Of a stretch of DNA of 64,000 nt, positions 1-64,000 are shown piece by piece. The position numbers and the translations under genes were made by a program. Position 1 is the first letter of the stretch. The number at the start of each line of letters is the position of its first letter. The stretch spans positions 62,001 to 126,000 of the forward strand of contig NZ_JBBAYJ010000002.1 in the NCBI RefSeq assembly GCF_037153975.1. Reading direction: 5' to 3'. The notes under the pieces are model-generated. The model made no database searches. It was not told the DNA's origin and was given only the letters and a program-made list of their open reading frames with translations. Source of the stretch: Aquipuribacter sp. SD81. GTDB lineage: Bacteria; Actinomycetota; Actinomycetes; Actinomycetales; JBBAYJ01.

Positions 1-1
1 C

Positions 2-1285
2 CAGTTCTCGCAGGAGCAGAACCGCGACCTGTCGGAGGGTCTCGCCGACCACGGCGCGGAGGTGCTGCTCGACCAGCGGGTCCGCCCGCTCGGCAGCCAC
101 CACCAGAAGGTGGTCGTCATCCGTCACCGTCACGACCCGGCCCGCGACGTCGCCTTCGTCGGGGGGATCGACCTCGCCCACAGCCGCCGGGACGACGACG
201 AGCACGGCGGGGACCCGCAGACCCAGCCGTTCGCCGACCCCTACGGCGGCTCGCCGGCCTGGCACGACGTCCAGCTGCGCCTGCGCGGGCCCGTGGTGCG
301 CGCGGTCGAGGACACGTTCCGCGAGCGCTGGCAGGACCCCGCGGTCCTCAGCCGCCTGCCGTGGCACGTGCTGCCGGACCTGCTCCGCGGCGCCGACCGC
401 GAGCCGGACCCGCTGCCGGACCCGGCCCCGCCGCCGCCGCCGGCCGGTCCCGCCGCGGTACAGCTCCTGCGCACGTACCCGAACCGCTGGCCGGGCTACC
501 CGTTCGCCCCCGACGGGGAGCGCACCGCGGCGCGCGGCTACGCCAAGGCGCTGCTGCGCGCGCAGCGCCTCGTGTACGTCGAGGACCAGTACCTGTGGTC
601 GACGGACGTCGCCCAGGTCTTCGCCGCGGCCCTGCGGCGCTGCCCGCGGCTGCATCTCGTCGCGGTCGTCCCGCGCCACCCCGACCAGGACGGCGCGCTC
701 ACCGCCCGCGCGGCCCTGCTCGGGCACATGGAGGCGCTGGAGCGGGTGCGCGAGGCCGGGGGCGACCGGGTGACGGTCGTCGACGTGGAGAACCGCCGGG
801 GCGAGCCGGTGTACGTCCACGCGAAGGTGTGCGTCGTCGACGACGTGTGGGCGACGGTCGGCAGCGACAACTTCAACCGCCGCTCGTGGACCCACGACTC
901 GGAGCTCACCGCCGCGGTCCTCGACTCCACGCGCGACCCGCGCGAACCGCGCGACCCCGGCGGCCTCGGCGACGGCGCGCGCCGCTACGCGCGCGACCTG
1001 CGCCTGCAGCTGTGGCGCGAGCACCTCGACAGCGACCGCGGCGGGGCCGACGACGCGACCCTGCTCGACCCCGACGCCGCCGTGCGGGCGCTGCGCGCCC
1101 AGGCCGATGCGCTGCAGCGCTGGTACGACGGCGGTCGCACCGGGGAGCGCCCGCCCGGGCGGCTGCGCCCGCACCGGGTGGCGGAGCAGCCGCGCCTGCT
1201 CCGCCTGGCCGTCGCGCCGGTCTACCGCACGGTCTTCGACCCGGACGGGCGCCCGCCGCGGATGCGGCTGCGCGGGCTGCACTGA
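2..1285 (+). CDS. Phospholipase D-like protein, 5' partial
   Basis: The reading frame is open to the window edge, so the N-terminus is missing. Two HKD-type catalytic motifs are visible: HQK near the start (SHHQKVVVI followed by VGGIDL) and HAK near the middle (YVHAKVCVVDD followed by GSDNFNRRS). Paired HxK motifs, each followed by a conserved Gly/Ser/Asn block, are the hallmark of the PLD superfamily, which cleaves or transfers phosphodiester bonds in phospholipids. The linker between the halves is Pro/Arg rich. The order of motifs resembles actinobacterial PLD-like and cardiolipin synthase-like proteins, but the substrate cannot be read from the sequence. A second, complete PLD-type gene (cardiolipin synthase) lies at 50.7 kb. 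Confidence 0.85.
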   Translation, partial: QFSQEQNRDLSEGLADHGAEVLLDQRVRPLGSHHQKVVVIRHRHDPARDVAFVGGIDLAHSRRDDDEHGGDPQTQPFADPYGGSPAWHDVQLRLRGPVVRAVEDTFRERWQDPAVLSRLPWHVLPDLLRGADREPDPLPDPAPPPPPAGPAAVQLLRTYPNRWPGYPFAPDGERTAARGYAKALLRAQRLVYVEDQYLWSTDVAQVFAAALRRCPRLHLVAVVPRHPDQDGALTARAALLGHMEALERVREAGGDRVTVVDVENRRGEPVYVHAKVCVVDDVWATVGSDNFNRRSWTHDSELTAAVLDSTRDPREPRDPGGLGDGARRYARDLRLQLWREHLDSDRGGADDATLLDPDAAVRALRAQADALQRWYDGGRTGERPPGRLRPHRVAEQPRLLRLAVAPVYRTVFDPDGRPPRMRLRGLH

Positions 1286-1329
1286 GCGCCGGACGGCGCA
1301 CCGGCGCCCCGGCGAGCAGACTGCCGGGC

Positions 1330-2061
1330 ATGGCACCGGAGCCCTTCCCCGACGACTGGCAGCGCGCGCTCGTGGTGGCCGCGCACCCCGACGACATCGA
1401 GTACGGCGTGGCGGCGGCCGTCGCGGTGTGGACGGGTGACGGCAAGGACGTCCGCCACCTGCTCGCCACCCGCGGCGAGGCGGGCATCGCGGGCCTGGCG
1501 CCCGCGGACTGCGGGCCGGTGCGGGAGGAGGAGGAGCGGCGCTCCGCGGCCGTCGTCGGGGTGTCGGAGGTCGACGTCCTGGACCACCGCGACGGTGTGC
1601 TGCAGGCCGGGCCGGACCTGCGGCGGGACCTCGCCGCCGCCGTGCGCCGCCACCGGCCCGAGCTGGTCGTGACCATGTACGGCGGCCCGACGTGGACCCC
1701 GCCGGACGCGTCCGTCGGTGTCGTCAGCTCCGCCGACCACCGTGCTCTCGGCGAGGCGGCCCTCGACGCGGTGTCCGACGCGGCCGACGAGTGGATCTTC
1801 CCCGACCTCGCCGGTGAGCCGTGGTCCGGCGTGCGGCACGTCGCCGTGCAGCAGCCGGGCCCCACCGCCACGCACGCGGTCGACGTGACGGACGCGGTCG
1901 AGCGGGCCGTCGCCTCGCTCGCCGAGCACGCGCGCTACCTCGCGGCGCTGTCCGACGAGCCCGTCGCCGACCAGGCCCGCGCGGTCGTCGACATGGCGAC
2001 CGAGCAGCCGGACGCCTCCCGGCGGGTCGGCTTCCGGCTGTACGCCGGCACCGCCTCGTGA
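1330..2061 (+). CDS. PIG-L family deacetylase
   Basis: 243 aa. Residues 18-22 are AHPDD, the zinc-binding signature of the PIG-L/LmbE family, and a second His lies in SADHRALG. Family members remove N-acetyl groups from GlcNAc-type substrates; in actinomycetes MshB and Mca act on mycothiol precursors or conjugates. The protein is shorter than MshB/Mca and lacks enough recognisable sequence to assign that role, so the substrate is open. ATG start chosen because the conserved domain begins within 15 residues of it. The stop codon overlaps the GTG of the following DoxX-like gene by GTGA, so the two are probably cotranscribed. Confidence 0.87.
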   Translation: MAPEPFPDDWQRALVVAAHPDDIEYGVAAAVAVWTGDGKDVRHLLATRGEAGIAGLAPADCGPVREEEERRSAAVVGVSEVDVLDHRDGVLQAGPDLRRDLAAAVRRHRPELVVTMYGGPTWTPPDASVGVVSSADHRALGEAALDAVSDAADEWIFPDLAGEPWSGVRHVAVQQPGPTATHAVDVTDAVERAVASLAEHARYLAALSDEPVADQARAVVDMATEQPDASRRVGFRLYAGTAS

Positions 2062-2519
2062 GCCGCGGGCCGGAGCCGCGGGACGGGTCACGACCGCGGA
2101 CCGACGGCCTCGAGGTCGCCCGCACCGTGGCGCGCGTGGGGCTCGGCGCCGCGATGGTCGGCGCCGGCCTCGGCCACCTCACGACGCTGCGCGAGGAGTT
2201 CCGCGCCCAGGTGCCCCAGTGGTTCCCCGTCGGCGCCGACCTCACCGTGCTCGCATCCGGCGCGGTGGAGGTCGCCCTCGGCTCCGCCCTGCTCCTGGCC
2301 CCCCGGCGCCTCCGCCGCACGGTCGGGCTGCTGCTCGCGGCGTTCTACGTCGTGGTCTTTCCCGGCAACGTCGCCCAGTACCTCGAGGGGACCGACGCGT
2401 TCGGGCTCGACTCCGACACGAGCCGCTTCGTGCGGCTGCTGTTCCAGCCGGTGCTCGTGCTCGCCGCGCTGTTCGCCGGTGGGGTCATCCCCCGCGGGCG
2501 GGAGCGGAGCGACCCCTAG
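2058..2519 (+). CDS. DoxX-like small integral membrane protein
   Basis: 153 aa. About four hydrophobic helices follow a short charged N-terminus. The arrangement, with GAGLGHLT in helix 1 and VFPGNVAQYLEG between helices 3 and 4, is typical of the DoxX-like family. These are membrane proteins of poorly defined function, sometimes linked to redox or thiol stress. GTG start overlaps the PIG-L stop (GTGA). The 3' end meets the convergent ABC permease gene in a CTAG palindrome that supplies both TAG stops. Confidence 0.7.
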   Translation: MSRGPEPRDGSRPRTDGLEVARTVARVGLGAAMVGAGLGHLTTLREEFRAQVPQWFPVGADLTVLASGAVEVALGSALLLAPRRLRRTVGLLLAAFYVVVFPGNVAQYLEGTDAFGLDSDTSRFVRLLFQPVLVLAALFAGGVIPRGRERSDP

Positions 2520-3355
2520 GCGTTCTCCTTGCGGAACGTGCGCGTGCCCACCCACGTACCGAGCACGAAGAGCACCAGGGTCCACGCGAGACCCCACACG
2601 ACCGTCAGGCCCCACTCGCCGGCGAACACGGCACGCACCGCGTCGACGACGTAGCGGGTGGGGATCACGCTGCTCACCGCCACGAGCCAGCCGGGCGCCC
2701 CGGTGGCGGTGGAGATCGGCAGGAGGATGCCGGACAGCAGCAGCACGGGCAGCACGATGCTGTTGAGGACCGGGGCCATGACGTCCTCGCTCTTCGTCGT
2801 GAGCGCGAGGGCGTTGGAGGCCGCGGAGCACGCCCCGCCGACGAACATCACCATGACGAGGCCGAGCAGCAGCCCGCCGAGGGACGCCCGCAGCCCGAAC
2901 GCGAAGGCGAGCGACACGAGCAGGACGCCCTGCACGGTGAGGAGCACGACGTCGCGGAGCACCCGCCCGAGCAGCAGGGCCGTGCGCGAGGCGGGCGTGA
3001 CCCGCTCGGCCTCGACGACCCCCTCGCGCCACTCGGCGATCAGCCCGAAGCCCGCGAACAGCGCCCCGAACAGGCCGAGCTGCACGAGCAGCCCGGGCAC
3101 GAAGAACGTGTACGCGTTCTGCGTGCCGATCTGCTCGGCGATGGGCTCGAGCAGCGGCCCGAAGAACACGAGGTAGAGGACGGGCTGCGCGAGCCCGATG
3201 ATCACCCACGCGGGGTTACGGAGGTTCATGCGCATCTGCCGGCGCCACACGATGCCGGTCTGCCGTGCGAACTCCGCCGCGCCGACCCGCGAGGCGGCGC
3301 CTCCGTCGGCGGACGTCCGCGGGCTCGGCACCGTGGCCGAGGTGGTGGTCGTCAT
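2516..3355 (-). CDS. ABC-2 type transporter permease (DrrB-like)
   Basis: 279 aa with six predicted membrane helices and the ABC-2 membrane domain. The order matches DrrB/NodJ-type permeases: an N-terminal cytoplasmic stretch (RQTGIVWRRQMRMNLRNP), a PVLYLVFFGPLL helix, then the conserved ERVTPASRTALLLGRVLRDV amphipathic segment. It should pair with the ATPase immediately upstream to export a hydrophobic compound or lipid. Its ATG lies 1 nt after the ATPase stop, and the Shine-Dalgarno GAGGAG is inside the ATPase coding end, so translation is coupled. Confidence 0.88.
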   Translation of the reverse strand: MTTTTSATVPSPRTSADGGAASRVGAAEFARQTGIVWRRQMRMNLRNPAWVIIGLAQPVLYLVFFGPLLEPIAEQIGTQNAYTFFVPGLLVQLGLFGALFAGFGLIAEWREGVVEAERVTPASRTALLLGRVLRDVVLLTVQGVLLVSLAFAFGLRASLGGLLLGLVMVMFVGGACSAASNALALTTKSEDVMAPVLNSIVLPVLLLSGILLPISTATGAPGWLVAVSSVIPTRYVVDAVRAVFAGEWGLTVVWGLAWTLVLFVLGTWVGTRTFRKENA

Positions 3356-3356
3356 G

Positions 3357-4322
<966 letters not shown>

Positions 4323-4479
4323 CTGAGCCTCCTGGTGGGCCGGACGGGGTGCGGGGCGGCGGTACCGCCGCCGGGACGGTAGCGACAGGCACCGACGGCC
4401 GGCACCGGGTTTCTCGACCGGCCCGCCGCCTCGTTCTCATCGGTCGCCGCCACCGGGGTCCCGGCCTACCGTCGGCACC

Positions 4480-5958
4480 GTGAGCGAGCAGCAGGACCAG
4501 CGGGGCCAGCAGGACGAGCGGCGTGACGAGCAGCCCGCCGAGCGCGGCGGGACCGACGGGGTCGTCGAGGTGGACGTGGTCGTCGTCGGGGCCGGCCCGG
4601 CCGGCGAGGTCGCCGCCGGGCGGGTGGCCGACGGCGGCCTGACGGTCGCGGTCGTGGAGGCCGAGCGGGTCGGCGGGGAGTGCTCGTTCTGGGCGTGCGT
4701 GCCGAGCAAGGCGCTCCTGCGGCCCGCGCACGCGCTGCGGGCGGCTCGGCGCGTGCCGGGCGCCCGCGAGGCCGTCACCGGTGCGCTCGACGCCGAGGCG
4801 GTGCTGCGGTTCCGGGACGAGGCCGTGTCCGGCTACGACGACTCCGGGCAGGTGCCGTGGCTGACGGACAAGGGCATCCGGCTCCTCCGCGGCCGCGGGC
4901 GGCTCACGGGTGAGCGGACGGTCGAGGTGACCGACGGCCCGGACGGCGGGACCGCCCTGCGGGCCCGCCGCGCGGTCGTCCTCGCCACCGGCTCCGCGGC
5001 CTCGGTGCCGGACGTCCCCGGGCTGCGCGACGCGCGTCCGTGGACCAGCCGCGACGCCACCTCCGCCCGGGCTGTCCCGGGCCGACTGGCCGTGCTGGGT
5101 GCGGGCGTCGTCGGGCTCGAGATGGCGCAGGCGTGGTCCTCCCTCGGCTCGCGCGTCACGCTCCTGGAGCGCGGGGACGCCCTCCTCCCCCGCCACGAGC
5201 CCGTCGTCGGGCGGCTGCTCACCGAGGCCCTGCGAGAGGACGGTGTCGACGTGCGCTTCGGCGCGAGCACGACCGCCGTCGAGCGGGCCGGCGACGGGAC
5301 CGTCACCCTCCGCCTCGACGGCGACGGGGACGTCGTGGCCGACGAGCTGCTCGTCGCCGCCGGGCGCCGCCCCCGCACGAGCGGCCTGGGGCTCGGCGCC
5401 GTCGGGCTCGACGAGGACCGGCCGGTCCCCGTCGACGACACCCTGCAGGCCGACGGCGTGCCGTGGCTGTACGCGATCGGCGACGTCAACGGACGGGTGC
5501 TGCTCACCCACCAGGGCAAGTACCAGGGGCGCGTCGCCGCCGACGCGGTCCTCGCCCGTGCCCGCGGCGAGGAGCCGTCGTGGACGGCGTGGGCGGACGA
5601 GCGCGCCGTGCCCCAGGTCGTGTTCACCGACCCCGAGGTCGCCGCGGTCGGCGTCACCGCCGCGCAGGCCCGCGAGGCGGGCCACGAGGTGCGGGTGCTC
5701 GAGCACGACATGTCGACGGCCGGCAGCTACCTGCACGCGCCGGAGGGCTACCGCGGCGCCGCGGTGCTCGTCGTCGACGCCGCGCGCGACGTGCTGCTCG
5801 GCGCCACGTTCGTCGGGCAGGACGTCGCCGACCTGCTGCACTCCGCGACCGTCGCGGTGGTCGGCGAGGTGCCGCTGGCCCGGCTGCGGCACGCCGTGCC
5901 GTCGTTCCCGACCATCAGCGAGACGTGGCTGCGGCTGCTGGAGGAGGCGGGCCTGTGA
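4480..5958 (+). CDS. FAD/NAD(P)-dependent disulfide oxidoreductase (class I pyridine nucleotide-disulfide family)
   Basis: 492 aa. A 30-residue Gln/Asp-rich leader precedes the FAD-binding GAGPAGE (37-43). The redox pair C68-x4-C73 in GGECSFWACVPSK matches the dihydrolipoamide dehydrogenase/mercuric reductase/glutathione reductase group. A second Rossmann motif, LGAGVVGLEMA, binds NAD(P)H, and the C-terminal dimerisation domain (VPQVVFTDPEVAAVG) is complete. The C-terminal HPT-type His-Glu dyad of true lipoamide dehydrogenase is replaced by a sequence around VPSFPTISE, so the electron acceptor is uncertain. A TACCGT box ends 7 nt before the GTG, suggesting a leaderless mRNA. Confidence 0.88.
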   Translation: MSEQQDQRGQQDERRDEQPAERGGTDGVVEVDVVVVGAGPAGEVAAGRVADGGLTVAVVEAERVGGECSFWACVPSKALLRPAHALRAARRVPGAREAVTGALDAEAVLRFRDEAVSGYDDSGQVPWLTDKGIRLLRGRGRLTGERTVEVTDGPDGGTALRARRAVVLATGSAASVPDVPGLRDARPWTSRDATSARAVPGRLAVLGAGVVGLEMAQAWSSLGSRVTLLERGDALLPRHEPVVGRLLTEALREDGVDVRFGASTTAVERAGDGTVTLRLDGDGDVVADELLVAAGRRPRTSGLGLGAVGLDEDRPVPVDDTLQADGVPWLYAIGDVNGRVLLTHQGKYQGRVAADAVLARARGEEPSWTAWADERAVPQVVFTDPEVAAVGVTAAQAREAGHEVRVLEHDMSTAGSYLHAPEGYRGAAVLVVDAARDVLLGATFVGQDVADLLHSATVAVVGEVPLARLRHAVPSFPTISETWLRLLEEAGL

Positions 5959-6011
5959 CACCCGCCGCCTAGTACCTTGTGAATCTAACTTAGGACGCTT
6001 AGTCTCTGGGT

Positions 6012-6449
6012 GTGGCCGAGCGCTCCCTCACCTTCGACCTCCACGCGCTCACCGCGCGGCTGGACCGCTCGGCCGACCGGCTGCTGCGCACGAACCTCGA
6101 CCTGTCGTACCGGCGCTTCCTCGCCCTCGTCCTCGTCGGCGAGGACGCCCCCACGCAGCGCGCGCTCGCCGACCGTCTCGGCGTCACCGAGCCGTCGACG
6201 AGCCGCATGGTCGGGGTGCTGCGCGAGGCCGGCCTGCTGGAGGTCGCCCCCGACCCCGGCGGCGGCAACCGCAGGGTGCTGTCGCTCACGACGGCCGGCA
6301 AGGACGCGGTCGAGGCGGCGGCCGCGCTGCTCGAGGGACGCTTCGCCGCGCTCGTCGAGCGCAGCGGCGTGCCCTACGACCGCTACGCCGAGGACACGCG
6401 CCGCCTGGTGCGCGCGCTCGACGCCGTCGCCCCCGAGGAGGCACCGTGA
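6012..6449 (+). CDS. MarR family transcriptional regulator
   Basis: 145 aa winged-helix protein. The recognition helix region reads QRALADRLGVTEPSTSRMV and the wing DPGGGNRRVLSLT, both typical of MarR regulators that respond to small phenolic or oxidant ligands. It starts with GTG and its stop overlaps the start of the DUF2306-like membrane gene (GTGA), so it probably autoregulates that pair. The 5985-6003 upstream stretch holds repeated CTTAG/CTAA elements that could be its operator, but this is only suggestive. Confidence 0.85.
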   Translation: MAERSLTFDLHALTARLDRSADRLLRTNLDLSYRRFLALVLVGEDAPTQRALADRLGVTEPSTSRMVGVLREAGLLEVAPDPGGGNRRVLSLTTAGKDAVEAAAALLEGRFAALVERSGVPYDRYAEDTRRLVRALDAVAPEEAP

Positions 6450-6982
6450 CCGCACCCCTCGTGCTCGTCGCCGTCCACGCCGCCACGGCCGTGCTGTGCG
6501 TCGGGCTCGGCGGCTACGCGCTGCTGCGCCGGCGCAAGGGCGACGCCGTCCACCGCCTCGTCGGGTGGAGCTGGGTGGCGGGCATGACGTTCGTCGCCAC
6601 GAGCTCCTTCGCCATCCGCGACCTGCGCGACGGGCGACTCAGCGTGCTGCACGTGCTGTCGGTCGTCACGCTCGTCGCGCTCGTGCTCGGGGTGCGCGCC
6701 GCCCGCCGCCACGACCGGCAGGCGCACCGCGGCAACATGCTCGGCAGCTACCTCGGCCTGCTCGGTGCCTTCGCGGGCGCCGTCGCGGTGCCCGACCGGC
6801 TCGTGCCGACCTTCGTCGTCACCCGCCCGCTCGAGGCCGTCGCCGCGGTCCTCGTGCTCGTCGCCTGCTGGGTCGTCGTGGTCGGCGGGGCGCACGCGTG
6901 GGCCCGCACGACCGACCGCAGGCGCCGTGCCCTCGGGCCGCGGCGGGCGCGCGCCGCCGTGGCGCTACCGGCGGGGCGGTAG
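6446..6982 (+). CDS. DUF2306-type membrane protein
   Basis: 178 aa with about five to six hydrophobic helices. The motif HRLVGWSWVAGM, the segment HRGNMLGSY and the short hydrophilic loops resemble the DUF2306 family of small bacterial membrane proteins. No enzymatic motif is seen. It is translationally coupled to the MarR gene, suggesting that the regulator controls this membrane protein. Its 3' end overlaps the convergent RNase Z gene by 18 bp. Confidence 0.65.
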   Translation: MTAPLVLVAVHAATAVLCVGLGGYALLRRRKGDAVHRLVGWSWVAGMTFVATSSFAIRDLRDGRLSVLHVLSVVTLVALVLGVRAARRHDRQAHRGNMLGSYLGLLGAFAGAVAVPDRLVPTFVVTRPLEAVAAVLVLVACWVVVVGGAHAWARTTDRRRRALGPRRARAAVALPAGR

Positions 6983-7879
6983 CGGCACGCGCTGCAGGTC
7001 CTCGGCCGCGACCACGTCGTCGTGGACCTCGGCCGCCTCGGTCCGGAACGGCTCGCCGCTGTCGCCGTAGCGCTGCGAGAAGTGCGTGAGCACCAGCCGA
7101 CGGACCCCCGCGGCCGCGGCCAGCTCGCCGGCCTGACGGGCCGTCAGGTGCCCGTGCCCTTCGGCGAGGTCGGCGTCACGGTGCAGGTACGTCGCCTCGC
7201 ACAGCAGCAGGTCGGCGCCTCGGGCCAGCTCGACGGCGCCGTCGCACCAGCGCGTGTCCATGACGACGGCCGCCACCTGCCCGCGCCGCGGCACGCTCAC
7301 GTCGGCGAGGGCGACCGTGCGACCGCCCACCTCGAGCGTGCCCTGCCGCTGCAGGCGGGCGACGTCGGGGCCTTGCACGCCCGCCGCGGCGAGCGCGTCC
7401 GGGAGCATGCGGACGCCGTCGTCCTCCTCCAGCCGGTACCCGACGGTCGGCACCCGGTGGTCGAGCGCCCGCGCGGACAGGGTCCAGCCCTCGCCGCGGG
7501 CGACCGGACCGTCACCGTCGACGGGCCGGTGCGCGACGGGCACGAGCGGCACGTGGACGCTGGACGCGAGCAGCGCCGTCACGGTCGGCGCGGCGGCCGC
7601 CGGGTAGTGCACGGGCAGGTCGCGGCGCACCCCGTCGAGGCCGAGCCGCTGCACGACGCCGGGCAGGCCGAGGCAGTGGTCGCCGTGCAGGTGGGTGAGG
7701 CACGCCCGGGTGACGGCGGAGGCGGGCACGCCCGCCTGCGTCAGCTGCCGCTGGGTTCCCTCACCCGGGTCGAACAGCAGGCCGTCGGCGCCCCAGCGCA
7801 GCAGGTAGCCGTTGTGGTTGCGGGTGCGCGTCGGCACCTGCGACGCGGTCCCCAGGACCACGAGCTCGCGGACGCTCAC
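6965..7879 (-). CDS. rnz: Ribonuclease Z
   Basis: 304 aa metallo-beta-lactamase-fold nuclease. The metal-binding THLHGDHCLG block (His63, His65, Asp67, His68) near the N-terminus, the downstream MDTRWC aspartate region and ATYLH with the late LTHFSQRY histidine match RNase Z/ElaC. These enzymes cut the 3' trailer from precursor tRNAs. GTG start gives a beta-strand beginning VRELVVLGTASQVPTRTRN, as usual for the family. The gene is divergent from acs and overlaps the 3' end of the convergent membrane protein gene. Confidence 0.92.
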   Translation of the reverse strand: MSVRELVVLGTASQVPTRTRNHNGYLLRWGADGLLFDPGEGTQRQLTQAGVPASAVTRACLTHLHGDHCLGLPGVVQRLGLDGVRRDLPVHYPAAAAPTVTALLASSVHVPLVPVAHRPVDGDGPVARGEGWTLSARALDHRVPTVGYRLEEDDGVRMLPDALAAAGVQGPDVARLQRQGTLEVGGRTVALADVSVPRRGQVAAVVMDTRWCDGAVELARGADLLLCEATYLHRDADLAEGHGHLTARQAGELAAAAGVRRLVLTHFSQRYGDSGEPFRTEAAEVHDDVVAAEDLQRVPLPPRR

Positions 7880-7934
7880 CGGACCGCCCGCTGTGCTGCT
7901 GCCACGCCCCCAGGCTCGCGGCGGACTGCCCGTC

Positions 7935-7970
7935 CCCGCCAGCCGGGGGCCCCTGGCGGGTCCCTAGCAT
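7935..7970 (+). promoter_or_regulatory. Inverted repeat and -10 box upstream of acs
   Basis: Perfect 8-bp arms CCCGCCAG (7935-7942) and CTGGCGGG (7953-7960) with a 10-nt spacer lie directly upstream of a TAGCAT -10 element (7965-7970). The -10 box ends 6 nt before the GTG of acs, so the mRNA is probably leaderless. The repeat covers the expected -35 region and could be a regulator site or a cruciform; which one is not known. Confidence 0.45.
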
Positions 7971-7976
7971 CGCCGC

Positions 7977-9986
7977 GTGGTCCACGACCCCCGTCGCTAC
8001 CCGCCGCCGCCGGGCTTCGCCGCCCGCGCCAACGTCACCCCGGACGTCCTCGCCGCGCTGCCCGAGGAGCCGCTCGCCTTCTGGGAGCAGCAGGCGGAGC
8101 GCCTGCCGTGGTCGCGGCGCTGGGACTCGGTGCACGAGTGGGTGCCGGTGGACCCGGACGACCCGGCGACGCCGCGCGCGACCTGGTTCGACGGCGGGAC
8201 CCTCGACGCCTCGGTGGTGTGCGTCGACCGGCACGTCGCCGCCGGACGGGGCGAGCACACGGCGCTGCTCTTCGAGGGCGAGCGCGGCGACACCGAGCGC
8301 GTCACCTACGCCGGGCTGCAGGACCGGGTGGCGCGCGCCGCCGGGGCGCTCCGCGCGCTCGGCGTCGGACCGGGCGACCGCGTCGTCGTCTACCTGCCCG
8401 TCCTCGTCGACACCGTCGTCGTCGCGCTCGCGTGCGCGCGCGTCGGCGCCGTGCACTCCCTCGTCTTCGGCGGCTTCTCGGCGGAGGCCCTGCGCTTCCG
8501 GGTCGCCGACACGGGCGCGCGCGTCGTCGTCACCTCCGACGGGCAGTTCCGGCGCGGGCGCGCGGTCGCGGTCAAGGGCACCGTCGACGAGGCGGTGGCG
8601 GGCCTGGAGCACGTCGAGCACGTGCTCGTCGTGCGCCGCACCGGGGAGGAGACCCCCGACGTGCCGTGGACCGCCGGCCGGGACGTCTGGTGGCACGACG
8701 CGCTCGCGCAGGCGGAGCCGGTCACCGACCCGGGGGCGTGGGACGCGGAGCACCCGCTGTTCGTCACGTACACGTCCGGCACGACGGGGCGGCCGAAGGG
8801 CGTCGTGCACACGACCGGCGGCTACCTCGTGCAGGCGTCGTGGACGCACTGGGCGGTCTTCGACGCGAAGCCGGACGACGTGTACTGGTGCACCGCGGAC
8901 CTCGCATGGGTGACCGCGCACACGTACGTGCTGTACGGGCCGCTGAGCAACGGCGTCACCGTCGTGCTCGCCGAGGGCTCGCCGGACCACCCCACCGCGA
9001 CGCGGCACGCCGACGTCATCGAGCGGCTGGGCGTGACGGTGTACTACACGGCGCCCACCCTCGTGCGCTCGCTCATGGCCCGCTTCCCCGACGGCTTCGG
9101 CGCGCACCCGGACGGGCGGGACCGGGACCTGTCGAGCGTGCGCCTGCTCGGCAGCGTCGGGGAGGCGATCAACCCCGAGGCGTACGTGTGGTTCCACCGC
9201 CACGTCGGCGGCGGCCGCGCCCCGCTCGTCGACACGTGGTGGCAGTCGGAGTCCGGGGCCGCGGTCGTCTCCACGCTGCCGGGCGTGCACACCGGGGTGC
9301 CCGGGGCGGCGGGCGTCGCCCTGCCCGGGCAGCGCGTGCGCGTGGTGGACGAGGACGGGACGGACGTGCCCGCGGGCACGAGCGGGCTCGTGACCCTCGA
9401 GGGCCGCTGGCCCGCGATGGCGCGGACCGTGTGGGGCGACCACGCCCGCTACCGCGACAGCTACTTCGCCCGCTTCGCCGCGCGCGGGCTGTTCCTCGCC
9501 GGCGACGGCGGGGTCCTCGACGACGCGGGGTACCTGCGCCTGCAGGGCCGCGTCGACGAGGTCGTCAACGTGTCAGGGCACCGGCTGTCGACGATCGAGG
9601 TGGAGTCCGCGCTCGTCGCGCACCCCTTCGTCGCGGAGGCCGGCGCCGTCGGGGTCGACGACCCCCTCACGGGGCAGGCCGTGGCCGTCTTCGTCGTGCC
9701 CGTCGCGCCGCCCGCCACCGACGACCCCGCCGCGTGGCGGGCGCTGGCCGAGCAGGTGCGGCCCGCGCTCGTCGCCCACGTCGCGGCGGCGATCGGCCCG
9801 GTCGCGAAGCCCGCGCACGTCGTGTGCGTGCCCGACCTGCCGCGCACCCGCTCCGGCAAGATCATGCGGCGGCTGCTGGGCGACGTGCTCACCGGTCGGC
9901 CGCTGGGCGACACCACCTCGCTGCAGGACGAGACCGTCGTGCCCGTGCTGCAGCGCGTCGTGGAGGGCCGGGCGAACGCCGGCTGA
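7977..9986 (+). CDS. acs: Acetyl-CoA synthetase (AMP-forming)
   Basis: 669 aa, close to the usual length for AcsA. The phosphate-binding loop TYTSGTTGRPKG is near residue 263. DTWWQSESG near 420 carries the Trp associated with an acetate-sized acyl pocket. The C-terminal RTRSGKIMRR, near 625, contains the catalytic Lys that is acetylated in regulated family members. It activates acetate to acetyl-AMP and then acetyl-CoA in the cytoplasm. The N-terminus has no extra domain. Propionate use cannot be excluded. Start is GTG with a probable leaderless transcript. Confidence 0.92.
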   Translation: MVHDPRRYPPPPGFAARANVTPDVLAALPEEPLAFWEQQAERLPWSRRWDSVHEWVPVDPDDPATPRATWFDGGTLDASVVCVDRHVAAGRGEHTALLFEGERGDTERVTYAGLQDRVARAAGALRALGVGPGDRVVVYLPVLVDTVVVALACARVGAVHSLVFGGFSAEALRFRVADTGARVVVTSDGQFRRGRAVAVKGTVDEAVAGLEHVEHVLVVRRTGEETPDVPWTAGRDVWWHDALAQAEPVTDPGAWDAEHPLFVTYTSGTTGRPKGVVHTTGGYLVQASWTHWAVFDAKPDDVYWCTADLAWVTAHTYVLYGPLSNGVTVVLAEGSPDHPTATRHADVIERLGVTVYYTAPTLVRSLMARFPDGFGAHPDGRDRDLSSVRLLGSVGEAINPEAYVWFHRHVGGGRAPLVDTWWQSESGAAVVSTLPGVHTGVPGAAGVALPGQRVRVVDEDGTDVPAGTSGLVTLEGRWPAMARTVWGDHARYRDSYFARFAARGLFLAGDGGVLDDAGYLRLQGRVDEVVNVSGHRLSTIEVESALVAHPFVAEAGAVGVDDPLTGQAVAVFVVPVAPPATDDPAAWRALAEQVRPALVAHVAAAIGPVAKPAHVVCVPDLPRTRSGKIMRRLLGDVLTGRPLGDTTSLQDETVVPVLQRVVEGRANAG

Positions 9987-10041
9987 GCGGTCCGGGCCGA
10001 CGGGCCGACGGGGCGGCGGGCCGGCGGGCCGACGGACCCAG

Positions 10042-11553
10042 CTAGCGCGGCGCGGGGACGGGGTCGGCGAGCACGACCCGGTCCCGGCCCGCGGCCTTGG
10101 CCGCGTACAGGGCGGCGTCGGCCGCGGCGAGCAGCCGAGCGGCGTCCTGCCCGGGTCGCAGCTGCGCGATGCCGGCGCTCACGCTCACGCGCACCGTGCC
10201 GTCGCGCGCCGGGACCACGACCCCGCCGCACCGCCGTCGCAGGTCCTCGACCCGGTCGTGGGCCCGGCCCGCGGTCAGGCCGGGCAGGACGAGGACGAAC
10301 TCCTCACCGCCCAGGCGCGCGGCGACCCCGTCGGCGCCGGCGGCGGCCTGCAGCAGGCGCGACAGGGCGACGAGCACCTCGTCGCCGACGAGGTGCCCGT
10401 GGGCGTCGTTCACCGCCTTGAAGTGGTCGACGTCGACGACCGCGAGCGACAGCACGGCGTGCTCGGCGACCGCGGCGGCGAGCACCTGCTCGAGGTGGCG
10501 CCGGTTGTGCAGGCCGGTGAGCCCGTCCCGGAGGGCCTGCTCCGCGAGCTCGCCCCGCAGCCGCTCGACCTCGGTGACGTCACGGGCCACGACGACCCAG
10601 CCGGTGCGTGCGCCGCCGGCCACGACGGGGGTGACGCGCACGTCGACGACGGAGCCGTCCGGTCGCAGCACCGAGCGGGTCCCCTCGGCCTCGACGGCCA
10701 CGACGAGGTCCTCGTCCACGACGTCGCGCCAGTGGCGCCCGACCACGTGCGAGCGCCGGCTGCCGACGCCCGCCAGCATGCGCAGCGCGGCGGGGTTGAC
10801 GTCGACGATGCGGCCGAGCGCGTCGACCACGACCACGCCGTCGCTGAGGGCCTGCAGCACCTGCGGCGTGGTGATGGGCGCGCTGCGGAACCGGGGGCTC
10901 CAGCGGTCGACCCAGAACCACAGCATCGCCGTGACGACGAAGAGCGGGGCGGTGAGGTCGCGCTGGCCGCCGCCGGCGCCGAGGACGCTCACGGCGTTGC
11001 CGCACACGGGCGGCAGCACCGCCCCGACGGCGAGCAGGTAGTGCAGCCGGTGCCCGGAGACCGCCCGGCCGGCGGCCACGAGCAGCGCGACCAGGCCCCA
11101 GCCGAGCAGGGCGTAGCAGTACAGGGTGTGGGCCCAGAACCCGAGCCCGAAGACCACCACGAGACCGGTCGGCTCCGTGCGGACCTCCTCGACCACGAGG
11201 CCGGTCCATGCGTCGGTGAGCAGCGCGAGCGAGAGCAGGACCGGGTGGACCGACAGCAGCCGGACGCTCCGGCCGCTCGGGCGGCGCCCCGCGAGCGACA
11301 GGCAGAACCAGGCGCCCGCCGTCGCCTGCACCGCGGCCGCCGCCACGATGACCCGCGTGACCGCGGCGGCCGCGGCGACGCCGGGCACGTGCGACAGCGC
11401 GATGCTGAGCAGCGCCCACGTGGCCGCGGACAGCATGACGACGGCAAGGGACCGCGAGCTCATCGCCGACCGGCGGCCGAGGAGCAGGAACGCCCCGGTC
11501 GCGCCGGCGACGAGCGCCGTCGCGAGGCACGCGAGGTCGAGGACGTCGAGCAC
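10042..11553 (-). CDS. Membrane-bound GGDEF diguanylate cyclase with PAS domain
   Basis: 503 aa. An N-terminal set of about seven to eight membrane helices, resembling the histidine-kinase N-terminal 7TM region, is followed by a PAS domain from about residue 230 (SDGVVVVDALGRIVDVNPAA). The C-terminal GGDEF domain has the active-site motif GGEEF near residue 414, so it is predicted to make cyclic di-GMP from two GTP. No EAL domain is present. The GTG at 11553 was chosen because AGGAG lies 9-13 nt upstream; an in-frame extension to 11631 has no ribosome site. It is a monocistronic gene convergent with acs. Confidence 0.88.
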   Translation of the reverse strand: MLDVLDLACLATALVAGATGAFLLLGRRSAMSSRSLAVVMLSAATWALLSIALSHVPGVAAAAAVTRVIVAAAAVQATAGAWFCLSLAGRRPSGRSVRLLSVHPVLLSLALLTDAWTGLVVEEVRTEPTGLVVVFGLGFWAHTLYCYALLGWGLVALLVAAGRAVSGHRLHYLLAVGAVLPPVCGNAVSVLGAGGGQRDLTAPLFVVTAMLWFWVDRWSPRFRSAPITTPQVLQALSDGVVVVDALGRIVDVNPAALRMLAGVGSRRSHVVGRHWRDVVDEDLVVAVEAEGTRSVLRPDGSVVDVRVTPVVAGGARTGWVVVARDVTEVERLRGELAEQALRDGLTGLHNRRHLEQVLAAAVAEHAVLSLAVVDVDHFKAVNDAHGHLVGDEVLVALSRLLQAAAGADGVAARLGGEEFVLVLPGLTAGRAHDRVEDLRRRCGGVVVPARDGTVRVSVSAGIAQLRPGQDAARLLAAADAALYAAKAAGRDRVVLADPVPAPR

Positions 11554-11650
11554 CGTCCACCGCCTCTCCTGCGCCGAGCACCCGTCGAGGTGGCGATCGG
11601 CAGGTCGGGGGCCGGGTCTGAGCCGCCTCACCCGGAGGGACGTGCCCGAA

Positions 11651-11680
11651 GGGGGAGCGGCCGGTCGAGGCCGCTCCCCC
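11651..11680 (-). terminator. Strong hairpin downstream of secreted protein gene
   Basis: Perfect 12-bp arms GGGGGAGCGGCC and GGCCGCTCCCCC with a 6-nt loop sit just after the stop of the secreted protein gene, which reads leftward. There is no U-tract, as is common in high-GC actinomycetes. Confidence 0.7.
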
Positions 11681-11686
11681 GCTCGG

Positions 11687-12478
11687 TCAGTCCTCCGCGT
11701 GGGTGCGACCGCCGGAGGCGAAGTAGGACACGCAGTCGCCCTGGTTGACGAACCGGTCGGCGGCGAAGTTGCTCGCCCAGCCGCCGTCCCGGCAGTCCGC
11801 CTTCGAGTACGTGCGCGGCTCGAAGTCGTACGTGGTGCCGGCGACGGTCAGCCCGTCGACCGCGGCCAGCAGACCGGCGTTGCCGCTGCCGGCATTGACC
11901 CCGAACGCCTCGATGACGGCGTCCGGGTTCGCGTCGATGATGCTCCGGAGGCTCACGAAGGAGTCGAAGGCGCTCGGCATGCCCGGGAAGGACCGGGTGG
12001 ACCACCACGACGCGTCCGCACCGGCGTCCCAGCGCTGCCAGACGCCGTCGGCGACCTGGCCCGGGTAGGAGTACGTCGGCTCGAACACGAGGGTCGCGAA
12101 GCCGCCGTCGGCCGGGCCGTTGTGGTCGATGACGACGTTGATCGCCGGGACCTGCTCGCCCGAGCCGCTGACGCGGTACGTCCAGTAGGACGCGTCGGCA
12201 AGGGCCGACAACGGCAGGTCCGCGGCGGTGAGCATCTGCACCTTGTCGGAGTCGCCGGGGGTGGACAGCTGGAGCGCGCCGTCACCGAGCCCCGCGGGGG
12301 CGCCGTACTCGGTGACGAAGGCCAGAGCACCGTCGCCCCGCTGGTCGCCGGTCGTCCACGTGGACGTCAGGGAGGTCTCGTCGACGACGGTCGTGCCGGC
12401 GGCGGACGCGGTCGGGGCGAGGGCGAGGGCCGCGAGGCCCAGGGTGACAGCGGCGACGGCGCCGCGGACGGAACGCAT
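11687..12478 (-). CDS. Secreted protein with C-terminal Cys-containing tail motif
   Basis: 263 aa. ATG at 12478 is preceded by GGAGG and opens a clear signal peptide ending ALAPTASA-A. The body is rich in beta-type, Trp/Tyr-containing sequence, resembling extracellular concanavalin-like or adhesin-type domains. The last 40 residues contain KADCRDGGW and NQGDCVSYFAS, a two-Cys tail motif recurrent in actinobacterial secreted proteins. No enzyme signature is recognised. It has its own promoter region and a strong terminator, so it is probably monocistronic. Confidence 0.75.
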   Translation of the reverse strand: MRSVRGAVAAVTLGLAALALAPTASAAGTTVVDETSLTSTWTTGDQRGDGALAFVTEYGAPAGLGDGALQLSTPGDSDKVQMLTAADLPLSALADASYWTYRVSGSGEQVPAINVVIDHNGPADGGFATLVFEPTYSYPGQVADGVWQRWDAGADASWWSTRSFPGMPSAFDSFVSLRSIIDANPDAVIEAFGVNAGSGNAGLLAAVDGLTVAGTTYDFEPRTYSKADCRDGGWASNFAADRFVNQGDCVSYFASGGRTHAED

Positions 12479-12659
12479 GGTTCGAGGTCCTCCAGATGGG
12501 GTCGGTCGTCCGTGAGGGTCACGGACCCCAGCACCCAACCAGCGAGACCGGACACATGGGTCGAGTTCCGTCGAACCCGGGACGGGCACGGCGCTCCGGT
12601 GCTATCCGACCTCGCCGCGACGACGAGCACCCGGGCGGTCCCGCTGCGAGGGTGGGGGC

Positions 12660-13583
12660 GTGCCCGACACACCCAGCGGTCCCGTCGTCGTCGTCACCGG
12701 GGCGAACGGACTCGTCGGCGCGCGCGTGTGCGCGCTGCTCACCGAGCGCGGCGCCGCGGTGCGCGCGGTGGTGAGGCGTCCCGGCACCGCGCCGGGCGGC
12801 CCGGGGGTCGAGGAGCACGTCGGCGACTTCGCGGACCCGGCGCTGGCCGCCCGCGTCGTCGACGGGGCGGACGCCGTCGTCACGACGGTGCACCCGATGG
12901 GCTCCGACCGCGCCGTCCAGCAGCAGGTGGCGGTCGAGGGGACGCCCGCGCTCGCCCGCGCGGCCCGCGACGCCGGCGTGACCCGTCTCGTCCACCTGTC
13001 CACGGCCGGGGTGTACGACCGCTCGCCGGGCGTCGGCGACGTCGAGGAGGGCTCAGCGCTGGTCGGCGAGGACGGCGGCGACTACGCCGTCACCAAGCGC
13101 GACACCGACGCCGCGCTCGCGGCGCTCGACGGCCTCACGACGGTCCTCGTCCGGCCGCCGGCGATCCTCGGCTCCGGCCCGACGTCGGTGTGGAACGCCC
13201 TGCGGCCCGCGTCCGTGCGCGACGGCGAGCGGGCCGCCAACCCGGCGAAGTCCTTCGCCTGGGTGCACGTCGACGACCTCGCCCGGGCCGTCGCCGACCT
13301 CGCGACCGGCGTCGTCGCGACCGCCGACGACCCGGCACGCGGCCCGGTGCCGGGCAGCGCGACACCCCTGCTCGTGGCCGGCGGGCCCGCCACGTGGCGG
13401 GAGTACCACGGCGCGGTCTGCGAGGCGCTCGGCGTGGACCCCGAGTGGACCGACGAGCCGGTGTGGACCGGCCGGGTCAGGACCGGGCGCGCGGCGGCGT
13501 GGGGCTGGACGCCGTCGGTGGACCTGGCGGCGGCGCTGGCCGAGCTGCGTCGCGACGTCCGCGCCGCTCCGCCGCCCGGCTGA
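12660..13583 (+). CDS. NAD(P)-dependent epimerase/dehydratase family protein
   Basis: 307 aa extended short-chain dehydrogenase. The Rossmann motif VTGANGLVGARV lies at the N-terminus, a VHLSTAGVYD segment sits where the active-site Ser is expected, and YAVTKRD supplies the YxxxK catalytic pair. This is the fold of NAD-dependent sugar epimerases and of atypical SDRs such as flavonoid reductases. The substrate is not evident. GTG start. The last 107 bp overlap the convergent VanZ-like gene. Confidence 0.82.
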   Translation: MPDTPSGPVVVVTGANGLVGARVCALLTERGAAVRAVVRRPGTAPGGPGVEEHVGDFADPALAARVVDGADAVVTTVHPMGSDRAVQQQVAVEGTPALARAARDAGVTRLVHLSTAGVYDRSPGVGDVEEGSALVGEDGGDYAVTKRDTDAALAALDGLTTVLVRPPAILGSGPTSVWNALRPASVRDGERAANPAKSFAWVHVDDLARAVADLATGVVATADDPARGPVPGSATPLLVAGGPATWREYHGAVCEALGVDPEWTDEPVWTGRVRTGRAAAWGWTPSVDLAAALAELRRDVRAAPPPG

Positions 13584-14055
13584 GGGCGAGGCTCGCGACC
13601 GCGAGGACGCACCCGAGCAACGCCCCCAGCGCGTTCATGGCGACGTCGTTGGTGTCGCAGGCCCGGCCTAGCCGGCGCAGCAGCCCCTGGACGACCTCGA
13701 TGCCGACGGAGCACAGCACCGCCGCGGCGAGCACCCGCCACGGCCGCCGGCTCGCCACGCCCGCCAGGTAGGCGAGCGGGACGAAGAGCGCGACGTTGGC
13801 GACCGCCTCCACCGCTCCCGGCGACGGCAGCGTGAGGCCGACGAGGCACTCCCGCGCGTTGGACGGCTCGGCCTCCGGCACGAGCGTGAGGACGAGGACG
13901 ACGACCGCCCACGCCCCGGCCAGCAGCCACGCCACCACGCGCCCCCACCGGCCGAGGCGCAGCAGCGCGTGCCCGAGTCCCGCGCACAGGGCGACCGCGA
14001 CCCCGACGCCGGGCAGGACCAGCTCGCGGTGCAGGACGAGCCAGGTGGCGATCAC
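13477..14055 (-). CDS. VanZ-like membrane protein
   Basis: 192 aa with about four to five membrane helices. The segments LTLVPEAEPSNARECL, NVALFVPLAYL, GIEVVQGLL and DTNDVAMNALGALLG are typical of the VanZ family, linked in some bacteria to teicoplanin tolerance. The C-terminal 25-30 residues are Pro/Arg/Ala rich and lie antisense to the end of the epimerase-like gene, so they are probably a low-complexity tail. The ATG start precedes the first helix directly. Confidence 0.82.
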   Translation of the reverse strand: MIATWLVLHRELVLPGVGVAVALCAGLGHALLRLGRWGRVVAWLLAGAWAVVVLVLTLVPEAEPSNARECLVGLTLPSPGAVEAVANVALFVPLAYLAGVASRRPWRVLAAAVLCSVGIEVVQGLLRRLGRACDTNDVAMNALGALLGCVLAVASLALSRAAERRGRRDAARPAPPPGPPTASSPTPPRARS

Positions 14056-14185
14056 CGCGGGAGCCTACGGCGCACGGCGGCCCGGTCGGCTCGGGTCGGC
14101 CGCGACGTCCCCCGCACGACCCGCTCGGGGTCCTCCCCGGCCGCGGCTCGGGACGGTCCGGTGCCCGTCCCGAGCCGGCGGTCGC

Positions 14186-14926
14186 TCAGCCCCCCGCCTG
14201 CCGCAGCGCCCCCGCGAGCGCCTCGGGCGTCCGCGCGGTCGTGGGCTGGCCGTCGACCCAGACGGTCGGGGTGCCGCCGACGCCCAGCTGCTGCGCCTGC
14301 TGGGTCGAGCGGGCCACCCACCCGGCGTACCGGGTCTCCTCGATGCACAGCCGGACCGCCTCGCTCGCTCCCGCGCCGAGCGCGACCTCGGCGAGCGCGG
14401 CGTCGTCGAGGCCGGGGCCGCCCTCGGCGGGCTGCGCCGCGTACAGCGCGTCGACGACGTCGACCGCCGTGGCCGGGCCGTCGGTGTCGGCCACGCACAT
14501 GACGGCCGACGCGGCGCGGGTGGAGTACTCGGTGCCGGCGCTCAGACGGTCGAGGATCGCGATCGGGCGGTAGTCGACCGTCGCCTCGCCGGAGGCCTCC
14601 AGCCCCCGCAGGTACTCCCCGCTCGTCTCCTCCAGCTGCCGGCAGGCCGGGCACAGCAGGTCGAGGTACACCGTGAGCACGGGTCCGCCGTCGCCGACGG
14701 CGACGCCGCCGGTCTCGTCGAGGCCGGCGGCGGGCGAGCCGGCCCACTCCTGGGTGGTCGTGCCGCCCGGCTCGAGCCCGGCGAGCGCGTCCCGGTCGCG
14801 GGCGGCGAGCGCGATGACGGTGACGGTCGTCGCGACGAGTGCGAGCACGACGAGCGAGACGACGACCACGAGGGTGCGGCTGCCGGAGCGCAGGTCGGTC
14901 GCTCCCCCGTTGCGCGGCCGGCTCAC
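14186..14926 (-). CDS. Membrane-anchored DsbA-like thioredoxin-fold protein
   Basis: 246 aa. A signal-anchor helix at about residues 20-42 is followed by an extracellular thioredoxin fold with the redox motif CPAC in LDLLCPACRQLEE and the cis-Pro loop GGTPTVWVDG. The arrangement is that of actinobacterial DsbA/DsbG-like thiol oxidoreductases that fold secreted proteins. Two extra Cys (VMCVAD and RLCIEE) could form a structural bridge. The GTG at 14926 overlaps the stop of a 23-codon upstream ORF (GTGA), so translation is probably coupled to it. The membrane protein upstream on the same strand may belong to the same transcript. Confidence 0.88.
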   Translation of the reverse strand: MSRPRNGGATDLRSGSRTLVVVVSLVVLALVATTVTVIALAARDRDALAGLEPGGTTTQEWAGSPAAGLDETGGVAVGDGGPVLTVYLDLLCPACRQLEETSGEYLRGLEASGEATVDYRPIAILDRLSAGTEYSTRAASAVMCVADTDGPATAVDVVDALYAAQPAEGGPGLDDAALAEVALGAGASEAVRLCIEETRYAGWVARSTQQAQQLGVGGTPTVWVDGQPTTARTPEALAGALRQAGG

Positions 14927-14994
14927 GTGAGCGCCTGCCCGTCGGGGGTGGCGTCGGTTCGGGGCAGGACGGGTCCTGCGGGTCGGGTGTCCAT
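14923..14994 (-). CDS. Short coupled upstream ORF (23 aa)
   Basis: A 23-codon ORF begins at ATG 14994 with a strong GGAGGAG Shine-Dalgarno 7 nt upstream. It ends in a TGA that overlaps the GTG of the DsbA-like gene. The DsbA-like gene itself shows no comparable ribosome site. The peptide starts MDTRPAGP and is hydrophilic with no known domain. It is best read as a leader that delivers ribosomes to the downstream start, though it could be a genuine small protein. Confidence 0.5.
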   Translation of the reverse strand: MDTRPAGPVLPRTDATPDGQALT

Positions 14995-15116
14995 GGGCGT
15001 GCTCCTCCGCTGTCGGGCGGCGCGCTCGTGCGTCGCCGCCGGCGTCCCGGCGCGCGGGCGCGAGCCGGGGCAGGTCCTCCCGGCGCCGCGGGGCCCCGAC
15101 GGGGCGGGCGGGCGGG

Positions 15117-15761
15117 TCAGACCGGGAGCGGAGGACCGCGGGTGGGGGCCGGACCCCGGCGGGGCCCGGTGGCGGGCCGCGGCGCCCGGACGGCCGGGAC
15201 CGGTCGGCGCCCGGGCACCGCGACCGTGGGCGTCGCCGGACGGGGCCGGACCCGGAACAGGCCCGCCACGGCTTCGAGGAGCCGCTGTGCCCGCGCGAGC
15301 ACCGCGGCGGTGACGAGGGTCGCGGCCGCGTGCGCGAGCAGCATGAGCGGTGAGGGCAGGACGTGCAGGTGCACGGCGTCCGCGGCCCTGCCCGCGGCCG
15401 CACCGCACGAGGCGACCGCGGGGACGGCGGCGAACACGCCACCCGGGTCGGCGGCGGAGGCCCCACGCGGCGCGTAGCAGTGGGTCCCGGCGGCGGCGCC
15501 GGCCGCGACGGCGACGTGGGACAGGTGCACGAGCAGCTGCCCGCCGCCGAGCAGGACGACGAGGCGACCGGGGGTCGTGGCCCGGGGCGCGAGCACGAGG
15601 GCCGCACCCGCCACGACGACGAGCGCGAGGAGCCAGCCCGTGGCGCCGGAGCCGGCGCCGGCGGCGACGTGCGCGGCGGAGGCGAGGGCGACGACGAGCG
15701 CCGCGGCGCCGCCCGCGCGGGCAGCGCGGGAGGCGACGTCGCGCCACGACCGCACCCGCAC
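15117..15761 (-). CDS. Hypothetical integral membrane protein
   Basis: 214 aa, about four to five membrane helices followed by an Arg/Pro-rich cytoplasmic tail of roughly 45 residues. Conserved-looking His residues occur in LLVHLSHVAVAAG and in VHLHVLPSPLMLLAHAAA, and two Cys in HCYAPRG and ASCGAAAG face the same side. Such His/Cys placement in membrane helices hints at metal or redox partners, and the next gene is a DsbA-like protein. No family is recognised with confidence. Confidence 0.65.
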   Translation of the reverse strand: MRVRSWRDVASRAARAGGAAALVVALASAAHVAAGAGSGATGWLLALVVVAGAALVLAPRATTPGRLVVLLGGGQLLVHLSHVAVAAGAAAGTHCYAPRGASAADPGGVFAAVPAVASCGAAAGRAADAVHLHVLPSPLMLLAHAAATLVTAAVLARAQRLLEAVAGLFRVRPRPATPTVAVPGRRPVPAVRAPRPATGPRRGPAPTRGPPLPV

Positions 15762-15821
15762 GCTCCGGAGCCTACGTGAGCCGGCTGGGGCGGGACCGGG
15801 CGCCGAGGCTCGGCCGCCGGG

Positions 15822-15886
15822 GCTGCGCCGTCGCGCTACGCCGTCGCGCTACGCCGTCGCGCTACGCCGTCGCGCTACGCCGTCGC
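15822..15886. repeat. 13-bp tandem repeat, five units
   Basis: Five head-to-tail copies of GCTACGCCGTCGC; the first copy has a single A-to-G change. The repeat starts in the sequence after the aminotransferase gene and runs through its stop codon (15875-15877), so the last codons of that gene are part of unit 5. A 13-bp period is not a multiple of three, so the repeat carries TAG in shifting frames on the minus strand. Confidence 0.95.
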
Positions 15887-17089
15887 GCGCAGCCGGCGGA
15901 CCCCCTCGTCCAGCACCTCGTCGCGCTTGCCGAAGGTGAAGCGGACGAGGTGGCGTCCCTCGCCGCGCGTCGCGTAGAAGACCTGCATCGGCACCGCCGC
16001 CACCCCCGCCCGCTCCGGCAGCGCGCGGCAGAAGGCGAGCCCGTCGTGCCCGTCGGGCAGCGGCCCGTCGGGATCGGCGCCGAGGACCGGGCGGATGTCC
16101 GCGGCGAGGAAGTACGTGCCCTGCGAGCGCTCGACGGCGAAGCCCGCCTCGCGCAGGCCGCTCGCGAGCCGGTCGCGCTTGGCGCGCATGCTGCTCACGA
16201 GCCCGTCGAAGTAGTCGTCGCCCAGGCCGAGCGCGACGGCGACGGCCGGCTGGAACGGCGCCCCGTTGGTGTACGTGAGGTACTGCTTGACCCGCATGAG
16301 CGCGCCCACGAGAGGCGCCGGACCGCACACCCAGCCGATCTTCCAGCCCGTGCAGGAGAACGTCTTGCCCGCCGAGGACACGACGAGCGTGCGCTCGCGC
16401 ATGCCCTCGAGGGTCGCGAGCGGGACGTGCCCGGCCCCGTCGACGCCGTCGAGCACGAGGTGCTCGTAGACCTCGTCGGTGACGGCGAGCACGTCGTGTG
16501 TGGTGCACAGCTCGGCGACGAGTGCGAGCTCCGCGCGCGACAGCACGGTCCCGGTGGGGTTGTGCGGGCTGTTGAGCAGCACGAGGCGGGTGCGCGGGCC
16601 GAACGCGGCCCGCAGGTCGGCCTCGGCGAAGCCGAAGCGCCCGTCGGGGCCCGGACGCAGCGGCACCGGGCGCACGACGGCCCCGGCGAGGGCGATCGAG
16701 GCCGCGTAGGAGTCGTAGAGCGGGTCGAGGACGACCACCTCGTCGCCCGCCTCGCAGAACGCGAGGACGGCGGCGGTGACGGCCTCTGTCGCCCCGGCCG
16801 TCACGACGACCTCGCTGCCGGGGTCGTAGTCGAGGCCGTACCAGCGGCGCTGGTGGGCGGCGACCGCCTCTCGCAGCTGCGGGGTGCCCGGGCCGGGCGG
16901 GTACTGGTTGACGCCGTCGCGGATCGCGCGCTGCGCCGCCTCGAGCATCTCCGGCGGCCCGTCGAAGTCGGGGAAGCCCTGCCCGAGGTTGACCGCTCCC
17001 GTCGCGGCGGCGAGCGCCGACATCTCGGCGAAGATCGTGGTGCCGAAGCCGCGCATGCGGGCGACGAGCGGGTCGACGTCGACGGGCAT
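15875..17089 (-). CDS. PLP-dependent aminotransferase (class I/II)
   Basis: 404 aa fold-type I aminotransferase. N-terminal substrate helix MRGFGTTIFAEMSALA, Asn in LLNSPHNPTG, Asp-Tyr pair in AVTDEVYEHL, and the PLP lysine in SSAGKTFSCTGWKIGW near residue 240. This subgroup contains N-succinyldiaminopimelate aminotransferase (DapC-like) and methionine or kynurenine aminotransferases, so the amino acid is uncertain. ATG at 17089 follows GGAGG with unusually short spacing. The C-terminus ends inside a 13-bp tandem repeat, and copy-number change there would alter the stop context. Confidence 0.88.
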   Translation of the reverse strand: MPVDVDPLVARMRGFGTTIFAEMSALAAATGAVNLGQGFPDFDGPPEMLEAAQRAIRDGVNQYPPGPGTPQLREAVAAHQRRWYGLDYDPGSEVVVTAGATEAVTAAVLAFCEAGDEVVVLDPLYDSYAASIALAGAVVRPVPLRPGPDGRFGFAEADLRAAFGPRTRLVLLNSPHNPTGTVLSRAELALVAELCTTHDVLAVTDEVYEHLVLDGVDGAGHVPLATLEGMRERTLVVSSAGKTFSCTGWKIGWVCGPAPLVGALMRVKQYLTYTNGAPFQPAVAVALGLGDDYFDGLVSSMRAKRDRLASGLREAGFAVERSQGTYFLAADIRPVLGADPDGPLPDGHDGLAFCRALPERAGVAAVPMQVFYATRGEGRHLVRFTFGKRDEVLDEGVRRLRATA

Positions 17090-17144
17090 GCCTCCGAGGC
17101 TAGCCCGGCCGGAAGTGGCACGATCCGTACGACGTCGAGGGGGT

Positions 17145-17342
17145 GTGCCGGTGGTCGGTCCCGACCTGTTCTTCCTGCCCGTGGTGGGGCTCGTGTGGCT
17201 GGTCGTGCTGGGTCTGCTCCTGCTCGGCCTGTACTGGGCGGTGCGCCTCGCGATCCGCCACGAGCGCGAGCGCGAGCGGCGCGTCGGCGGCGGGCGGCCT
17301 CCGGGACCGGGGTCCGCGGGAGGCCCGCCCGCCGCGACGTAG
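17145..17342 (+). CDS. Small single-pass membrane protein
   Basis: 65 aa. A hydrophobic helix, roughly residues 8-30 (LFFLPVVGLVWLVVLG and on), is followed by a highly charged RHERERERR stretch and a Gly/Pro tail. GTG start with GAGGGG just upstream. It is divergent from the aminotransferase gene by about 55 bp and convergent with the CsbD-like gene. No family is recognised. Confidence 0.6.
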   Translation: MPVVGPDLFFLPVVGLVWLVVLGLLLLGLYWAVRLAIRHERERERRVGGGRPPGPGSAGGPPAAT

Positions 17343-17349
17343 GACCTGC

Positions 17350-17526
17350 TCAGTCCTGGCGGAAGGCGTCCTTCACCTTCTCGCCACCCTGCTTGAGGTC
17401 GGCCTTCGACTGCTGCGCCTGACCCTCGGCCTCGAGGCGCTCGTTGTCGGTCACCTTGCCGACGGCCTCCTTGGCCTTGCCGATCAGCTTGTCGGCGGTG
17501 TTCCCGGCCTTGTCCGCGGTGCTCAT
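17350..17526 (-). CDS. CsbD-like stress protein
   Basis: 58 aa, hydrophilic and Lys/Glu/Ala rich. The repeated pattern DKAGNTADKLIGKAKEAVGK followed by DNERLEAEGQAQQ is the CsbD family core, which is induced in general stress in other bacteria and has no known catalytic role. ATG with AGGAG 6-7 nt upstream. The gene stands alone between a small membrane protein and a kinase gene. Confidence 0.88.
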   Translation of the reverse strand: MSTADKAGNTADKLIGKAKEAVGKVTDNERLEAEGQAQQSKADLKQGGEKVKDAFRQD

Positions 17527-17655
17527 GCTGTCTCCTCTCGACGGGTCCCCGGCGTCCACCGGGTGACGGTTCCGGGAGTGGGTCGCTCCAGCTGCCCGCA
17601 TCCGCACGCGCCCACTGTGTGACGTGCGTCATACGGTCCGACCGCGGGGCAGCGG

Positions 17656-18405
17656 CTAGGTCCCGGGGTCGTCGAGCCGGACGGGCGGCACGACCAGGTC
17701 CGCGCGCTCCCGCCCGGCCTCGACGAGCACGGCGTTGGCACCGTCGACGTCCCTCGCCCACGCGCGCGCCGCCTCCGGGCTGCGCCCGCCGGCCCGGTGG
17801 CGGTCCACGAGGCGGCGCAGGCGTTCGGTCTCCGCCGTGTCGCAGAACCACACCTCGTCCAGCTCGTGACGCACGTGGACCCACGGCTCCTCGCCGAGCA
17901 GCAGGTAGTTGCCCTCGACGACGACGAGGCGGGCGCCGGGCAGGACCGTGACCGCCCCGGCCACGCCCTCGTCGACCGTCCGGTCGAAGCCGGGTGCGTA
18001 CACGGTGTGCCGGGTCTCGGCGCGCAGGCGGCGCAGCAGCGCGAGGAAGCCCCAGCCGTCGAAGGTCTCCGGCGCACCCTTGCGCCCGCGCAGGCCGAGC
18101 CGGTCCAGCGTCGCGTTGGCCAGGTGGAAGCCGTCCATCGGCACGTGCACCGCGCGGGGCTCCGCGTCGGAGCCGCCGAGCGCGGCGTCGGCCCGCGCGG
18201 CGAGGGCGGCCGCGAGGGTGGTCTTGCCCGCACCCGGGCTGCCCGTGACGCCCAGCACCGCACGTCCCGGGTCCGCCGGGAGGAGCGCGAGGGCGCGGTC
18301 GAGGAGCGCGTCGAGGGTGTCAGGCAACGGCCCGGCTCCACGGCGTCGTGGTCGGTGCCGCCGCCCGTCCGTCCCGGTCGCTCGCCACGGCCACGATCGT
18401 GGCAC
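17656..18405 (-). CDS. P-loop nucleoside/sugar kinase family protein (uridine kinase-like)
   Basis: Up to 249 aa. Walker A GSPGAGKTT, then HVPMDGFHLANATLDRLG, a substrate-binding motif shared by uridine kinase, pantothenate kinase and the fructose kinase FrcK, then VVEGNYLLLG. It should phosphorylate a small hydroxylated substrate using ATP in the cytoplasm; whether that is a nucleoside or a sugar is not visible. The N-terminus is uncertain: a GTG at 18405 gives a 25-residue Arg-rich leader, whereas a TTG at 18327 starts right at the domain. Confidence 0.8.
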   Translation of the reverse strand: MPRSWPWRATGTDGRRHRPRRRGAGPLPDTLDALLDRALALLPADPGRAVLGVTGSPGAGKTTLAAALAARADAALGGSDAEPRAVHVPMDGFHLANATLDRLGLRGRKGAPETFDGWGFLALLRRLRAETRHTVYAPGFDRTVDEGVAGAVTVLPGARLVVVEGNYLLLGEEPWVHVRHELDEVWFCDTAETERLRRLVDRHRAGGRSPEAARAWARDVDGANAVLVEAGRERADLVVPPVRLDDPGT

Positions 18406-18579
18406 GGCCGGCGCCGACGACGGCTCAGCGCCCGGGCGAGGCGGAGCGGCTCGCGCTTCCTGTGTTCATGGGTGGCGAGGTCGACCGGCCGGCCCGGCGG
18501 CTCGCGGCACCGCCCGACGCAGGGCCGGCGGACGGGAGCGCCGGTGGGTCGGGCTACCCGGCGCACCCCGTGGCGGCCC

Positions 18580-19263
18580 TCAGTCCCCGCCGGGTCGCAC
18601 GAGCCCCAGCTCGTAGGCGAGGGCGATCGCCTGCGGGCGGTCCCGGGCGCCCAGCTTGTCGAGCACCCGGCCGAGGTGGGTCTTCACGGTGGTCTCGCCG
18701 AGGTACAGCCGCGCCGCTACCTCGGCGTTCGACAGGCCGCGGGCCACGAGGCGGAGCACGTCGGTCTCGCGGGGCGTGAGGCGCTGCAGGACGGGCGACG
18801 CCGCGGGCGCGGCCGGCCGGGTGGCGTAGCCGGCCACGACGTGCGGCACGACGGCGGGGTCGAGCACCCCGCGACCGGCGGCCGCCTCGCGGACCGCCTC
18901 GAGCAGCCGCTCCGGCGGCGAGGACTTGAGCAGGAACCCGGTCACGAGCTGACGGAGGGCCGCGTCGACGACCGGCTCGTCGTCGAAGGTCGTGAGCACG
19001 ACGACGCGCGAGGTGACGCCTGCCTCCCGCAGCCGGGCGGCGGCGGCGAGCCCGTCGAGGCGCGGCATGCGGACGTCGAGCAGCACGACGTCGGGCCTCT
19101 CCCGGGTCACGACCTCGACGGCCTGGACCCCGTCGACCGCCTCCCCGACGACCTCGACGTCCGCCTCGCCGTCGAGCAGCATCCGCAGCCCGGCGCGCAC
19201 CATCGCCTCGTCGTCGCACACGACCACGCGCACCGGCGGGCCCACGCCCTCGCGCGCGCTCAC
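18580..19263 (-). CDS. NarL/LuxR-family response regulator
   Basis: 227 aa. Receiver domain with acidic pocket CDDE, phospho-acceptor Asp63 in VVLLDVRMP, Thr in VLTTFDD and Lys in FLLKSSPP. A linker leads to a C-terminal LuxR-type helix-turn-helix (LTPRETDVLRLVARGLSNAEV, here given in pieces: LTPRETDVL and GLSNAEVAARL). GTG start overlaps the kinase stop (GTGA). It should act on the divergent promoter region at 20.4-20.6 kb, where nested inverted repeats lie. Confidence 0.92.
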   Translation of the reverse strand: MSAREGVGPPVRVVVCDDEAMVRAGLRMLLDGEADVEVVGEAVDGVQAVEVVTRERPDVVLLDVRMPRLDGLAAAARLREAGVTSRVVVLTTFDDEPVVDAALRQLVTGFLLKSSPPERLLEAVREAAAGRGVLDPAVVPHVVAGYATRPAAPAASPVLQRLTPRETDVLRLVARGLSNAEVAARLYLGETTVKTHLGRVLDKLGARDRPQAIALAYELGLVRPGGD

Positions 19264-20417
19264 GCGGGCACCGGCAGCTCGGCACGGACCGCGAAGCCAC
19301 CGCCGTGCGGCCCCGCGTGCAGCGAGCCGCCGAACAGGGACACCCGCTCGCGCATGCCGACGAGGCCGTGCCCGCCGACCCCGTCCTCGGAACGCGCGGC
19401 CGGCACCGGTCCCCGCGGTCCGGCGTCCACCACCTCCAGGCACACGGTGTCGCCGGCCCAGCGGACGGTGAGGTCGATCGGCGAGCCCGGCGCGTGGCGC
19501 AGCGCGTTCGACGTCGCCTCCTGCAGCACCCGGAACGCCGACGCGTCGAGGGCGGCCGGCAGGGCCCGGCGCGGCTCGCCCTCGACGTGCAGGCGGACGG
19601 TCGTGCCGGTCGCCTCGAGGTCCGCGACGAGGTCGTCGAGGCGCGCGAGCGACGGCGCGGGCGCGAGGGTGTCGCCGTCGCCCGCGCGAACGAGCCCGAC
19701 CACCCGGCGCAGCTCCTCCACGCCACGGCGGCCGAGGGCCTCGACCTGCTGCAGGGCCTCGCGCTCGACCGGCCGGTCGGCGAGGCGGTGCCGCACGACG
19801 CCGACCTGCAGCGTCATCACGCTCATCGTGTGGGCGACGGCGTCGTGCAGCTCGCGGGAGATGCGCGCACGCTCCTCGGCGACCACCTGCTGCTCCCGCA
19901 GCGCGCGCTCGCGCCGCAGCTGCTGCGACAGCGCGGCGAGCTCGAGGGCCCGGGCGCGCTCGCGGCGCAGCAGCAGCCCCATCACCCAGCCGAGGCCGAG
20001 GATGACGGCGAAGAAGAGGAACTCCCACACCGTCTCCCCCGCCACCACGAGGGTGACGGCCGGCACGAGCACCGCGACGGCGTAGGCGGCGGCGGAGCGT
20101 CGCGGAGGCAGCCGGTACCCGGCCCACAGCAGCGAGCCGAGCAGCACGATGAGCTGCGCCCCGCCGGGCCCGGGTGAGGCCACGAGCAGCGCGGGCAGCG
20201 GGAAGAGGGCGACCTGCCACAGCGCACCGAGCAGCGGGTGGCGGGCAGAGACGGCGACCCCGGCGCCGAGAGCCACCGCGACCGCGACGCTGCCGACGCC
20301 CAGCTCGACGACCCGCTGGTCGGCGGCGGACTCCACGAGCGCGACACCGGCGGCGGCGAGCGGCAGGCCGACGGCGAGGGCGCGACGGACGCCACGGCGG
20401 GCGAGGACCGGGTGCAC
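19260..20417 (-). CDS. Sensor histidine kinase (HisKA_3 type)
   Basis: 385 aa. Four to five membrane helices in the first 140 residues, a coiled linker, then the HisKA_3 phosphoacceptor ISRELHDAVAHTMSVM with His near residue 188. The HATPase domain follows, including EATSNALRHAPG and GGHGLVGMRERV. It autophosphorylates and passes phosphate to the coupled response regulator. No extracellular sensor domain is present, so the signal is probably perceived in the membrane. A TACCGT box 7 nt before the GTG suggests a leaderless transcript. Confidence 0.92.
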   Translation of the reverse strand: MHPVLARRGVRRALAVGLPLAAAGVALVESAADQRVVELGVGSVAVAVALGAGVAVSARHPLLGALWQVALFPLPALLVASPGPGGAQLIVLLGSLLWAGYRLPPRRSAAAYAVAVLVPAVTLVVAGETVWEFLFFAVILGLGWVMGLLLRRERARALELAALSQQLRRERALREQQVVAEERARISRELHDAVAHTMSVMTLQVGVVRHRLADRPVEREALQQVEALGRRGVEELRRVVGLVRAGDGDTLAPAPSLARLDDLVADLEATGTTVRLHVEGEPRRALPAALDASAFRVLQEATSNALRHAPGSPIDLTVRWAGDTVCLEVVDAGPRGPVPAARSEDGVGGHGLVGMRERVSLFGGSLHAGPHGGGFAVRAELPVPA

Positions 20418-20440
20418 GAGGGTGACGGTAGGGCGCGACC

Positions 20441-20493
20441 GGGACGACCGGGGTCCTCCTGGGGGAGGACCCCCGGAGCGGTCAGGTCGTCCC
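20441..20493. promoter_or_regulatory. Nested inverted repeats between kinase and membrane protein genes
   Basis: An inner hairpin GGGGTCCTCC (20450-20459) / GGAGGACCCC (20464-20473) is enclosed by outer arms GGGACGACC (20441-20449) and GGTCGTCCC (20485-20493). It lies between the divergent starts of the histidine kinase (20417) and the membrane protein (20609). It is a candidate binding site for the response regulator encoded here, or a cruciform. Confidence 0.5.
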
Positions 20494-20608
20494 GCGGTGT
20501 GAGGACGGTCGGGCCGCCGGGCCGATCCGCCCGGGGTGCCGCCGCAACGAGAGTCCTCCTCGACGCCGCACCGACCGGAGCGGCCCCGGAACCCTCACAG
20601 GAGACGTC

Positions 20609-21337
20609 ATGACCACGCACCTCGACCCCCGCACCACGGCCTCCGCCGCACCGACGACCCCGGACCCGGCCGTCCGCGCCGCCGGCGCCCTCGGCCGGCT
20701 CGCCCCGCTCGGCGGCGCCGCGCTCGTGGCCGCCCCGCTGCTCATGCTCGGCGCGTCGGCGACCTCGCCGCCGCAGGCCGACGACAGCCCGGCCGCCTAC
20801 ATCGCGTCGCTCGCCGCTGACCCCGCGCTGAGCGCGGTCTCGGCGGGGCTGTTCCACTACGGCTGGCTGCTGCTCACCTTCGGCGCGCTCGCCGCGCTCA
20901 CCCTCGTCCGCGGCCGGCGCGGGCGGGGCATCGCGACCGTCGGCGCCCTCATGGCGGCGGTCGGCTCGCTGCAGATCAGCGGCCTGCTGCTCGGCGACTG
21001 GTACCTCGCGGCCCTCGGCAACGAGGTGGCGACGGCCGACGCGGTGCGCGTGTTCGAGGTCGCGATGTCCGACGCGTGGGGCGTGACGTGGCTCATGAGC
21101 GCCCGCCTGCTGCCGACGATCGGCTTCCCCGTCCTCTTCGTCGGCCTGGCCCGGGCCGGGGTGCTGCCGTGGTGGCTCGTGCCCGGCTCGCTCGGCACCA
21201 TGGTCGTGCCGTTCGTCGTGCCGGGCCCGCTCGGCCTCGTGCTCGCCGCGCTGTGCTGGGCGCCGACGGCCGTCACCGGCTACCGGATCCTGCGCCGGGC
21301 CCGCGCCGACGTGCGGGCGGCGGAGGCGCTCGCCTGA
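20609..21337 (+). CDS. Hypothetical integral membrane protein next to two-component system
   Basis: 242 aa. A Pro/Thr-rich N-terminus is followed by about six membrane helices; the loop between helices 1 and 2 (SPPQADDSPAAYIASLAADP) is extracellular and acidic. The layout resembles DUF4386-like small membrane proteins but I cannot assign a family firmly. ATG has AGGAG 5 nt upstream. Its position divergent from a NarL-type two-component pair suggests it is the pair's main target. Confidence 0.75.
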   Translation: MTTHLDPRTTASAAPTTPDPAVRAAGALGRLAPLGGAALVAAPLLMLGASATSPPQADDSPAAYIASLAADPALSAVSAGLFHYGWLLLTFGALAALTLVRGRRGRGIATVGALMAAVGSLQISGLLLGDWYLAALGNEVATADAVRVFEVAMSDAWGVTWLMSARLLPTIGFPVLFVGLARAGVLPWWLVPGSLGTMVVPFVVPGPLGLVLAALCWAPTAVTGYRILRRARADVRAAEALA

Positions 21338-21411
21338 GCGCACCCGCGGGTGACCGACGGCGTGGCGCCTGCCCGCCGGGCGACGCCGGGCCGGCGAGCA
21401 GGTACCCGCGC

Positions 21412-21446
21412 GAGGCGGTGTGCCCCCACTGGGGGTACACCGCCTC
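21412..21446. repeat. TGCCCCCA palindromic element, copy A
   Basis: A 35-bp near-perfect palindrome with arms GAGGCGGTGTGCCCCCA and TGGGGGTACACCGCCTC around one C. It lies between the convergent ends of the membrane protein and enolase-family genes. About 80 bp around it (from roughly 21371) match copy B at 35.5 kb with only a few differences. As RNA it would form a long hairpin and could terminate both genes. Confidence 0.85.
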
Positions 21447-21485
21447 GTCGCATGCCCCGTCCCTCGTGCGGCAGCGAGGACCGAC

Positions 21486-22652
21486 TCAGGCCGAGGCGTC
21501 GACGTGGCCGCGGGGACGCGGCCAGTCCTCCGGGGACACGTGCAGCGACGCCCGCGGCGGGCGGGCGTGGTTGCCGACGAGCGTGACGGGCGTCCGGCCC
21601 GCCTCGTCGAGCGAGGCGGTGTCGAGGCTGAAGCCGTTGCCCGGGGCGTCCCCGAGCACGTAGCCACCGTCGGCCACCTCCATGTCCGCCACGAGGCCGA
21701 CCGGCCACCCGAGGTCCTGCACCTCGATGGTGAGCATGTTCGGCATCGCGGTCGCCGCGGCGGCCACGGCCGGCGTGAAGCCGACCGGGCTGACGGGCAG
21801 GCCGCGCGCGTGAGCGGCGAGGGACACCCGCAGGGAGAACGTCGTGCCCCAGCCCCAGCCCGTCTGCACGACGTCGAGCGCGTCGGCGTCCAGCAGCGGC
21901 ACGAACTGCTCGAGGCCGGTGAGGTTCTCCCCGCTGGCGACCCCGGCCGTCACCGAGCCCCTGACCGCGGCGAGCCCGGCCGCGTCCCAGCGGCGCACGG
22001 GCTCCTCGACCCACGTGAGGTCGAGCTCGCGCTCGATGCGGCTGATGTGCCGGACGGCCTGGGAGCGGTGCCACGCCTCGTTCGCGTCGAGCATGAGCCC
22101 GGGGTCGGCGCTGTTGGCGGCGTAGACGTCGCGCAGCAGCCGCAGGCGCCGCAGGTCGTCGGCCACGAGCCGACCGCCCTTGAGCTTGACCGCGCGGAAG
22201 CCCCGCTCCACGAACCGGGCGTGCAGGCCTGCGAGCTCCTCGTCGCCCAGGTGCATGTCGAGCGCGGAGGCGTACCCGGGCACGAAGCGGTCGCGACCCC
22301 CGAGCAGGCGCCACAGCGGCTCGCCCGCCGCCTTCGCCTTGATGTCCCACAGCGCCATGTCGAGGGCCCCGATCGCCCCGGCGGTGAAGCCCTGGTGCCC
22401 GAACTTGAAGACGTGGTCGCACATCCGGTCGTACAGCGCGACGACCGAGCGCGGGTCCTCCCCCGCCACCGCGTGGAACACCCGGTCGACGTCCGGGTGC
22501 GGGCCGACGCCCACCCCCTCCAGGCCGGTGTCGGTCTCCACCACGAGCAGCGAGACGGGCGTGCGGGTCCCCTCGTGGGCGTAGTTGACGTCACCGATGG
22601 GCCGGCCCCACTCGTGGTACGTGGTCAGGCTGCGGTAACCGGTGATCTTCAC
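21486..22652 (-). CDS. Enolase-superfamily sugar acid dehydratase (mandelate racemase/muconate lactonizing type)
   Basis: 388 aa. Capping domain, then (beta/alpha)7 barrel with KxK (Lys156, Lys158), and metal ligands Asp189 (LMLDAN), Glu216 (WVEEPV) and Glu242 (SGENLTG). At the sixth and seventh strands, where most sugar acid dehydratases carry an Asp-His pair, the sequence is QTGWGWGTT and VSPVGFTP (Val290 at the His position). It is predicted to dehydrate an aldonate to a 2-keto-3-deoxy acid; the neighbouring operon suggests L-galactonate or L-fuconate. A cycloisomerase role is an alternative. GTG start with GAGGAG upstream, divergent from the GntR regulator. Confidence 0.85.
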   Translation of the reverse strand: MKITGYRSLTTYHEWGRPIGDVNYAHEGTRTPVSLLVVETDTGLEGVGVGPHPDVDRVFHAVAGEDPRSVVALYDRMCDHVFKFGHQGFTAGAIGALDMALWDIKAKAAGEPLWRLLGGRDRFVPGYASALDMHLGDEELAGLHARFVERGFRAVKLKGGRLVADDLRRLRLLRDVYAANSADPGLMLDANEAWHRSQAVRHISRIERELDLTWVEEPVRRWDAAGLAAVRGSVTAGVASGENLTGLEQFVPLLDADALDVVQTGWGWGTTFSLRVSLAAHARGLPVSPVGFTPAVAAAATAMPNMLTIEVQDLGWPVGLVADMEVADGGYVLGDAPGNGFSLDTASLDEAGRTPVTLVGNHARPPRASLHVSPEDWPRPRGHVDASA

Positions 22653-22687
22653 GGTGCTCCTCGGTTCTGGCGGTGTTCGGCGGGCGG

Positions 22688-22703
22688 TTGAACATGTGAC
22701 GTC
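22688..22703. promoter_or_regulatory. Candidate GntR operator 1
   Basis: TTGAACATGTGACGTC lies between the divergent dehydratase (22652) and GntR (22745) genes. Read on the minus strand it contains CGTCACATGTTCAA, which differs at one base from the site at 26772-26785 upstream of the transporter and catabolic operon. The recurrence at promoters of the same locus supports an operator for the FadR-type regulator. Confidence 0.5.
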
Positions 22704-22744
22704 TTGCTACGCTCGCCGCGGCGCGAGCGGGAGGTGACGAGGCG

Positions 22745-23479
22745 ATGGCAGACCGCACGACCCAGCGGCCCCGCGAGGACACCGGCCGGCCGGCGCGGCG
22801 GGCCGACGCCGTCGTCGACGCGCTGCTGGAGGACATCGTCTCCGGCGAGCTCGCCACCGGGCAGCTCGTCCCCAACGAGGCGGCGCTGTGCCTCGCGCAC
22901 GGCGTGAGCCGCACGGTCGTGCGGGAGGCCGTCAAGGCGCTGGAGTCGCACGGGCTGCTGACGGTCCGGCAGGGCATCGGCACGACCGTCACCCCGCAGG
23001 AGGCGTGGAACCTGCTGGAGCCGCGGGTGCTCGCGGCCGTCGTCGAGCACGACGAGCAGTTCCACGTGCTCGACCAGCTCGTGGCCGTCCGGACGGCGCT
23101 GGAGTCCGGCATGGCCGCCGACGCGGCCCGGATGGCGGGTCCCGACGACCTCGCGGACCTGCGCCGCATGCTCGACGAGCTCGACGACCTCGTCGACGAC
23201 CCCGAGCGGATGGACGACGCCGACGTCGCCTTCCACGAGCGGATCATGCTCGCCTCCGGCAACCAGCTCGGCCGCGCCATCGTCCGGACCGTGCACGCCG
23301 AGGCCCGACGCAGCCGCCGCTACAGCGGCGTGGTCGGCCCGGTCGACCGCCGCGAGACCAACCGGCAGCACCGGGAGGTCCTGAAGGCCATCGGGTCCGG
23401 CGACGCCGCCGCGGCGGAGCGGGCGATGGCCGCGCACATCGAGAGCAGCTGGGAGCGGCGCCGGCCCCGCAACGGCTGA
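22745..23479 (+). CDS. GntR family regulator, FadR (FCD) subfamily
   Basis: 244 aa. N-terminal winged helix with NEAALCLAHGVSRTVVREAV and SHGLLTVRQGIGTTV, followed by an all-helical FCD ligand domain with metal-binding candidates Asp (DADVAFHERI) and His (FHERI, NRQHREVL). Such regulators sense sugar acids or related metabolites and usually repress catabolic genes. It lies at the centre of the sugar locus, divergent from the dehydratase. ATG preceded by GGGAGG. Shared motifs at 22.69, 26.77 and 35.49 kb are its probable sites. Confidence 0.9.
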   Translation: MADRTTQRPREDTGRPARRADAVVDALLEDIVSGELATGQLVPNEAALCLAHGVSRTVVREAVKALESHGLLTVRQGIGTTVTPQEAWNLLEPRVLAAVVEHDEQFHVLDQLVAVRTALESGMAADAARMAGPDDLADLRRMLDELDDLVDDPERMDDADVAFHERIMLASGNQLGRAIVRTVHAEARRSRRYSGVVGPVDRRETNRQHREVLKAIGSGDAAAAERAMAAHIESSWERRRPRNG

Positions 23480-23484
23480 GCCCC

Positions 23485-24387
23485 TCACCCCTTCACCCCG
23501 CCGGCCGTCAGGCCGGTCACGAGGAAGCGCTGCGCGAAGGCGAACACGAGCAGCACCGGCAGCACCGAGACGATCGTGGCGAGCGCGAGCGTCGGCAGGT
23601 CGATGACGGCCGCGCCCGCCGCGCTCGGGTTGAAGGCCGGCGTGGACGACAGCAGGGCCGACAGCCCGATCTGGACCGGGTAGTCGTCGCTGCTCGGCAG
23701 CATGACGAACGGCAGGAAGTAGTTGTTCCAGTTCTGCACGAAGCTGAAGAACCCGACCAGCGCCACGACGGGCGCCGACAGCGGCAGCGCGATGTGGAGG
23801 AACAGCCGCAGCTCCCCGCACCCGTCGATCCGCGCCGCCTCCAGCAGCGAGCGCGAGATGCTCGAGGAGAAGTAGATGTAGGCGAGGTACACCCCGAACG
23901 GGAAGAACGAGAACGGCAGCACGACCGCCGCTGCCGTGCCGATGAGGCCGACGGCATTCATCTCGAGGAACACCGGCAGCACGAGGGCCGTGTTCGGCAT
24001 GAGCATGACGACGAGCGTCGTCAGCAGCAGCGTCCGCCGCGCCCGGAAGCGCGTGAGGGCGAGGGCGTACCCCGCCGGTATGGACACGAGCAGCGTGAGC
24101 GCGAGGGCGGCGAGGGAGTAGTACGCCGAGTTGCCCACCCAGGTGAGGATCGCGGCGTCCTGGAAGCCGACGAGCGATCGCCAGTTCTCCGCGAGCTGGC
24201 CGAGGCTTCCCGGCGAGAGCGGCGCGTCGCGGACGAGCGACGCGCCCGACCGCGTCGCGGCGAGCAGCAGCCACAGCAGCGGCAGCGCGAAGAACACGAC
24301 GAACACTGCGTGCACGAGCGCCGCCACCGCACCACCGGCGGTGGGTCGGCGTGCGGGACGCGTGCCGGTGCGCGTGAGCGTGCTCAC
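23485..24387 (-). CDS. ABC sugar transporter permease, MalG type
   Basis: 300 aa with six membrane helices. The EAA loop reads SLLEAARIDGCGELRLFLHI, matching the consensus for coupling to the cytoplasmic ATPase. MalG-type features include PVFLEMNAVGL and a C-terminal GLTAGGVKG. It forms the channel with the overlapping MalF-type permease. GTG start overlaps the upstream stop (GTGA). No ATPase gene is present in the operon, so a shared MsiK-like ATPase elsewhere in the genome probably energises it, as is usual in actinomycetes. Confidence 0.92.
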   Translation of the reverse strand: MSTLTRTGTRPARRPTAGGAVAALVHAVFVVFFALPLLWLLLAATRSGASLVRDAPLSPGSLGQLAENWRSLVGFQDAAILTWVGNSAYYSLAALALTLLVSIPAGYALALTRFRARRTLLLTTLVVMLMPNTALVLPVFLEMNAVGLIGTAAAVVLPFSFFPFGVYLAYIYFSSSISRSLLEAARIDGCGELRLFLHIALPLSAPVVALVGFFSFVQNWNNYFLPFVMLPSSDDYPVQIGLSALLSSTPAFNPSAAGAAVIDLPTLALATIVSVLPVLLVFAFAQRFLVTGLTAGGVKG

Positions 24388-25334
24388 GAGGCGTCCGTGT
24401 CGAAGAGGCCGCCGCGCGCGACGAAGACCGACGACAGCCCGAGCGACACCACGAGCAGCAGCACCGAGATGGCCGCGCTGCCGTTGAAGTCGGCGAGGCT
24501 GAACGCGTACTGGTACGCGAGCTGGTTGAGCGAGTAGTCGTTCGGCACGACGGCGTTGCTCGCCTGCGACAGCAGCGTCGGCTCCACGAACAGCTGCGTT
24601 CCCGCGGCCAGGGACAGGATCACCATGTACGTCACCCACTTCCGGATGAGCGGCAGCTGGATGGACCACGCGATGCGCACCGGGCCGGCGCCGTCGATGC
24701 GGGCGGCCTCCATGACGTCGTCGGGGATGTTGTTGAGGGCACCGAACATGACGAGGATCCAGCCGCCGGCGCCGGTCCAGAACGCGATGAGCGCGAAGAC
24801 CACGGGCAGGTTCGTCGGCTGGATGGTGTCGTTGAAGCTCTCGTACCCGAGCAGGCGCAGCAGCGGCGCCGCCGGACTCGCGACCGGGTTGAGCAGGAAC
24901 AGCCACAGCAGCACGCTCGAGGCGCCCGCGAGCGCGCCCGGCACGTAGTACGCGAAGCGCAGCGCCGTGCCCACCCACCGGCGGCTGACGGCGTGGACGA
25001 GCAGCGCGAGCACGACGACGAGCACGACGAGCAGCACGAGCCACAGCCCGACGAAGAGCGCGACGTGCCGCGCTGCGCCGGGGAAGCGGAAGTCCTGCAC
25101 GACCCGGGCGTAGTTGTCGACGCCGGCGAAGCCGCCCGTCGCGTCGGTGAACGAGAGCCACAGCGCGTACACGGCGGGGCCGAGGCCGAACGCGAGCAGC
25201 AGCACGGTGTACGGCAGGACGAGGAGGACGGGGACCAGGCTCGCGCGGCGCCGTCCGGGGCGCGGGCCGGTCGCCGGCCCCGCTGCACGACGCAGCGGGG
25301 CGGCGGCCTTCTGGGCGGTGGCCACGGAGCTCAA
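24384..25334 (-). CDS. ABC sugar transporter permease, MalF type
   Basis: 316 aa with six helices. The opening helix PVLLVLPYTVLLLAFGLGP and the EAA loop DDVMEAARIDGAGPVRIAWS are typical of MalF/UgpA-type carbohydrate permeases. It partners the downstream permease and the upstream lipoprotein. ATG follows the substrate-binding gene by 7 bp, so all three are one transcription unit read away from the catabolic operon. Confidence 0.92.
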   Translation of the reverse strand: MSSVATAQKAAAPLRRAAGPATGPRPGRRRASLVPVLLVLPYTVLLLAFGLGPAVYALWLSFTDATGGFAGVDNYARVVQDFRFPGAARHVALFVGLWLVLLVVLVVVLALLVHAVSRRWVGTALRFAYYVPGALAGASSVLLWLFLLNPVASPAAPLLRLLGYESFNDTIQPTNLPVVFALIAFWTGAGGWILVMFGALNNIPDDVMEAARIDGAGPVRIAWSIQLPLIRKWVTYMVILSLAAGTQLFVEPTLLSQASNAVVPNDYSLNQLAYQYAFSLADFNGSAAISVLLLVVSLGLSSVFVARGGLFDTDAS

Positions 25335-25341
25335 CCGCCCG

Positions 25342-26706
25342 TCACTCGACGGTGTAGCCGTTGACCTGGGCCTCGTTGCGGATCGCCTCGCCCCAGGTGT
25401 CGAGGTTGTCGACCACCGACCCGCCCGCGGTCACGAGCGGCGTCATGGTGTCCGCCCACACGGCCTCCTGGCTGAAGGCCGGCGCGCCCCAGCCGTCCCA
25501 GATGACGGAGCCGGCCTCGGTGAGGGCCGAGAGGTCGGTGGCGTAGTAGCCGCTCTCCTCCTGCTGCGCGAGCCACTTCTCGGCCGCCGGGGCGTAGGCG
25601 GGGTAGCCCGGCGCCTGCTCGACCTGGTACGCGTCGTCGGTGGTGACGAACTCGACGAAGTCGGCCGCGAGCTCCGGGTTCTCGGAGTGGCTGGAGACGA
25701 ACCACGTGCCGCCGCCGACGTTGCCGGTCACGGCCTCCTCGCCCTCCCACGGCAGCGGGGCGGCCACGCCGAGTCGGCCCTCGGGCAGCGCTAGCGAGTC
25801 GGGGTTGTTGAAGATCGCGCCGGCGAACCACGCCGGGCCCGGCATCATGAGGACCTTCTCGCTGTACTCCTGCACGAACTCCGGCGCGAAGACGCTGAGC
25901 GTCGTGAGCGAGCCGTCGGCGACGCCCGCGTCGATGACCTCGGCGGCGCGCACGCACTCCGCGGCGGTGGCGTCGACGCTGATGCTGCGCGGTCCGGTCA
26001 CCTGGTTGGCGGGGCAGCGGCTGCCCCACATGAAGACCTCCGGCGTCCACGCGTCGCCCACCGAGCCGGTGATGACGCCCGGGTTCTCCGCCGCGACGCG
26101 CCCGCTCAGCTCGACGTACTCCTCCCACGTCGTCGGCACCTCGTAGCCGAGGTCGTCCATGAGCTGCTGGTCGTACCAGAGGACGACCTGCGCGAGGTCG
26201 TTGCGCAGGCAGTACACCTGGCCCTCGACCGTGCACGGGTCGAGCGAGCCCTCGGTGAAGCCCTCTAGCACCTCGGGGTCGACGAGGCCGTCGTCGAGGA
26301 CGGCGGCGAACGGCTCGTTGCCGGGGGTGGCCTGGCTGGCCCACGACGCGTCGTTGTTCTGCGTGGAGAAGACGACGTCCGGCCAGCCCTCGCCGGCCTG
26401 GTCGTACAGGTTCATGCGCGTCTTGAAGGTGTCGGAGCCGTTGGCGGACCCGTCGTAGCTCACGACCTCGACGTCGGCGTCGGGGTTGGCCGCGAGGAAG
26501 GCCTCGGCGGCGGGCGCGCGGGACGCGTCGACCCAGACGGTGATGCCGCCGGAGCCGGCCGAGCCGGCGGCACCGGACGCGCCGGCCCCGGGGGCCGCGA
26601 CGTCCTCGCCGGAGCCGCAGGCGGCGAGCGCGGTGGCGCCGACGACGGCGGCCGTGGCGAGCACGAGCACGCGACGGCGGCGTGCGGGGTGGGGGGAGAT
26701 GAACAT
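25342..26706 (-). CDS. ABC transporter sugar-binding lipoprotein
   Basis: 454 aa family 1 extracellular solute-binding protein. Lipoprotein signal with lipobox LAAC, Cys30 being the lipidated residue, then a Gly/Ala/Ser linker and the two-lobed binding domain (ITVWVDASRAPAAEAFLAANP; WFAGAIFNNP; GNVGGGTWFVSSHSENPE). It captures a mono- or oligosaccharide outside the cell and delivers it to the two permeases. The ligand is inferred from context to be an L-fucose- or L-galactose-type sugar or glycan. ATG has GGAAGGAAC upstream. Its -10 region overlaps the shared operator at 26.75 kb. Confidence 0.92.
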   Translation of the reverse strand: MFISPHPARRRRVLVLATAAVVGATALAACGSGEDVAAPGAGASGAAGSAGSGGITVWVDASRAPAAEAFLAANPDADVEVVSYDGSANGSDTFKTRMNLYDQAGEGWPDVVFSTQNNDASWASQATPGNEPFAAVLDDGLVDPEVLEGFTEGSLDPCTVEGQVYCLRNDLAQVVLWYDQQLMDDLGYEVPTTWEEYVELSGRVAAENPGVITGSVGDAWTPEVFMWGSRCPANQVTGPRSISVDATAAECVRAAEVIDAGVADGSLTTLSVFAPEFVQEYSEKVLMMPGPAWFAGAIFNNPDSLALPEGRLGVAAPLPWEGEEAVTGNVGGGTWFVSSHSENPELAADFVEFVTTDDAYQVEQAPGYPAYAPAAEKWLAQQEESGYYATDLSALTEAGSVIWDGWGAPAFSQEAVWADTMTPLVTAGGSVVDNLDTWGEAIRNEAQVNGYTVE

Positions 26707-26750
26707 GGACGGGGTTCCTTCCCTGGTCGTCCTCGACGCGGGTCGGCGAA

Positions 26751-26800
26751 GGTATGACCACCTCCGCAGGCTTGAACATATGACGACTGACCAATAGCGT
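26751..26800. promoter_or_regulatory. Divergent promoter and candidate GntR operator 2
   Basis: For the catabolic operon: -35 TTGAAC (26772-26777), 17-bp spacer, -10 TAGCGT (26795-26800), then 8 nt to the ATG, so the mRNA is probably leaderless. The spacer holds ATATGACGAC, part of the 14-mer CGTCAYATGTTCAA shared with operator 1. For the transporter, a leftward -10 (TACCTT) overlaps GGTATGAC (26751-26758), a second half-site. Both promoters could thus be controlled by one bound regulator. Confidence 0.55.
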
Positions 26801-26808
26801 CAACGGCG

Positions 26809-27777
26809 ATGCGAGAGCGACTCCCCGACGACGACGTCGGCCCGGCCGCACGGGACGCCGCGGACACCTGGCGCGGCCTGGCCGTGGACGCCCACCACCA
26901 CCTGTGGGACCCCGCGGACCCCGGCCAGGACTGGCTGCGCGAGCCGGGCCTGGAGGTCCTGCGACGGCCCTACACCCCCGACGACCTGCGGGAGGCCGCC
27001 CGCACGGGGGTCGCGGGCCGCCCGCTCGCGGCGGGTGTCGTCGTGCAGAGCGTCCCGACGCTCGCGGAGACCGTCGCGCTGCTCACGACCGCCGCGGGCG
27101 ACCCGACGGTGGCCGCCGTGGTCGGTTGGGTCGACCTCACCGGCGACGTCCCTGGCCAGCTCGAGCGCCTGCGCGGCGGTGCCGGCGGGGGGCTCCTGCG
27201 CGGCGTGCGGCACCTCGTGCAGGACGAGCCCGACCCGCGCTGGCTGCTGCGCGACGACGTGCTCGCCGGCCTGGGCGTGCTCGTGGCCGAGGGGCTCGCC
27301 TTCGACGTCGTCGTCCGCAGCCACCAGCTGCCCGCCGTCGCGGAGGTCGCGGGGGCCGTGCCCGGGCTGCGGCTCGTGCTCGACCACGCGGGCAACCCCG
27401 AGGTCCCCGTCGACGCCCCCGCGCGCGACCACCTCACCGCCTGGGAGCGGGACGTGCGCGCGGTCGCGGCGCGGCCCGGGACGGTGTGCAAGGTCTCCGG
27501 CCTCGTCACCAAGATCGACACCCACCGCTCCCCCGAGCCGCTCGAGGCGGTGTGGACGGTCCTGCTCGACGCCTTCGGCCCGGACCGGCTCGCGTGGGGC
27601 TCCGACTGGCCCGTCTGCCTGCTCGCCCGGCCCTACGCGGAGTGGGCCGCGCTCGCCGCCGGGCTGGTCGAGCCGCTGCCCGCCGCCGGGCGGCACGCCG
27701 TGCTGGCCGGCACCGCGGTGCGCACGTACGACCTGCCCGACCCCAGCCCCGCCACCGACGACCCGGAGGACCCGTGA
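26809..27777 (+). CDS. Amidohydrolase-family sugar lactonase (L-fuconolactonase-like)
   Basis: 322 aa of the COG3618 amidohydrolase group. HxH metal ligands are in VDAHHHLWDP (His29, His31), a further His in LVLDHAGNP and the catalytic Asp in WGSDWPVC near residue 267. COG3618 members open L-fucono-1,4/1,5-lactone and related L-hexonolactones. Here it would hydrolyse the lactone produced by the aldose dehydrogenase encoded four genes on. ATG start follows a leaderless-type promoter. The stop overlaps the next gene (GTGA). Confidence 0.85.
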   Translation: MRERLPDDDVGPAARDAADTWRGLAVDAHHHLWDPADPGQDWLREPGLEVLRRPYTPDDLREAARTGVAGRPLAAGVVVQSVPTLAETVALLTTAAGDPTVAAVVGWVDLTGDVPGQLERLRGGAGGGLLRGVRHLVQDEPDPRWLLRDDVLAGLGVLVAEGLAFDVVVRSHQLPAVAEVAGAVPGLRLVLDHAGNPEVPVDAPARDHLTAWERDVRAVAARPGTVCKVSGLVTKIDTHRSPEPLEAVWTVLLDAFGPDRLAWGSDWPVCLLARPYAEWAALAAGLVEPLPAAGRHAVLAGTAVRTYDLPDPSPATDDPEDP

Positions 27778-28832
27778 GCCCCACCTACCTCGCCGCCCGC
27801 TACGAGGGCGGCGGCGTCATCGCCGCGACCCCTCTCGAGGGCGGGGCACCCCCGCCCGGGCACGTGCACGTCGCTCCCGCCTACACCGGCATCTGCGGCA
27901 CCGACCTGCACGTCGTACACGGCGACATGGACGCGCGCGTGCACCCGCCCGCCGTCATCGGCCACGAGACGGCCGGGCACGTCGTCGCGGTGGGCGAGGG
28001 CGTCGAGGGCTGGCAGCCGGGCGACGCGGTCACGGTGGTGCCGCTGCACGCCGACGGCACGTGCCCGGCCTGCCTCGCGGGACACGGCCACGTGTGCCAG
28101 CACCTCACGTTCCTCGGCGTCGACTCCCCCGGCGCGCTCGCCGAGCGCTGGGAGGTCCCCGCCGACACCCTCCTGCGGCTGCCGGCGGACCTCCCGATGC
28201 GCACCGCCGCCCTGCTGGAGCCCACCGCGGTCGCCGTCCACGACGTGCACCGGGCCAGGGTCGTGGCCGGCGAGGCCGTCGTCGTGGTCGGCGGCGGACC
28301 GGTGGGGCTCCTCGTCGCGCTCGTCGCCCGCGAGCGGGGCGCGCACGTGCTCGTCGTCGAGCCGGACGAGGCGCGCCGCCGCACCGCGGCAGGGCTCGGC
28401 CTCGACGCGGTGCCCGCCGACGACGACGCCGTGGCCGAGGAGGTGCGCCGGCGGACCGGGGAGGCCGGCGCGGCCGTCGCCTTCGAGGTCTCCGGCACCC
28501 AGCCGGGCCTCGACACCGCAGTCGCCGTGCTCGCCGTGCGCGGCCGGCTCTGCCAGGTCGGTATCCACCCCCGGCCGCGCACGCTCGACCTGCACCGGGT
28601 CTTCTGGCGCGAGCTGGAGCTGCTGGGGGCGCGGCTGTACACCCGCGAGGACTGGGCCGAGGCCGTCGCCCTCGTCCACGACGGCCGGCTGCCGGTCGCC
28701 GACCTCGTGAGCGACGTGGTCCCGCTCGCAGAGGTCGCCACCGCCTTCGAGCGCCTCGCCGCGGGCGGGGCGGTCAAGGTCCTCGTCGACTGCCGGCCAG
28801 GCTCCTCCGTCGACGAGCGGGACCAGCGGTGA
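27774..28832 (+). CDS. Zinc-dependent medium-chain dehydrogenase
   Basis: 352 aa. Catalytic zinc ligands Cys41 (GICGTDLH) and His64-Glu65 (GHETAGH). The structural-zinc lobe reads DGTCPACLAGHGHVC, with Asp in place of the first of the usual four Cys. The NAD-binding motif is VVGGGPVGLL. The closest kin in pattern are threonine/sorbitol-type dehydrogenases. In this operon it is a good candidate for oxidising the C5 hydroxyl of a 2-keto-3-deoxy-hexonate, which the following KduD-like enzyme would then reduce; oxidation of lactaldehyde is an alternative. Start and stop both overlap neighbours by GTGA. Confidence 0.87.
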   Translation: MSPTYLAARYEGGGVIAATPLEGGAPPPGHVHVAPAYTGICGTDLHVVHGDMDARVHPPAVIGHETAGHVVAVGEGVEGWQPGDAVTVVPLHADGTCPACLAGHGHVCQHLTFLGVDSPGALAERWEVPADTLLRLPADLPMRTAALLEPTAVAVHDVHRARVVAGEAVVVVGGGPVGLLVALVARERGAHVLVVEPDEARRRTAAGLGLDAVPADDDAVAEEVRRRTGEAGAAVAFEVSGTQPGLDTAVAVLAVRGRLCQVGIHPRPRTLDLHRVFWRELELLGARLYTREDWAEAVALVHDGRLPVADLVSDVVPLAEVATAFERLAAGGAVKVLVDCRPGSSVDERDQR

Positions 28833-29590
28833 GCGGCCCGTTCGACCTCACCGGCCGGTTCGCGGTCGTCACCGGCGCCACGCGCGGGATCGGTGCCGCC
28901 ACCGCCGTCGCGCTCGCGCAGGCCGGCGCCGACGTCGTCGGGGTCGGCTCCACCCGGCCCCCGGGGGCGGACGTCGCCGACGCGGTCCGCTCCCACGGCC
29001 GCTCCTTCGAGGGTCTCGTCTGCGACCTCGCCGACCGGGGCGCCGTCGAGGCCCTCGGGGCCGACCTCGCCGCCCGAGAGCGGCCCGTCGACGTCCTCGT
29101 GAACAACGCGGGCACGATCCGGCGCGCCCCGGCCGCGGAGCACGACCTCGTCGACTGGGACCACGTCGTGGCGGTCGACCTGACGAGCCAGTTCGTGCTC
29201 ACGCAGGCCGTCGGCCGCGCCATGCTCGCCCGCGGCCGGGGCAAGATCGTGTTCACCGCCTCGCTGCTCAGCTTCCAGGGAGGCATCACGGTGCCGGGCT
29301 ACGCGGCGGCCAAGCACGGCGTCGTCGGGCTCACGAAGGCGCTCGCCAACGAGTGGGCCGCGCAGGGGGTCAACGTCAACGCCGTCGCGCCCGGCTACGT
29401 CGAGACCGACAACACCGCGTCGCTGCGGGAGGACCCCGAGCGCGCGGCCGCCATCCTCGCCCGCATCCCCGCCGGTCGCTGGGCCCGCGCCGACGACATC
29501 GCCCAGGCGGTCGTGTTCCTCGCCGCCCCCGCCTCCGACTACGTCCACGGCACCGTGCTCGCCGTCGACGGCGGGTGGCTCGGGCGATGA
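28829..29590 (+). CDS. KduD-like short-chain dehydrogenase
   Basis: 253 aa. TGATRGIG cofactor loop near residue 15, NNAGTIRRAPA, catalytic Ser region SLLSFQGGI, YAAAK near 158, and C-terminal HGTVLAVDGGWLGR. NAGTIRR, LSFQGG and IPAGRW are diagnostic of 2-dehydro-3-deoxy-D-gluconate 5-dehydrogenase (KduD), which interconverts 2,5-diketo-3-deoxygluconate and KDG. Together with the zinc dehydrogenase it could invert C5 of a 2-keto-3-deoxy-L-hexonate. A 2-keto-3-deoxy-L-fuconate dehydrogenase is the alternative. GTG start, coupled both sides. Confidence 0.87.
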   Translation: MSGPFDLTGRFAVVTGATRGIGAATAVALAQAGADVVGVGSTRPPGADVADAVRSHGRSFEGLVCDLADRGAVEALGADLAARERPVDVLVNNAGTIRRAPAAEHDLVDWDHVVAVDLTSQFVLTQAVGRAMLARGRGKIVFTASLLSFQGGITVPGYAAAKHGVVGLTKALANEWAAQGVNVNAVAPGYVETDNTASLREDPERAAAILARIPAGRWARADDIAQAVVFLAAPASDYVHGTVLAVDGGWLGR

Positions 29591-30249
29591 GCGCGCTGCT
29601 GGAGGACGCGTTCGCCCGGTGCCCGCTCGTGCCGGTGCTCGTCGTGCCCGACACGACCGACGGCGCCTCGCTCGGCCGCGCGCTCGCCGGTGCGGGCCTC
29701 ACGACCGCGGAGGTGACACTGCGCTCCCCGGCCGCCCTCGACGTGCTCGCCGCCTGCGTCCAGGCCGCGGGCGAGCGGCTCGTCGTCGGGGCGGGGACCG
29801 TCGTCGACGTCGAGCAGGTCGACCGGGTCGCCGAGGCCGGCGGTCGCTTCGTCGTGAGCCCCGCCCTCGACCTCGACGTGGTCGCGCGGGCGCGCGAGCT
29901 GGGCCTCGCGGTCCTCCCGGGCGTCGCGACACCGGGCGACGTGCAGCGGGCCCGCCGCGCGGGGCTCGACGTGCTCAAGCTCTTCCCCGCCGCCGTGGTC
30001 GGCGGGCCCGGCATGGCCGCGGCGCTCGCCGGGCCCTACCCGGGCGTGCGGCTCGTGCCCACCGGCGGCGTCGACGCGAGCACGGCGAGGGACTACCTCG
30101 CCAGGTCGAACGTCGTGGCCGTGGGCGGGTCGTGGTTCGTGCCCGCCGCGCGGCTGGGCGCCCTCGACGGCAGCGGCTCCGCCGCGGAGGCCGCCGCGAG
30201 GGCCGACGTGCACCGGCTCGTGGGCGAGGCGCTGGCGGGACTCGCGTGA
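29587..30249 (+). CDS. 2-keto-3-deoxy-6-phosphogluconate aldolase
   Basis: 220 aa class I aldolase. The Schiff-base lysine is in VLKLFPAAVV near residue 130. The Glu general acid lies in TAEVTLRSP, and GAGTVVDVEQ and PTGGVD form the phosphate and carboxylate sites. It cleaves KDPG to pyruvate and glyceraldehyde-3-phosphate, and many members also take 4-hydroxy-2-oxoglutarate. The KDG kinase at the operon end supplies its substrate. ATG overlaps the previous stop (ATGA). The C-terminal helical tail is ordinary for the family. Confidence 0.9.
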   Translation: MSALLEDAFARCPLVPVLVVPDTTDGASLGRALAGAGLTTAEVTLRSPAALDVLAACVQAAGERLVVGAGTVVDVEQVDRVAEAGGRFVVSPALDLDVVARARELGLAVLPGVATPGDVQRARRAGLDVLKLFPAAVVGGPGMAAALAGPYPGVRLVPTGGVDASTARDYLARSNVVAVGGSWFVPAARLGALDGSGSAAEAAARADVHRLVGEALAGLA

Positions 30250-31259
30250 GCGCCGTCCTGCCGCGCCGCCGTCTCGGCACGAGCGGTGTCCACGTCACCG
30301 AGCTCGGCTTCGGCGGGTCCGTCATCGGCAACCTCGGCCGCGCCGTCGACGACGCCACCGCCGTCGCCGCGGTGCACGAGGCGTGGCGCCTCGGCGTGCG
30401 CTACTTCGACACCGCCCCGCACTACGGCCTCGGCCTGTCCGAGCGCCGGCTGGGCACCGCGCTGCGCGAGCTGCTCCGCGGGGCCGACCGGGACTCCGTC
30501 GTCGTCAGCTCCAAGGTCGGGCGGCTGCTGGAGCCGCGGGTGCCGCCGCTGCCCCGCGACGACGACGGCTTCGACGTGCCGGGCACGCTCGCCAGGCGCC
30601 TGGACTACAGCCGCGACGGCGTGCTCCGCTCGATCTCCTCGAGCCTGGAGCGCCTCGGGCTCGACCGCCTCGACGTCGTCTACGTCCACGACCCCGACGA
30701 GCACTGGGAGCAGGCCTCGAGGGAGGCCGTGCCGGCGCTCGCGCGGCTGCGCGACGAGGGTGTCGTCGGAGCCGTCGGGGTCGGCCTCAACTCCGCCCCG
30801 CTCGCGGCGAGGTTCCTGCGGGAGACCGACGTCGACGTCGTCATGCTCGCGGGCCGGTTCACGCTGCTCGAGCAGGGCGCGCTGCGTGACGCGCTCCCGG
30901 CGGCGCTGGCGACCGGCCGGTCCGTCGTCTCCGCGGGCGTCTTCAACTCGGGGCTGCTCGCGCGGGACGACGTGCCCGACGACGCCCGCTACGAGTACGC
31001 CGCCGCACCCCCGGCCGTTCTCGCCCGGGCGCGGCGGCTCGCGGCGGTGTGCCGCGCGCACGGCACGACGCTGCCTGCGGCCGCGGTCGCCTTCCCGCTG
31101 CGCCACCCGGCGGTGGTGGACGTGACCCTCGGGATGCGCGACGCGCACCAGGTGCGCCGCAACGTCGCACTGCACGCCGAGCGCGTCCCGGACGCGCTGT
31201 GGGACGACCTGACCGAGCAGGGGCTGCTCGCCCCGACCGACGGAGAGGAGCGGCCATGA
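30246..31259 (+). CDS. Aldo/keto reductase, D-threo-aldose 1-dehydrogenase (L-fucose dehydrogenase) type
   Basis: 337 aa. The catalytic tetrad is recognisable: Asp and Tyr in YFDTAPHYGLG (Tyr near 59), Lys in VVSSKVGRLL, His in VVYVHDPDEH. The sequence around PHYGLGLSERRLG and SAGVFNSGLLA is characteristic of D-threo-aldose 1-dehydrogenases, which oxidise L-fucose, L-galactose, D-arabinose and L-xylose at C1 with NAD(P). It would make the lactone for the operon's first enzyme. GTG start overlaps the aldolase stop. Confidence 0.87.
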   Translation: MSAVLPRRRLGTSGVHVTELGFGGSVIGNLGRAVDDATAVAAVHEAWRLGVRYFDTAPHYGLGLSERRLGTALRELLRGADRDSVVVSSKVGRLLEPRVPPLPRDDDGFDVPGTLARRLDYSRDGVLRSISSSLERLGLDRLDVVYVHDPDEHWEQASREAVPALARLRDEGVVGAVGVGLNSAPLAARFLRETDVDVVMLAGRFTLLEQGALRDALPAALATGRSVVSAGVFNSGLLARDDVPDDARYEYAAAPPAVLARARRLAAVCRAHGTTLPAAAVAFPLRHPAVVDVTLGMRDAHQVRRNVALHAERVPDALWDDLTEQGLLAPTDGEERP

Positions 31260-31591
31260 GGGTCGCGCTGCACACCCGCCTCGCACCGGGGCACGAGGAC
31301 CGCTACGACGTCGACCACGCGCGCGTCCCCGACGACCTGGCCACCGCCATGGCGCGCGCCGGCATCACCGACTGGCAGATCTGGCGCAGCGGGCGCGACG
31401 TCTTCCACGTCGTCGACTGCGAGGACTGGGAGGCCGCGCGCCTCGCCCTCGCCGAGGAGCCCGCGGAGCACGCGTGGCAGCGCCACATCGGCCCGCACGT
31501 CGTGCCCGTGACCCGCGACGACGGCAGCGTGGCCCCGCTCGTCGCGCAGCCGGTGTGGACGCTCGCCGCGCAGCAGGAGGCCGGCGCGTGA
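31256..31591 (+). CDS. L-rhamnose/L-fucose mutarotase family protein
   Basis: 111 aa ferredoxin-like dimeric barrel protein of the RhaM (DUF718) family. The motif MRVALHTRLAPGHEDRYDVDH contains the catalytic His region at the N-terminus, here cited as LHTRL and EDRYDVDH, and ITDWQIWRSGRDVFHVVDC follows with the conserved Trp and Phe-His. It equilibrates anomers of a deoxy- or L-hexose, matching the anomer preference of the aldose dehydrogenase just upstream. ATGA overlap upstream and GTGA downstream. Confidence 0.85.
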   Translation: MRVALHTRLAPGHEDRYDVDHARVPDDLATAMARAGITDWQIWRSGRDVFHVVDCEDWEAARLALAEEPAEHAWQRHIGPHVVPVTRDDGSVAPLVAQPVWTLAAQQEAGA

Positions 31592-32688
31592 GCCTCGACC
31601 TGCGCCCCGCCGAGGACTGCCGCTACGACCTCGTCGCGCTCGGCGAGGTCATGCTGCGCCTGGACCCCGGCGAGGGGCGCATCCGCACCGCGCGGTCCTT
31701 CCGGGTGTGGGAGGGCGGCGGGGAGTACAACGTCGCCCGCGGGCTGCGCCGCTGCTTCGGCCTGCGCACCGCGGTCGTCACCGCGCTCGTCGACAACGAG
31801 GTCGGACGGCTCGTCGAGGAGCTCGTCCTCGCCGGTGGCGTCGACACCGCCCTGCTGCGGTGGGTGCCCTTCGACGGGCTAGGGCGCGAGGCCCGCAACG
31901 GCCTCAACTTCACCGAGCGCGGCTTCGGCGTACGGGGCGCCGTCGGGGTGTCCGACCGCGGCCACACGGCCGTGTCCCGGCTGCGCCCGGGCGACGTCGA
32001 CTGGGACGACCTGTTCGGTCGGCAGGGCGTGCGCTGGCTGCACACCGGCGGCATCTTCGCCGCTCTGTCGGCGAGCACCGCCGAGGTCGCCGAGGAGGCC
32101 ATGGCGGCCGCCCGCCGGCACGGCACCGTCGTGTCGTACGACCTCAACTACCGCCCGAGCCTGTGGCGGTCCCTCGGCGGACCCGATGCCGCGCGCGAGG
32201 TCAACACGCGCCTCGTCGGCCTCGTCGACGTGCTCCTCGGCAACGAGGAGGACCTCGGCGCCGCCCTCGGGTTCGTCACCGAGGGGGCGCGCGAGGACTT
32301 CACCGACATCGACGTCGACGCGCTGCGGCGGACCGTGCTCGCCGTCGGCGAGCGCTTCACGACGCTGCAGGTCCTCGCCGTCACGGTGCGCGAGGCGCAC
32401 ACGGCGAGCTCAAACGACTGGTCCGCGCTCGCGTGGTCGCGCGACGGCGGCGTCGTGACGTCGACGCCGCGACCGGGGCTCGACATCCTCGACCGGGTCG
32501 GTGGTGGGGACTCCTTCGCCTCCGGCCTGGCCTACGGGCTGCTGAGCGGCAAGGGTCTCGCCGTTGCCGTCGAGTACGGGGCGGCCCACGGCGCGCTCGC
32601 GATGACGACGCCCGGCGACACGTCGATGGCGAGCCTGCGGGAGGTCGAGGCACTCGTGGCCGGGGCGGGTGCGCGCGTCCAGCGCTGA
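31588..32688 (+). CDS. PfkB-family sugar kinase, 2-keto-3-deoxygluconate kinase type
   Basis: 366 aa ribokinase fold. N-terminal motif ALGEVMLRLDPGEGRIRTA and GGGEYNVARGLRR, typical of KdgK, and the C-terminal ATP/catalytic signature DRVGGGDSFASGLAYGLL near residue 305. It phosphorylates C6 of KDG to give KDPG, the substrate of the aldolase encoded two genes before. A 6-deoxy acid from L-fucose has no 6-hydroxyl, so this gene argues for a 6-hydroxylated hexose. Last gene of the operon, followed by a strong bidirectional hairpin. Confidence 0.88.
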   Translation: MSLDLRPAEDCRYDLVALGEVMLRLDPGEGRIRTARSFRVWEGGGEYNVARGLRRCFGLRTAVVTALVDNEVGRLVEELVLAGGVDTALLRWVPFDGLGREARNGLNFTERGFGVRGAVGVSDRGHTAVSRLRPGDVDWDDLFGRQGVRWLHTGGIFAALSASTAEVAEEAMAAARRHGTVVSYDLNYRPSLWRSLGGPDAAREVNTRLVGLVDVLLGNEEDLGAALGFVTEGAREDFTDIDVDALRRTVLAVGERFTTLQVLAVTVREAHTASSNDWSALAWSRDGGVVTSTPRPGLDILDRVGGGDSFASGLAYGLLSGKGLAVAVEYGAAHGALAMTTPGDTSMASLREVEALVAGAGARVQR

Positions 32689-32720
32689 ACCCGGACCTCA
32701 ACCGGTCGACGCTCGCGGCG

Positions 32721-32753
32721 AGGGCCCCCGGACCGTCACAGTCCGGGGGCCCT
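32721..32753. terminator. Bidirectional hairpin between convergent operon ends
   Basis: Perfect 13-bp arms AGGGCCCCCGGAC and GTCCGGGGGCCCT with a 7-nt loop, located between the stops of the KDG kinase (rightward) and the GH141-like gene (leftward). Confidence 0.85.
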
Positions 32754-32771
32754 GCTGCGTGGTACGCCGGC

Positions 32772-35438
32772 TCAGTCGACCGTGAGGTCGCTGAAGACGT
32801 TCACCGCCATGCGGTTGCGGTCGTGCGAGGTGGCGAAGGCCCCGGCGTCCTGGACGTCCGTCGCCCCGGTGAGGGTGACCGGTCCGCCGACGGGGACGAA
32901 GTTGACCCCGTCGTAGGAGTACGAGGCGGTCAGCTGCGTGCCGGTGCGCGTCGCCCGCACCCACACGGGCCGGAAGACGTCGACCGCTGCCGTGGCCGCC
33001 TGCTCGACGTACCCGTCGCCGTCGGCGTCCCACTGGAACGCGACGCCGTTGCGGCCGGTGACCGCGACGATCGCGTACCCGGCAGACTCCCCGCCCGCGG
33101 CCACGTCGTTGCGGACCATCACGCCGCTCTTGGCCCACACGTCCGTGTCGACGAGCGCGTCGACGCGCACGGTCACGGTTGAGCCGTCGGTGAAGGCGTC
33201 GTCGGCGTACACCGCGGCGTACTGGTCGTCGCGCTGGCCGCCGCCGCCCCAGATGTCGGAGCCCGCGGCCCCGATGCCGAGCGCGTCGCCCTGCTGGCCG
33301 GTGTAGGAGCGCGCCGCCGCCTCCGTCGTCGTCTCGAAGCCGGTCACGGGGGCCTCGACGGTGCACCCGTCGAGCCCGAAGAGGTTGGCGTTGAGCACCG
33401 TGCGGTACCGCGGCGCGACGCCGGAGGCGCAGATGACCTCGCGTGCCTCGGCCGGCCAGTTCGTGCCCTGCACGCGGACGTTGTCGACGAGCCGGTTGTT
33501 GCGCTCCTCGGCGTTCGGGATCTGCTCGCCACCGGAGTTCAGCCAGTTGTTGCGCAGCAGGTTGTCGTTCGTGCCGTTGCCCGCGTTGTAGGCGTTGGTG
33601 AACACCCACGGGTTCGTGCCGTCGAGCACGTTGCGCTCGTACACGGTGTACCGGGTGCCCTCGTCGAGGTAGAGCCCGACCCCGGAGACGCGGGTGAGGT
33701 AGTTCTCCGACACCACGGTGCCCGGGCTCGCCGACAGGTTGTAGAGGTTGCCGCCGTCGGCGAAGCGCGCCTTCGTGTTGCGGACGAGGTTCCCGTGGAC
33801 GAAGTTCTCGCGCAGCGTCGTGGGCGTGTCGTAGAGCGGGTGCCAGTTGTAGTAGCCGCGGCGGACGTAGTCGCCGGAGCCGCCCGGGTCGTGGATGCCC
33901 CAGCCGTAGCCGGTGTCGATGCCGTTGTAGGCGACGTTCGCGACCTCGTTGTGGACGATGTCCATCCGGGTGACGTACGTCGTGAGGATCCCCGAGTTGT
34001 CCTTGTAGTCGACGGCCACGCGGTTGACGGTGTTGTGCTCGAGCGTGATGTCACGGTTCGTCATCCGCTCGTCGCTCGGGTGGTGGGCGTCGACCTCGAC
34101 CCCGCCGACGGCGATGCCGTGGCCGGCGACCTCGTTGAAGACGTTGCCCGTGACGCGCACGTCGCTCGCGCCGAGCCCGACGCCGGTGAGGACGGCGTTG
34201 TCGTCCTGGCCGATCCCCAGCGCGGTCGAGCCGAGGGCGACGAAGCGGTTCTCGGTGAACGTGATGCCGGACGCGGCCGACACCTGCACGGCGGCCGGCT
34301 GCTGCGACCACGTGACGAAGCGCGCGCGCTCGAACGCCTCGCAGCCGCGCGAGCAGCTGGTGAACGCGTCGGCGGGCCGGTAGTCGACCTCCTCGGCGAT
34401 GAAGAAGCCGTTCTGCTGGTTGGCGTACCCGACGTCGGACGGGTCGAGCCACGAGGTGCCCGTGAAGGTGAGGCCCCGCATCCCGATGCCGGTGACGGGC
34501 TCGTCGTAGGTGCCGCCGATGCTGACGAGCGCCTCCAGGCGGGGCAGCTCGACGTCGAGGTCGGCCGGGTCGACGCCGTCGCCCGGCTTGTAGAACAGCT
34601 GCCCGGCCTCGGGGTCGAGGTACCACTCGCCCACCTCGTCGAGGAACGCCAGCGAGTTCTGCATGAGGTAGGTGGGCGCGGCGAGGAACGAGTTCTGGAA
34701 CGTGTCCCAGCCCCACGTGTTGTTGTCCCACGCCGGCTGCTCCATGACGAGCAGGTCGCCCTCGGCCCCCGCGACCGGGGAGTAGCGGTCGGTGAAGTCG
34801 CCGAGCGACTCGAACTCGACCCGGTCGAGGTCCGGCAGCTCCGTGAGCCACTGCAGGTCCGGGTTCTCGATCGTGAGGCCGTCGGGCGACACGGACACGT
34901 CGGAGACCGCGAGCTCGAGCGTGGCCCGGGGGGCGACGACGCCCTCGACGTACAGCTGGCGCGAGTCGGTGCCGGCGGGGACGTCGGCGACCCAGACGTT
35001 GGCGTCGGCGTCGTGCACGGACCAGCCGGACACGTCCGTCGCCCCGCTCAGCACGGGCGTGGCTCCGGGCGCGGCGGCCCACGTGACGGTGCGACCGTCG
35101 CGGCCGCCGTCCTCCGGGCCGAGCTCCAGGGGCTCCTCCAGGCGGTAGGTGCCGTCGGCCAGCTCGACGGTGACGTCGTGCCGGCCGGTGGCCGCCAGAC
35201 GCTGCACGACGGCTCGCGCGCGGTCGATCGAGCAGGGCCGTTGTGCGACGCAGGCGGCGCCACGGGCCTGGTCGTCCGGGACCACATGGACGGTCCGCGC
35301 TGTGCCCGGCGGGGCCGCGGCCGCCAACGGGGCCGTCGCCGTCGTACCGAGCACGGAGGCCGCGGCGACTGAGACCCCGAGCGCAGCGCGTCCCACGCGG
35401 CGCAGGGGGGTCGGGGTCGGTGGTGACGTCGTCGTCAT
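32772..35438 (-). CDS. Secreted right-handed beta-helix glycoside hydrolase-like protein (GH141-like)
   Basis: 888 aa. Signal peptide of about 41 residues ending PLAAAA. The opening LADGTYRLEEPLELGPEDGG, PVLSGATDVSGW and the N-insertion FYKPGDGVDP fit the GH141 pattern. A long parallel beta-helix (roughly 290-660) has repeated VTGN, LEHNTV, HNEVANV and RENFVHGN rungs and acidic loops such as GIDTGYGWG. The last 170 residues form a lectin-like jelly-roll (SDIWGGGGQRDDQYAA; GVMVRNDVAAG). Characterised GH141 enzymes include an alpha-L-fucosidase, which suits the sugar operon it faces. Catalytic residues cannot be assigned here. A candidate GntR operator lies 50 bp upstream. Confidence 0.82.
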   Translation of the reverse strand: MTTTSPPTPTPLRRVGRAALGVSVAAASVLGTTATAPLAAAAPPGTARTVHVVPDDQARGAACVAQRPCSIDRARAVVQRLAATGRHDVTVELADGTYRLEEPLELGPEDGGRDGRTVTWAAAPGATPVLSGATDVSGWSVHDADANVWVADVPAGTDSRQLYVEGVVAPRATLELAVSDVSVSPDGLTIENPDLQWLTELPDLDRVEFESLGDFTDRYSPVAGAEGDLLVMEQPAWDNNTWGWDTFQNSFLAAPTYLMQNSLAFLDEVGEWYLDPEAGQLFYKPGDGVDPADLDVELPRLEALVSIGGTYDEPVTGIGMRGLTFTGTSWLDPSDVGYANQQNGFFIAEEVDYRPADAFTSCSRGCEAFERARFVTWSQQPAAVQVSAASGITFTENRFVALGSTALGIGQDDNAVLTGVGLGASDVRVTGNVFNEVAGHGIAVGGVEVDAHHPSDERMTNRDITLEHNTVNRVAVDYKDNSGILTTYVTRMDIVHNEVANVAYNGIDTGYGWGIHDPGGSGDYVRRGYYNWHPLYDTPTTLRENFVHGNLVRNTKARFADGGNLYNLSASPGTVVSENYLTRVSGVGLYLDEGTRYTVYERNVLDGTNPWVFTNAYNAGNGTNDNLLRNNWLNSGGEQIPNAEERNNRLVDNVRVQGTNWPAEAREVICASGVAPRYRTVLNANLFGLDGCTVEAPVTGFETTTEAAARSYTGQQGDALGIGAAGSDIWGGGGQRDDQYAAVYADDAFTDGSTVTVRVDALVDTDVWAKSGVMVRNDVAAGGESAGYAIVAVTGRNGVAFQWDADGDGYVEQAATAAVDVFRPVWVRATRTGTQLTASYSYDGVNFVPVGGPVTLTGATDVQDAGAFATSHDRNRMAVNVFSDLTVD

Positions 35439-35488
35439 CTGCTCACTCCCTCGTGATTAGGGCAGGTGCCCGACGAAAGCGAAGCATA

Positions 35489-35504
35489 GGTATGACGTCA
35501 TATC
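35489..35504. promoter_or_regulatory. Candidate GntR operator 3
   Basis: GGTATGACGTCATATC upstream of the GH141-like gene contains the perfect 12-bp palindrome TATGACGTCATA. The other two sites in the locus carry partial versions (TGACGTC at 22.70 kb, ATATGACG and GGTATGAC at 26.75-26.79 kb). This is the most symmetrical copy and overlaps the likely leftward promoter. Confidence 0.5.
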
Positions 35505-35572
35505 AAGAGCGGTGGCCGTCCGCCTCCACCCGCCCGCCGGGTGACGCCGAGCCGGTGGGCAGGTACCCGCGC

Positions 35573-35607
35573 GAGGCGGTGTGCCCCCAATGGGGGTACA
35601 CCGCCTC
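35573..35607. repeat. TGCCCCCA palindromic element, copy B
   Basis: 35-bp palindrome with the same arms as copy A around a single A. The flank upstream, from about 35531 (CGCCCGCCGGGTGACGCCGA and on), matches copy A over roughly 80 bp in all. It lies between the 5' end of the GH141-like gene and the 3' end of the small gene behind the siderophore-interacting protein gene, so it may end the latter transcript. Confidence 0.85.
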
Positions 35608-35682
35608 GTCGCACACCACCGTGCGGCGACGGACGGTCCGTGGCAGCCCGTCCGCGCGGAATCGGCCCACGCGGGCCCACCA

Positions 35683-35859
35683 TCAGGAGGCCTCCCTCAG
35701 CGGGCCGGCGACGGCGAGCGCGAGCGAGCCCGCGACGAACGAGGCGAGCAGCGGGACCGTCGTGAGGGTCGTGAAGTCGCTGCCGGCCGTCGCGGGCCGG
35801 GACAGGTCCATGACGACGGTGTAGCGGCGGACCGCCCCGCGCGGCGTACGCGGCGGCAC
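35683..35859 (-). CDS. Small hypothetical protein downstream of siderophore-interacting protein
   Basis: 58 aa from a GTG 6 bp beyond the stop of the upstream gene. The N-terminal third is Arg/Pro rich and the remainder, ending VPLLASFVAGSLALAVAGPL, could form one membrane helix. No clear ribosome site, so translation would rely on coupling. It could also be a degraded remnant. No family recognised. Confidence 0.4.
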   Translation of the reverse strand: MPPRTPRGAVRRYTVVMDLSRPATAGSDFTTLTTVPLLASFVAGSLALAVAGPLREAS

Positions 35860-35865
35860 CCGCGC

Positions 35866-36606
35866 TCACCCGGCCCGCCAGTAGCCGAGCGCGGAGCAGC
35901 GGTCCTTGGCCACGCCGAGCTCCTTGCGCAGCGTGCGGGCGAGGGCGCGGGTGCTCGCGGCCTCCGCGGCGAGCCAGAACCAGTCGGCGGCGACGTCGAC
36001 GTCGGCGGCCGGGCACGTCCACGCCTGGGTGACGGCGGCGACGAGGGCCCCGCCCGGGACCGCCGCCCCGTGCCGCGCGACCCACGTCACCTCGTCGCCC
36101 GCGCGCAGGCGCAGCGGCAGGGTCCGGTCGGAGTCCGCGCCGTGCTCCAGCCACAGCCGCGCCGGAGTGCCGGGCGAGGCGTCGAGCAGGCTGTTGACCG
36201 CCGGCAGCGACGCGGGGTCGCCGACCACGTGCATGCGCCGCGGGGCGGGCCGGACCGGGTCGAAGCCCGTCCCCTGGACCGTCGCGTCGATCGTCGCGCC
36301 GGGCCGGACGCTCTGCGCCCAGCGCGCGGCGACGCCGTCGTGGAGGGCGAACTCCAGGTCGAAGGTGCCCGCGGCCGGGTCGGGGTCGACGAGCGTGTAC
36401 GCGCGCTGGTGCGGTGAGCCGCCGTCGTCGAACCACAGCCGCACCCACATCGTCGGGTGCGTGCCGCACGCGGCGAGAAGGCCGCCGTCGTCGGTGACGC
36501 GGACCCGCCGGTAGCGGTCGGTGACGTCCTCGGACTCGCCGACCGTGAGGACGAAGTCCCGCCCCCGCATCGCCCTGAGGACGACGCCCTCCCAGCCGTG
36601 GCGCAT
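35866..36606 (-). CDS. Siderophore-interacting protein (ferric-siderophore reductase)
   Basis: 246 aa, FAD-binding 9/SIP family. The flavin-binding strand RAYTLVDPDP, phosphate-contacting PGATIDATVQGTGF and the NAD(P)-binding region HVVGDPASLPAVNSLL are all present, with C-terminal WLAAEAASTRALARTLR. It reduces the ferric ion of an imported siderophore to release iron in the cytoplasm. A perfect-core DtxR/IdeR box lies 6-24 bp before the ATG. No Shine-Dalgarno is seen and a TAGGCT box falls inside the iron box, so the mRNA may be leaderless. Confidence 0.9.
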   Translation of the reverse strand: MRHGWEGVVLRAMRGRDFVLTVGESEDVTDRYRRVRVTDDGGLLAACGTHPTMWVRLWFDDGGSPHQRAYTLVDPDPAAGTFDLEFALHDGVAARWAQSVRPGATIDATVQGTGFDPVRPAPRRMHVVGDPASLPAVNSLLDASPGTPARLWLEHGADSDRTLPLRLRAGDEVTWVARHGAAVPGGALVAAVTQAWTCPAADVDVAADWFWLAAEAASTRALARTLRKELGVAKDRCSALGYWRAG

Positions 36607-36611
36607 GTCGA

Positions 36612-36630
36612 TGAGGTTAGCCTAACCAAC
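36612..36630. promoter_or_regulatory. DtxR/IdeR iron box
   Basis: TGAGGTTAGCCTAACCAAC contains the 14-bp core AGGTTAGCCTAACC of the actinobacterial iron box consensus TTAGGTTAGCCTAACCTAA. It overlaps the -10 region of the siderophore-interacting protein gene, so iron-loaded repressor should block that gene. It also covers the stop codon of the upstream PIN-domain gene. Confidence 0.85.
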
Positions 36631-37068
36631 CTTGCAGGCGGATCCGCGCGGCGGCCTGGGGCGGGTGCGGCCGGGCCACGGCTCGGGAGCGAGGACCCGA
36701 CCCGTCGGCACGGCCCACGCCAGCCGAGGGTCCGTCGTCAGCAGCGGCACGTCGAGGCGCTCGGCGAGCGCGACGTACAGCGCGGCGGCGACGGTCCCGC
36801 CGCGGCGGAGGGCGAGGGCGCGCTGCACGAGGTCCGCGTCGACCGGCTCGACGCGCTGCGGCAGCTCGGCCGCCGCGACAGCCGCCGCGTCCACCTCGTC
36901 CGGTGACAGCACCCCGCGTCGCCCCAGGACGGCGAGCGCCGTCGTCACCTCCACGAGCTGGTGCGCCGGAGCCGCCGGCTCGTGCACGGCGAGCAGGTCG
37001 ACCACCCAGTGACGATCGGGCCGCGCGACGACCACCTCCACGAGCGCGGACGCGTCCAGCACGATCAC
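36622..37068 (-). CDS. PIN-domain toxin (VapC-like), probably impaired
   Basis: 148 aa. PIN hallmarks: Asp5 in IVLDASALVE, Glu40 in QLVEVTTAL and Asp113 in LLTTDPRLA. The third acidic residue, normally in a YDALYVALAE-type motif, is Ala95 (GTVAAALYVALAE). VapC toxins are Mg-dependent RNases that need these acids. The C-terminal 25 residues are Arg/Pro rich and the stop lies in the iron box. ATG overlaps the antitoxin stop (ATGA), as in classic antitoxin-toxin operons. Confidence 0.8.
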   Translation of the reverse strand: MIVLDASALVEVVVARPDRHWVVDLLAVHEPAAPAHQLVEVTTALAVLGRRGVLSPDEVDAAAVAAAELPQRVEPVDADLVQRALALRRGGTVAAALYVALAERLDVPLLTTDPRLAWAVPTGRVLAPEPWPGRTRPRPPRGSACKVG

Positions 37069-37283
37069 GTGCGGCCCTCACCGCGCACCTCGCGCACGAG
37101 GTCCACGACGTCGACGTCGTGGTCCGCGAACGGCAGCCGTCGCATCCGGGCGAGCCAGCGCTCGCGGTCCACCGTCCGGATCTCGGCCTCGACCGCCCGC
37201 TGGACCAGGGCCGAGAGCGACAGCTCCCGTGCCCGCACCTCGGCCGCGAGGTCGTCGGGGAGGTAGACGCTGACCTTCGGCAC
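37065..37283 (-). CDS. VapB-like antitoxin
   Basis: 72 aa. The N-terminal PKVSVYLPDDLAAEVRAREL is a ribbon-helix-helix type DNA-binding and dimerisation segment; the acidic C-terminal part (FADHDVDVVDLVREVRG) would wrap the toxin. It should neutralise the downstream PIN protein and repress its own operon. Upstream lies TGCCCCCA element copy C, in the probable promoter region. Confidence 0.82.
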   Translation of the reverse strand: MPKVSVYLPDDLAAEVRARELSLSALVQRAVEAEIRTVDRERWLARMRRLPFADHDVDVVDLVREVRGEGRT

Positions 37284-37432
37284 TCCGCCAGTGTCCTGGC
37301 GTCGTGGTCGGTGGCACCCCGCGACGAGCGGGTGTGGACGGCGCGTCGCCCCTGTGGACGCAGCCGAGTCCGCCCGCCGTCGCGCGGCGCGTCGAGGTGG
37401 CCCCGAGCGAGACCCCCTCGGTGTCCGGCGTA

Positions 37433-37452
37433 TGCCCCCACTGTGCCCCCAC
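37433..37452. repeat. TGCCCCCA element, copy C (direct-repeat form)
   Basis: TGCCCCCA occurs twice in the same orientation, at 37433-37440 and 37444-37451, an 11-bp period of about one helical turn. The 22-bp block TATGCCCCCACTGTGCCCCC and the following AC is shared with copy D. It lies between the antitoxin start and the end of the FAD-linked oxidase gene. Confidence 0.75.
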
Positions 37453-37506
37453 GCCGCCGGAGGAGGGTCTTCTCCCGCGGGGCCGCCGCGGACCGTGGCA
37501 CGGCCG

Positions 37507-38883
37507 TCAGGCCCAGACGGCGCCCGGGTTCATGATCCCGTCGGGGTCGAAGGCGGCCTTGACCCGCCGCTGCAGGTCGAGCACGAGCGGGTCGAGCTCG
37601 CGGGTGAGGCCCTCGCGCTTGAGCCGGCCGACGCCGTGCTCGCCGGTGATGGTGCCGCCGAGGGCGAGGGCGTCGTCCATCAGCTGCTCGAAGGCGGCCG
37701 CCGCCCGGGCCTCGCCGTCGGCCCCCGCAGGCACCACGACGAGGGGGTGGAGGTTGCCGTCACCGGCGTGGGCGACGGTCGCGATCACGAGGTCGTGCTG
37801 CGCCGCCGCGGCCTGCACGCGGGCGAGCATCGCGGGCAGGGCGCCGAGCGGGACGCACACGTCCTCGGTGAGCAGCGGCCCGAGCCGCTCCACCGCGGGC
37901 CACACGAGACGGCGGGCGTCGAACAGCGCCTCGGCCTCCGCCTCGTCGCTCGAGGCGCCCGCCCAGGTCGCGCCCGCGGCGGTGAAGCACGCCTCGACGG
38001 TCGCGGCGTCGGCGTCGCCGACCTCGCCGGGCGCGTCGAGCCGGGCGAGCAGGACGGTGTCGGCCTCGTCGGCGAGCCCGGTCGCCTTCCACGCGTCGAC
38101 CGCGCGAAGGCTGTGGGAGTCCACGAGCTCCAGCGCCGACGGCACGACGCCGGCGCGCGCGACGGCGGCGACCGCCTCCCCGGCGTCGACGAGGGAGTCG
38201 AAGAACCCGGCGACCGTCCGCTCCGGCGGGCGGGCCGGGCGCAGCCGGACCGTCACCTCGGTGACGACGCCGAGGGTGCCCTCGGAGCCGACGACCGCGC
38301 CGAGCAGGTCGAGCCCGGCGACGCCCTTGGCGGTGCGCCGGCCCAGGCGCACGAGGTCCCCGGCGCCGGTGACGAGCTGCACGCCGAGCACGTGGTCGCG
38401 GGTGACGCCGTACTTCACGCAGCACAGCCCGCCCGCGTTCGTCGCGACGTTGCCGCCGATGCTGGAGAACCCGGCGCTCGCCGGGTCGGGCGCGTACCAG
38501 AGGCCGTGCTCCGCCACGGCCGCCCGCAGGTCGGCGTTCACGACGCCGGGGCCGACGACGGCGAGCCGCTCGACCGGGTCGACCGTCACCCCGAGCAGGC
38601 GCTCGGTGCTGACGACGACCCCGCCGTCGACGGCGTTCGCCGCGCCCGCGAGACCGGACCCGGCCCCGCGCGGCACGACCGGCACCCCGTGCCGCCGGCA
38701 CGCGCGCACGACGTCGCGCACCTGCTCGGCGGTCGAGGGCCGCACGACGGCGAGCGGCACACCGGCCTCGGCCCACGCCGCCTGGTCGCGGCGGTAGCGG
38801 TCGGTGGAGGCGGGCGCGTCGAGGACGGCACCGTCCTCGGGCAGCGCCGTCCGGAGCTCTGCGAGCAGCGGGTGGGCGCTCAC
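37507..38883 (-). CDS. FAD-linked oxidase, glycolate/D-lactate dehydrogenase (GlcD) type
   Basis: 458 aa. PCMH-type FAD domain with PVVPRGAGSGLAGAANA and SSIGGNVATNAGG, then the C-terminal cap with ATVAHAGDGNLHPLVV and TGEHGVGRLKREGL, whose His residues are expected at the active site. It oxidises a 2-hydroxy acid such as glycolate or D-lactate. No Cys-rich iron-sulfur subunit lies next to it. GTG start overlaps the upstream monooxygenase stop (GTGA). An N-terminal extension in frame has no support. Confidence 0.88.
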   Translation of the reverse strand: MSAHPLLAELRTALPEDGAVLDAPASTDRYRRDQAAWAEAGVPLAVVRPSTAEQVRDVVRACRRHGVPVVPRGAGSGLAGAANAVDGGVVVSTERLLGVTVDPVERLAVVGPGVVNADLRAAVAEHGLWYAPDPASAGFSSIGGNVATNAGGLCCVKYGVTRDHVLGVQLVTGAGDLVRLGRRTAKGVAGLDLLGAVVGSEGTLGVVTEVTVRLRPARPPERTVAGFFDSLVDAGEAVAAVARAGVVPSALELVDSHSLRAVDAWKATGLADEADTVLLARLDAPGEVGDADAATVEACFTAAGATWAGASSDEAEAEALFDARRLVWPAVERLGPLLTEDVCVPLGALPAMLARVQAAAAQHDLVIATVAHAGDGNLHPLVVVPAGADGEARAAAAFEQLMDDALALGGTITGEHGVGRLKREGLTRELDPLVLDLQRRVKAAFDPDGIMNPGAVWA

Positions 38884-39203
38884 CCCACGCGCATCTCGCC
38901 GAGCTCGGACCAGCCGTCGGCGTCGACCTCGGTGCTCACGATGTCGGGGGTCCGCACGAGGTACTGCGGCAGGTCGGCCTGCGCCTGCCGGAAGTGCGCG
39001 GAGCCGACGTGCGCGCCGCCGGCGTCGCCGTCGCGGAACGCCTCGACGAGCACGTACACGGTCGGGTCGTCGAGGGAGCGCGACCACTCGAACCACAGGC
39101 AGCCGTCCTCGGCGCGGGTCGCCTCGGTGAAGGCGCGGGACAGCTCCGGCCAGTCGTCGGCGTGCTCGGGCTTCACCGGGAACTTGGCGGTGATGGCAAT
39201 CAT
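38880..39203 (-). CDS. Antibiotic biosynthesis monooxygenase-domain protein
   Basis: 107 aa ferredoxin-like fold of the ABM/YgiN type: ITAKFPVKPEHADDW, GCLWFEWSRSLDDP and YVLVEAFRDGDAGGAHVGS are the conserved strands. Family members are small dimeric quinol monooxygenases or heme-degrading proteins. Coupled to the downstream GlcD-type gene by GTGA, which suggests that the two act on related substrates, but no pathway is evident. Confidence 0.8.
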   Translation of the reverse strand: MIAITAKFPVKPEHADDWPELSRAFTEATRAEDGCLWFEWSRSLDDPTVYVLVEAFRDGDAGGAHVGSAHFRQAQADLPQYLVRTPDIVSTEVDADGWSELGEMRVG

Positions 39204-39255
39204 GGGCCGATCCTCCCGCCCGTCCCCGACGGACGCGCTCCGGGGCAGCGCCGGC

Positions 39256-39858
39256 TCAGCCGGACGGGGAGAGCGAGCCCGTGAGGTAGCGCTGCAGCGT
39301 CGGCGCGACGTCGGCGACCAGCCGGGCGGCGGACGCGGACGCGAGCGGCTCCACCGCGACGACGTAGCGCGCCATCGCGATGCCGATCATCTGCGACGCG
39401 CACAGCGTGGCCCGGTACTCGGGCCGGTCGGCGCCGATCCCCGTCGCGACCCGCGACAGCAGGTCGTCGGTGAGCCGGGTCCGCAGCATGGCCGCGGCCT
39501 CCGGCTCCGACGCGGCGGCGCGGATGAGCCCGAGGAGCCGGCGGCGGGACTCCTCGGCCTCCAGCGCGCCGACGACGAAGCGGGCGAGCCGCTCCCCCAC
39601 CCCGGCGGGGTCGCCGGTCAGCACGTGGGCGACGACGTGATCCGGCTCGAACGGCAGCTCCACGACGGCGACGAACAGCCGCTGCTTCGAGCCGTAGTAG
39701 TGGTGGACGAGCGTGGGGTCGACGTCGGCGGCGCCCGCGACCTGCCGGATGGTCGTCCGGTCGAAGCCCTGCTCGGCGAACAGCCGCCGCGCCGCGGCGA
39801 GGATCGCCTCGCGCGTGCCGCTGTCGCCGGGCCGGCGCCCGCTCGGTCGTCCCGCCAC
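39256..39858 (-). CDS. TetR family regulator
   Basis: 200 aa. The N-terminal helix-turn-helix reads TREAILAAARRLFAEQGFD and TTIRQVAGAADVDPTLVHHYYGSK, in the order typical of TetR regulators. The rest is an all-helical ligand domain. GTG at 39858 was preferred to one at 39885 because GGAGAGG lies 6 nt before it. It lies immediately upstream of the ABM/GlcD pair on the same strand and may control it; the ligand is unknown. Confidence 0.87.
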   Translation of the reverse strand: MAGRPSGRRPGDSGTREAILAAARRLFAEQGFDRTTIRQVAGAADVDPTLVHHYYGSKQRLFVAVVELPFEPDHVVAHVLTGDPAGVGERLARFVVGALEAEESRRRLLGLIRAAASEPEAAAMLRTRLTDDLLSRVATGIGADRPEYRATLCASQMIGIAMARYVVAVEPLASASAARLVADVAPTLQRYLTGSLSPSG

Positions 39859-39939
39859 GCCGCCACCTCTCCGCCGCCCCACCACCTCGCTGCCGCGTCA
39901 TGATCCCGCACGACCGCGCGGGGTAGGGCGGCGCGGGCG

Positions 39940-41598
39940 TCAGCGGCGGCGGGTCGCCCGCAGCACGACGTCGTGGACGTGGTGCCCGCTGACCGCCCCC
40001 GGCGGGCGCGGCCGGGTGGCGGGGCCGTCGACGTCCCACTCGTCGCGGTCGAGCGCCGCGGCCAGCTCCTCGACCCCGACGTAGGCGGCGGGGTCCCACA
40101 TGCGCGTCTGCTCGGCGACGTCGAGCGGCTCGGTGAGCGGAGTCAGGTCGTGGGCGACGACGAGCAGGGTGCCGCCCGGCGCGACCGCCCCCAGCAGGTT
40201 CGCCACCCCCAGGCCGTCGGGGCTGCGGTGGAAGGAGCCGTACTGCAGCGACACGAGGTCGTAGGTCTCGGCGCCGAAGGCGCCCGCCTCGCCGGCGTCC
40301 GCGCGCAGCAGCCGGACGTCGAGCCCGCGCCGTCCCGCCTCGGCGCCGACCCGCGCGAGCGCGTTGCCGGAGACGTCGCTCGCGGTCACGGTCCAGCCGT
40401 GCTCCGCCAGCCACAGGGCGTCGGCCCCCTCCCCCGCGCCGACGTCGAGCGCGCGACCGACGGGCAGCCCGGCGGCCTCGGCGACGAGGGTGCCGTTGGG
40501 GTTCGCGCTCCACACCGGCTCCGCCCCGCCGTAGCGGTGGTCCCAGTCGACCTGCGCCCCCGAGGCGCGGAAGCCCGCCCGGAGGTCCTCCTCGGCGAGG
40601 TCGAAGGCGACCATCGCGGCGACCCGGCTGCCGTGGGCGGCCGACGGCAGCACCTGCAGGCTCGGGTCGGTGACGTTGCCGGCGGCGTAGACGCCCGGGA
40701 CGGCGGTCTCGCCGCGCGCGTCGACCTCGAGGACGTCGCCGAAGCCGGTGGGGTGCGCGGTGGCCGTCACGCCGGCCGGGGCGAGGACGTCGACGCGGGC
40801 GCGGAACCGGGCGCCGACCAGGACGGCGTCGGCCGCCAGCACCTCGCCGTCGGCCAGCTCGACGCCCGTGAGCCGGCCGTCGGGCCCGCCGACGACGCGA
40901 CGGACGCTGCCCCGGACGACCGGCGTCCCGGCGGCCTCGAGCGTGGCGAGGGCCTGCGGGTCGAAGGCGTCGGGGTCGGCGTCGCGGCCGTCGAGCACGA
41001 CGGTGAGGCGGCCGGTGAGGTGCCGCAGCACCGCCGTCGGGTGCAGCCCCATCGGGTGCGTGACGACCTGCACGAGCCGGGCGTCGCGCACCTCGTAGCC
41101 GTGGCAGAACGGGCAGTGCACGACGTCGCGGCCCCAGTGCTCCGCGAGCCCCTCGATGTCCGGCAGCTCGTCGGTGATGCCGGTCGCGGCGACCACGCGC
41201 CGGGCCAGCAGGGTGTGCCCGCCCGTCAGCTCGACCCGGAAGCCGCCCTCGTCCAGGCGGTGCACGGCGAGCACGCGGCCGGCCAGCACCTCCCCGCCGT
41301 AGGAGCGGACCTCCTCGCGTCCGACGGCCAGCAGCTCCGAGGGGGCGGCGCCCTCCCGGCCGAGGTAGCCGTGCATGTGCGCGGCGGGGGCGTTGCGCGG
41401 CGTGCCGTCGTCGACGACGAGGACGCTGCGGCGCTGCCGGGCCAGCTGCAGCGCGGCGGCCAGGCCCGCGGCCGACCCGCCGACGACGGCGACGTCGCAG
41501 CGCCGCTCCACGACCGGGGACTGCCCGTGGTCGTGGGCGTGGTCGTGGGCGTGCCCGTGGTCGTGCTGGTGCCGCGTGTTCTCACCCGTCGTCGTCAT
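39940..41598 (-). CDS. Thioredoxin reductase-like flavoprotein fused to SAM methyltransferase
   Basis: 552 aa. Residues 8-25 form a His/Asp-rich segment (HDHGHAHDHAHDHG). The N-terminal two-thirds is a thioredoxin reductase-like flavoprotein: VVGGSAAGLAAALQLA, then the redox pair in HCPFCHGYE near residue 163, then GVYAAGNVTDPSLQVL. From about residue 345 a class I methyltransferase follows with motif I DVGAGEGADALWLA and WTVTASDVS. Such oxidoreductase-methyltransferase fusions occur in actinomycetes; the substrate is unknown. A TAGCGT box 7 nt before the ATG suggests a leaderless mRNA. Divergent from the XRE-cupin regulator across a palindrome. Confidence 0.88.
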   Translation of the reverse strand: MTTTGENTRHQHDHGHAHDHAHDHGQSPVVERRCDVAVVGGSAAGLAAALQLARQRRSVLVVDDGTPRNAPAAHMHGYLGREGAAPSELLAVGREEVRSYGGEVLAGRVLAVHRLDEGGFRVELTGGHTLLARRVVAATGITDELPDIEGLAEHWGRDVVHCPFCHGYEVRDARLVQVVTHPMGLHPTAVLRHLTGRLTVVLDGRDADPDAFDPQALATLEAAGTPVVRGSVRRVVGGPDGRLTGVELADGEVLAADAVLVGARFRARVDVLAPAGVTATAHPTGFGDVLEVDARGETAVPGVYAAGNVTDPSLQVLPSAAHGSRVAAMVAFDLAEEDLRAGFRASGAQVDWDHRYGGAEPVWSANPNGTLVAEAAGLPVGRALDVGAGEGADALWLAEHGWTVTASDVSGNALARVGAEAGRRGLDVRLLRADAGEAGAFGAETYDLVSLQYGSFHRSPDGLGVANLLGAVAPGGTLLVVAHDLTPLTEPLDVAEQTRMWDPAAYVGVEELAAALDRDEWDVDGPATRPRPPGAVSGHHVHDVVLRATRRR

Positions 41599-41639
41599 AG
41601 GAGGAACGCTACGGCGGTCGGTACGTAACCGGCAGAGGC

Positions 41640-41656
41640 CTTGCAGGATCTGCAAG
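41640..41656. promoter_or_regulatory. Palindromic operator between flavoprotein fusion and XRE-cupin gene
   Basis: CTTGCAGGATCTGCAAG is a perfect inverted repeat of 7-bp arms around GAT. It lies 20 bp before the GTG of the XRE-cupin gene and 42 bp before the flavoprotein ATG, the usual place for an autoregulatory site that also controls the divergent gene. Confidence 0.65.
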
Positions 41657-41675
41657 ACAGTCCCATCCTGATCCC

Positions 41676-42233
41676 GTGACCGACACCCGGGACGTCGAGG
41701 CGCTGGCGCGGACGCGGCTGCGCAGCCTGCGGACCACGCTCGGCTACTCCCTGGAGGAGCTCGCCGCCCGCACGCACCTGAGCCCGTCGACCATCAGCCG
41801 CGTCGAGACGGGCAAGCGGACGCTCGGGCTCGACGTGCTCGTCCCGCTGGCGCGGGCGCTGTCCGTCAGCCTCGACACGCTGTTCGAGGCGCCCGGCGAC
41901 GAGGACGTCGTCATCCGTCCAGTCGCCCACAGCGACGGCGCCCGCACCACGTGGCCGCTGAGCCGGCCGGACGGGCGGACCGTCGCGCTCAAGATGCGCC
42001 TGGAGCCGACGGCGAGCCGGCCCGCGCAGCGCGTCCACCCCGGGCACGACTGGTTCGTCGTGCTGCTCGGTCGCGTGCGGCTGCACCTGGGCGAGCGCGA
42101 CGTCGACGTCGACACCGGCGAGGCTGCGGAGTTCACGACCATGACCCCGCACGCCCTCAGCGCGCTCGACGGTCCCGCCGAGGTCATCATGATCTTCGAC
42201 CGGGACGGGCAGCGCGCCCACACGCACGCCTGA
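41676..42233 (+). CDS. XRE-family regulator with cupin domain
   Basis: 185 aa. The helix-turn-helix (LGYSLEELAARTHLSPSTIS) spans about residues 22-42 and is followed by a short linker and a beta-barrel cupin domain (HPGHDWFVVLLGRVRLHLGE). The cupin carries the His-rich metal/ligand pattern in part. This HTH-cupin layout senses small molecules and often controls a neighbouring enzyme gene, here the divergent flavoprotein-methyltransferase. GTG start. Confidence 0.88.
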   Translation: MTDTRDVEALARTRLRSLRTTLGYSLEELAARTHLSPSTISRVETGKRTLGLDVLVPLARALSVSLDTLFEAPGDEDVVIRPVAHSDGARTTWPLSRPDGRTVALKMRLEPTASRPAQRVHPGHDWFVVLLGRVRLHLGERDVDVDTGEAAEFTTMTPHALSALDGPAEVIMIFDRDGQRAHTHA

Positions 42234-42334
42234 GCCGAGGAGGCCGGGCCCTCCCGACCGTCCGCCCGGCGTGGCATCGTGTGACGGTCGCGCCGACCGG
42301 TACGCGCGACCCCGATGGACGAAGGAGTCCACGC

Positions 42335-44278
42335 ATGACCCCACCCGGTTCCACCCTGCCCGGCGGTCGCCGTCGGGCCGCCCGTCTCCTGGCCCCGGCC
42401 CTCGTGGCCGCGACCGCCCTCGCCCTCGTCCCGGCCGTCTCCGCGGGCGCAGCGCCCCCACCGAGGACGTCGGCGACCGACCCCGACCTCGGCCCCGGCA
42501 CGATCGTCTTCGACCCGAGCATGCCGACCAGCGAGATCCAGGCGACGGCCGACGCGATCCACGCCCAGCAGGTCAGCGACGAGATGGGCCCCAACCGCTA
42601 CGCGCTCGTCTTCGAGCCGGGCGTGTACGGCACCGACGAGGAGCCGCTGCAGATGAAGGTCGGCTACTACACCGAGGTCATCGGCCTCGGCGCCGACCCC
42701 GGCGACGTCGTCATCAACGGCGCCGTCGAGGTCTACAACCAGTGCTTCGACGACCCCACGAACCCCGAGTTCGTCGGCTGCTTCGCCCTCAACAACTTCT
42801 GGCGCGGCATCTCCAACCTCACGATCGACGTCAACACCGCCGGGCAGGGCGGCTGCGAGGCCTCGGCGAACTTCTGGGCCGTCTCGCAGGCGGTGTCCAT
42901 GCGCCGGGTCGACGTGCAGGGGCCGACGCTCACGCTCATGGACTACTGCACCGGTCCGTCGTTCGCGAGCGGCGGCTTCATCGCCGACTCCCGTGCCGAG
43001 ACGGTCGTCAACGGGTCCCAGCAGCAGTGGTACGCGCGCAACAGCGAGTTCGGCACGTGGTCGAACGCCGTGTGGAACCAGGTGTTCTCCGGCGTCGTCG
43101 GTGCCCCCGACGACAGCACCTACCCCGACCCGCCGTACACGACGTTCGACGAGACGCCCATCAGCCGCGAGAAGCCGTTCCTCTTCGTCGACGACGCCGG
43201 CCGCTACCAGGTGCGGGTGCCGTCGGCGCGGACCGGGACCCGCGGCCTCACGTGGGCCTACGGCATGACGCCGGGCCGCACCATCCCGCTCACCGAGTTC
43301 TTCGTCGCGAAGCCCGGCGACACCGTCCAGGAGATCAACAACCAGCTCGCGCGCGGCAAGCACCTGCTGCTCACGCCGGGGGTGTACGACGTCGCCCGCA
43401 GCATCTCGGTGAAGCGCGCCGACACGGTCGTGCTCGGCATGGGCCTGGCCACGCTGCACTCCGTCGGCGGGTCCGTCCCGCTCGTCGTCGCCGACGTCCC
43501 CGGCGTCGTGGTCGCGGGCGTGACGGTGGATGCCGGCGAGGTCGAGTCCCCCGCCCTGCTGCGTGTCGGCAAGACGAACGGGCCGAAGGCGGCGAACAAG
43601 TCGAGCGCGAGCAACCCGACGACGCTGTCCGACGTGTACTTCCGCGTCGGCGGGCCCTACGTCGGCAAGACCGACGTCGCGCTCGAGGTCAACAGCGACG
43701 ACGTCCTCATCGACCACACGTGGGTGTGGCGGGCCGACCACGGCGTCGAGGGCTTCGACCGGACCGACGGCACGTTCGGCGACAACGAGCGCTGGCGGAC
43801 GAACATCGGCCGCAACGGCGTCGTCGTCAACGGCGACCGCGTCACCGCGACCGGCTTCTTCGTCGAGCACTTCCAGGAGCACAACGTCGTGTGGAACGGC
43901 GAGGACGGCTTCGTCCTCTTCTTCCAGAACGAGCTGCCGTACGACCCGCCGACGCAGGCGGAGTGGACGGCCGACGACGGCACGCTCGGCTGGGCGGCGT
44001 ACAAGGTCGCCGACGACGTCGAGCGCCACACGCTGTGGGGCGGCGGGGTGTACGTGTTCAACCGCAACAACCCCGACATCGTCACAGCGAACGGCTACGA
44101 GGTGCCCGAGACGCCGGGCGTCGTGCTGCACCACATCATGACGAAGAACCTCAGCGGCCCCGGGATCATCGACTCGATCGTCAACGGGGTCGGCGACCGG
44201 GTCGACGGCATCCCGGACGAGGGCGACCCGGACGACTACGAGAACCCGGCCTACCTGGTCCGCTACCCGCTGCCCTGA
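42335..44278 (+). CDS. Secreted beta-helix protein of unknown activity
   Basis: 647 aa. AAGGAG precedes the ATG and a Sec/Tat-like signal peptide ends VSAGAAPPP. The mature part looks like two beta-helix halves: the first with YNQCFDDPTNPEFVGCFALN and NFWRGISNLTIDV, the second with KHLLLTPGVYDVARSISV, VADVPGVVVAGVTVDAG and a WVWRADHGVEGFDR block. The tandem-helix plan recalls GH55-type exo-beta-1,3-glucanases, but catalytic residues cannot be confirmed, and close relatives are often left without function or misnamed. Four Cys could form disulfides. Monocistronic, with a terminator behind it. Confidence 0.75.
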   Translation: MTPPGSTLPGGRRRAARLLAPALVAATALALVPAVSAGAAPPPRTSATDPDLGPGTIVFDPSMPTSEIQATADAIHAQQVSDEMGPNRYALVFEPGVYGTDEEPLQMKVGYYTEVIGLGADPGDVVINGAVEVYNQCFDDPTNPEFVGCFALNNFWRGISNLTIDVNTAGQGGCEASANFWAVSQAVSMRRVDVQGPTLTLMDYCTGPSFASGGFIADSRAETVVNGSQQQWYARNSEFGTWSNAVWNQVFSGVVGAPDDSTYPDPPYTTFDETPISREKPFLFVDDAGRYQVRVPSARTGTRGLTWAYGMTPGRTIPLTEFFVAKPGDTVQEINNQLARGKHLLLTPGVYDVARSISVKRADTVVLGMGLATLHSVGGSVPLVVADVPGVVVAGVTVDAGEVESPALLRVGKTNGPKAANKSSASNPTTLSDVYFRVGGPYVGKTDVALEVNSDDVLIDHTWVWRADHGVEGFDRTDGTFGDNERWRTNIGRNGVVVNGDRVTATGFFVEHFQEHNVVWNGEDGFVLFFQNELPYDPPTQAEWTADDGTLGWAAYKVADDVERHTLWGGGVYVFNRNNPDIVTANGYEVPETPGVVLHHIMTKNLSGPGIIDSIVNGVGDRVDGIPDEGDPDDYENPAYLVRYPLP

Positions 44279-44309
44279 CGGGCGGCGGCAGGCACGACCG
44301 CACCAGCAC

Positions 44310-44345
44310 GGAGCGCCGGTCCACCCTCGGGTGGGCCGGCGCTCC
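44310..44345. terminator. Bidirectional hairpin between beta-helix and TauE genes
   Basis: Arms GGAGCGCCGGTCCACC and GGTGGGCCGGCGCTCC pair over 16 bp with one G-T pair and a 4-nt loop. It lies between the converging stops at 44278 and 44357. Confidence 0.8.
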
Positions 44346-44356
44346 GGCTGTCGGAC

Positions 44357-45223
44357 CTAGGTCCTCGCGCCGACGCGGTCGCGGTCGGCGCCCCGGCGCG
44401 GGGCGAGCGCCGCGACCGCGGTGACCGCGACGACGAGCAGCGCGACGGCCACGGCGACGGGCGCGGCCAGCCCGAGGACGTCGCCGAGCTCCTGCGCGAG
44501 CACGAAGCCGCCCATGGCGACGACGAACCAGCCGAACGCCCGTCGCAGCACGTCGGCCGGGATGCGGCCGGTCAGCGACCCGCCGGCGAGCGAGCCGAGC
44601 ACGGCGGCGCCGGTCACGGCGAGCGCGAGCGGCCAGTCGATGTCGGTGCTCGCGAGGTAGCCCGCGAGACCGGCGAAGGACTTGAGCGCGATGACGAGCA
44701 GCGACGTCCCGACGGCTGCCGTCATCGGCAGCCCGCCGAGCAGCACGAGCGCCGGCACCACGAGGAACCCGCCGCCCGCGCCCACCATGCCGGTGACGAG
44801 GCCGACGACGGCGCCCTCGGCGAGCACGACGCCCACCCGCAGCCCGCCGTCGGGGTGCGCTCGCACCGCGCGACGGCCACGGATCATCGCGACGGCGGTC
44901 GCGAGCATCATCGCGGCGAGGACCAGCAGCAGGACGGCGCCGGGCACGAGGGCCGCGAGCCGTCCACCCGCATAGGCGCCCGCCATGGCGGCCGCCCCGA
45001 ACAGCAGGCCGGTCCGCCAGCGGACCCGCCCGGCGCGGGCGTGCGGCACGAGCGCCGCGAGGCTCGTCGCGCCGACGACGAGCAGCGAGGTGGCGATCGC
45101 CTCCTTGGGGTCCAGCCCCGCGACGTACACGAGCAGCGGCACCGCGAGGATGCTGCCGCCCCCGCCGAGCAGGCCGAGGCTCAGCCCGACCGCGACGGCG
45201 AGGGCCAGGACGAGCCAGAGCAC
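44357..45223 (-). CDS. TauE/SafE sulfite exporter-family membrane protein
   Basis: 288 aa with about eight membrane helices in two repeats. LGLLGGGGSILAVPLLVYVAG and GMVGAGGGFLVVPALVLLGG are the paired Gly-rich motifs of the TauE/SafE family, which export sulfite, sulfoacetate or thiosulfate-like anions. It is the last gene of a sulfur operon, beginning 2 bp after the rhodanese/MBL gene, and would remove the sulfite made by that enzyme. GTG start. Confidence 0.88.
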   Translation of the reverse strand: MLWLVLALAVAVGLSLGLLGGGGSILAVPLLVYVAGLDPKEAIATSLLVVGATSLAALVPHARAGRVRWRTGLLFGAAAMAGAYAGGRLAALVPGAVLLLVLAAMMLATAVAMIRGRRAVRAHPDGGLRVGVVLAEGAVVGLVTGMVGAGGGFLVVPALVLLGGLPMTAAVGTSLLVIALKSFAGLAGYLASTDIDWPLALAVTGAAVLGSLAGGSLTGRIPADVLRRAFGWFVVAMGGFVLAQELGDVLGLAAPVAVAVALLVVAVTAVAALAPRRGADRDRVGART

Positions 45224-45225
45224 GC

Positions 45226-46593
45226 TCAGCCCGCCACGACGACGAGGCCCGCGCCGGCGGCGTTGTCGAAGCCGTCGTCGACGAGCACGACGTCCACACC
45301 GGCGCGGTCGAGCACCGCCGCGGCGATCGACGCGCGGTAGCCGGAGGCGCAGTGCACCCAGACGCCGCGGTCGTGCGGCACCTCGTCCGCGCGGTCGAGC
45401 AGCTCGTGGAGCGGCACGTGCTGCGAGCCGGCGACGTGACCGGAGCGCCGCTCGTCGTCGCGACGCACGTCGAGCACGTGCGGCTCCTCGCCCGCGGCGC
45501 GGGCCGCGGCGACGTCGGCGAAGGTGACGCGCCGGTAGGAGGCGAGGGCGTCGACCCCGGCCCAGTCCTCGACCCGGCCCGTGGCGGCCGCCGCGGGCCG
45601 CTCGATGCCGATGCGCACGAGGTCGCGCTGCGCGGCCTCGAGGTCCTCGGGCGTGTCGGCGAGCAGGGTGACCGGCGTGCCCCACGGCAGGAGCCACCCG
45701 AGGTAGGTGACGAACGAGCCGTCGGCACCGAAGTTGAAGGCGCCGCGCAGGTGGCCGGCGGCGAACTCGGTCCGCCCGCGCAGGTCGACGACCCACTCCC
45801 CCGCGTCGATCCGCCGACGCAGCTCGGCCGGGTCGGCCGGGGCCGGCGGCGACAGGTCCGGGGCGGCGGGCCCGGCGCTGTTGGCCGGCGCCATGTGGGC
45901 GTAGTACGCGGGGTGGGCGGTGAGGGACGCGACGGTCTGCTCGACCCACTCCTCGACGTCCTGCCGCAGCGCCGGGTTGCTCGTGCGCTGGCTGCCGATC
46001 GTCGAGGCGTCGCCCGAGGTCGGCGTCGCCGCGCAGAAGCTGCCGAAGCCGTGGGTCGGGTAGATCTCCGTGGCGTCCGGCAGCTCGGCCACCAGGCGAC
46101 GGGCGGAGGCGTGCTGGTGGCGCGCGAGGGCGTCGGTGTGGTTCGGGCCGAGCAGGTCGGGACGGCCCGTCGAGCCGTGCAGCAGCGACCCGCCGGTGAA
46201 GACGACGGGTTCGTCGTCGTGGCCCGGTGCGTCCACCGCGTACGACAGGTGCGTGAACGTGTGTCCGGGGGTGGCGAGGGCGCGGACGCGGAGCGCCCCG
46301 GTCGTCCACTCGTCGCCGTCGCGCACGGGGGTGCGCTCGAACGACACCTCGTCGTCGGCGTTCACGCAGTAGCGCGCACCCGTCGCCTGCGCGAGGGCGT
46401 ACCCGCCCGTCACGTAGTCGTTGTGGATGTGCGTCTCCAGCACGTGGGTGAGCCGGAGACCGCGCTCGTGGAGCACGTCGAGGACGCGGTCGAGGTCGCG
46501 CTGCGGGTCGACGGCGACCGCGACGGTCCCGTCGGTGACGACGTAGCTGCGGTCGCCGAGGCTCGGCGTCTCGATGGTGATGACCTCGATCAC
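45226..46593 (-). CDS. MBL-fold persulfide dioxygenase-like protein with two rhodanese domains
   Basis: 455 aa. The N-terminal beta-lactamase fold has THIHNDYVTGG, ATPGHTFTH, FTGGSLLHGSTGRPDL and PTHGFGSFC, matching ETHE1-type persulfide dioxygenases. Two rhodanese domains follow from about residue 255; the first lacks an active-site Cys, the second has HCASGYRAS. The enzyme would oxidise glutathione-like or mycothiol persulfide to sulfite. Start is a GTG overlapping the stop of the single-domain rhodanese (GTGA). The TauE gene follows. Confidence 0.88.
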   Translation of the reverse strand: MIEVITIETPSLGDRSYVVTDGTVAVAVDPQRDLDRVLDVLHERGLRLTHVLETHIHNDYVTGGYALAQATGARYCVNADDEVSFERTPVRDGDEWTTGALRVRALATPGHTFTHLSYAVDAPGHDDEPVVFTGGSLLHGSTGRPDLLGPNHTDALARHQHASARRLVAELPDATEIYPTHGFGSFCAATPTSGDASTIGSQRTSNPALRQDVEEWVEQTVASLTAHPAYYAHMAPANSAGPAAPDLSPPAPADPAELRRRIDAGEWVVDLRGRTEFAAGHLRGAFNFGADGSFVTYLGWLLPWGTPVTLLADTPEDLEAAQRDLVRIGIERPAAAATGRVEDWAGVDALASYRRVTFADVAAARAAGEEPHVLDVRRDDERRSGHVAGSQHVPLHELLDRADEVPHDRGVWVHCASGYRASIAAAVLDRAGVDVVLVDDGFDNAAGAGLVVVAG

Positions 46594-46904
46594 GGCCGGG
46601 CTCCCTTCGTGACGGGGTGACCGGCGGACACCCAGCCCTTCGTGCCGCCGACGACGGACACGGCGTCGCGGCCCGCGCGGCGCAGCACGTCGGTGGCGGC
46701 CTTGCTGCGGTTGCCGCCCGCGCAGACGACGTAGAGCCGGCCGTCGGGCAGCTCGCCGGCGCGGCCGGCGACCGTGGCCAGCGGGGCGTTGAGCGCGCCG
46801 GGCACGTGCCCGGCGGCGTACTCCGACGGCTCGCGGACGTCGACGACGACGGCGCCCTCGCGGTGCGCGCGGGCGAGGTCGGGGATGTCGGTCTCGGGGG
46901 TCAT
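46590..46904 (-). CDS. Single-domain rhodanese
   Basis: 104 aa. VVDVREPSEYAAGHVPGA and the active loop VVCAGGNRSKAA with the catalytic Cys. It would carry or transfer a persulfide sulfur atom to the downstream enzyme. ATG has GGAGGAG 6-7 nt upstream. First gene of the sulfur operon, divergent from the GntR regulator across a perfect 14-bp palindrome. Confidence 0.9.
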   Translation of the reverse strand: MTPETDIPDLARAHREGAVVVDVREPSEYAAGHVPGALNAPLATVAGRAGELPDGRLYVVCAGGNRSKAATDVLRRAGRDAVSVVGGTKGWVSAGHPVTKGARP

Positions 46905-46937
46905 GGCTCTCCTCCAGCGGAACAACGGCACGGCGTA

Positions 46938-46951
46938 AATGTACGTACATT
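46938..46951. promoter_or_regulatory. GntR operator AATGTACGTACATT
   Basis: A perfect 14-bp palindrome centred between the divergent rhodanese operon (start 46904) and GntR gene (start 46983). It is the only strong symmetry in the intergenic region and is AT-rich for this genome, so it probably overlaps both promoters. Confidence 0.75.
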
Positions 46952-46982
46952 AGATGCCGTTGTCCAGCCCTACGCTGGTCCC

Positions 46983-47729
46983 GTGCGAACGCTCGAGCCC
47001 GGCGCGGGCCCGCTGTGGCGGCGGCTGCAGGACGACGTGCGCCGGCGCATCGCCGACGGCGAGTTCGAGGCCGGCTTCCCGGGTGAGCACGGCCTGGCGG
47101 CCGAGTACGGCGTGAGCCGCCACACCGTCCGCGAGGCGCTGCGGGACCTGCGCGGCGAGGGCCTCGTGAGCGCCGCGCGCGGCCGGGCGCCGCGCGTGGC
47201 CGAGGACGGCGCCCTGGTCCAGCCGCTCGGCGCGCTGTACAGCCTGTTCCGGTCCGTCGAGGGCAGCGGGCGGCGCCAGACGAGCCTCGTCCGCTCGCTG
47301 CAGGTGGTCACGGACCCCGACGTGGCCGCCCGGCTCGGCCGCGGCCCCCGGCTCCGGCTGCTGCACCTGGCCCGGGTGCGCCTCGCCGACGACGTGCCCC
47401 TGGCCGTGGACGACGTGTGGCTGCCCGCCGCCGAGACCCGGCCGCTGCTCGGCGTCGACTTCTCCCACACCGCGCTGTACGACGAGCTGCGGCTGCGCTG
47501 CGGCGTCACGATCTCCGGCGGCTCGGAGGAGATCCGCGCCGCCCTCGCCGACGCACCGACGCGGGAGGCGCTCGGGCTGCCGGACCCCGCGGCCGTCGTC
47601 GAGGTCGAGCGCCTGGGGCTCGCCGACGGCCGCCCGTTCGAGGTGCGCCGGACGGTCGTGCGCTCCGACCGCTTCGTGCTCGGTGCGGAGTTCTCGGCGC
47701 GGGAGGGCTCACGGTTGGCCGCTCGCTGA
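46983..47729 (+). CDS. GntR family regulator, HutC (UTRA) subfamily
   Basis: 248 aa. Winged helix with FPGEHGLAAEYGVSRHTVREAL and GLVSAARGRAPRV, then a UTRA ligand-binding domain (LVRSLQVVTDPDVAARLG; LLHLARVRLADDVPLAVDDVWLP; SREGSRLAAR-like end). UTRA regulators bind small metabolites, often sugars or amino acids. Its divergent placement and the palindrome imply control of the rhodanese/persulfide/TauE operon and of itself. GTG start. Confidence 0.88.
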   Translation: MRTLEPGAGPLWRRLQDDVRRRIADGEFEAGFPGEHGLAAEYGVSRHTVREALRDLRGEGLVSAARGRAPRVAEDGALVQPLGALYSLFRSVEGSGRRQTSLVRSLQVVTDPDVAARLGRGPRLRLLHLARVRLADDVPLAVDDVWLPAAETRPLLGVDFSHTALYDELRLRCGVTISGGSEEIRAALADAPTREALGLPDPAAVVEVERLGLADGRPFEVRRTVVRSDRFVLGAEFSAREGSRLAAR

Positions 47730-47876
47730 GCCGACGGCCGGACGTCCGGGCCGCCCTGCCCCCGACCGGCGCCCTACTCACCGAGCGGGCGGGCGGTACT
47801 CACCGGGCGCCTGCACGGCACCGCCGGGTCGCACGGGCTCCTAGCGTCGGGACCCCGACGACACGGAGGCGACACC

Positions 47877-48539
47877 ATGAGCGCAGACCACCCGGCCCGA
47901 CCCGACGTCCCGCCGCAGCGTCGGCGACCGCCCTGGACCGCGGTGTCGGTCGCGGCCGCCGCCGTCGTCGGGCTCGCCGCCGTGGGCGCGGCCCCGGCGC
48001 AGGCCCGGACGGACGTCGAGCGGGTCCAGGTCCCCTTCGGCCGCTTCTACGACAACCTCGTGACCGGCGGCGACGGCCTCGACACCGACCTGCTCCTGTT
48101 CGCGGGCGTCACCGTCGAGGACGTCTGCCGGTTCAGCGACATCGACGAGGTCGCGCTGCGGACCCGCACCACGGGCACGCCGCCCGAGCCGGGCGCGACC
48201 CAGGACGTCGCCGTCGACGACCAGGTCCGGCTCACCCTGTACGACGGTGACGGGCTGTCGGTACCGGAGCTCCTCGACAGCGTCTGCCCGGGCGTCCTGT
48301 TCGCCGGCGAGTCCGTCGAGCCCCTCGCGAGCGGCGAGGGTCTGCTGCGGCTGCGGGAGTCCGCGACGTGGGTCGCGGGCGACGACGGTCCCGTCCGGGT
48401 CGGCCGGGAGACGAACAGCGCCACCGGCACCGTCGTCACCGGCAGCGGCGAGCGGCTCGTGGTGCGCGCCCGCTCGACCGTCACCTTCGAGCCGGAGCCG
48501 GTCGTGCAGGAGACGGTGGTCGAGGTCCTCAACCGTTGA
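47877..48539 (+). CDS. Secreted protein of unknown function
   Basis: 220 aa. The N-terminal region RRRPPWTAVSVAAAAVVGLA ending APAQA is a signal peptide with a twin-Arg-like start. The mature part has two Cys (DVCRF and SVCPG) and a beta-rich, acidic composition without known motifs. ATG with GGAGG upstream. Likely monocistronic. No family recognised. Confidence 0.7.
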   Translation: MSADHPARPDVPPQRRRPPWTAVSVAAAAVVGLAAVGAAPAQARTDVERVQVPFGRFYDNLVTGGDGLDTDLLLFAGVTVEDVCRFSDIDEVALRTRTTGTPPEPGATQDVAVDDQVRLTLYDGDGLSVPELLDSVCPGVLFAGESVEPLASGEGLLRLRESATWVAGDDGPVRVGRETNSATGTVVTGSGERLVVRARSTVTFEPEPVVQETVVEVLNR

Positions 48540-48560
48540 GCGCCGGCGGCCGCGGGCCTC

Positions 48561-48608
48561 TTGACCGCACGACGAGGCCGGGAGCAGAATTCAGCAGCCG
48601 TTGAATTC
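48561..48608 (+). promoter_or_regulatory. Promoter with inverted repeat upstream of MFS gene
   Basis: -35 TTGACC (48561-48566), 18-bp spacer, -10 CAGAAT (48585-48590). Inverted arms GAATTCA (48587-48593) and TGAATTC (48602-48608) overlap the -10 and the start region. Such an arrangement is typical of a repressor site of TetR or MarR type, yet no such regulator gene is adjacent. Confidence 0.6.
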
Positions 48609-48621
48609 GTAGGAGGCCGCC

Positions 48622-50184
48622 ATGCCGTCCACCGCCCCGGCTCCCACCCCGGTCGAGCTCTCGCCCCGGCGGCGCCGCGCGCTCCTCGGCGTCGTCGCCC
48701 TCGCGCTCATGATGGTCGTGAGCGCGGTGAGCGGCCTCAACGTGGCCCTGCCCGACCTCGCGCTCGCCACGGGCGCCACCCAGACCGAGCTGACGTGGAT
48801 CGTCGACGCCTACACCGTCGTGTTCGCCGGGCTGCTGCTGTCCGCGGGCGCTGTCGGTGACCGGTTCGGCCGCAAGGGCATCCTGCTGGCCGGGCTCGCC
48901 CTGTTCGGCGCCGCCGCCGGGATGGCGATGACGGTCGACGACCCGCAGACGCTCATCGCGCTGCGCGGCGTCATGGGTGTCGGCGCGGCCGCCGTCATGC
49001 CCGTGACGCTGTCGGTCATCACGACGTCGTTCCCGCCCGAGGAGCGCGGTCGGGCCGTCGGGGTGTGGGTCGGGGTCGCCGGCGGCGGTGCCGTCCTCGG
49101 CCTGTTCGCCTCCGGCATCCTGCTCGAGCTGTTCGACTGGTCGTCCTTCTTCGGGCTCAACGTCGCCCTCGCCGTCCTCGCCCTCCTCGGCACGCTCGTC
49201 GTGGTACCGAGCTCGCGCGACCCCCACCGCCCGCCGCTGGACCCGGTGGGCGGGGTCCTGTCGGTGCTCACCGTGGCCGGGCTCGTCTTCGGCATCATCG
49301 AGGGCGCCGAGCGGGGCTGGGGCGACGCGTGGACGCTGTCGTCGCTCGCGGTCGGAGCGGTGTCGCTCGTGGGTTTCGTGTGGTGGGAGCTGCGGCGCGA
49401 GCACCCGCTGCTCGACCCGCGCCTGTTCCGCCTGCGCGGCTTCGGCGCCGGGTCGCTGGCGCTCACCGTGCAGTTCTTCGGCAGCTTCGGGCTGTTCTTC
49501 GTCATCCTCCAGTACCTCCAGTTCGTCACCGACCTGTCGCCGCTGCAGGCGGCGCTGTGCCTGCTGCCGCTGCCGTTCGTGCTCATCCCCGTCGCCCGCA
49601 ACGCCCCGCGCGTCGCCGACCGGCTCGGCACGAACCGGGTCGTCGCGCTCGGCCTCACCCTGAGCGCGACGGGGATGCTCGTGCTCACCGGCCTCACGAC
49701 GGACCTGCGCTACTGGCACGTCGCGCTCGGCCTCGTCGTCTTCGCCGCCGGCATGGGCCTGGCGGGCACGCCGTCGACCACGGCCATCGTGTCGTCGCTG
49801 CCGCAGGCCAAGCAGGGCGTCGCCTCCGCGGTCAACGACGTCTCGCGCGAGGTCGGCAGCGCCGTCGGCATCGCCGTCCTCGGCAGCACGATCACCGCCG
49901 TGTACCGCAGTGGCGTCTCGGGCGCGGTCGAGGGCCTGCCGCCCGAGGCCGCGGAGCGTGCGGAGGCGTCGATCGCCTTCGTCCGGCTCGCGGCCGACCG
50001 GCTCGGACCCGCCGGCGAGCAGCTGCTCGACACGGCCGAGGCGGCCTTCGTCGACGCCGCGACGACGGCCTTCGTCGTGGCCGCCGTCGTGCAGCTCGTC
50101 GCCGCGGCGCTCGTGCTGTGGCTCGCACCGCGCAAGGGCCAGGTCCGCGCCTCCGAGCTGGAGGACGCGCTCGCGGGGTCGTGA
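48622..50184 (+). CDS. MFS drug exporter, DHA2 (EmrB/QacA) family
   Basis: 520 aa with 14 membrane helices. Motif A GAVGDRFGRKGILLAG between helices 2 and 3, motif D1 near WIVDAYTVVFAGLLLSAG, motif C GVAGGGAVLGLFASGIL in helix 5. These are diagnostic of proton-driven multidrug antiporters of the DHA2 family. ATG follows AGGAGG. Its own promoter has an operator-like palindrome, suggesting drug-inducible expression. The gene ends 37 bp before TGCCCCCA element copy D. Confidence 0.9.
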   Translation: MPSTAPAPTPVELSPRRRRALLGVVALALMMVVSAVSGLNVALPDLALATGATQTELTWIVDAYTVVFAGLLLSAGAVGDRFGRKGILLAGLALFGAAAGMAMTVDDPQTLIALRGVMGVGAAAVMPVTLSVITTSFPPEERGRAVGVWVGVAGGGAVLGLFASGILLELFDWSSFFGLNVALAVLALLGTLVVVPSSRDPHRPPLDPVGGVLSVLTVAGLVFGIIEGAERGWGDAWTLSSLAVGAVSLVGFVWWELRREHPLLDPRLFRLRGFGAGSLALTVQFFGSFGLFFVILQYLQFVTDLSPLQAALCLLPLPFVLIPVARNAPRVADRLGTNRVVALGLTLSATGMLVLTGLTTDLRYWHVALGLVVFAAGMGLAGTPSTTAIVSSLPQAKQGVASAVNDVSREVGSAVGIAVLGSTITAVYRSGVSGAVEGLPPEAAERAEASIAFVRLAADRLGPAGEQLLDTAEAAFVDAATTAFVVAAVVQLVAAALVLWLAPRKGQVRASELEDALAGS

Positions 50185-50220
50185 GCCGGTCGGCGGGAGG
50201 CAGCTGTCGTCACCGCGGTA

Positions 50221-50240
50221 TGCCCCCACTGTGCCCCCAC
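50221..50240. repeat. TGCCCCCA element, copy D (direct-repeat form)
   Basis: TGCCCCCA at 50221-50228 and again at 50232-50239 in the same direction, 11 bp apart. The block is identical to copy C including the TA before it. It lies in the region after the MFS exporter gene and before the dehydrogenase remnant. Confidence 0.75.
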
Positions 50241-50343
50241 GGCGTCGCAGCCGTCCTCGGCTCCGGCGCCGACCGGTCGACGGGCGCCCCTGACGCCGAC
50301 CGTCGCGACTGGCGTCGCGCGGGTCGGGAGGCACGCTGGACGG

Positions 50344-50571
50344 GTGCGGGCAGCGGGCGTGGACCACAGCGACGGCGACGGACGCCTCGTCGTCGGCGAC
50401 CGACCGACCCCGCGCGCCCCGCGCCCCGGCGACCTCGCGCACCTCGTAAGGCTGGTCGGTGACGGGCGGCTCCGGCCTGCGCTCGACACCGTCCTTCCGC
50501 TCGAGCAGGCCGGTGCCGCCGCGGCGCGCGCCCGGACGGACGTCGTCGGCAAGGTGGTTCCGACGCTCTGA
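50344..50571 (+). pseudogene. 3' remnant of a quinone oxidoreductase/zinc-type dehydrogenase
   Basis: A 75-codon ORF whose last 45 residues (LAHLVRLVGDGRLRPALDTV then LPLEQAGAA and DVVGKVVPTL) match the C-terminal end of medium-chain dehydrogenases, compare LAALVAEGRLRPVVDRTYPL in the complete gene at 53.4 kb. The catalytic and cofactor domains are absent, and the preceding sequence does not encode them in any frame I can see. It is therefore probably a decayed gene fragment; the 30-residue N-terminal part has no counterpart. Confidence 0.6.
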
Positions 50572-50688
50572 GGGGGTGGGTCCGGAACCGTCGGGGGCGT
50601 GCTCATGGCCGTCGGCGACCTGGACCGTCCGCCGCCCGGACCACCCGGCGTCTGGACCGCCCGAGCGGCTCCGCCCTAGCGTGAGCCG

Positions 50689-50733
50689 ATGCAGCCGCCC
50701 GCGGACCGACCGACCGCGGTGGCCTCGTCGTGA
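50689..50733 (+). CDS. 14-codon leader ORF coupled to cardiolipin synthase
   Basis: An ATG at 50689 lies 6 nt after a TAGCGT -10 box (50677-50682), the leaderless spacing. Its 14 codons end in a TGA that overlaps the GTG of the cardiolipin synthase gene. No independent ribosome site is visible for that GTG. The peptide starts MQPPADRP and is probably a translation-coupling leader. Confidence 0.45.
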   Translation: MQPPADRPTAVASS

Positions 50734-52205
50734 CCGTCGAGCAGCTGCGGGGACCGCTAGGGGTCGCGGTCCTCGCGGTCCTGCTGGTCGCCGCCTACGT
50801 CGCCCTCGTCGTCGTGCCGCGGAACCGCAAGCCGAGCTCGGCGACGGCCTGGATGCTCCTCATCTACATCCTGCCCGTCGTCGGTCTGCTCGCCTTCCTC
50901 GTCATCGGCAGCCCCCGCCTGCCCGCCGCCCGGCGCGCGCGGCAGACCGAGGTCGACCGTCGGATCGCGGCCCGCGTGGTCGCCGAGGGCCTCGGGCACG
51001 TCGAGGCACCGGGCCCGCCGTGGCTGGACGGCGTCGTCCGGCAGAACCAGAACGTCGGCGCCCTGCCCATGCTGCAGGGCTGCTCCGCCGAGATCCACGA
51101 CGGCTACGAGGAGACGATCCAGGCGATCGCCGACGACATCGCCGCCGCCACCGACTTCGTCCACGTCGAGGTCTACATCCTGTCCCTCGACGAGACGACG
51201 GAGCCGTTCTTCGCCGCGCTGGAGAAGGCCGTCGCCAACGGCGCCGGCGTGCGGGTCCTGCTCGACCACATCGGCTCGGCGGGCTACCCCGGCTACCGCG
51301 CGACCCTGGAGCGGCTCACGGCGGCCGGCGTGCAATGGCACCTCATGCTGCCGGTGCAGCCGTGGCGCGGCCGCTACCAGCGCCCCGACCTGCGCAACCA
51401 CCGCAAGCTCGTCGTCGTCGACGGTCTCGTCGGCTGGGCCGGGTCGCAGAACGTCATCGACAGCTCCTACGACAAGCGCGCCAACCGCCGCAAGGGGCTG
51501 CGCTGGCAGGACCTCATGGTCCGCGTGCGCGGCCCGGTCGTGCAGTCGCTGGACGCGGTGTTCCTCACCGACTGGTTCAGCGAGACCGACGAGCTGCTCG
51601 ACATCACCGCACCCGAGCGTCCGACGGACGCCGCCGGGGTGGCCGCGGAAGGGCCGCTCGCGATCCAGGTCCTGCCGAGCGGGCCGGGCTACGACACCGA
51701 GAACAACCTGCTCATGTTCAACGCGCTGCTGTACTCCGCCCGCCGGCGGGTCAGCATCACGAGCCCGTACTTCGTGCCGGACGAGTCGCTGCTCGACGCC
51801 GTCGTCGCCGCCGGGCTGCGTGGCCTCGACGTCGAGCTGTTCGTGCCGGCCGAGGCCGACCAGTTCTTCGTGCAGCACGCCCAGCGCAGCTACTTCGAGA
51901 CGCTGCTGCGCGCAGGCGTCCGCATCCACCTCTACCCGGCCCCGACGGTGCTGCACGCCAAGCACATGAGCATCGACGACGACGTCGCCTACGTCGGCTC
52001 CAGCAACCTCGACATCCGCTCCTTCCAGCTCGACCTCGAGTCCTCGCTGCTCATCCAGGGCCGTGAGTTCGTCGACGACCTGCGGCGGGTGGAGGACGGG
52101 TACCGGGCGGCGAGCCGCGAGCTCACGCTCGCGGAGTGGCTGTACCGGCCGCGCGTAGCACGGGTGGTCGACAACCTCGCGCGCCTCACGTCCGCGCTGC
52201 AGTGA
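50730..52205 (+). CDS. cls: Cardiolipin synthase
   Basis: 491 aa. Two N-terminal membrane helices are followed by two PLD domains with HKD motifs: NHRKLVVVDG near residue 224 and LHAKHMSIDD near 408, each followed by GS/SN signatures (GWAGSQN; GSSNLDIRS). The layout and length match ClsA-type enzymes that condense phosphatidylglycerol, although some actinomycetes use a CDP-alcohol type enzyme instead. Membrane located. GTG start shares GTGA with a 14-codon leader. Confidence 0.88.
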   Translation: MTVEQLRGPLGVAVLAVLLVAAYVALVVVPRNRKPSSATAWMLLIYILPVVGLLAFLVIGSPRLPAARRARQTEVDRRIAARVVAEGLGHVEAPGPPWLDGVVRQNQNVGALPMLQGCSAEIHDGYEETIQAIADDIAAATDFVHVEVYILSLDETTEPFFAALEKAVANGAGVRVLLDHIGSAGYPGYRATLERLTAAGVQWHLMLPVQPWRGRYQRPDLRNHRKLVVVDGLVGWAGSQNVIDSSYDKRANRRKGLRWQDLMVRVRGPVVQSLDAVFLTDWFSETDELLDITAPERPTDAAGVAAEGPLAIQVLPSGPGYDTENNLLMFNALLYSARRRVSITSPYFVPDESLLDAVVAAGLRGLDVELFVPAEADQFFVQHAQRSYFETLLRAGVRIHLYPAPTVLHAKHMSIDDDVAYVGSSNLDIRSFQLDLESSLLIQGREFVDDLRRVEDGYRAASRELTLAEWLYRPRVARVVDNLARLTSALQ

Positions 52206-52285
52206 CGCCAGCGGGCTGCCCTCCGGTCGACTCCGCACCGACCCACGCACGGAACGCGCCACCCGGCGCCGCGGTGAGGGGGGCG

Positions 52286-53188
52286 TCACAGCCCGGTCTG
52301 ATCGACCCCGTAGGTGGCCTGCTCGCGGGTGAAGCCTTCGAACTCGAGCTGCTCGATGAGGCCGGAGCGAGAGAAGGACGTGAAGTCGAGGTAGTCCTGC
52401 GCGGACTTGGCGGCCTGCTCGTTCCAGTCGACATCGAGCTGGCTGACGGCCCACTCCGCGTCGGCGTTCGAGTAGCCCTCGAACTCGAGCTGCTCGATGA
52501 GCCCGGACCGGGAGAAGGCGGTGAAGGCGAGGTAGTCCTCGGCGGACCGCTTCGCGTTCTGCTGGGCGACCGTCCCGGCCGCAGCCTCCTCGGCCGCCTT
52601 CTCCGCTGCCGCCCGCTCCTCTGCCGCCTTCTGCTCCGCCGCGAGCTCCTCGGCCGCCTGTGCGGCCGCCGCCTCCTCGGCCGCCACGCGCTCGGCTTCG
52701 GCGGCCTCTGCAGCCGCCGCCGCTTCCTCTGCCGCCTCCTTCTCGGCTGCTTCCTGCGCAGCAGCCTCTTCGGCCGCCTCGTTCTCGGCCGCCGCCTCGG
52801 CGGCGGCCTCGTCGACAGCGACGACGGAGGCCTCGGCCTCTGCCGCAGCAACCTCCTCGACCAGCTCGGACGTGTCGGCCGCCGAGGCGGCCTCGACCTC
52901 GGTGGTGCTACCGCCCGCGGCGACGGCGACAGCGATGACGATCACCCAGAACAGAGCCGCGAGGCCGCCGATGACGACGGCGGCCACAGCCAGGCCACGA
53001 CCGTCGCGCCTCCCGGGACCGGTCCGACGCAGCGCGAGGACGCCGAGCACGAGTCCGACCGGCCAGAACAGGATGGCGAGCACGAGCGCGACGACGGCGA
53101 GCGGCTCCACGCCCCGCCCCGGGCCGGCCGGGGACGCAGGAGGCGGCGCTCCGGGAGAGACGGGCGGGAGGGTGGCAGAGCCGGACAT
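52286..53188 (-). CDS. Membrane protein with Ala/Glu coiled coil and two Ltp repeats
   Basis: 300 aa. A Pro-rich N-terminus precedes a DUF4190-like two-helix membrane region (ALVLAILFWPVGLVLGVLAL and AAVVIGGLAALFWVIVIAVA), then about 110 residues of almost pure Ala/Glu/Lys coil. Two copies of a 40-residue repeat end the protein (SAEDYLAFTAFSRSGLIEQL and SAQDYLDFTSFSRSGLIEQL), which belong to the Ltp family named for a phage superinfection-exclusion lipoprotein but common in actinomycete surface proteins. ATG at 53188 has GGAG upstream. The coil probably spans the envelope and presents the repeats. Confidence 0.78.
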   Translation of the reverse strand: MSGSATLPPVSPGAPPPASPAGPGRGVEPLAVVALVLAILFWPVGLVLGVLALRRTGPGRRDGRGLAVAAVVIGGLAALFWVIVIAVAVAAGGSTTEVEAASAADTSELVEEVAAAEAEASVVAVDEAAAEAAAENEAAEEAAAQEAAEKEAAEEAAAAAEAAEAERVAAEEAAAAQAAEELAAEQKAAEERAAAEKAAEEAAAGTVAQQNAKRSAEDYLAFTAFSRSGLIEQLEFEGYSNADAEWAVSQLDVDWNEQAAKSAQDYLDFTSFSRSGLIEQLEFEGFTREQATYGVDQTGL

Positions 53189-53431
53189 CGCAGCGCTCCA
53201 GGTCATCGGCGTCGAAGGACCCGCCCATGTCACATGTCCTCGGGCGGGCTGAGCAGCCGAACGGGTGCAGAGGGGACGAAAGGACGACCTGCGTCGAAGG
53301 GCCCGCCGAACCACCACGAGACGGTGTAGGCGTCCGGCGCCGTCACGGAACTCCTCGGGCAGGTCCGCGGCCCAAGCGGGCTACGGCTGGCCCCATGGTC
53401 CGCCGGCCGCGCGACGAAGGAGGATCGCGGC

Positions 53432-54442
53432 GTGCGCGCCGTCCTCCACGACCGTTACGGCCCCGTCGACCTGCTGCGTCTCGGCGAGGTACCCGAGCCC
53501 GAGCCTTCGCCGGACGAGGTCCTCGTGCGCGTGGCGGCGACGTCGGTCCACGTCGACGTGTGGCACACGGTGACCGGCCTGCCGTACGCGCTGCGCCTCA
53601 TGGGCAACGGCGTCCGGGCACCCCGGCGCCGCGTGCCCGGCACCGACGTCGCCGGGACCGTCGAGGCCGTCGGCGAGGCCGTCACGCGGTTCCGGCCCGG
53701 GCAGCGGGTGTGGGGCGAGACGGTCCGCGGCATCCAGTGGCGCAACGGCGGCGCGTGGGCCGAGCTCGTCGCCGCCCCCGAGGACGGGCTCGTGGCGTGC
53801 GACGACGCCCTCGACGACACCGCCGCCGCCGCGCTCGGCACCCCGGCGGTGCTCGCGTACGACGTGCTCGTCGACCAGGCCCGCTTCCGCGCCGGCGACA
53901 GCGTGCTCGTCAACGGTGCGGCGGGGGCGCTCGGCGGGTACGTCGTGCAGCTGGCACGGGCGCTCGGCGCCTCCCGCGTCGTCGGCGTCGACGCGGGCGA
54001 CCGGCTCGACCTCGTCCGCGCCGCGGGCGCCGACGTGACCGTCGACTACCGGGCCGAGGACGTGACACGGCGGCTCGAGCGCTACGACGTCGTGGTCGAC
54101 GTCGCGAGCACCCGGCCGTTCCGCGAGTGGCGCCCGGTCGTGGCCGACGGCGGGCGGTACATCCGGGTCGGCCACGACCACTACGGGCGGGGCATGAACC
54201 GCATCACCGGCAGCATGGGGCCGATCCTCGGGCTGCTCGCCGCGTCGCTGGTGGTGCCGGAGCTGCCGCGTCCGGGCCGCACCACGCCTCGCCGCGAGCG
54301 CCTGGACCGCCTCGCCGCCCTGGTCGCCGAGGGACGGCTGCGGCCGGTTGTCGACCGGACGTACCCGCTCGCCGACGTGGTGCCCGCGATGCAGCGGCTG
54401 CAGGAGGGTCGGGCGCGGGGACGCATCGTGCTCGTGCCGTGA
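53432..54442 (+). CDS. Medium-chain dehydrogenase/quinone oxidoreductase family protein
   Basis: 336 aa. Nucleotide-binding loop VNGAAGALGGYVVQLARALG with the AxxGxxG pattern, N-terminal GroES-like fold (TDVAGTVEAVGEAVTRFRPG), and C-terminal EGRLRPVVDRTYPL. There are no zinc-binding Cys, so it belongs to the zinc-free quinone oxidoreductase group that uses NADPH. GTG has GGAGG 8 nt upstream. The remnant at 50.4 kb resembles its C-terminus. Confidence 0.87.
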   Translation: MRAVLHDRYGPVDLLRLGEVPEPEPSPDEVLVRVAATSVHVDVWHTVTGLPYALRLMGNGVRAPRRRVPGTDVAGTVEAVGEAVTRFRPGQRVWGETVRGIQWRNGGAWAELVAAPEDGLVACDDALDDTAAAALGTPAVLAYDVLVDQARFRAGDSVLVNGAAGALGGYVVQLARALGASRVVGVDAGDRLDLVRAAGADVTVDYRAEDVTRRLERYDVVVDVASTRPFREWRPVVADGGRYIRVGHDHYGRGMNRITGSMGPILGLLAASLVVPELPRPGRTTPRRERLDRLAALVAEGRLRPVVDRTYPLADVVPAMQRLQEGRARGRIVLVP

Positions 54443-54541
54443 GGTCCTCGGACGGCGGCCGGCCGCCCGTCGCGATAGGCCGTCGACCGCTGCGGTCCCG
54501 GACTGGCGGGAGCGGGCCGGCGGAGGGAGGACACTTCGGAG

Positions 54542-55384
54542 ATGGCTGACCTCTCCTGTCCCGCGTGCACGGCCCCCGACGAGCACGTCCGGCTGGTGGC
54601 GCAGACCGCGTCGGGGCAGAAGGAGCTCGGCTGCGAGGAGTGCGGCCACCGGTGGCTGCGGGGTCAGGCGCGGCGTGTGCCGTCCGGTCGTCCGCCCGGG
54701 CGCTCGTCGACGAGCAGCCAGGCCGTCTTCGACCGGGCGTCGCAGGTCTCGCCCGAGGTGGCGGCGAAGGTGACCGCCGCCAAGGCGCGCTACCTCGCAC
54801 GCGACCGTGCCCCGAGGCCCGGCGCGGCGCAGTACCAGGCGCGCTACCAGGCCCTGTTCTCCCCCGAGGGCCTCGGCGGTGCGAGCGCGGCCGACCTGCG
54901 CGAGTTCGCGACCAGCCCCTTCGGCGTCAGCTCGGGGAGCTCGCACGCGTTCCTCGCGGCGTGGGACGCGCTCGGGGACTACGAGGCCGCGCGGCTCACG
55001 CGCGGCACGATCCACTACCTGCTCCACGGTCCCGCGCACCTCCCCCTCGAGCAGCGCCTCACCCAGCTCGTGCAGGGCACGCACGTGGTGGGCATGGCGG
55101 GGTTCAAGGAGACGCTGCTGACGCGGACGCTGTGCGTGGCGCACCCGGAGCGCTTCCTGCCCGTGCTCGGCTACGGCGGCACGCAGGGCGGCAAGCGCTC
55201 CATCGCCAAGCAGGTGTTCGGGCTCGACCTGCCGCGCATCGACTCCTCGGCCATCACGGTCGGGCGGGCCGTGGTGTGGAGCAACGACCTGCTGGTGGGC
55301 CTCGTGGGGACGGGCTTCACCGACCTGCACGACGCGTCGCTGTTCCTGCTGCAGGCGCGCAAGGAGCGCGTGGCCGCCGGCTGA
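54542..55384 (+). CDS. Hypothetical protein with N-terminal zinc ribbon
   Basis: 280 aa. Residues 6-36 hold CPAC and CEECGH, a four-Cys zinc ribbon. A linker rich in Arg/Pro/Ser leads to a helical domain with LFSPEGLGGASAADLREF, then HVVGMAGFKETLLTRTL, RFLPVLGYGG and TVGRAVVWSNDLLVGLVG. This looks like a conserved globular domain, possibly DNA binding, and similar segments occur next to restriction-type ATPases in my recollection, but I do not recognise a named family. ATG has GGAGG upstream. Monocistronic. Confidence 0.7.
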   Translation: MADLSCPACTAPDEHVRLVAQTASGQKELGCEECGHRWLRGQARRVPSGRPPGRSSTSSQAVFDRASQVSPEVAAKVTAAKARYLARDRAPRPGAAQYQARYQALFSPEGLGGASAADLREFATSPFGVSSGSSHAFLAAWDALGDYEAARLTRGTIHYLLHGPAHLPLEQRLTQLVQGTHVVGMAGFKETLLTRTLCVAHPERFLPVLGYGGTQGGKRSIAKQVFGLDLPRIDSSAITVGRAVVWSNDLLVGLVGTGFTDLHDASLFLLQARKERVAAG

Positions 55385-55809
55385 GGCCCGGGCCGCGGCG
55401 GGAGCGCGGGTCGACCCGCGTCGGCGGGCTCGCGGGTGTGCGAGGTGCGCCACACGCGTGCGGGCTCTGCGGCCGTCCGACGACTGTCGCGGTCACGTCG
55501 TGTGCCCCCATTGGGGGCACACGCTGAGAGCCGACCTTGCAGGAGCGAGGTCGCGAAGCACGACCGGCGAGGCGCTGGCGTTGCGGCGAGCGACGGCTCC
55601 CACCGTGACCACCTCGAGCCCGCCGACGACGACCTCGGCCGGGACGCTTGGTGAGACGCGGCGAGAGGCCGTCACGCACGTCGAGGTCGAGCCGGACAGG
55701 TCCGGGCTCGCGGCGACCAGCTACGTGCGGTGCGGGGGGTCGAGACCCTGCTGCGGCGGCTCCTCGCCCTCTGACGAGGCGGCCGAGTCCGTCGTCCGGG
55801 CCTCGCCCC
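55385..55809. other. 425-bp region without a supportable gene
   Basis: Between the zinc-ribbon protein and the convergent superinfection-immunity-family gene. It contains TGCCCCCA element copy E and otherwise only short frames with poor codon use. Codon-periodicity of G/C is weak compared with neighbouring genes. Confidence 0.6.
55500..55522. repeat. TGCCCCCA palindromic element, copy E
   Basis: GTGTGCCCCCA and TGGGGGCACAC form a perfect 11-bp inverted repeat around a single T. It is the most symmetrical copy but lacks the outer GAGGCG stem of copies A and B. It lies between converging gene ends. Confidence 0.85.
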
Positions 55810-56463
55810 TCACTGCACGTGCGAGGTCCACGCCCGACCGTCGAAGTACCGGACATCGCCCTGGCCGTCCGGGTACCAGCCGGGCGCCCACGCCGGTGCG
55901 GGCGGCGCGACGGGGACGTTCACCTGCACGTACGTCGGCGCGGCCAATGTGGCGACCGGGTCGCTCATGCACGACATGACGAGCGCGGCGACCCATCCGA
56001 TGAACGTCCACCCGACGAGCACGTTGAGGAGCGCGATCGCGCCCACGTTCGAGCGCTGACGGGTGGCGGCGATCGCCCACGGCAGCATGTAGCCGAGCGT
56101 CAGGACGGTGATCACCCACGCGATTGCGATGTGGCCGCCGCCCACCCGGGGCCGGTACGGCGCCACTCCCTGCGCCGTGCGGACCGCGGGCAGCGGCTGC
56201 GGGACGGGCACGACCGGGCCGGCCGCGGGGGCCGGGGCGGGCGGGGCGGGCGGGGCGGCCGGCCCCGGGTGGTACCCCTCGGACACGACAGGGCCTTCGA
56301 TGACGCGGTCGTCGAAGGACGGCCGCGGCATCTCGACGGTGTCCGGCGAGTCGGGGTGCCGGTCGCGGTCCGCCGACTGCGGTCCGGACGGCACCGCGTC
56401 GGTGTACGGATCGAACCTGTCTGCGTCCTCGTTCCCGGAGCCCCCGCGGGCGACGTCGTTCAT
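55810..56463 (-). CDS. Superinfection immunity-family membrane protein with DUF2510 domain
   Basis: 217 aa. A long acidic and Pro/Ala-rich N-terminal half is followed by two membrane helices (GHIAIAWVITVLTLGYMLPW and NVLVGWTFIGWVAALVM), a pattern of the superinfection-immunity (Imm-like) family. The C-terminal DUF2510 motif APGWYPDG and YFDGRAWTSHV is common in actinobacterial membrane proteins. The family name comes from phage T4 Imm; cellular members have unknown function. ATG at 56463 chosen because the upstream extension is of different composition. Confidence 0.78.
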   Translation of the reverse strand: MNDVARGGSGNEDADRFDPYTDAVPSGPQSADRDRHPDSPDTVEMPRPSFDDRVIEGPVVSEGYHPGPAAPPAPPAPAPAAGPVVPVPQPLPAVRTAQGVAPYRPRVGGGHIAIAWVITVLTLGYMLPWAIAATRQRSNVGAIALLNVLVGWTFIGWVAALVMSCMSDPVATLAAPTYVQVNVPVAPPAPAWAPGWYPDGQGDVRYFDGRAWTSHVQ

Positions 56464-56642
56464 GGCGCGAGTCTGGCCCTCAGCCGTGGGTCGAGGAGAA
56501 GGAATCGGTGGAAAGGGTGCCGACCATCGCCGCCGCGCAGGGGACAACGGGCGGTGCCCCTCCGACGCCAGGTCCTCGTTGCGACGACCCGACCTCGCTC
56601 GGCCCGACGACGTGGTCGGAGTCTGGCGCATGGCCCTGACGG

Positions 56643-57072
56643 CTACACGTCATCCGCGGCGAGGTCGGCACGGACGGCGTCGACGATCACCCGCGCGGAC
56701 GTCAGGTCGGACTGCACCTGTTGCGTGCCGATCGCCACGTCCCTGTACTCGCTGCGGTTCCATGTCAGCCGCATGGCCCGGAAGCGTCGTACGGCGCCGG
56801 ATTCGTCGACGATCGCAGCCGAGGCGTACAGCCCCACCGCCTCGTGAGCGCCGGAGCGGTTCGTCGAGCGCAGTTCCCGCGCGAGCATGTGAGCGGTGAT
56901 TGCCTTCCGCGCCGCGTCGTAGAGCGGCGTACGCCATGGCCGGGTCCAGCGCGGCGAGGAGACCGGCGCTCTCGAGATGGTGCGCGCAGAGCTCCAGGCG
57001 TTCCCTTGCGGAGTCGCCGTCCACGGTGACCCGCTCGAGTCGACCGGCGCGGATCGGGTCCTCGACGCTCAC
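56643..57072 (-). pseudogene. HEPN-domain protein gene with frameshift
   Basis: From a GTG at 57072 (overlapping the stop of the nucleotidyltransferase gene) the frame reads VEDPIRAGRLERVTVDG and so on to AAYAAL-type residues near 56920. The conserved continuation YDAARKAITAHMLARELR and RLTWNRSEYRDV is in another frame and ends at 56643. The total of 430 nt is one more than a multiple of three, so one base is inserted or two are deleted near 56915-56925. HEPN proteins pair with MNT nucleotidyltransferases as toxin-antitoxin modules; here the toxin-side gene looks broken, unless the shift is a sequencing error. Confidence 0.7.
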
Positions 57073-57686
57073 GAGACGTCCGCTCCGACGACGTCGACGC
57101 GGGCGCCGGCGCGGACCGCATCGAGGAAGCCGGACCGGTCGTTCCTCCACTCCTCGGGCGAGAGGAGGGTCGGCGCGACCTCGCGCCCGAGACGCTCCCC
57201 TGCCGCCGTCACCGCGTCGGCGAGGGCGTCCGTGTCCGGTCGACCCACCACGAGCAGGTCCACGTCGGTCGGTGGCGGGCCCGCCGTCCCGGCATAGCGC
57301 TCGGCCCAGCCGCCGAAGATGGCGGCGTAGTAGATGCCCCCCACGGTGCTGAGGAGCTCTGAGAGCACCACCTGCGGACCGAAGGCCTTCAACACGAGGC
57401 CTGCCAGCTCCGGGTACAGGACCGCGGTGCTGTCCACGCGCACCGATCGTTGGTTGCGGCCACCGTGCACCTGAACGACCCCCGCCTGCTCGAGGCGACG
57501 GACCTCCCGGGAAGCAGTGGGCTGCGACACGTCCGCGGCACCGGCGATCTCCGAGACCGACCAGTCACGCTGGGGGTTCAGCAGAACGGTCGCCATCACG
57601 CGGGCTTGCGCCGCGCTGCGGAGCAGCGGAAGCAGGGGCGGAGCGGCTTGAACCACATTCTGAATACTAGTCGCCGACATGTGCAT
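57069..57686 (-). CDS. HTH plus MNT-type nucleotidyltransferase (HEPN partner)
   Basis: 205 aa. The N-terminal winged helix reads DWSVSEIAGAADVSQPTASREV and EQAGVVQVHGGRNQRSV, similar to ArsR-type DNA-binding domains. The C-terminal domain carries AAIFGGWAERYAG and PTDVDLLVVG, the GG and DxD-type motif of minimal nucleotidyltransferases. MNT antitoxins AMPylate HEPN partners. The stop overlaps the GTG of the HEPN gene. Either of two in-frame ATGs (57686 or 57680) could be the start. Confidence 0.85.
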   Translation of the reverse strand: MHMSATSIQNVVQAAPPLLPLLRSAAQARVMATVLLNPQRDWSVSEIAGAADVSQPTASREVRRLEQAGVVQVHGGRNQRSVRVDSTAVLYPELAGLVLKAFGPQVVLSELLSTVGGIYYAAIFGGWAERYAGTAGPPPTDVDLLVVGRPDTDALADAVTAAGERLGREVAPTLLSPEEWRNDRSGFLDAVRAGARVDVVGADVS

Positions 57687-57794
57687 ACCGCTGAGGGCGT
57701 CCTGCTTCGACGGCCCGGCACCAGCAACGGTGCTACTCGGGCCCTCAGCACCTAGGCGGCTCGGGTTCGGTCCCTGCCAACTTCTGCACTGCAT

Positions 57795-57908
57795 TGCCGG
57801 GTCGATGCTCGCGAAGGGTGCCGGCCCTTAAGCCCGCAATCGCGACCCCCTTGAGCTCGCCGGGCGGTCTCGACGCGCAGAACACAGGACCACACTGCAT
57901 CGGCCGGC
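57795..57908. other. Short intergenic region without visible signal
   Basis: About 110 bp between the nucleotidyltransferase gene start region and the end of the helicase gene. The base composition is less GC-rich than neighbours and contains short A/T runs. I see no palindrome or ORF with gene-like codon use. Confidence 0.5.
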
Positions 57909-60900
57909 TTACGCCACCACCGACGACGCTCGGTAGATCTCGACCGGCATCGGTCGACGCAGCTTCCACGTGATGGCGATAGGTCGGTCGCCATCATGGT
58001 GCTGGTAGGTCAGCGGCCCGAGCAGCGAGTACGGGCCGGCACCACCCCATGCGTTGGTTCGGGTTTGCCGCGTCAGGAGCAGCACGTGAGTCCCCCGCTC
58101 ACGGTGACGCAGGTACCGCTGTCCCACCTCGGAGTCGACGCTCGTCCGGTTCTGGGATTCCCAGTGAAAGAGGTCGGGGCTTATGGCGTAGTCGCGGTAC
58201 ATGGTGTCCGGGGAGTGGTGCTTCTCGTCCTTCACCAGCGTCACGAAGAACGCGTCAGCACGAGCCGCCCCCGCCCACACCACCCCAGCCGCGTGCCCCT
58301 GCGTCCTCCTCGGCGTCGCCGTCTCGATGTCCGCCCAGTCGAGCGCGGCGAGCACCTCGTCGCGGCTGTAGCGAGCGTGCGTCTGCAGCGTCACCTGCTG
58401 CAGGCCGGCCTCCAATGGCAGGGGCACGTGCTCGGCGCGAGCGAGCCCGAGCGCGATGAGCTGCCGCATCTCGTCGCACACGGCGGGGTGGGCCAGCAGC
58501 TCGTCGAGCCCGTCCTGGTAGGTGTCGTGCCCGCCGCCGTCGGGCCACACGGCGAAGAAAAGCATCCGGGCGTAGCGCTGGTCCCGCTCTCCCAGCGTCG
58601 TATAGGTGACGGGGCCGCTGAGCAGCCGCGTGTAGACCTCCGCCCGCTCGGGGTCGTCGACGTGCGCCATGGTCGCGGTCCGGGCCAGCAGCTTCTCTTC
58701 GTGCGGCCCGGCGGGCGGCGTCGGGAAGCCGGCCTCCCGCCGCAGCGCCGTCCAGGAGCCGCGCCGGTAGACATCCGCCAGCTCGCGACCGGACTTACGC
58801 AACCAGCCCGCCAGGTCTAGGTCGCCGTGGCTGCTGACCTCCCGGATGAGCTCGGCACGGCGCAGCGACAGCTGTCGCTTGACGTTGTCGAGGACGACCT
58901 CACGAGCCACCTCGTCCAGCACGAGCTCGCAACCTGACGGCAGGTAGGAGAAGCCGTTCTCGACCTGCCGCTGCAGCTGGGTGCGGCTGGCGCCGGTGAG
59001 GGCGCGGTAGCGCAGGTCGAAACGGAACTCGCGGCGCTGCTGGCCGATGAAGTCGAGCACGGTGAGAACGGGCTTGTCGGCGGTCCGGCGCAGTCCGCGG
59101 CCCAGCTGCTGCAGGAAGATCGTGGCGCTCTGGGTCGGGCGGAGCAGCAGCAGCGTGTCGACGTCGGGGACGTCGAGCCCCTCGTTGAACAGGTCGACGG
59201 TGAAGACCGCGTTGACCCGCCGGTTCCGCAGCGCCGCCAGCGCATCGGCCCGGGCCTTCGGGCTCGTGTCCTTGTATACGGCCAGCGCCGGGATGCCGGC
59301 GGCGGTGAAGCGCTCGGCCATGTACCGGGCGTGAGCGATGGACACGCAGAAGCCCAGCGCGCGCATGCGGGCAGGGTCGGGGACCTTGTCCCGCACCTGC
59401 TGCAGCACGATGCGGACGCGCGCGTCGGTGCCGGTGTAGAGCCGCTCGAGGTCGGCGGTGGCGTATTCGCCGGCGCGCCAGTCCAGCCTGGACAGGTCGG
59501 TGCCGTCGCTGACGCCGAAGTAGTGGAACGGGCAGAGCAGGTCGGCGTCCAGCGCGTCCCACAGCCGCAGCTCGGCGGCGGTCCGGCCGTCGAAGACGGA
59601 CCGCACGTCGACGCCGTCACCGCGCTCGGGGGTGGCGGTCAGCCCCAGCAGCTCGGTGGGGCGCAGGTGGTCGAGCAGGCGTCGGTAGGTCGCCGCCTGG
59701 GCGTGGTGGAACTCGTCGACCACGACGACCTGGAAGCGGTCGGGCGCTAACGAGTCGACGCCCGCGGCCGAGAGGCTCTGCACGCTCGCGAAGACGTGCT
59801 GCCAGCGGGTGGGACGGCGCCCGCCGACGTACAGCTCGCCGAAGGAGCCGTCGGCGAGGACCTCGCGGTAGGTGCGCAGCGACTGCTCGAGGATCTCGCT
59901 GCGGTGCGCGACGAAGAGCAGCGACGGCCGGTGCGGCATGCGGGCGTAGTCGAGGGCGGCCACGACGGTCTTTCCGGTTCCGGTGGCGGCAACCACGAGG
60001 TTGCGGTGATGGCCGTGCACGGTCCGCTCGACGTCGAGGCGATCGAGGATCTCCTGCTGGTGTGGGTAGGGGCGAACGTCGAGGCCGCTGATGACGAGCG
60101 GCGCGTCGGACCTGCCACCGTCAGCGCGCGCCAGGGCCTCGTCGAGCCGGTCACGATCGGCGTCGGGGTCGTAGTCGACGAAGGCAGGGTCGGCCCAATA
60201 CGTGTCGAATGTCGCCTCGAACTTGGTGAGCAGCTCGGGGGTGTGGGCCCCGGCGAGTCGGACGTTCCACTCCAACCCGTCGAGCAGGGCCGCCTTACTG
60301 AGGTTGGATGAGCCGACGTAGGCGGTGTCGTAGCCGGTGCGACGGCGGAACAGCCAGGCCTTCGCGTGCAACCGGGTCGACCGCGTCTCGTAGTTGACCT
60401 TGACGTGCGCGCCGAAGTCGCGCACAAGCCGATCGAGGGCGACGCGCTCGGTCGCCCCCATGTACGTCGTCGTGACGACGCGAAGGTCAACGCCTCGGCG
60501 CCTCAGCGTCGTCAGCTGATCTTCGAGCACGCGCAGCCCGTGCCACTTCACGAAGGCGCAGAGGAGGTCGACCCGGTCGGCCGTTGCGAGCTCGGCCCGC
60601 AGTTCGGCGCCCAGCTTCGGCTCGCTGCGAGCGTTGGTGAGCAGCGCAGGCCGCGACAACGGCACCTCCGGACGGAGGGCGCTGAGCCGGTAGACCCCCG
60701 CCGCCTCGCGCTGAGCGAGGGCGAGGAGCTGCCGAGGACCAGGCAGCACTGGGTCGCCGTCGATGTCGGCGAGCAGGCGGTTGACGAGCTCGAGGCGCGC
60801 GTCCGGCTCGAGGTCGACCAGCGCCCACGCAAGGCGGCGCGCGACGTGCTCAGCGAGGACCGTCGCCTGCTGCGCCGGCTCGACCGCATCCTCGACCGGG

Positions 60901-60989
60901 TGCAGATCGGCGCGCTCCGTCAGGGCGTCTCTCAGCCGAGTCGTCATCAGACGCTCGTACACGCCTTCGAACAACGACTCCCCCGCCAC
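57909..60989 (-). CDS. PLD-nuclease/DEAD-box helicase with DUF3427 domain
   Basis: 1026 aa. N-terminal helical region, a PLD-type nuclease domain with RLHAKAWLF (HAK at about 208-210) and YVGSSNLSKAAL, then an SF2 helicase core: Walker A ATGTGKT near 336, DEFHH near 425, LTATPERGD near 452, and QQLGRGLRR as motif VI. The C-terminal third carries DUF3427-type features (YSRDEVLAALDW; THVLLLTRQT). Such proteins are found in defence-associated islands. The GTG at 60989 starts where family members usually begin, but has no ribosome site; an AGGAG with GTG-ATG lies about 20 bp upstream in another frame. Confidence 0.85.
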   Translation of the reverse strand: MAGESLFEGVYERLMTTRLRDALTERADLHPVEDAVEPAQQATVLAEHVARRLAWALVDLEPDARLELVNRLLADIDGDPVLPGPRQLLALAQREAAGVYRLSALRPEVPLSRPALLTNARSEPKLGAELRAELATADRVDLLCAFVKWHGLRVLEDQLTTLRRRGVDLRVVTTTYMGATERVALDRLVRDFGAHVKVNYETRSTRLHAKAWLFRRRTGYDTAYVGSSNLSKAALLDGLEWNVRLAGAHTPELLTKFEATFDTYWADPAFVDYDPDADRDRLDEALARADGGRSDAPLVISGLDVRPYPHQQEILDRLDVERTVHGHHRNLVVAATGTGKTVVAALDYARMPHRPSLLFVAHRSEILEQSLRTYREVLADGSFGELYVGGRRPTRWQHVFASVQSLSAAGVDSLAPDRFQVVVVDEFHHAQAATYRRLLDHLRPTELLGLTATPERGDGVDVRSVFDGRTAAELRLWDALDADLLCPFHYFGVSDGTDLSRLDWRAGEYATADLERLYTGTDARVRIVLQQVRDKVPDPARMRALGFCVSIAHARYMAERFTAAGIPALAVYKDTSPKARADALAALRNRRVNAVFTVDLFNEGLDVPDVDTLLLLRPTQSATIFLQQLGRGLRRTADKPVLTVLDFIGQQRREFRFDLRYRALTGASRTQLQRQVENGFSYLPSGCELVLDEVAREVVLDNVKRQLSLRRAELIREVSSHGDLDLAGWLRKSGRELADVYRRGSWTALRREAGFPTPPAGPHEEKLLARTATMAHVDDPERAEVYTRLLSGPVTYTTLGERDQRYARMLFFAVWPDGGGHDTYQDGLDELLAHPAVCDEMRQLIALGLARAEHVPLPLEAGLQQVTLQTHARYSRDEVLAALDWADIETATPRRTQGHAAGVVWAGAARADAFFVTLVKDEKHHSPDTMYRDYAISPDLFHWESQNRTSVDSEVGQRYLRHRERGTHVLLLTRQTRTNAWGGAGPYSLLGPLTYQHHDGDRPIAITWKLRRPMPVEIYRASSVVA

Positions 60990-61435
60990 GCTTGGCAGCT
61001 TGTCATCACGGCGACGCTCCTGCCGGTGTTCGGGAAGACTAGGTATCGAGGCGCTTCGACGACGTGGGCCCGTCTGCGGTAGCAGTCGCTGGCCGGAGTC
61101 GACGTCACGTCCGGCAAGGGCCTCGTCTCCAGCGTCGGCCACGCCGGCATGAACGGGGAACCGCGCCGACGCCAGCGCGTAGCTCGTCGTCGGCGACACG
61201 ACCAAGGGCCCGTCGACGGCACCGCATGACGTCGGCCTTTACCGCCGGGGCGAGGCTCGCGGGCGACCGCCTGCGGCTCCTTGCCCTCGGCTTTGGCCCT
61301 CGGCCCTACGCCCCTAGCCCGCGATCCAGTCAGGCGAGTGCCGCGCACAAATTGCGTTCTCCGTATAGCCAGTTCTGTCCAGTAGCCCAGCAGTGGGCGA
61401 GTCAACGAATACCGATGTGCGCCATGCTCTCGCCC
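60990..61435. other. 446-bp divergent region between helicase and nuclease-like genes
   Basis: Contains the likely promoters of both flanking genes. Part of it remains open in the helicase frame up to 61205, but the composition there is unlike a gene. Around 61340-61400 the GC content falls and holds -10-like TATAGC. No inverted repeat of note was seen. Confidence 0.5.
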
Positions 61436-62323
61436 ATGGACCCTCGGTGGGACAGCGACGCCCTTACGGTCGCCAGTGACACCGCTCGACTTCGTCGCTA
61501 CCGGCGGGCGCAGTCCCGGTGGCGCGAGACCGTCCTCGGTCTGCCCCCGGGCGAGTCGGCTCCTGCCCGGAACGTCGGCAGCCGTCTGCGGACTGACGCT
61601 CCCGACTCGGCTCAGTGGCTCACGCCCCACGTCGCCGCGTACGTCGCCGACCGTCTGCCGCAGGCGGAGCGCGACGGCGAGGCGATCGAGCGAGGCCGCC
61701 TCTTCGGCAACCTGCTGTCGAGCCAGCCGCTGTGCTTCAACGTCTTCGGACAGCTGGCCGCCTACCCGAACGCAGCGGCGCGTCTCCTCACTCGTCTCCT
61801 CGACCAACACGTCGACCGGGTCGACGACGTCCTCGTCGAGCACACCCCGCCTGCCGCCAAGGCGACCCTCGGCGACCGCAGCGCCTTCGACGCCTACCTG
61901 GCCCTCACGATCGACGGCGCGCCCGCCTTCGTCGGCGTCGAAACCAAGTACACCGAGCCGTTCAGCGCGACGAAGTACCGCCGCGACAGCTACGACCAGG
62001 TGACCGAGCGCGCGGACGGCTGGTTCGTCAAGGACGCAGCCCGGGCCGCGGTCACTTCCGCCACCAACCAGCTGTGGCGCACGCTCATGCTCGCGCAGAC
62101 GACGGAGCTGCAGACCGACGCCGGGTCGGGGACGGTCCTGGTGCTCTGCCTCGACGACGACCCGCACGCCACGCAAGCCGTCGACGGCATGCACGAGCTG
62201 CTGCGCGAACCCGACCGGCGCCTGCGCCGGGTCACGTTCGAGCGGATGGTCGAGGCCGCGTCGGAGGAGGAGGACCTGCGGGCCTGGGCGGCGCTGTTCA
62301 CGGCGCGCTACCTGACGCTGTAG
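61436..62323 (+). CDS. PD-(D/E)XK nuclease-like protein (PGN_0703-like)
   Basis: 295 aa. The core motif, Asp in RSAFDAYLAL, followed by Glu-x-Lys in VGVETKYTEPF, is the metal-binding arrangement of PD-(D/E)XK nucleases. The flanking patterns GNLLSSQPLCFNVFGQL and YDQVTERADGWF resemble the PGN_0703 family of putative restriction endonucleases. It would cleave DNA if active; partners and target are not known. Three in-frame ATGs (61415, 61424, 61436) are possible starts and none has a clear ribosome site. Divergent from the PLD helicase. Confidence 0.72.
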   Translation: MDPRWDSDALTVASDTARLRRYRRAQSRWRETVLGLPPGESAPARNVGSRLRTDAPDSAQWLTPHVAAYVADRLPQAERDGEAIERGRLFGNLLSSQPLCFNVFGQLAAYPNAAARLLTRLLDQHVDRVDDVLVEHTPPAAKATLGDRSAFDAYLALTIDGAPAFVGVETKYTEPFSATKYRRDSYDQVTERADGWFVKDAARAAVTSATNQLWRTLMLAQTTELQTDAGSGTVLVLCLDDDPHATQAVDGMHELLREPDRRLRRVTFERMVEAASEEEDLRAWAALFTARYLTL

Positions 62324-62364
62324 CGGGCGGCCCCGCCGCACCGCCACCTCCATGACGTACCCGG

Positions 62365-62407
62365 CTGCAGGTTGCATCTCTGCAAGTTGCACTCATGCAG
62401 GTAACAT
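62365..62407 (+). promoter_or_regulatory. Tandem operator and -10 box upstream of DUF234-type ATPase
   Basis: Two TTGCA-N4-TGCA(A/G) inverted repeats, at 62372-62385 and 62387-62400, follow a CTGCAG (62365-62370). A TAACAT -10 box (62402-62407) lies immediately after and ends 6 nt before the ATG, implying a leaderless mRNA. The half-site resembles that of the XRE-cupin palindrome at 41.6 kb. Confidence 0.6.
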
Positions 62408-62413
62408 TAGCGC

Positions 62414-63805
62414 ATGCAATTCGTCGGACGACGTGCGGAACTGGACCGGCTGACGTCCGAGCTCGGCCGGAGCGGCGACGCCGGGCGCATCCTGGTCGTC
62501 CGCGGCCGCCGACAGGTCGGCAAGTCCACGTTGCTCGAGCAGTTCCGCCGACAGGTCGACGTCCCGTCGGTGTTCTTCGCCGCGGCCGCCGGGGCGACAC
62601 CAGGCGAGGAGTTGAGGGCCTTCGTCGACGAGGTCGCCGGCTCGACGCTGGAGGCTGCGGCCGTCATGGGCGACGCGCGTCCTGCCAGCTGGGAGGCGGC
62701 CCTTCGCCTCCTGGCCGCGAGCACGACCACACCCTCCGTGGTCGTCATCGACGAGCTGCCGTACCTGCTGCGCGGCGACCCGGGACTCGAAGGGGTCCTG
62801 CAGCGGGTCTGGGACCGCCACCTCAGCCGCGCCCCCGTCCTGCTCGTCCTCATCGGCAGCGAGACGACTGTCATGGAACTTCTGACCAGCCACGGGCACC
62901 CGCTATTCGGCCGCGCCGGGGAGCTGCGCGTGGACCCGTTGGCGCCGCGCGACGTCGCGGCGCTCCTCGACCTCCCGGCTGGAGACGCCATCGAGGCGAC
63001 CGTCGTCACCGGCGGCCTGCCTCGTCTCGCGCAGGAGTGGCGGGCCGGCGGCGCCCAGCGGGTCGAGGACTTCGTGGCGCAGCAGCTGCAGGACGCCACG
63101 TCCCCGCTCGTCGTGCTGGGCGAGCGCTATCTGCGCGCCGAGTTCCCGACCACCGTGCAGGCCGAGCGCGTGCTCCGTGCCGTCGGCTCGGGCGCCACCA
63201 CCTTCCAGCGGCTGTCCGAGCGCACCGGACTGAACCAGGGCTCGCTGCACCGATCGCTGCAGCAGCTGCTGGAGTCGCGGCTCCTGGCGGTCGATCGACC
63301 CCTGTCCACCGCCACCACGCGCCTCGCGCTCTACCGCGTGCACGACAACTACCTGCGCTTCTGGCTGCGATACGTCCCCCGGGCCCTGGACCGCGTCGAG
63401 CGCGGCCGTGGCGACGAGGCGGCGGCCAGCGTTCTGCGGGACTGGGCGTCGTGGCGCGGTGCAGCCGTCGAACCGTTGGTCGCGCGGTGCCTCGCCGGCG
63501 GTCCGCCCGTGCAGGGTCTGCCGGACGCCAGGTCCGTTGGCCGCTTCTGGACCCGTGACCACAGCGTCGAGGTCGACCTGGTCCTCGCTGATGCCCCCTC
63601 TCCGCCTACGCAGCCGCTCGCCCTCGGCACCATCAAGTGGCGCGAGCGGGCACCTGTCGGTCACCGGGACGTGGCCTCCCTCGCCCAGGCGCGAGCCGTC
63701 GTCCCGGGAGCCGCTGAAGCCGTCCTCTTCGCGGTCGGGCGGACCCCCGGTCCGGTCCCGGACGGGCTGGCTCGCCTGGTCACGGCCGACGACCTGTTGC
63801 GGTGA
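62414..63805 (+). CDS. ATPase with C-terminal DUF234 domain
   Basis: 463 aa. Walker A GRRQVGKST at 31-39 and Walker B VVIDELPYLL near 110-118, then the sensor-type segment LIGSETTVMELL and a winged helix around TTFQRLSERTGLNQGSLHRS. The C-terminal domain (GRFWTRDHSVEVDLVLAD and ALGTIKWRERAPV) matches DUF234, a PD-(D/E)XK-like fold; the acid normally before the IK position is Thr. Such ATPases are common in archaea and some bacteria and have an unknown, possibly mobile or defence-associated role. Tandem operator repeats precede the gene. Confidence 0.85.
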   Translation: MQFVGRRAELDRLTSELGRSGDAGRILVVRGRRQVGKSTLLEQFRRQVDVPSVFFAAAAGATPGEELRAFVDEVAGSTLEAAAVMGDARPASWEAALRLLAASTTTPSVVVIDELPYLLRGDPGLEGVLQRVWDRHLSRAPVLLVLIGSETTVMELLTSHGHPLFGRAGELRVDPLAPRDVAALLDLPAGDAIEATVVTGGLPRLAQEWRAGGAQRVEDFVAQQLQDATSPLVVLGERYLRAEFPTTVQAERVLRAVGSGATTFQRLSERTGLNQGSLHRSLQQLLESRLLAVDRPLSTATTRLALYRVHDNYLRFWLRYVPRALDRVERGRGDEAAASVLRDWASWRGAAVEPLVARCLAGGPPVQGLPDARSVGRFWTRDHSVEVDLVLADAPSPPTQPLALGTIKWRERAPVGHRDVASLAQARAVVPGAAEAVLFAVGRTPGPVPDGLARLVTADDLLR

Positions 63806-63891
63806 CCGCGCCGGCGGTCCGTCAGCGTTGATACACCCGAAGGACTGCAGCCGACCCTCGACGCGGCCGATGCTGTCCCCGGGGTGATGAC

Positions 63892-64000
63892 ATGACCAGC
63901 ACCGCCGACGCCGTCGGGACCGCGGGCGGCTCGCTGCGCGCGGAGGCCGCTGCGTGCCGCGACCGGGCCGAGCAGTGCGCGCAGCAGCGCAAGCAGTGGC
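63892..64000 (+). CDS. Unknown protein, 3' partial
   Basis: An ATG at 63892 opens a frame that continues to the window edge (at least 36 codons). The visible part begins MTSTADAVGTAGGSLRAEA and is rich in Ala, Arg and Gln, consistent with a helical start. No domain can be named. It lies 87 bp after the DUF234-type ATPase gene. Confidence 0.4.
   Translation, partial: MTSTADAVGTAGGSLRAEAAACRDRAEQCAQQRKQW

Follow-up and report, generated by a model that had tools for sequence, protein, structure and literature searches.

The window (the whole 64,000-nucleotide stretch of Aquipuribacter sp. SD81 DNA that was analysed; G+C 70-80%) spans bases 62001-126000 of its contig in a 3.86-Mb draft genome. 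The part of interest is made up of a 1098-codon reading frame on the minus strand and two frames on the plus strand. The minus-strand frame (57909-61205) encodes a helicase with PLDc_2, ResIII, Helicase_C and DUF3427 domains (Pfam), and its gene probably starts near 60989 rather than at 61205; our preferred extent is 57909..60989, with a GTG at 60989, although the start codon is uncertain. The first plus-strand frame is open from 61064 to 62323 and matches PDDEXK_13 (PF20796) with 252.8 bits against a cut-off of 27. Here as well the gene probably starts further in, near 61415-61436 rather than at 61064 (start codon at 61415 or 61436; preferred extent 61436..62323), and with the revised starts an overlap of the helicase and PDDEXK_13 genes is not required. 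The second plus-strand gene (62414..63805) encodes an ATPase with a winged helix and a DUF234 tail (ATPase_2/AAA and DUF234 by Pfam), which also matches the PADLOC model PDC-S27. A NERD-UvrD helicase gene that lies mostly beyond the window end follows the ATPase, and the PDDEXK_13, ATPase and NERD-UvrD genes are codirectional with gaps of approximately 90 bases.

On the other side of the large helicase there is a neighbouring, separate module on the minus strand, in which both parts of PDC-M05 (nucleotidyltransferase and HEPN) are recognisable. It comprises an HTH-nucleotidyltransferase gene (57069..57794; PADLOC PDC-M05A, 3.6e-43) and its HEPN partner (56643..57069, upstream end approximate), where PDC-M05B matches the C-terminal part (56643-56888) with 3.4e-7. 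A three-frame reading revealed that the HEPN frame is broken by a frameshift in this assembly; genome G035, which belongs to the same genus, has a relative with an intact frame. The nucleotidyltransferase is present in none of 40 helicase loci and in one of 21 PDDEXK_13 loci (see below for these samples).

The gene content agrees with the original prediction of a large helicase carrying its own PLD nuclease domain, a divergent restriction-endonuclease-like protein, an ATPase gene next in line and, on the opposite side, HEPN/MNT genes, and the domain scores of these genes are too strong for chance. The G+C content at third codon positions is 0.84-0.89 in the three genes versus 0.97 in two clear genes nearby (48622-50184 and 50730-52205); because the nearby frames at 52286-53317 (0.85) and 55810-56631 (0.89) are equally low, this is a weak hint of acquired DNA.

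Distribution and neighbourhoods of the three genes

Presence was scored among 297 genomes of the order, including that of the window. The helicase was found in 54 (E ≤ 1e-100), the PDDEXK_13 gene in 6 and the ATPase in 28 (E ≤ 1e-20), and the pairwise overlaps of 5, 2 and 1 genomes are at expectation (5.09, 1.09 and 0.57, respectively); without the window's own genome the overlaps are 4, 1 and 0. Neighbourhoods of up to 20 kb were collected for 40 of the 53 other helicase matches, 20 of the 35 other ATPase matches and 21 PDDEXK_13 loci, 18 of which match the window protein by tblastn and three of which are weak profile matches. Neither PDDEXK_13 nor the ATPase is present in any of the 40 helicase neighbourhoods, the 20 ATPase neighbourhoods have neither the helicase nor PDDEXK_13, and among the PDDEXK_13 loci the helicase is present in 1/21 and the ATPase in 0/21 (several loci, e.g. 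L015 and L028 with approximately 3 kb each, end at contig ends, so these neighbourhoods are incomplete). The genes in the fetched loci were called using a GC-codon-position script, and hence their ends are approximate and some calls are possibly wrong.

On these counts, together with the genome overlaps, we reject a conserved three-gene unit. The original prediction had taken the three genes to be a set without a name, and had proposed their co-occurrence in other genomes as a check and their independence in related genomes, with no enrichment near defence genes, as the outcome that would speak against it. The first half of this outcome is what we find: the genes are independent in the sampled genomes, without conserved co-localisation. 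The helicase is also of a named kind (see below). The closest helicase found (73% identity) is in G035. It has neither PDDEXK_13 nor the ATPase beside it, and the ATPase was not found in the G035 genome at E 1e-20. The gene that follows this helicase starts, in our reading, like GmrSD proteins, and the same contig carries a weak PDDEXK_13 match approximately 20 kb away and a nucleotidyltransferase-HEPN pair approximately 27 kb away. The one PDDEXK_13 locus with a helicase, L021, is from an Acidimicrobiia MAG, in which the two genes are located approximately 1.5 kb apart on one strand.

We also considered other partners of the helicase. Recurrences are weak, with a Schlafen group 3 helicase cluster in 8/41 and a NUDIX cluster in 7/41 loci (the Pfam identity of each cluster is taken from one representative), and do not amount to a conserved partner. 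A link to the NERD-UvrD gene was likewise rejected, with matches in 2/40 helicase loci, one of them partial. No empty site was found in sister genomes: the flanking genes queried gave no shared place, and the EAL query matches dozens of paralogues.

The neighbouring proteins were searched against the PADLOC models. The helicase neighbours (122 of 157 proteins, from 31 of the 40 loci) match 86 models, the PDDEXK_13 neighbours (90 of 92 proteins, without two frames that overlap the helicase of L021) 123 models and the ATPase neighbours (all 112 proteins) 8 models, compared to 9 models for control genes (118 of 120 proteins, without two very long ones). These are counts of overlapping models and not of proteins (at most 25 models were listed per set). 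A given model is matched by four proteins at most, whichever the set, and one control model reaches four as well; the contrast in proteins is therefore smaller than that in models. Since the control genes come from 20 helicase genomes, they are also a poorer match to the PDDEXK_13 set. Two contrasts are firmer than the model counts. Type I methylase models match up to 4/90 PDDEXK_13 neighbours versus 0/118 controls, for which the list of models is complete. Pfam families among the 122 helicase neighbours include GmrSD (6), HNH_2 (5), SLFN-g3 helicase (4) and NERD (4); among the 118 control proteins these are outside the 25 families listed, and unlisted families have at most one member each. 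The defence-island setting that had been predicted is thus supported for the helicase and PDDEXK_13, but not for the DUF234 ATPase.

On the basis of these data the locus is very probably not a multi-gene system but a short run of defence-type genes that are independent of each other, including a stand-alone SauUSI-type enzyme. A new three-gene system can accordingly be dropped as a lead. Among the alternatives, the helicase and PDDEXK_13 might form an occasional functional pair of two nucleases, arranged divergently or in tandem, with the ATPase as a bystander. The arrangement in L021 is compatible with a loose link between the two, and the G035 contig with its helicase and weak PDDEXK_13 match points in the same direction. 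We nevertheless consider such a pair unlikely, given that PDDEXK_13 is missing from all 40 helicase loci and that the neighbours of both genes match varied defence models, which would explain a rare adjacency. A single defence system, in which the helicase-nuclease, the PD-(D/E)XK nuclease and the ATPase act together, is less likely still, to the point of being highly improbable: the adjacency of the three genes in the window, the closely spaced codirectional run and the L021 locus are what such a system would lead one to expect, but the neighbourhood counts, the overlaps at expectation and the arrangement in G035 argue against it.

The PLD-helicase as a SauUSI-type enzyme

We now return to the reading of independent genes and to its largest member. 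Its sequence places the large protein in a known group of type IV restriction enzymes, the SauUSI type. The PADLOC model mREase_IV (PDLC03659) matches residues 160-1096 with 1198 bits, covering model positions 1-941 of 945; approximately 87 N-terminal residues are outside the model if the gene starts at 60989. The nearest solved structure is that of SauUSI (7clg), which aligns to residues 186-786 with E 1.1e-80 and, weakly, to the C-terminal part. In SauUSI a PLD nuclease, an SF2 ATPase, a coupler and a target recognition domain are described as parts of one chain (PMC7913695), and the window protein has the PLD nuclease, the SF2 ATPase and a C-terminal DUF3427/target recognition domain in the same order, also in one chain. 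Its PLD domain (PLDc_2, 2.2e-10) carries LHAKAW and GSSNLS, corresponding to the HxK and N motifs, and in an alignment of 41 helicase sequences (including that of the window) the H of HxK is present in 41/41 and the K in 40/41. The SF2 DExH helicase-like ATPase (ResIII, 1.2e-33; Helicase_C, 9.4e-11) follows the PLD domain. The window protein retains the Walker A, DExH-type and QQLGRGLR motifs, shared with SauUSI as is HxK, and so, almost without exception, do the 40 aligned relatives. DUF3427 (5.4e-21) spans residues 876-1092.

There are also differences from SauUSI. With a start at 60989 the window helicase has approximately 85 additional N-terminal residues. Its C-terminal domain aligns weakly to that of SauUSI and may therefore recognise another base or site. 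The nuclease motif given for SauUSI is H(X)K(X)4E (PMC7913695), but the end residue is R in the window helicase, and across the 41 aligned sequences it is R in 20, H in 15 and E in 2. The terminal E is known from SauUSI itself and we do not regard it as defining for the SauUSI type.

As expected of a SauUSI-type enzyme, the protein is a single chain without an adjacent methylase: a Pfam scan identified no methylase among ten window proteins, and the neighbours are varied in the 40 helicase loci. A C5-methylase search of the genome gave two C5-cytosine methylase matches, both on another contig. This is a point against the proposed function: either the sites of these two methylases are not targets or the specificity is unlike that of SauUSI. 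If the enzyme does act on 5mC, it should do so at sites that the host itself leaves unmethylated.

According to the reports on SauUSI, it forms dimers through the nuclease domains and translocates on DNA (PMC7913695), and it cuts DNA with 5mC and 5hmC, with two sites needed for efficient cutting (PMC3874153). By analogy, DUF3427 of the window helicase would recognise modified cytosine in incoming DNA, and after binding the DExH ATPase would travel along the DNA. The PLD domains of two copies would come together to form a single HxK active site, which would break DNA having more than one modified site and in this way might protect the host.

Comparison with known PLD-helicase defence systems had been suggested in the original prediction. 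The known PLD-helicase anti-phage protein was rejected, with 18.3 bits against a cut-off of 1100 for NF042964 and E 0.017 for PADLOC PLD_Helicase; the comparison leads to the type IV/SauUSI family instead. We find it scarcely credible that the protein is a helicase for DNA repair, like RadD, instead of a restriction enzyme, since the RadD match over the ATPase part (4.9e-30) reaches 104 bits where the cut-off is 720, far below the type IV model, the PLD and DUF3427 domains are present and the gene is patchily spread (54/297 genomes of the order). As an actinobacterial branch of type IV enzymes resembling SauUSI, these helicases are a lead in their own right, since they could hinder transformation with methylated DNA.

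The DUF234 ATPase and the PDDEXK_13 nuclease

The ATPase stands apart from the other genes as a single-gene protein of the PDC-S27 type; the PDC-S27 model (1e-21) matches residues 2-356 of 463. In other members the tail typically reads E-x-K-W. Of the 21 sequences that we aligned (including that of the window), 20 have G-(S/T)-x-K-W at the corresponding stretch and one has G-L-x-K-W. Each of the 21 thus has S, T or L, and the window protein T, where E would be expected, and the tail may therefore depart from the usual type of nuclease. PDC-S27 is described as a single-gene phage defence candidate in which an ATPase is joined to a PD-(D/E)XK member, and most candidates of its class are said there to be awaiting validation (PMC12988326). 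The window protein resembles it in having an ATPase with a DUF234 tail, but differs in the T of the tail and in that, in other genomes, its neighbours do not exceed the control in the number of defence models matched. No gene cluster is present in more than 5/21 ATPase loci, including that of the window, and the clusters include ordinary chromosomal genes. Among the papers listed for this family, none names DUF234.

The least known part of the locus is the PDDEXK_13 nuclease. The protein is above the cut-offs of both PF20796 and PF22558 (REase-ARP, 103.8 bits). We found 16 relatives in named bacterial genomes, with labels including Actinomycetota, Chloroflexi, Myxococcales and Lujinxingia. The window protein was aligned with those from 12 of the 16 loci. 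L014, which has an internal stop within the match, was left out, as were L026 and two partial loci, L027 and L028. These 12 relatives, from several phyla, are 37-47% identical to the window protein, and the predicted active-site residues D152, E169 and K171 are invariant in the 13 sequences, as are the long blocks SSxPxCFNxFG, AFDA, ETKYTEPF and NQLWR. A structure model of high confidence (mean pLDDT 93, pTM 0.91) gave many PD-(D/E)XK nucleases among the 50 matches listed in a structural comparison, with a best Z of 7.2, whereas a Foldseek search of the listed structures yielded no match at E 0.001. Since Z values up to 7.2 may reflect no more than a widespread arrangement, we base the assignment primarily on the Pfam matches and the active-site residues.

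No gene cluster is present in more than 3/19 PDDEXK_13 loci, including that of the window, and thus we see no conserved partner. The protein is probably a separate single-gene nuclease directed against phages or plasmids. It matches no PADLOC model at E 1, and in the paper library searched we found no publication under the family names PDDEXK_13, REase-ARP or PF20796; none of the papers listed for PGN_0703 bears that name. Taken together with the conservation across phyla, the defence-type neighbours and the distant plasmid relatives, this leads us to suggest, tentatively and with somewhat less than even confidence, that PDDEXK_13 represents a widespread and so far unrecognised single-gene defence nuclease. 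As an uncharacterised nuclease whose neighbours in several phyla resemble defence genes, it is a second lead from this locus. Distant matches are present in the plasmid (five) and phage (three) collections, and viral contigs gave four matches at 28-30%. We examined two plasmid contexts; the helicase is not named in either, and one of the PDDEXK_13 relatives lies near a GIY-YIG nuclease and a RecB-like nuclease.

Genes adjoining the island

Downstream of the ATPase and in the same direction, a NERD-UvrD helicase is encoded at 64042-66036 in window numbering (L006:42-2036, in the stretch continuing past the window end), and its frame may start already at 63892. This helicase represents an additional defence-type gene beside the island, one that was scarcely visible when the original prediction was made. 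On the type IV helicase side, the HEPN partner of the nucleotidyltransferase (56643-57069) is interrupted by a frameshift, which is either a genuine mutation or a sequencing error; in the same-genus genome G035 the reading frame of its relative is open. Further out but still near the island, Pfam assigned Imm_superinfect and DUF2510 domains to the protein at 55810-56631. The frame of 280 residues at 54542-55384 gave no Pfam match at E 1.

The DUF234 tail of the ATPase

In the DUF234 tail of the ATPase (62414-63805) the E of ExK, which we take to be the residue expected at that position, is replaced by S, T or L. Since this applies to all 21 aligned sequences, the nuclease tail may be altered or dead in this PDC-S27 branch.

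Neighbours of the type IV enzyme and host methylases

Among the 41 type IV enzyme loci (the window and 40 relatives), eight have a Schlafen group 3 helicase cluster nearby (L075, L076, L078, L087, L094, L106, L110 and an eighth locus) and seven have a NUDIX cluster (L081, L091, L099, L103, L108, L110 and L111); both are possible accessory genes of this type IV enzyme branch. At L021:6544-11768, from an Acidimicrobiia MAG, PDDEXK_13 and the type IV helicase are arranged in tandem together with a protein that weakly matches NucS_C. Finally, two C5-cytosine methylase matches on another contig of the window's own genome (G000:C5:31580-32530 and 56109-57308) coexist with the presumed 5mC-directed type IV enzyme.
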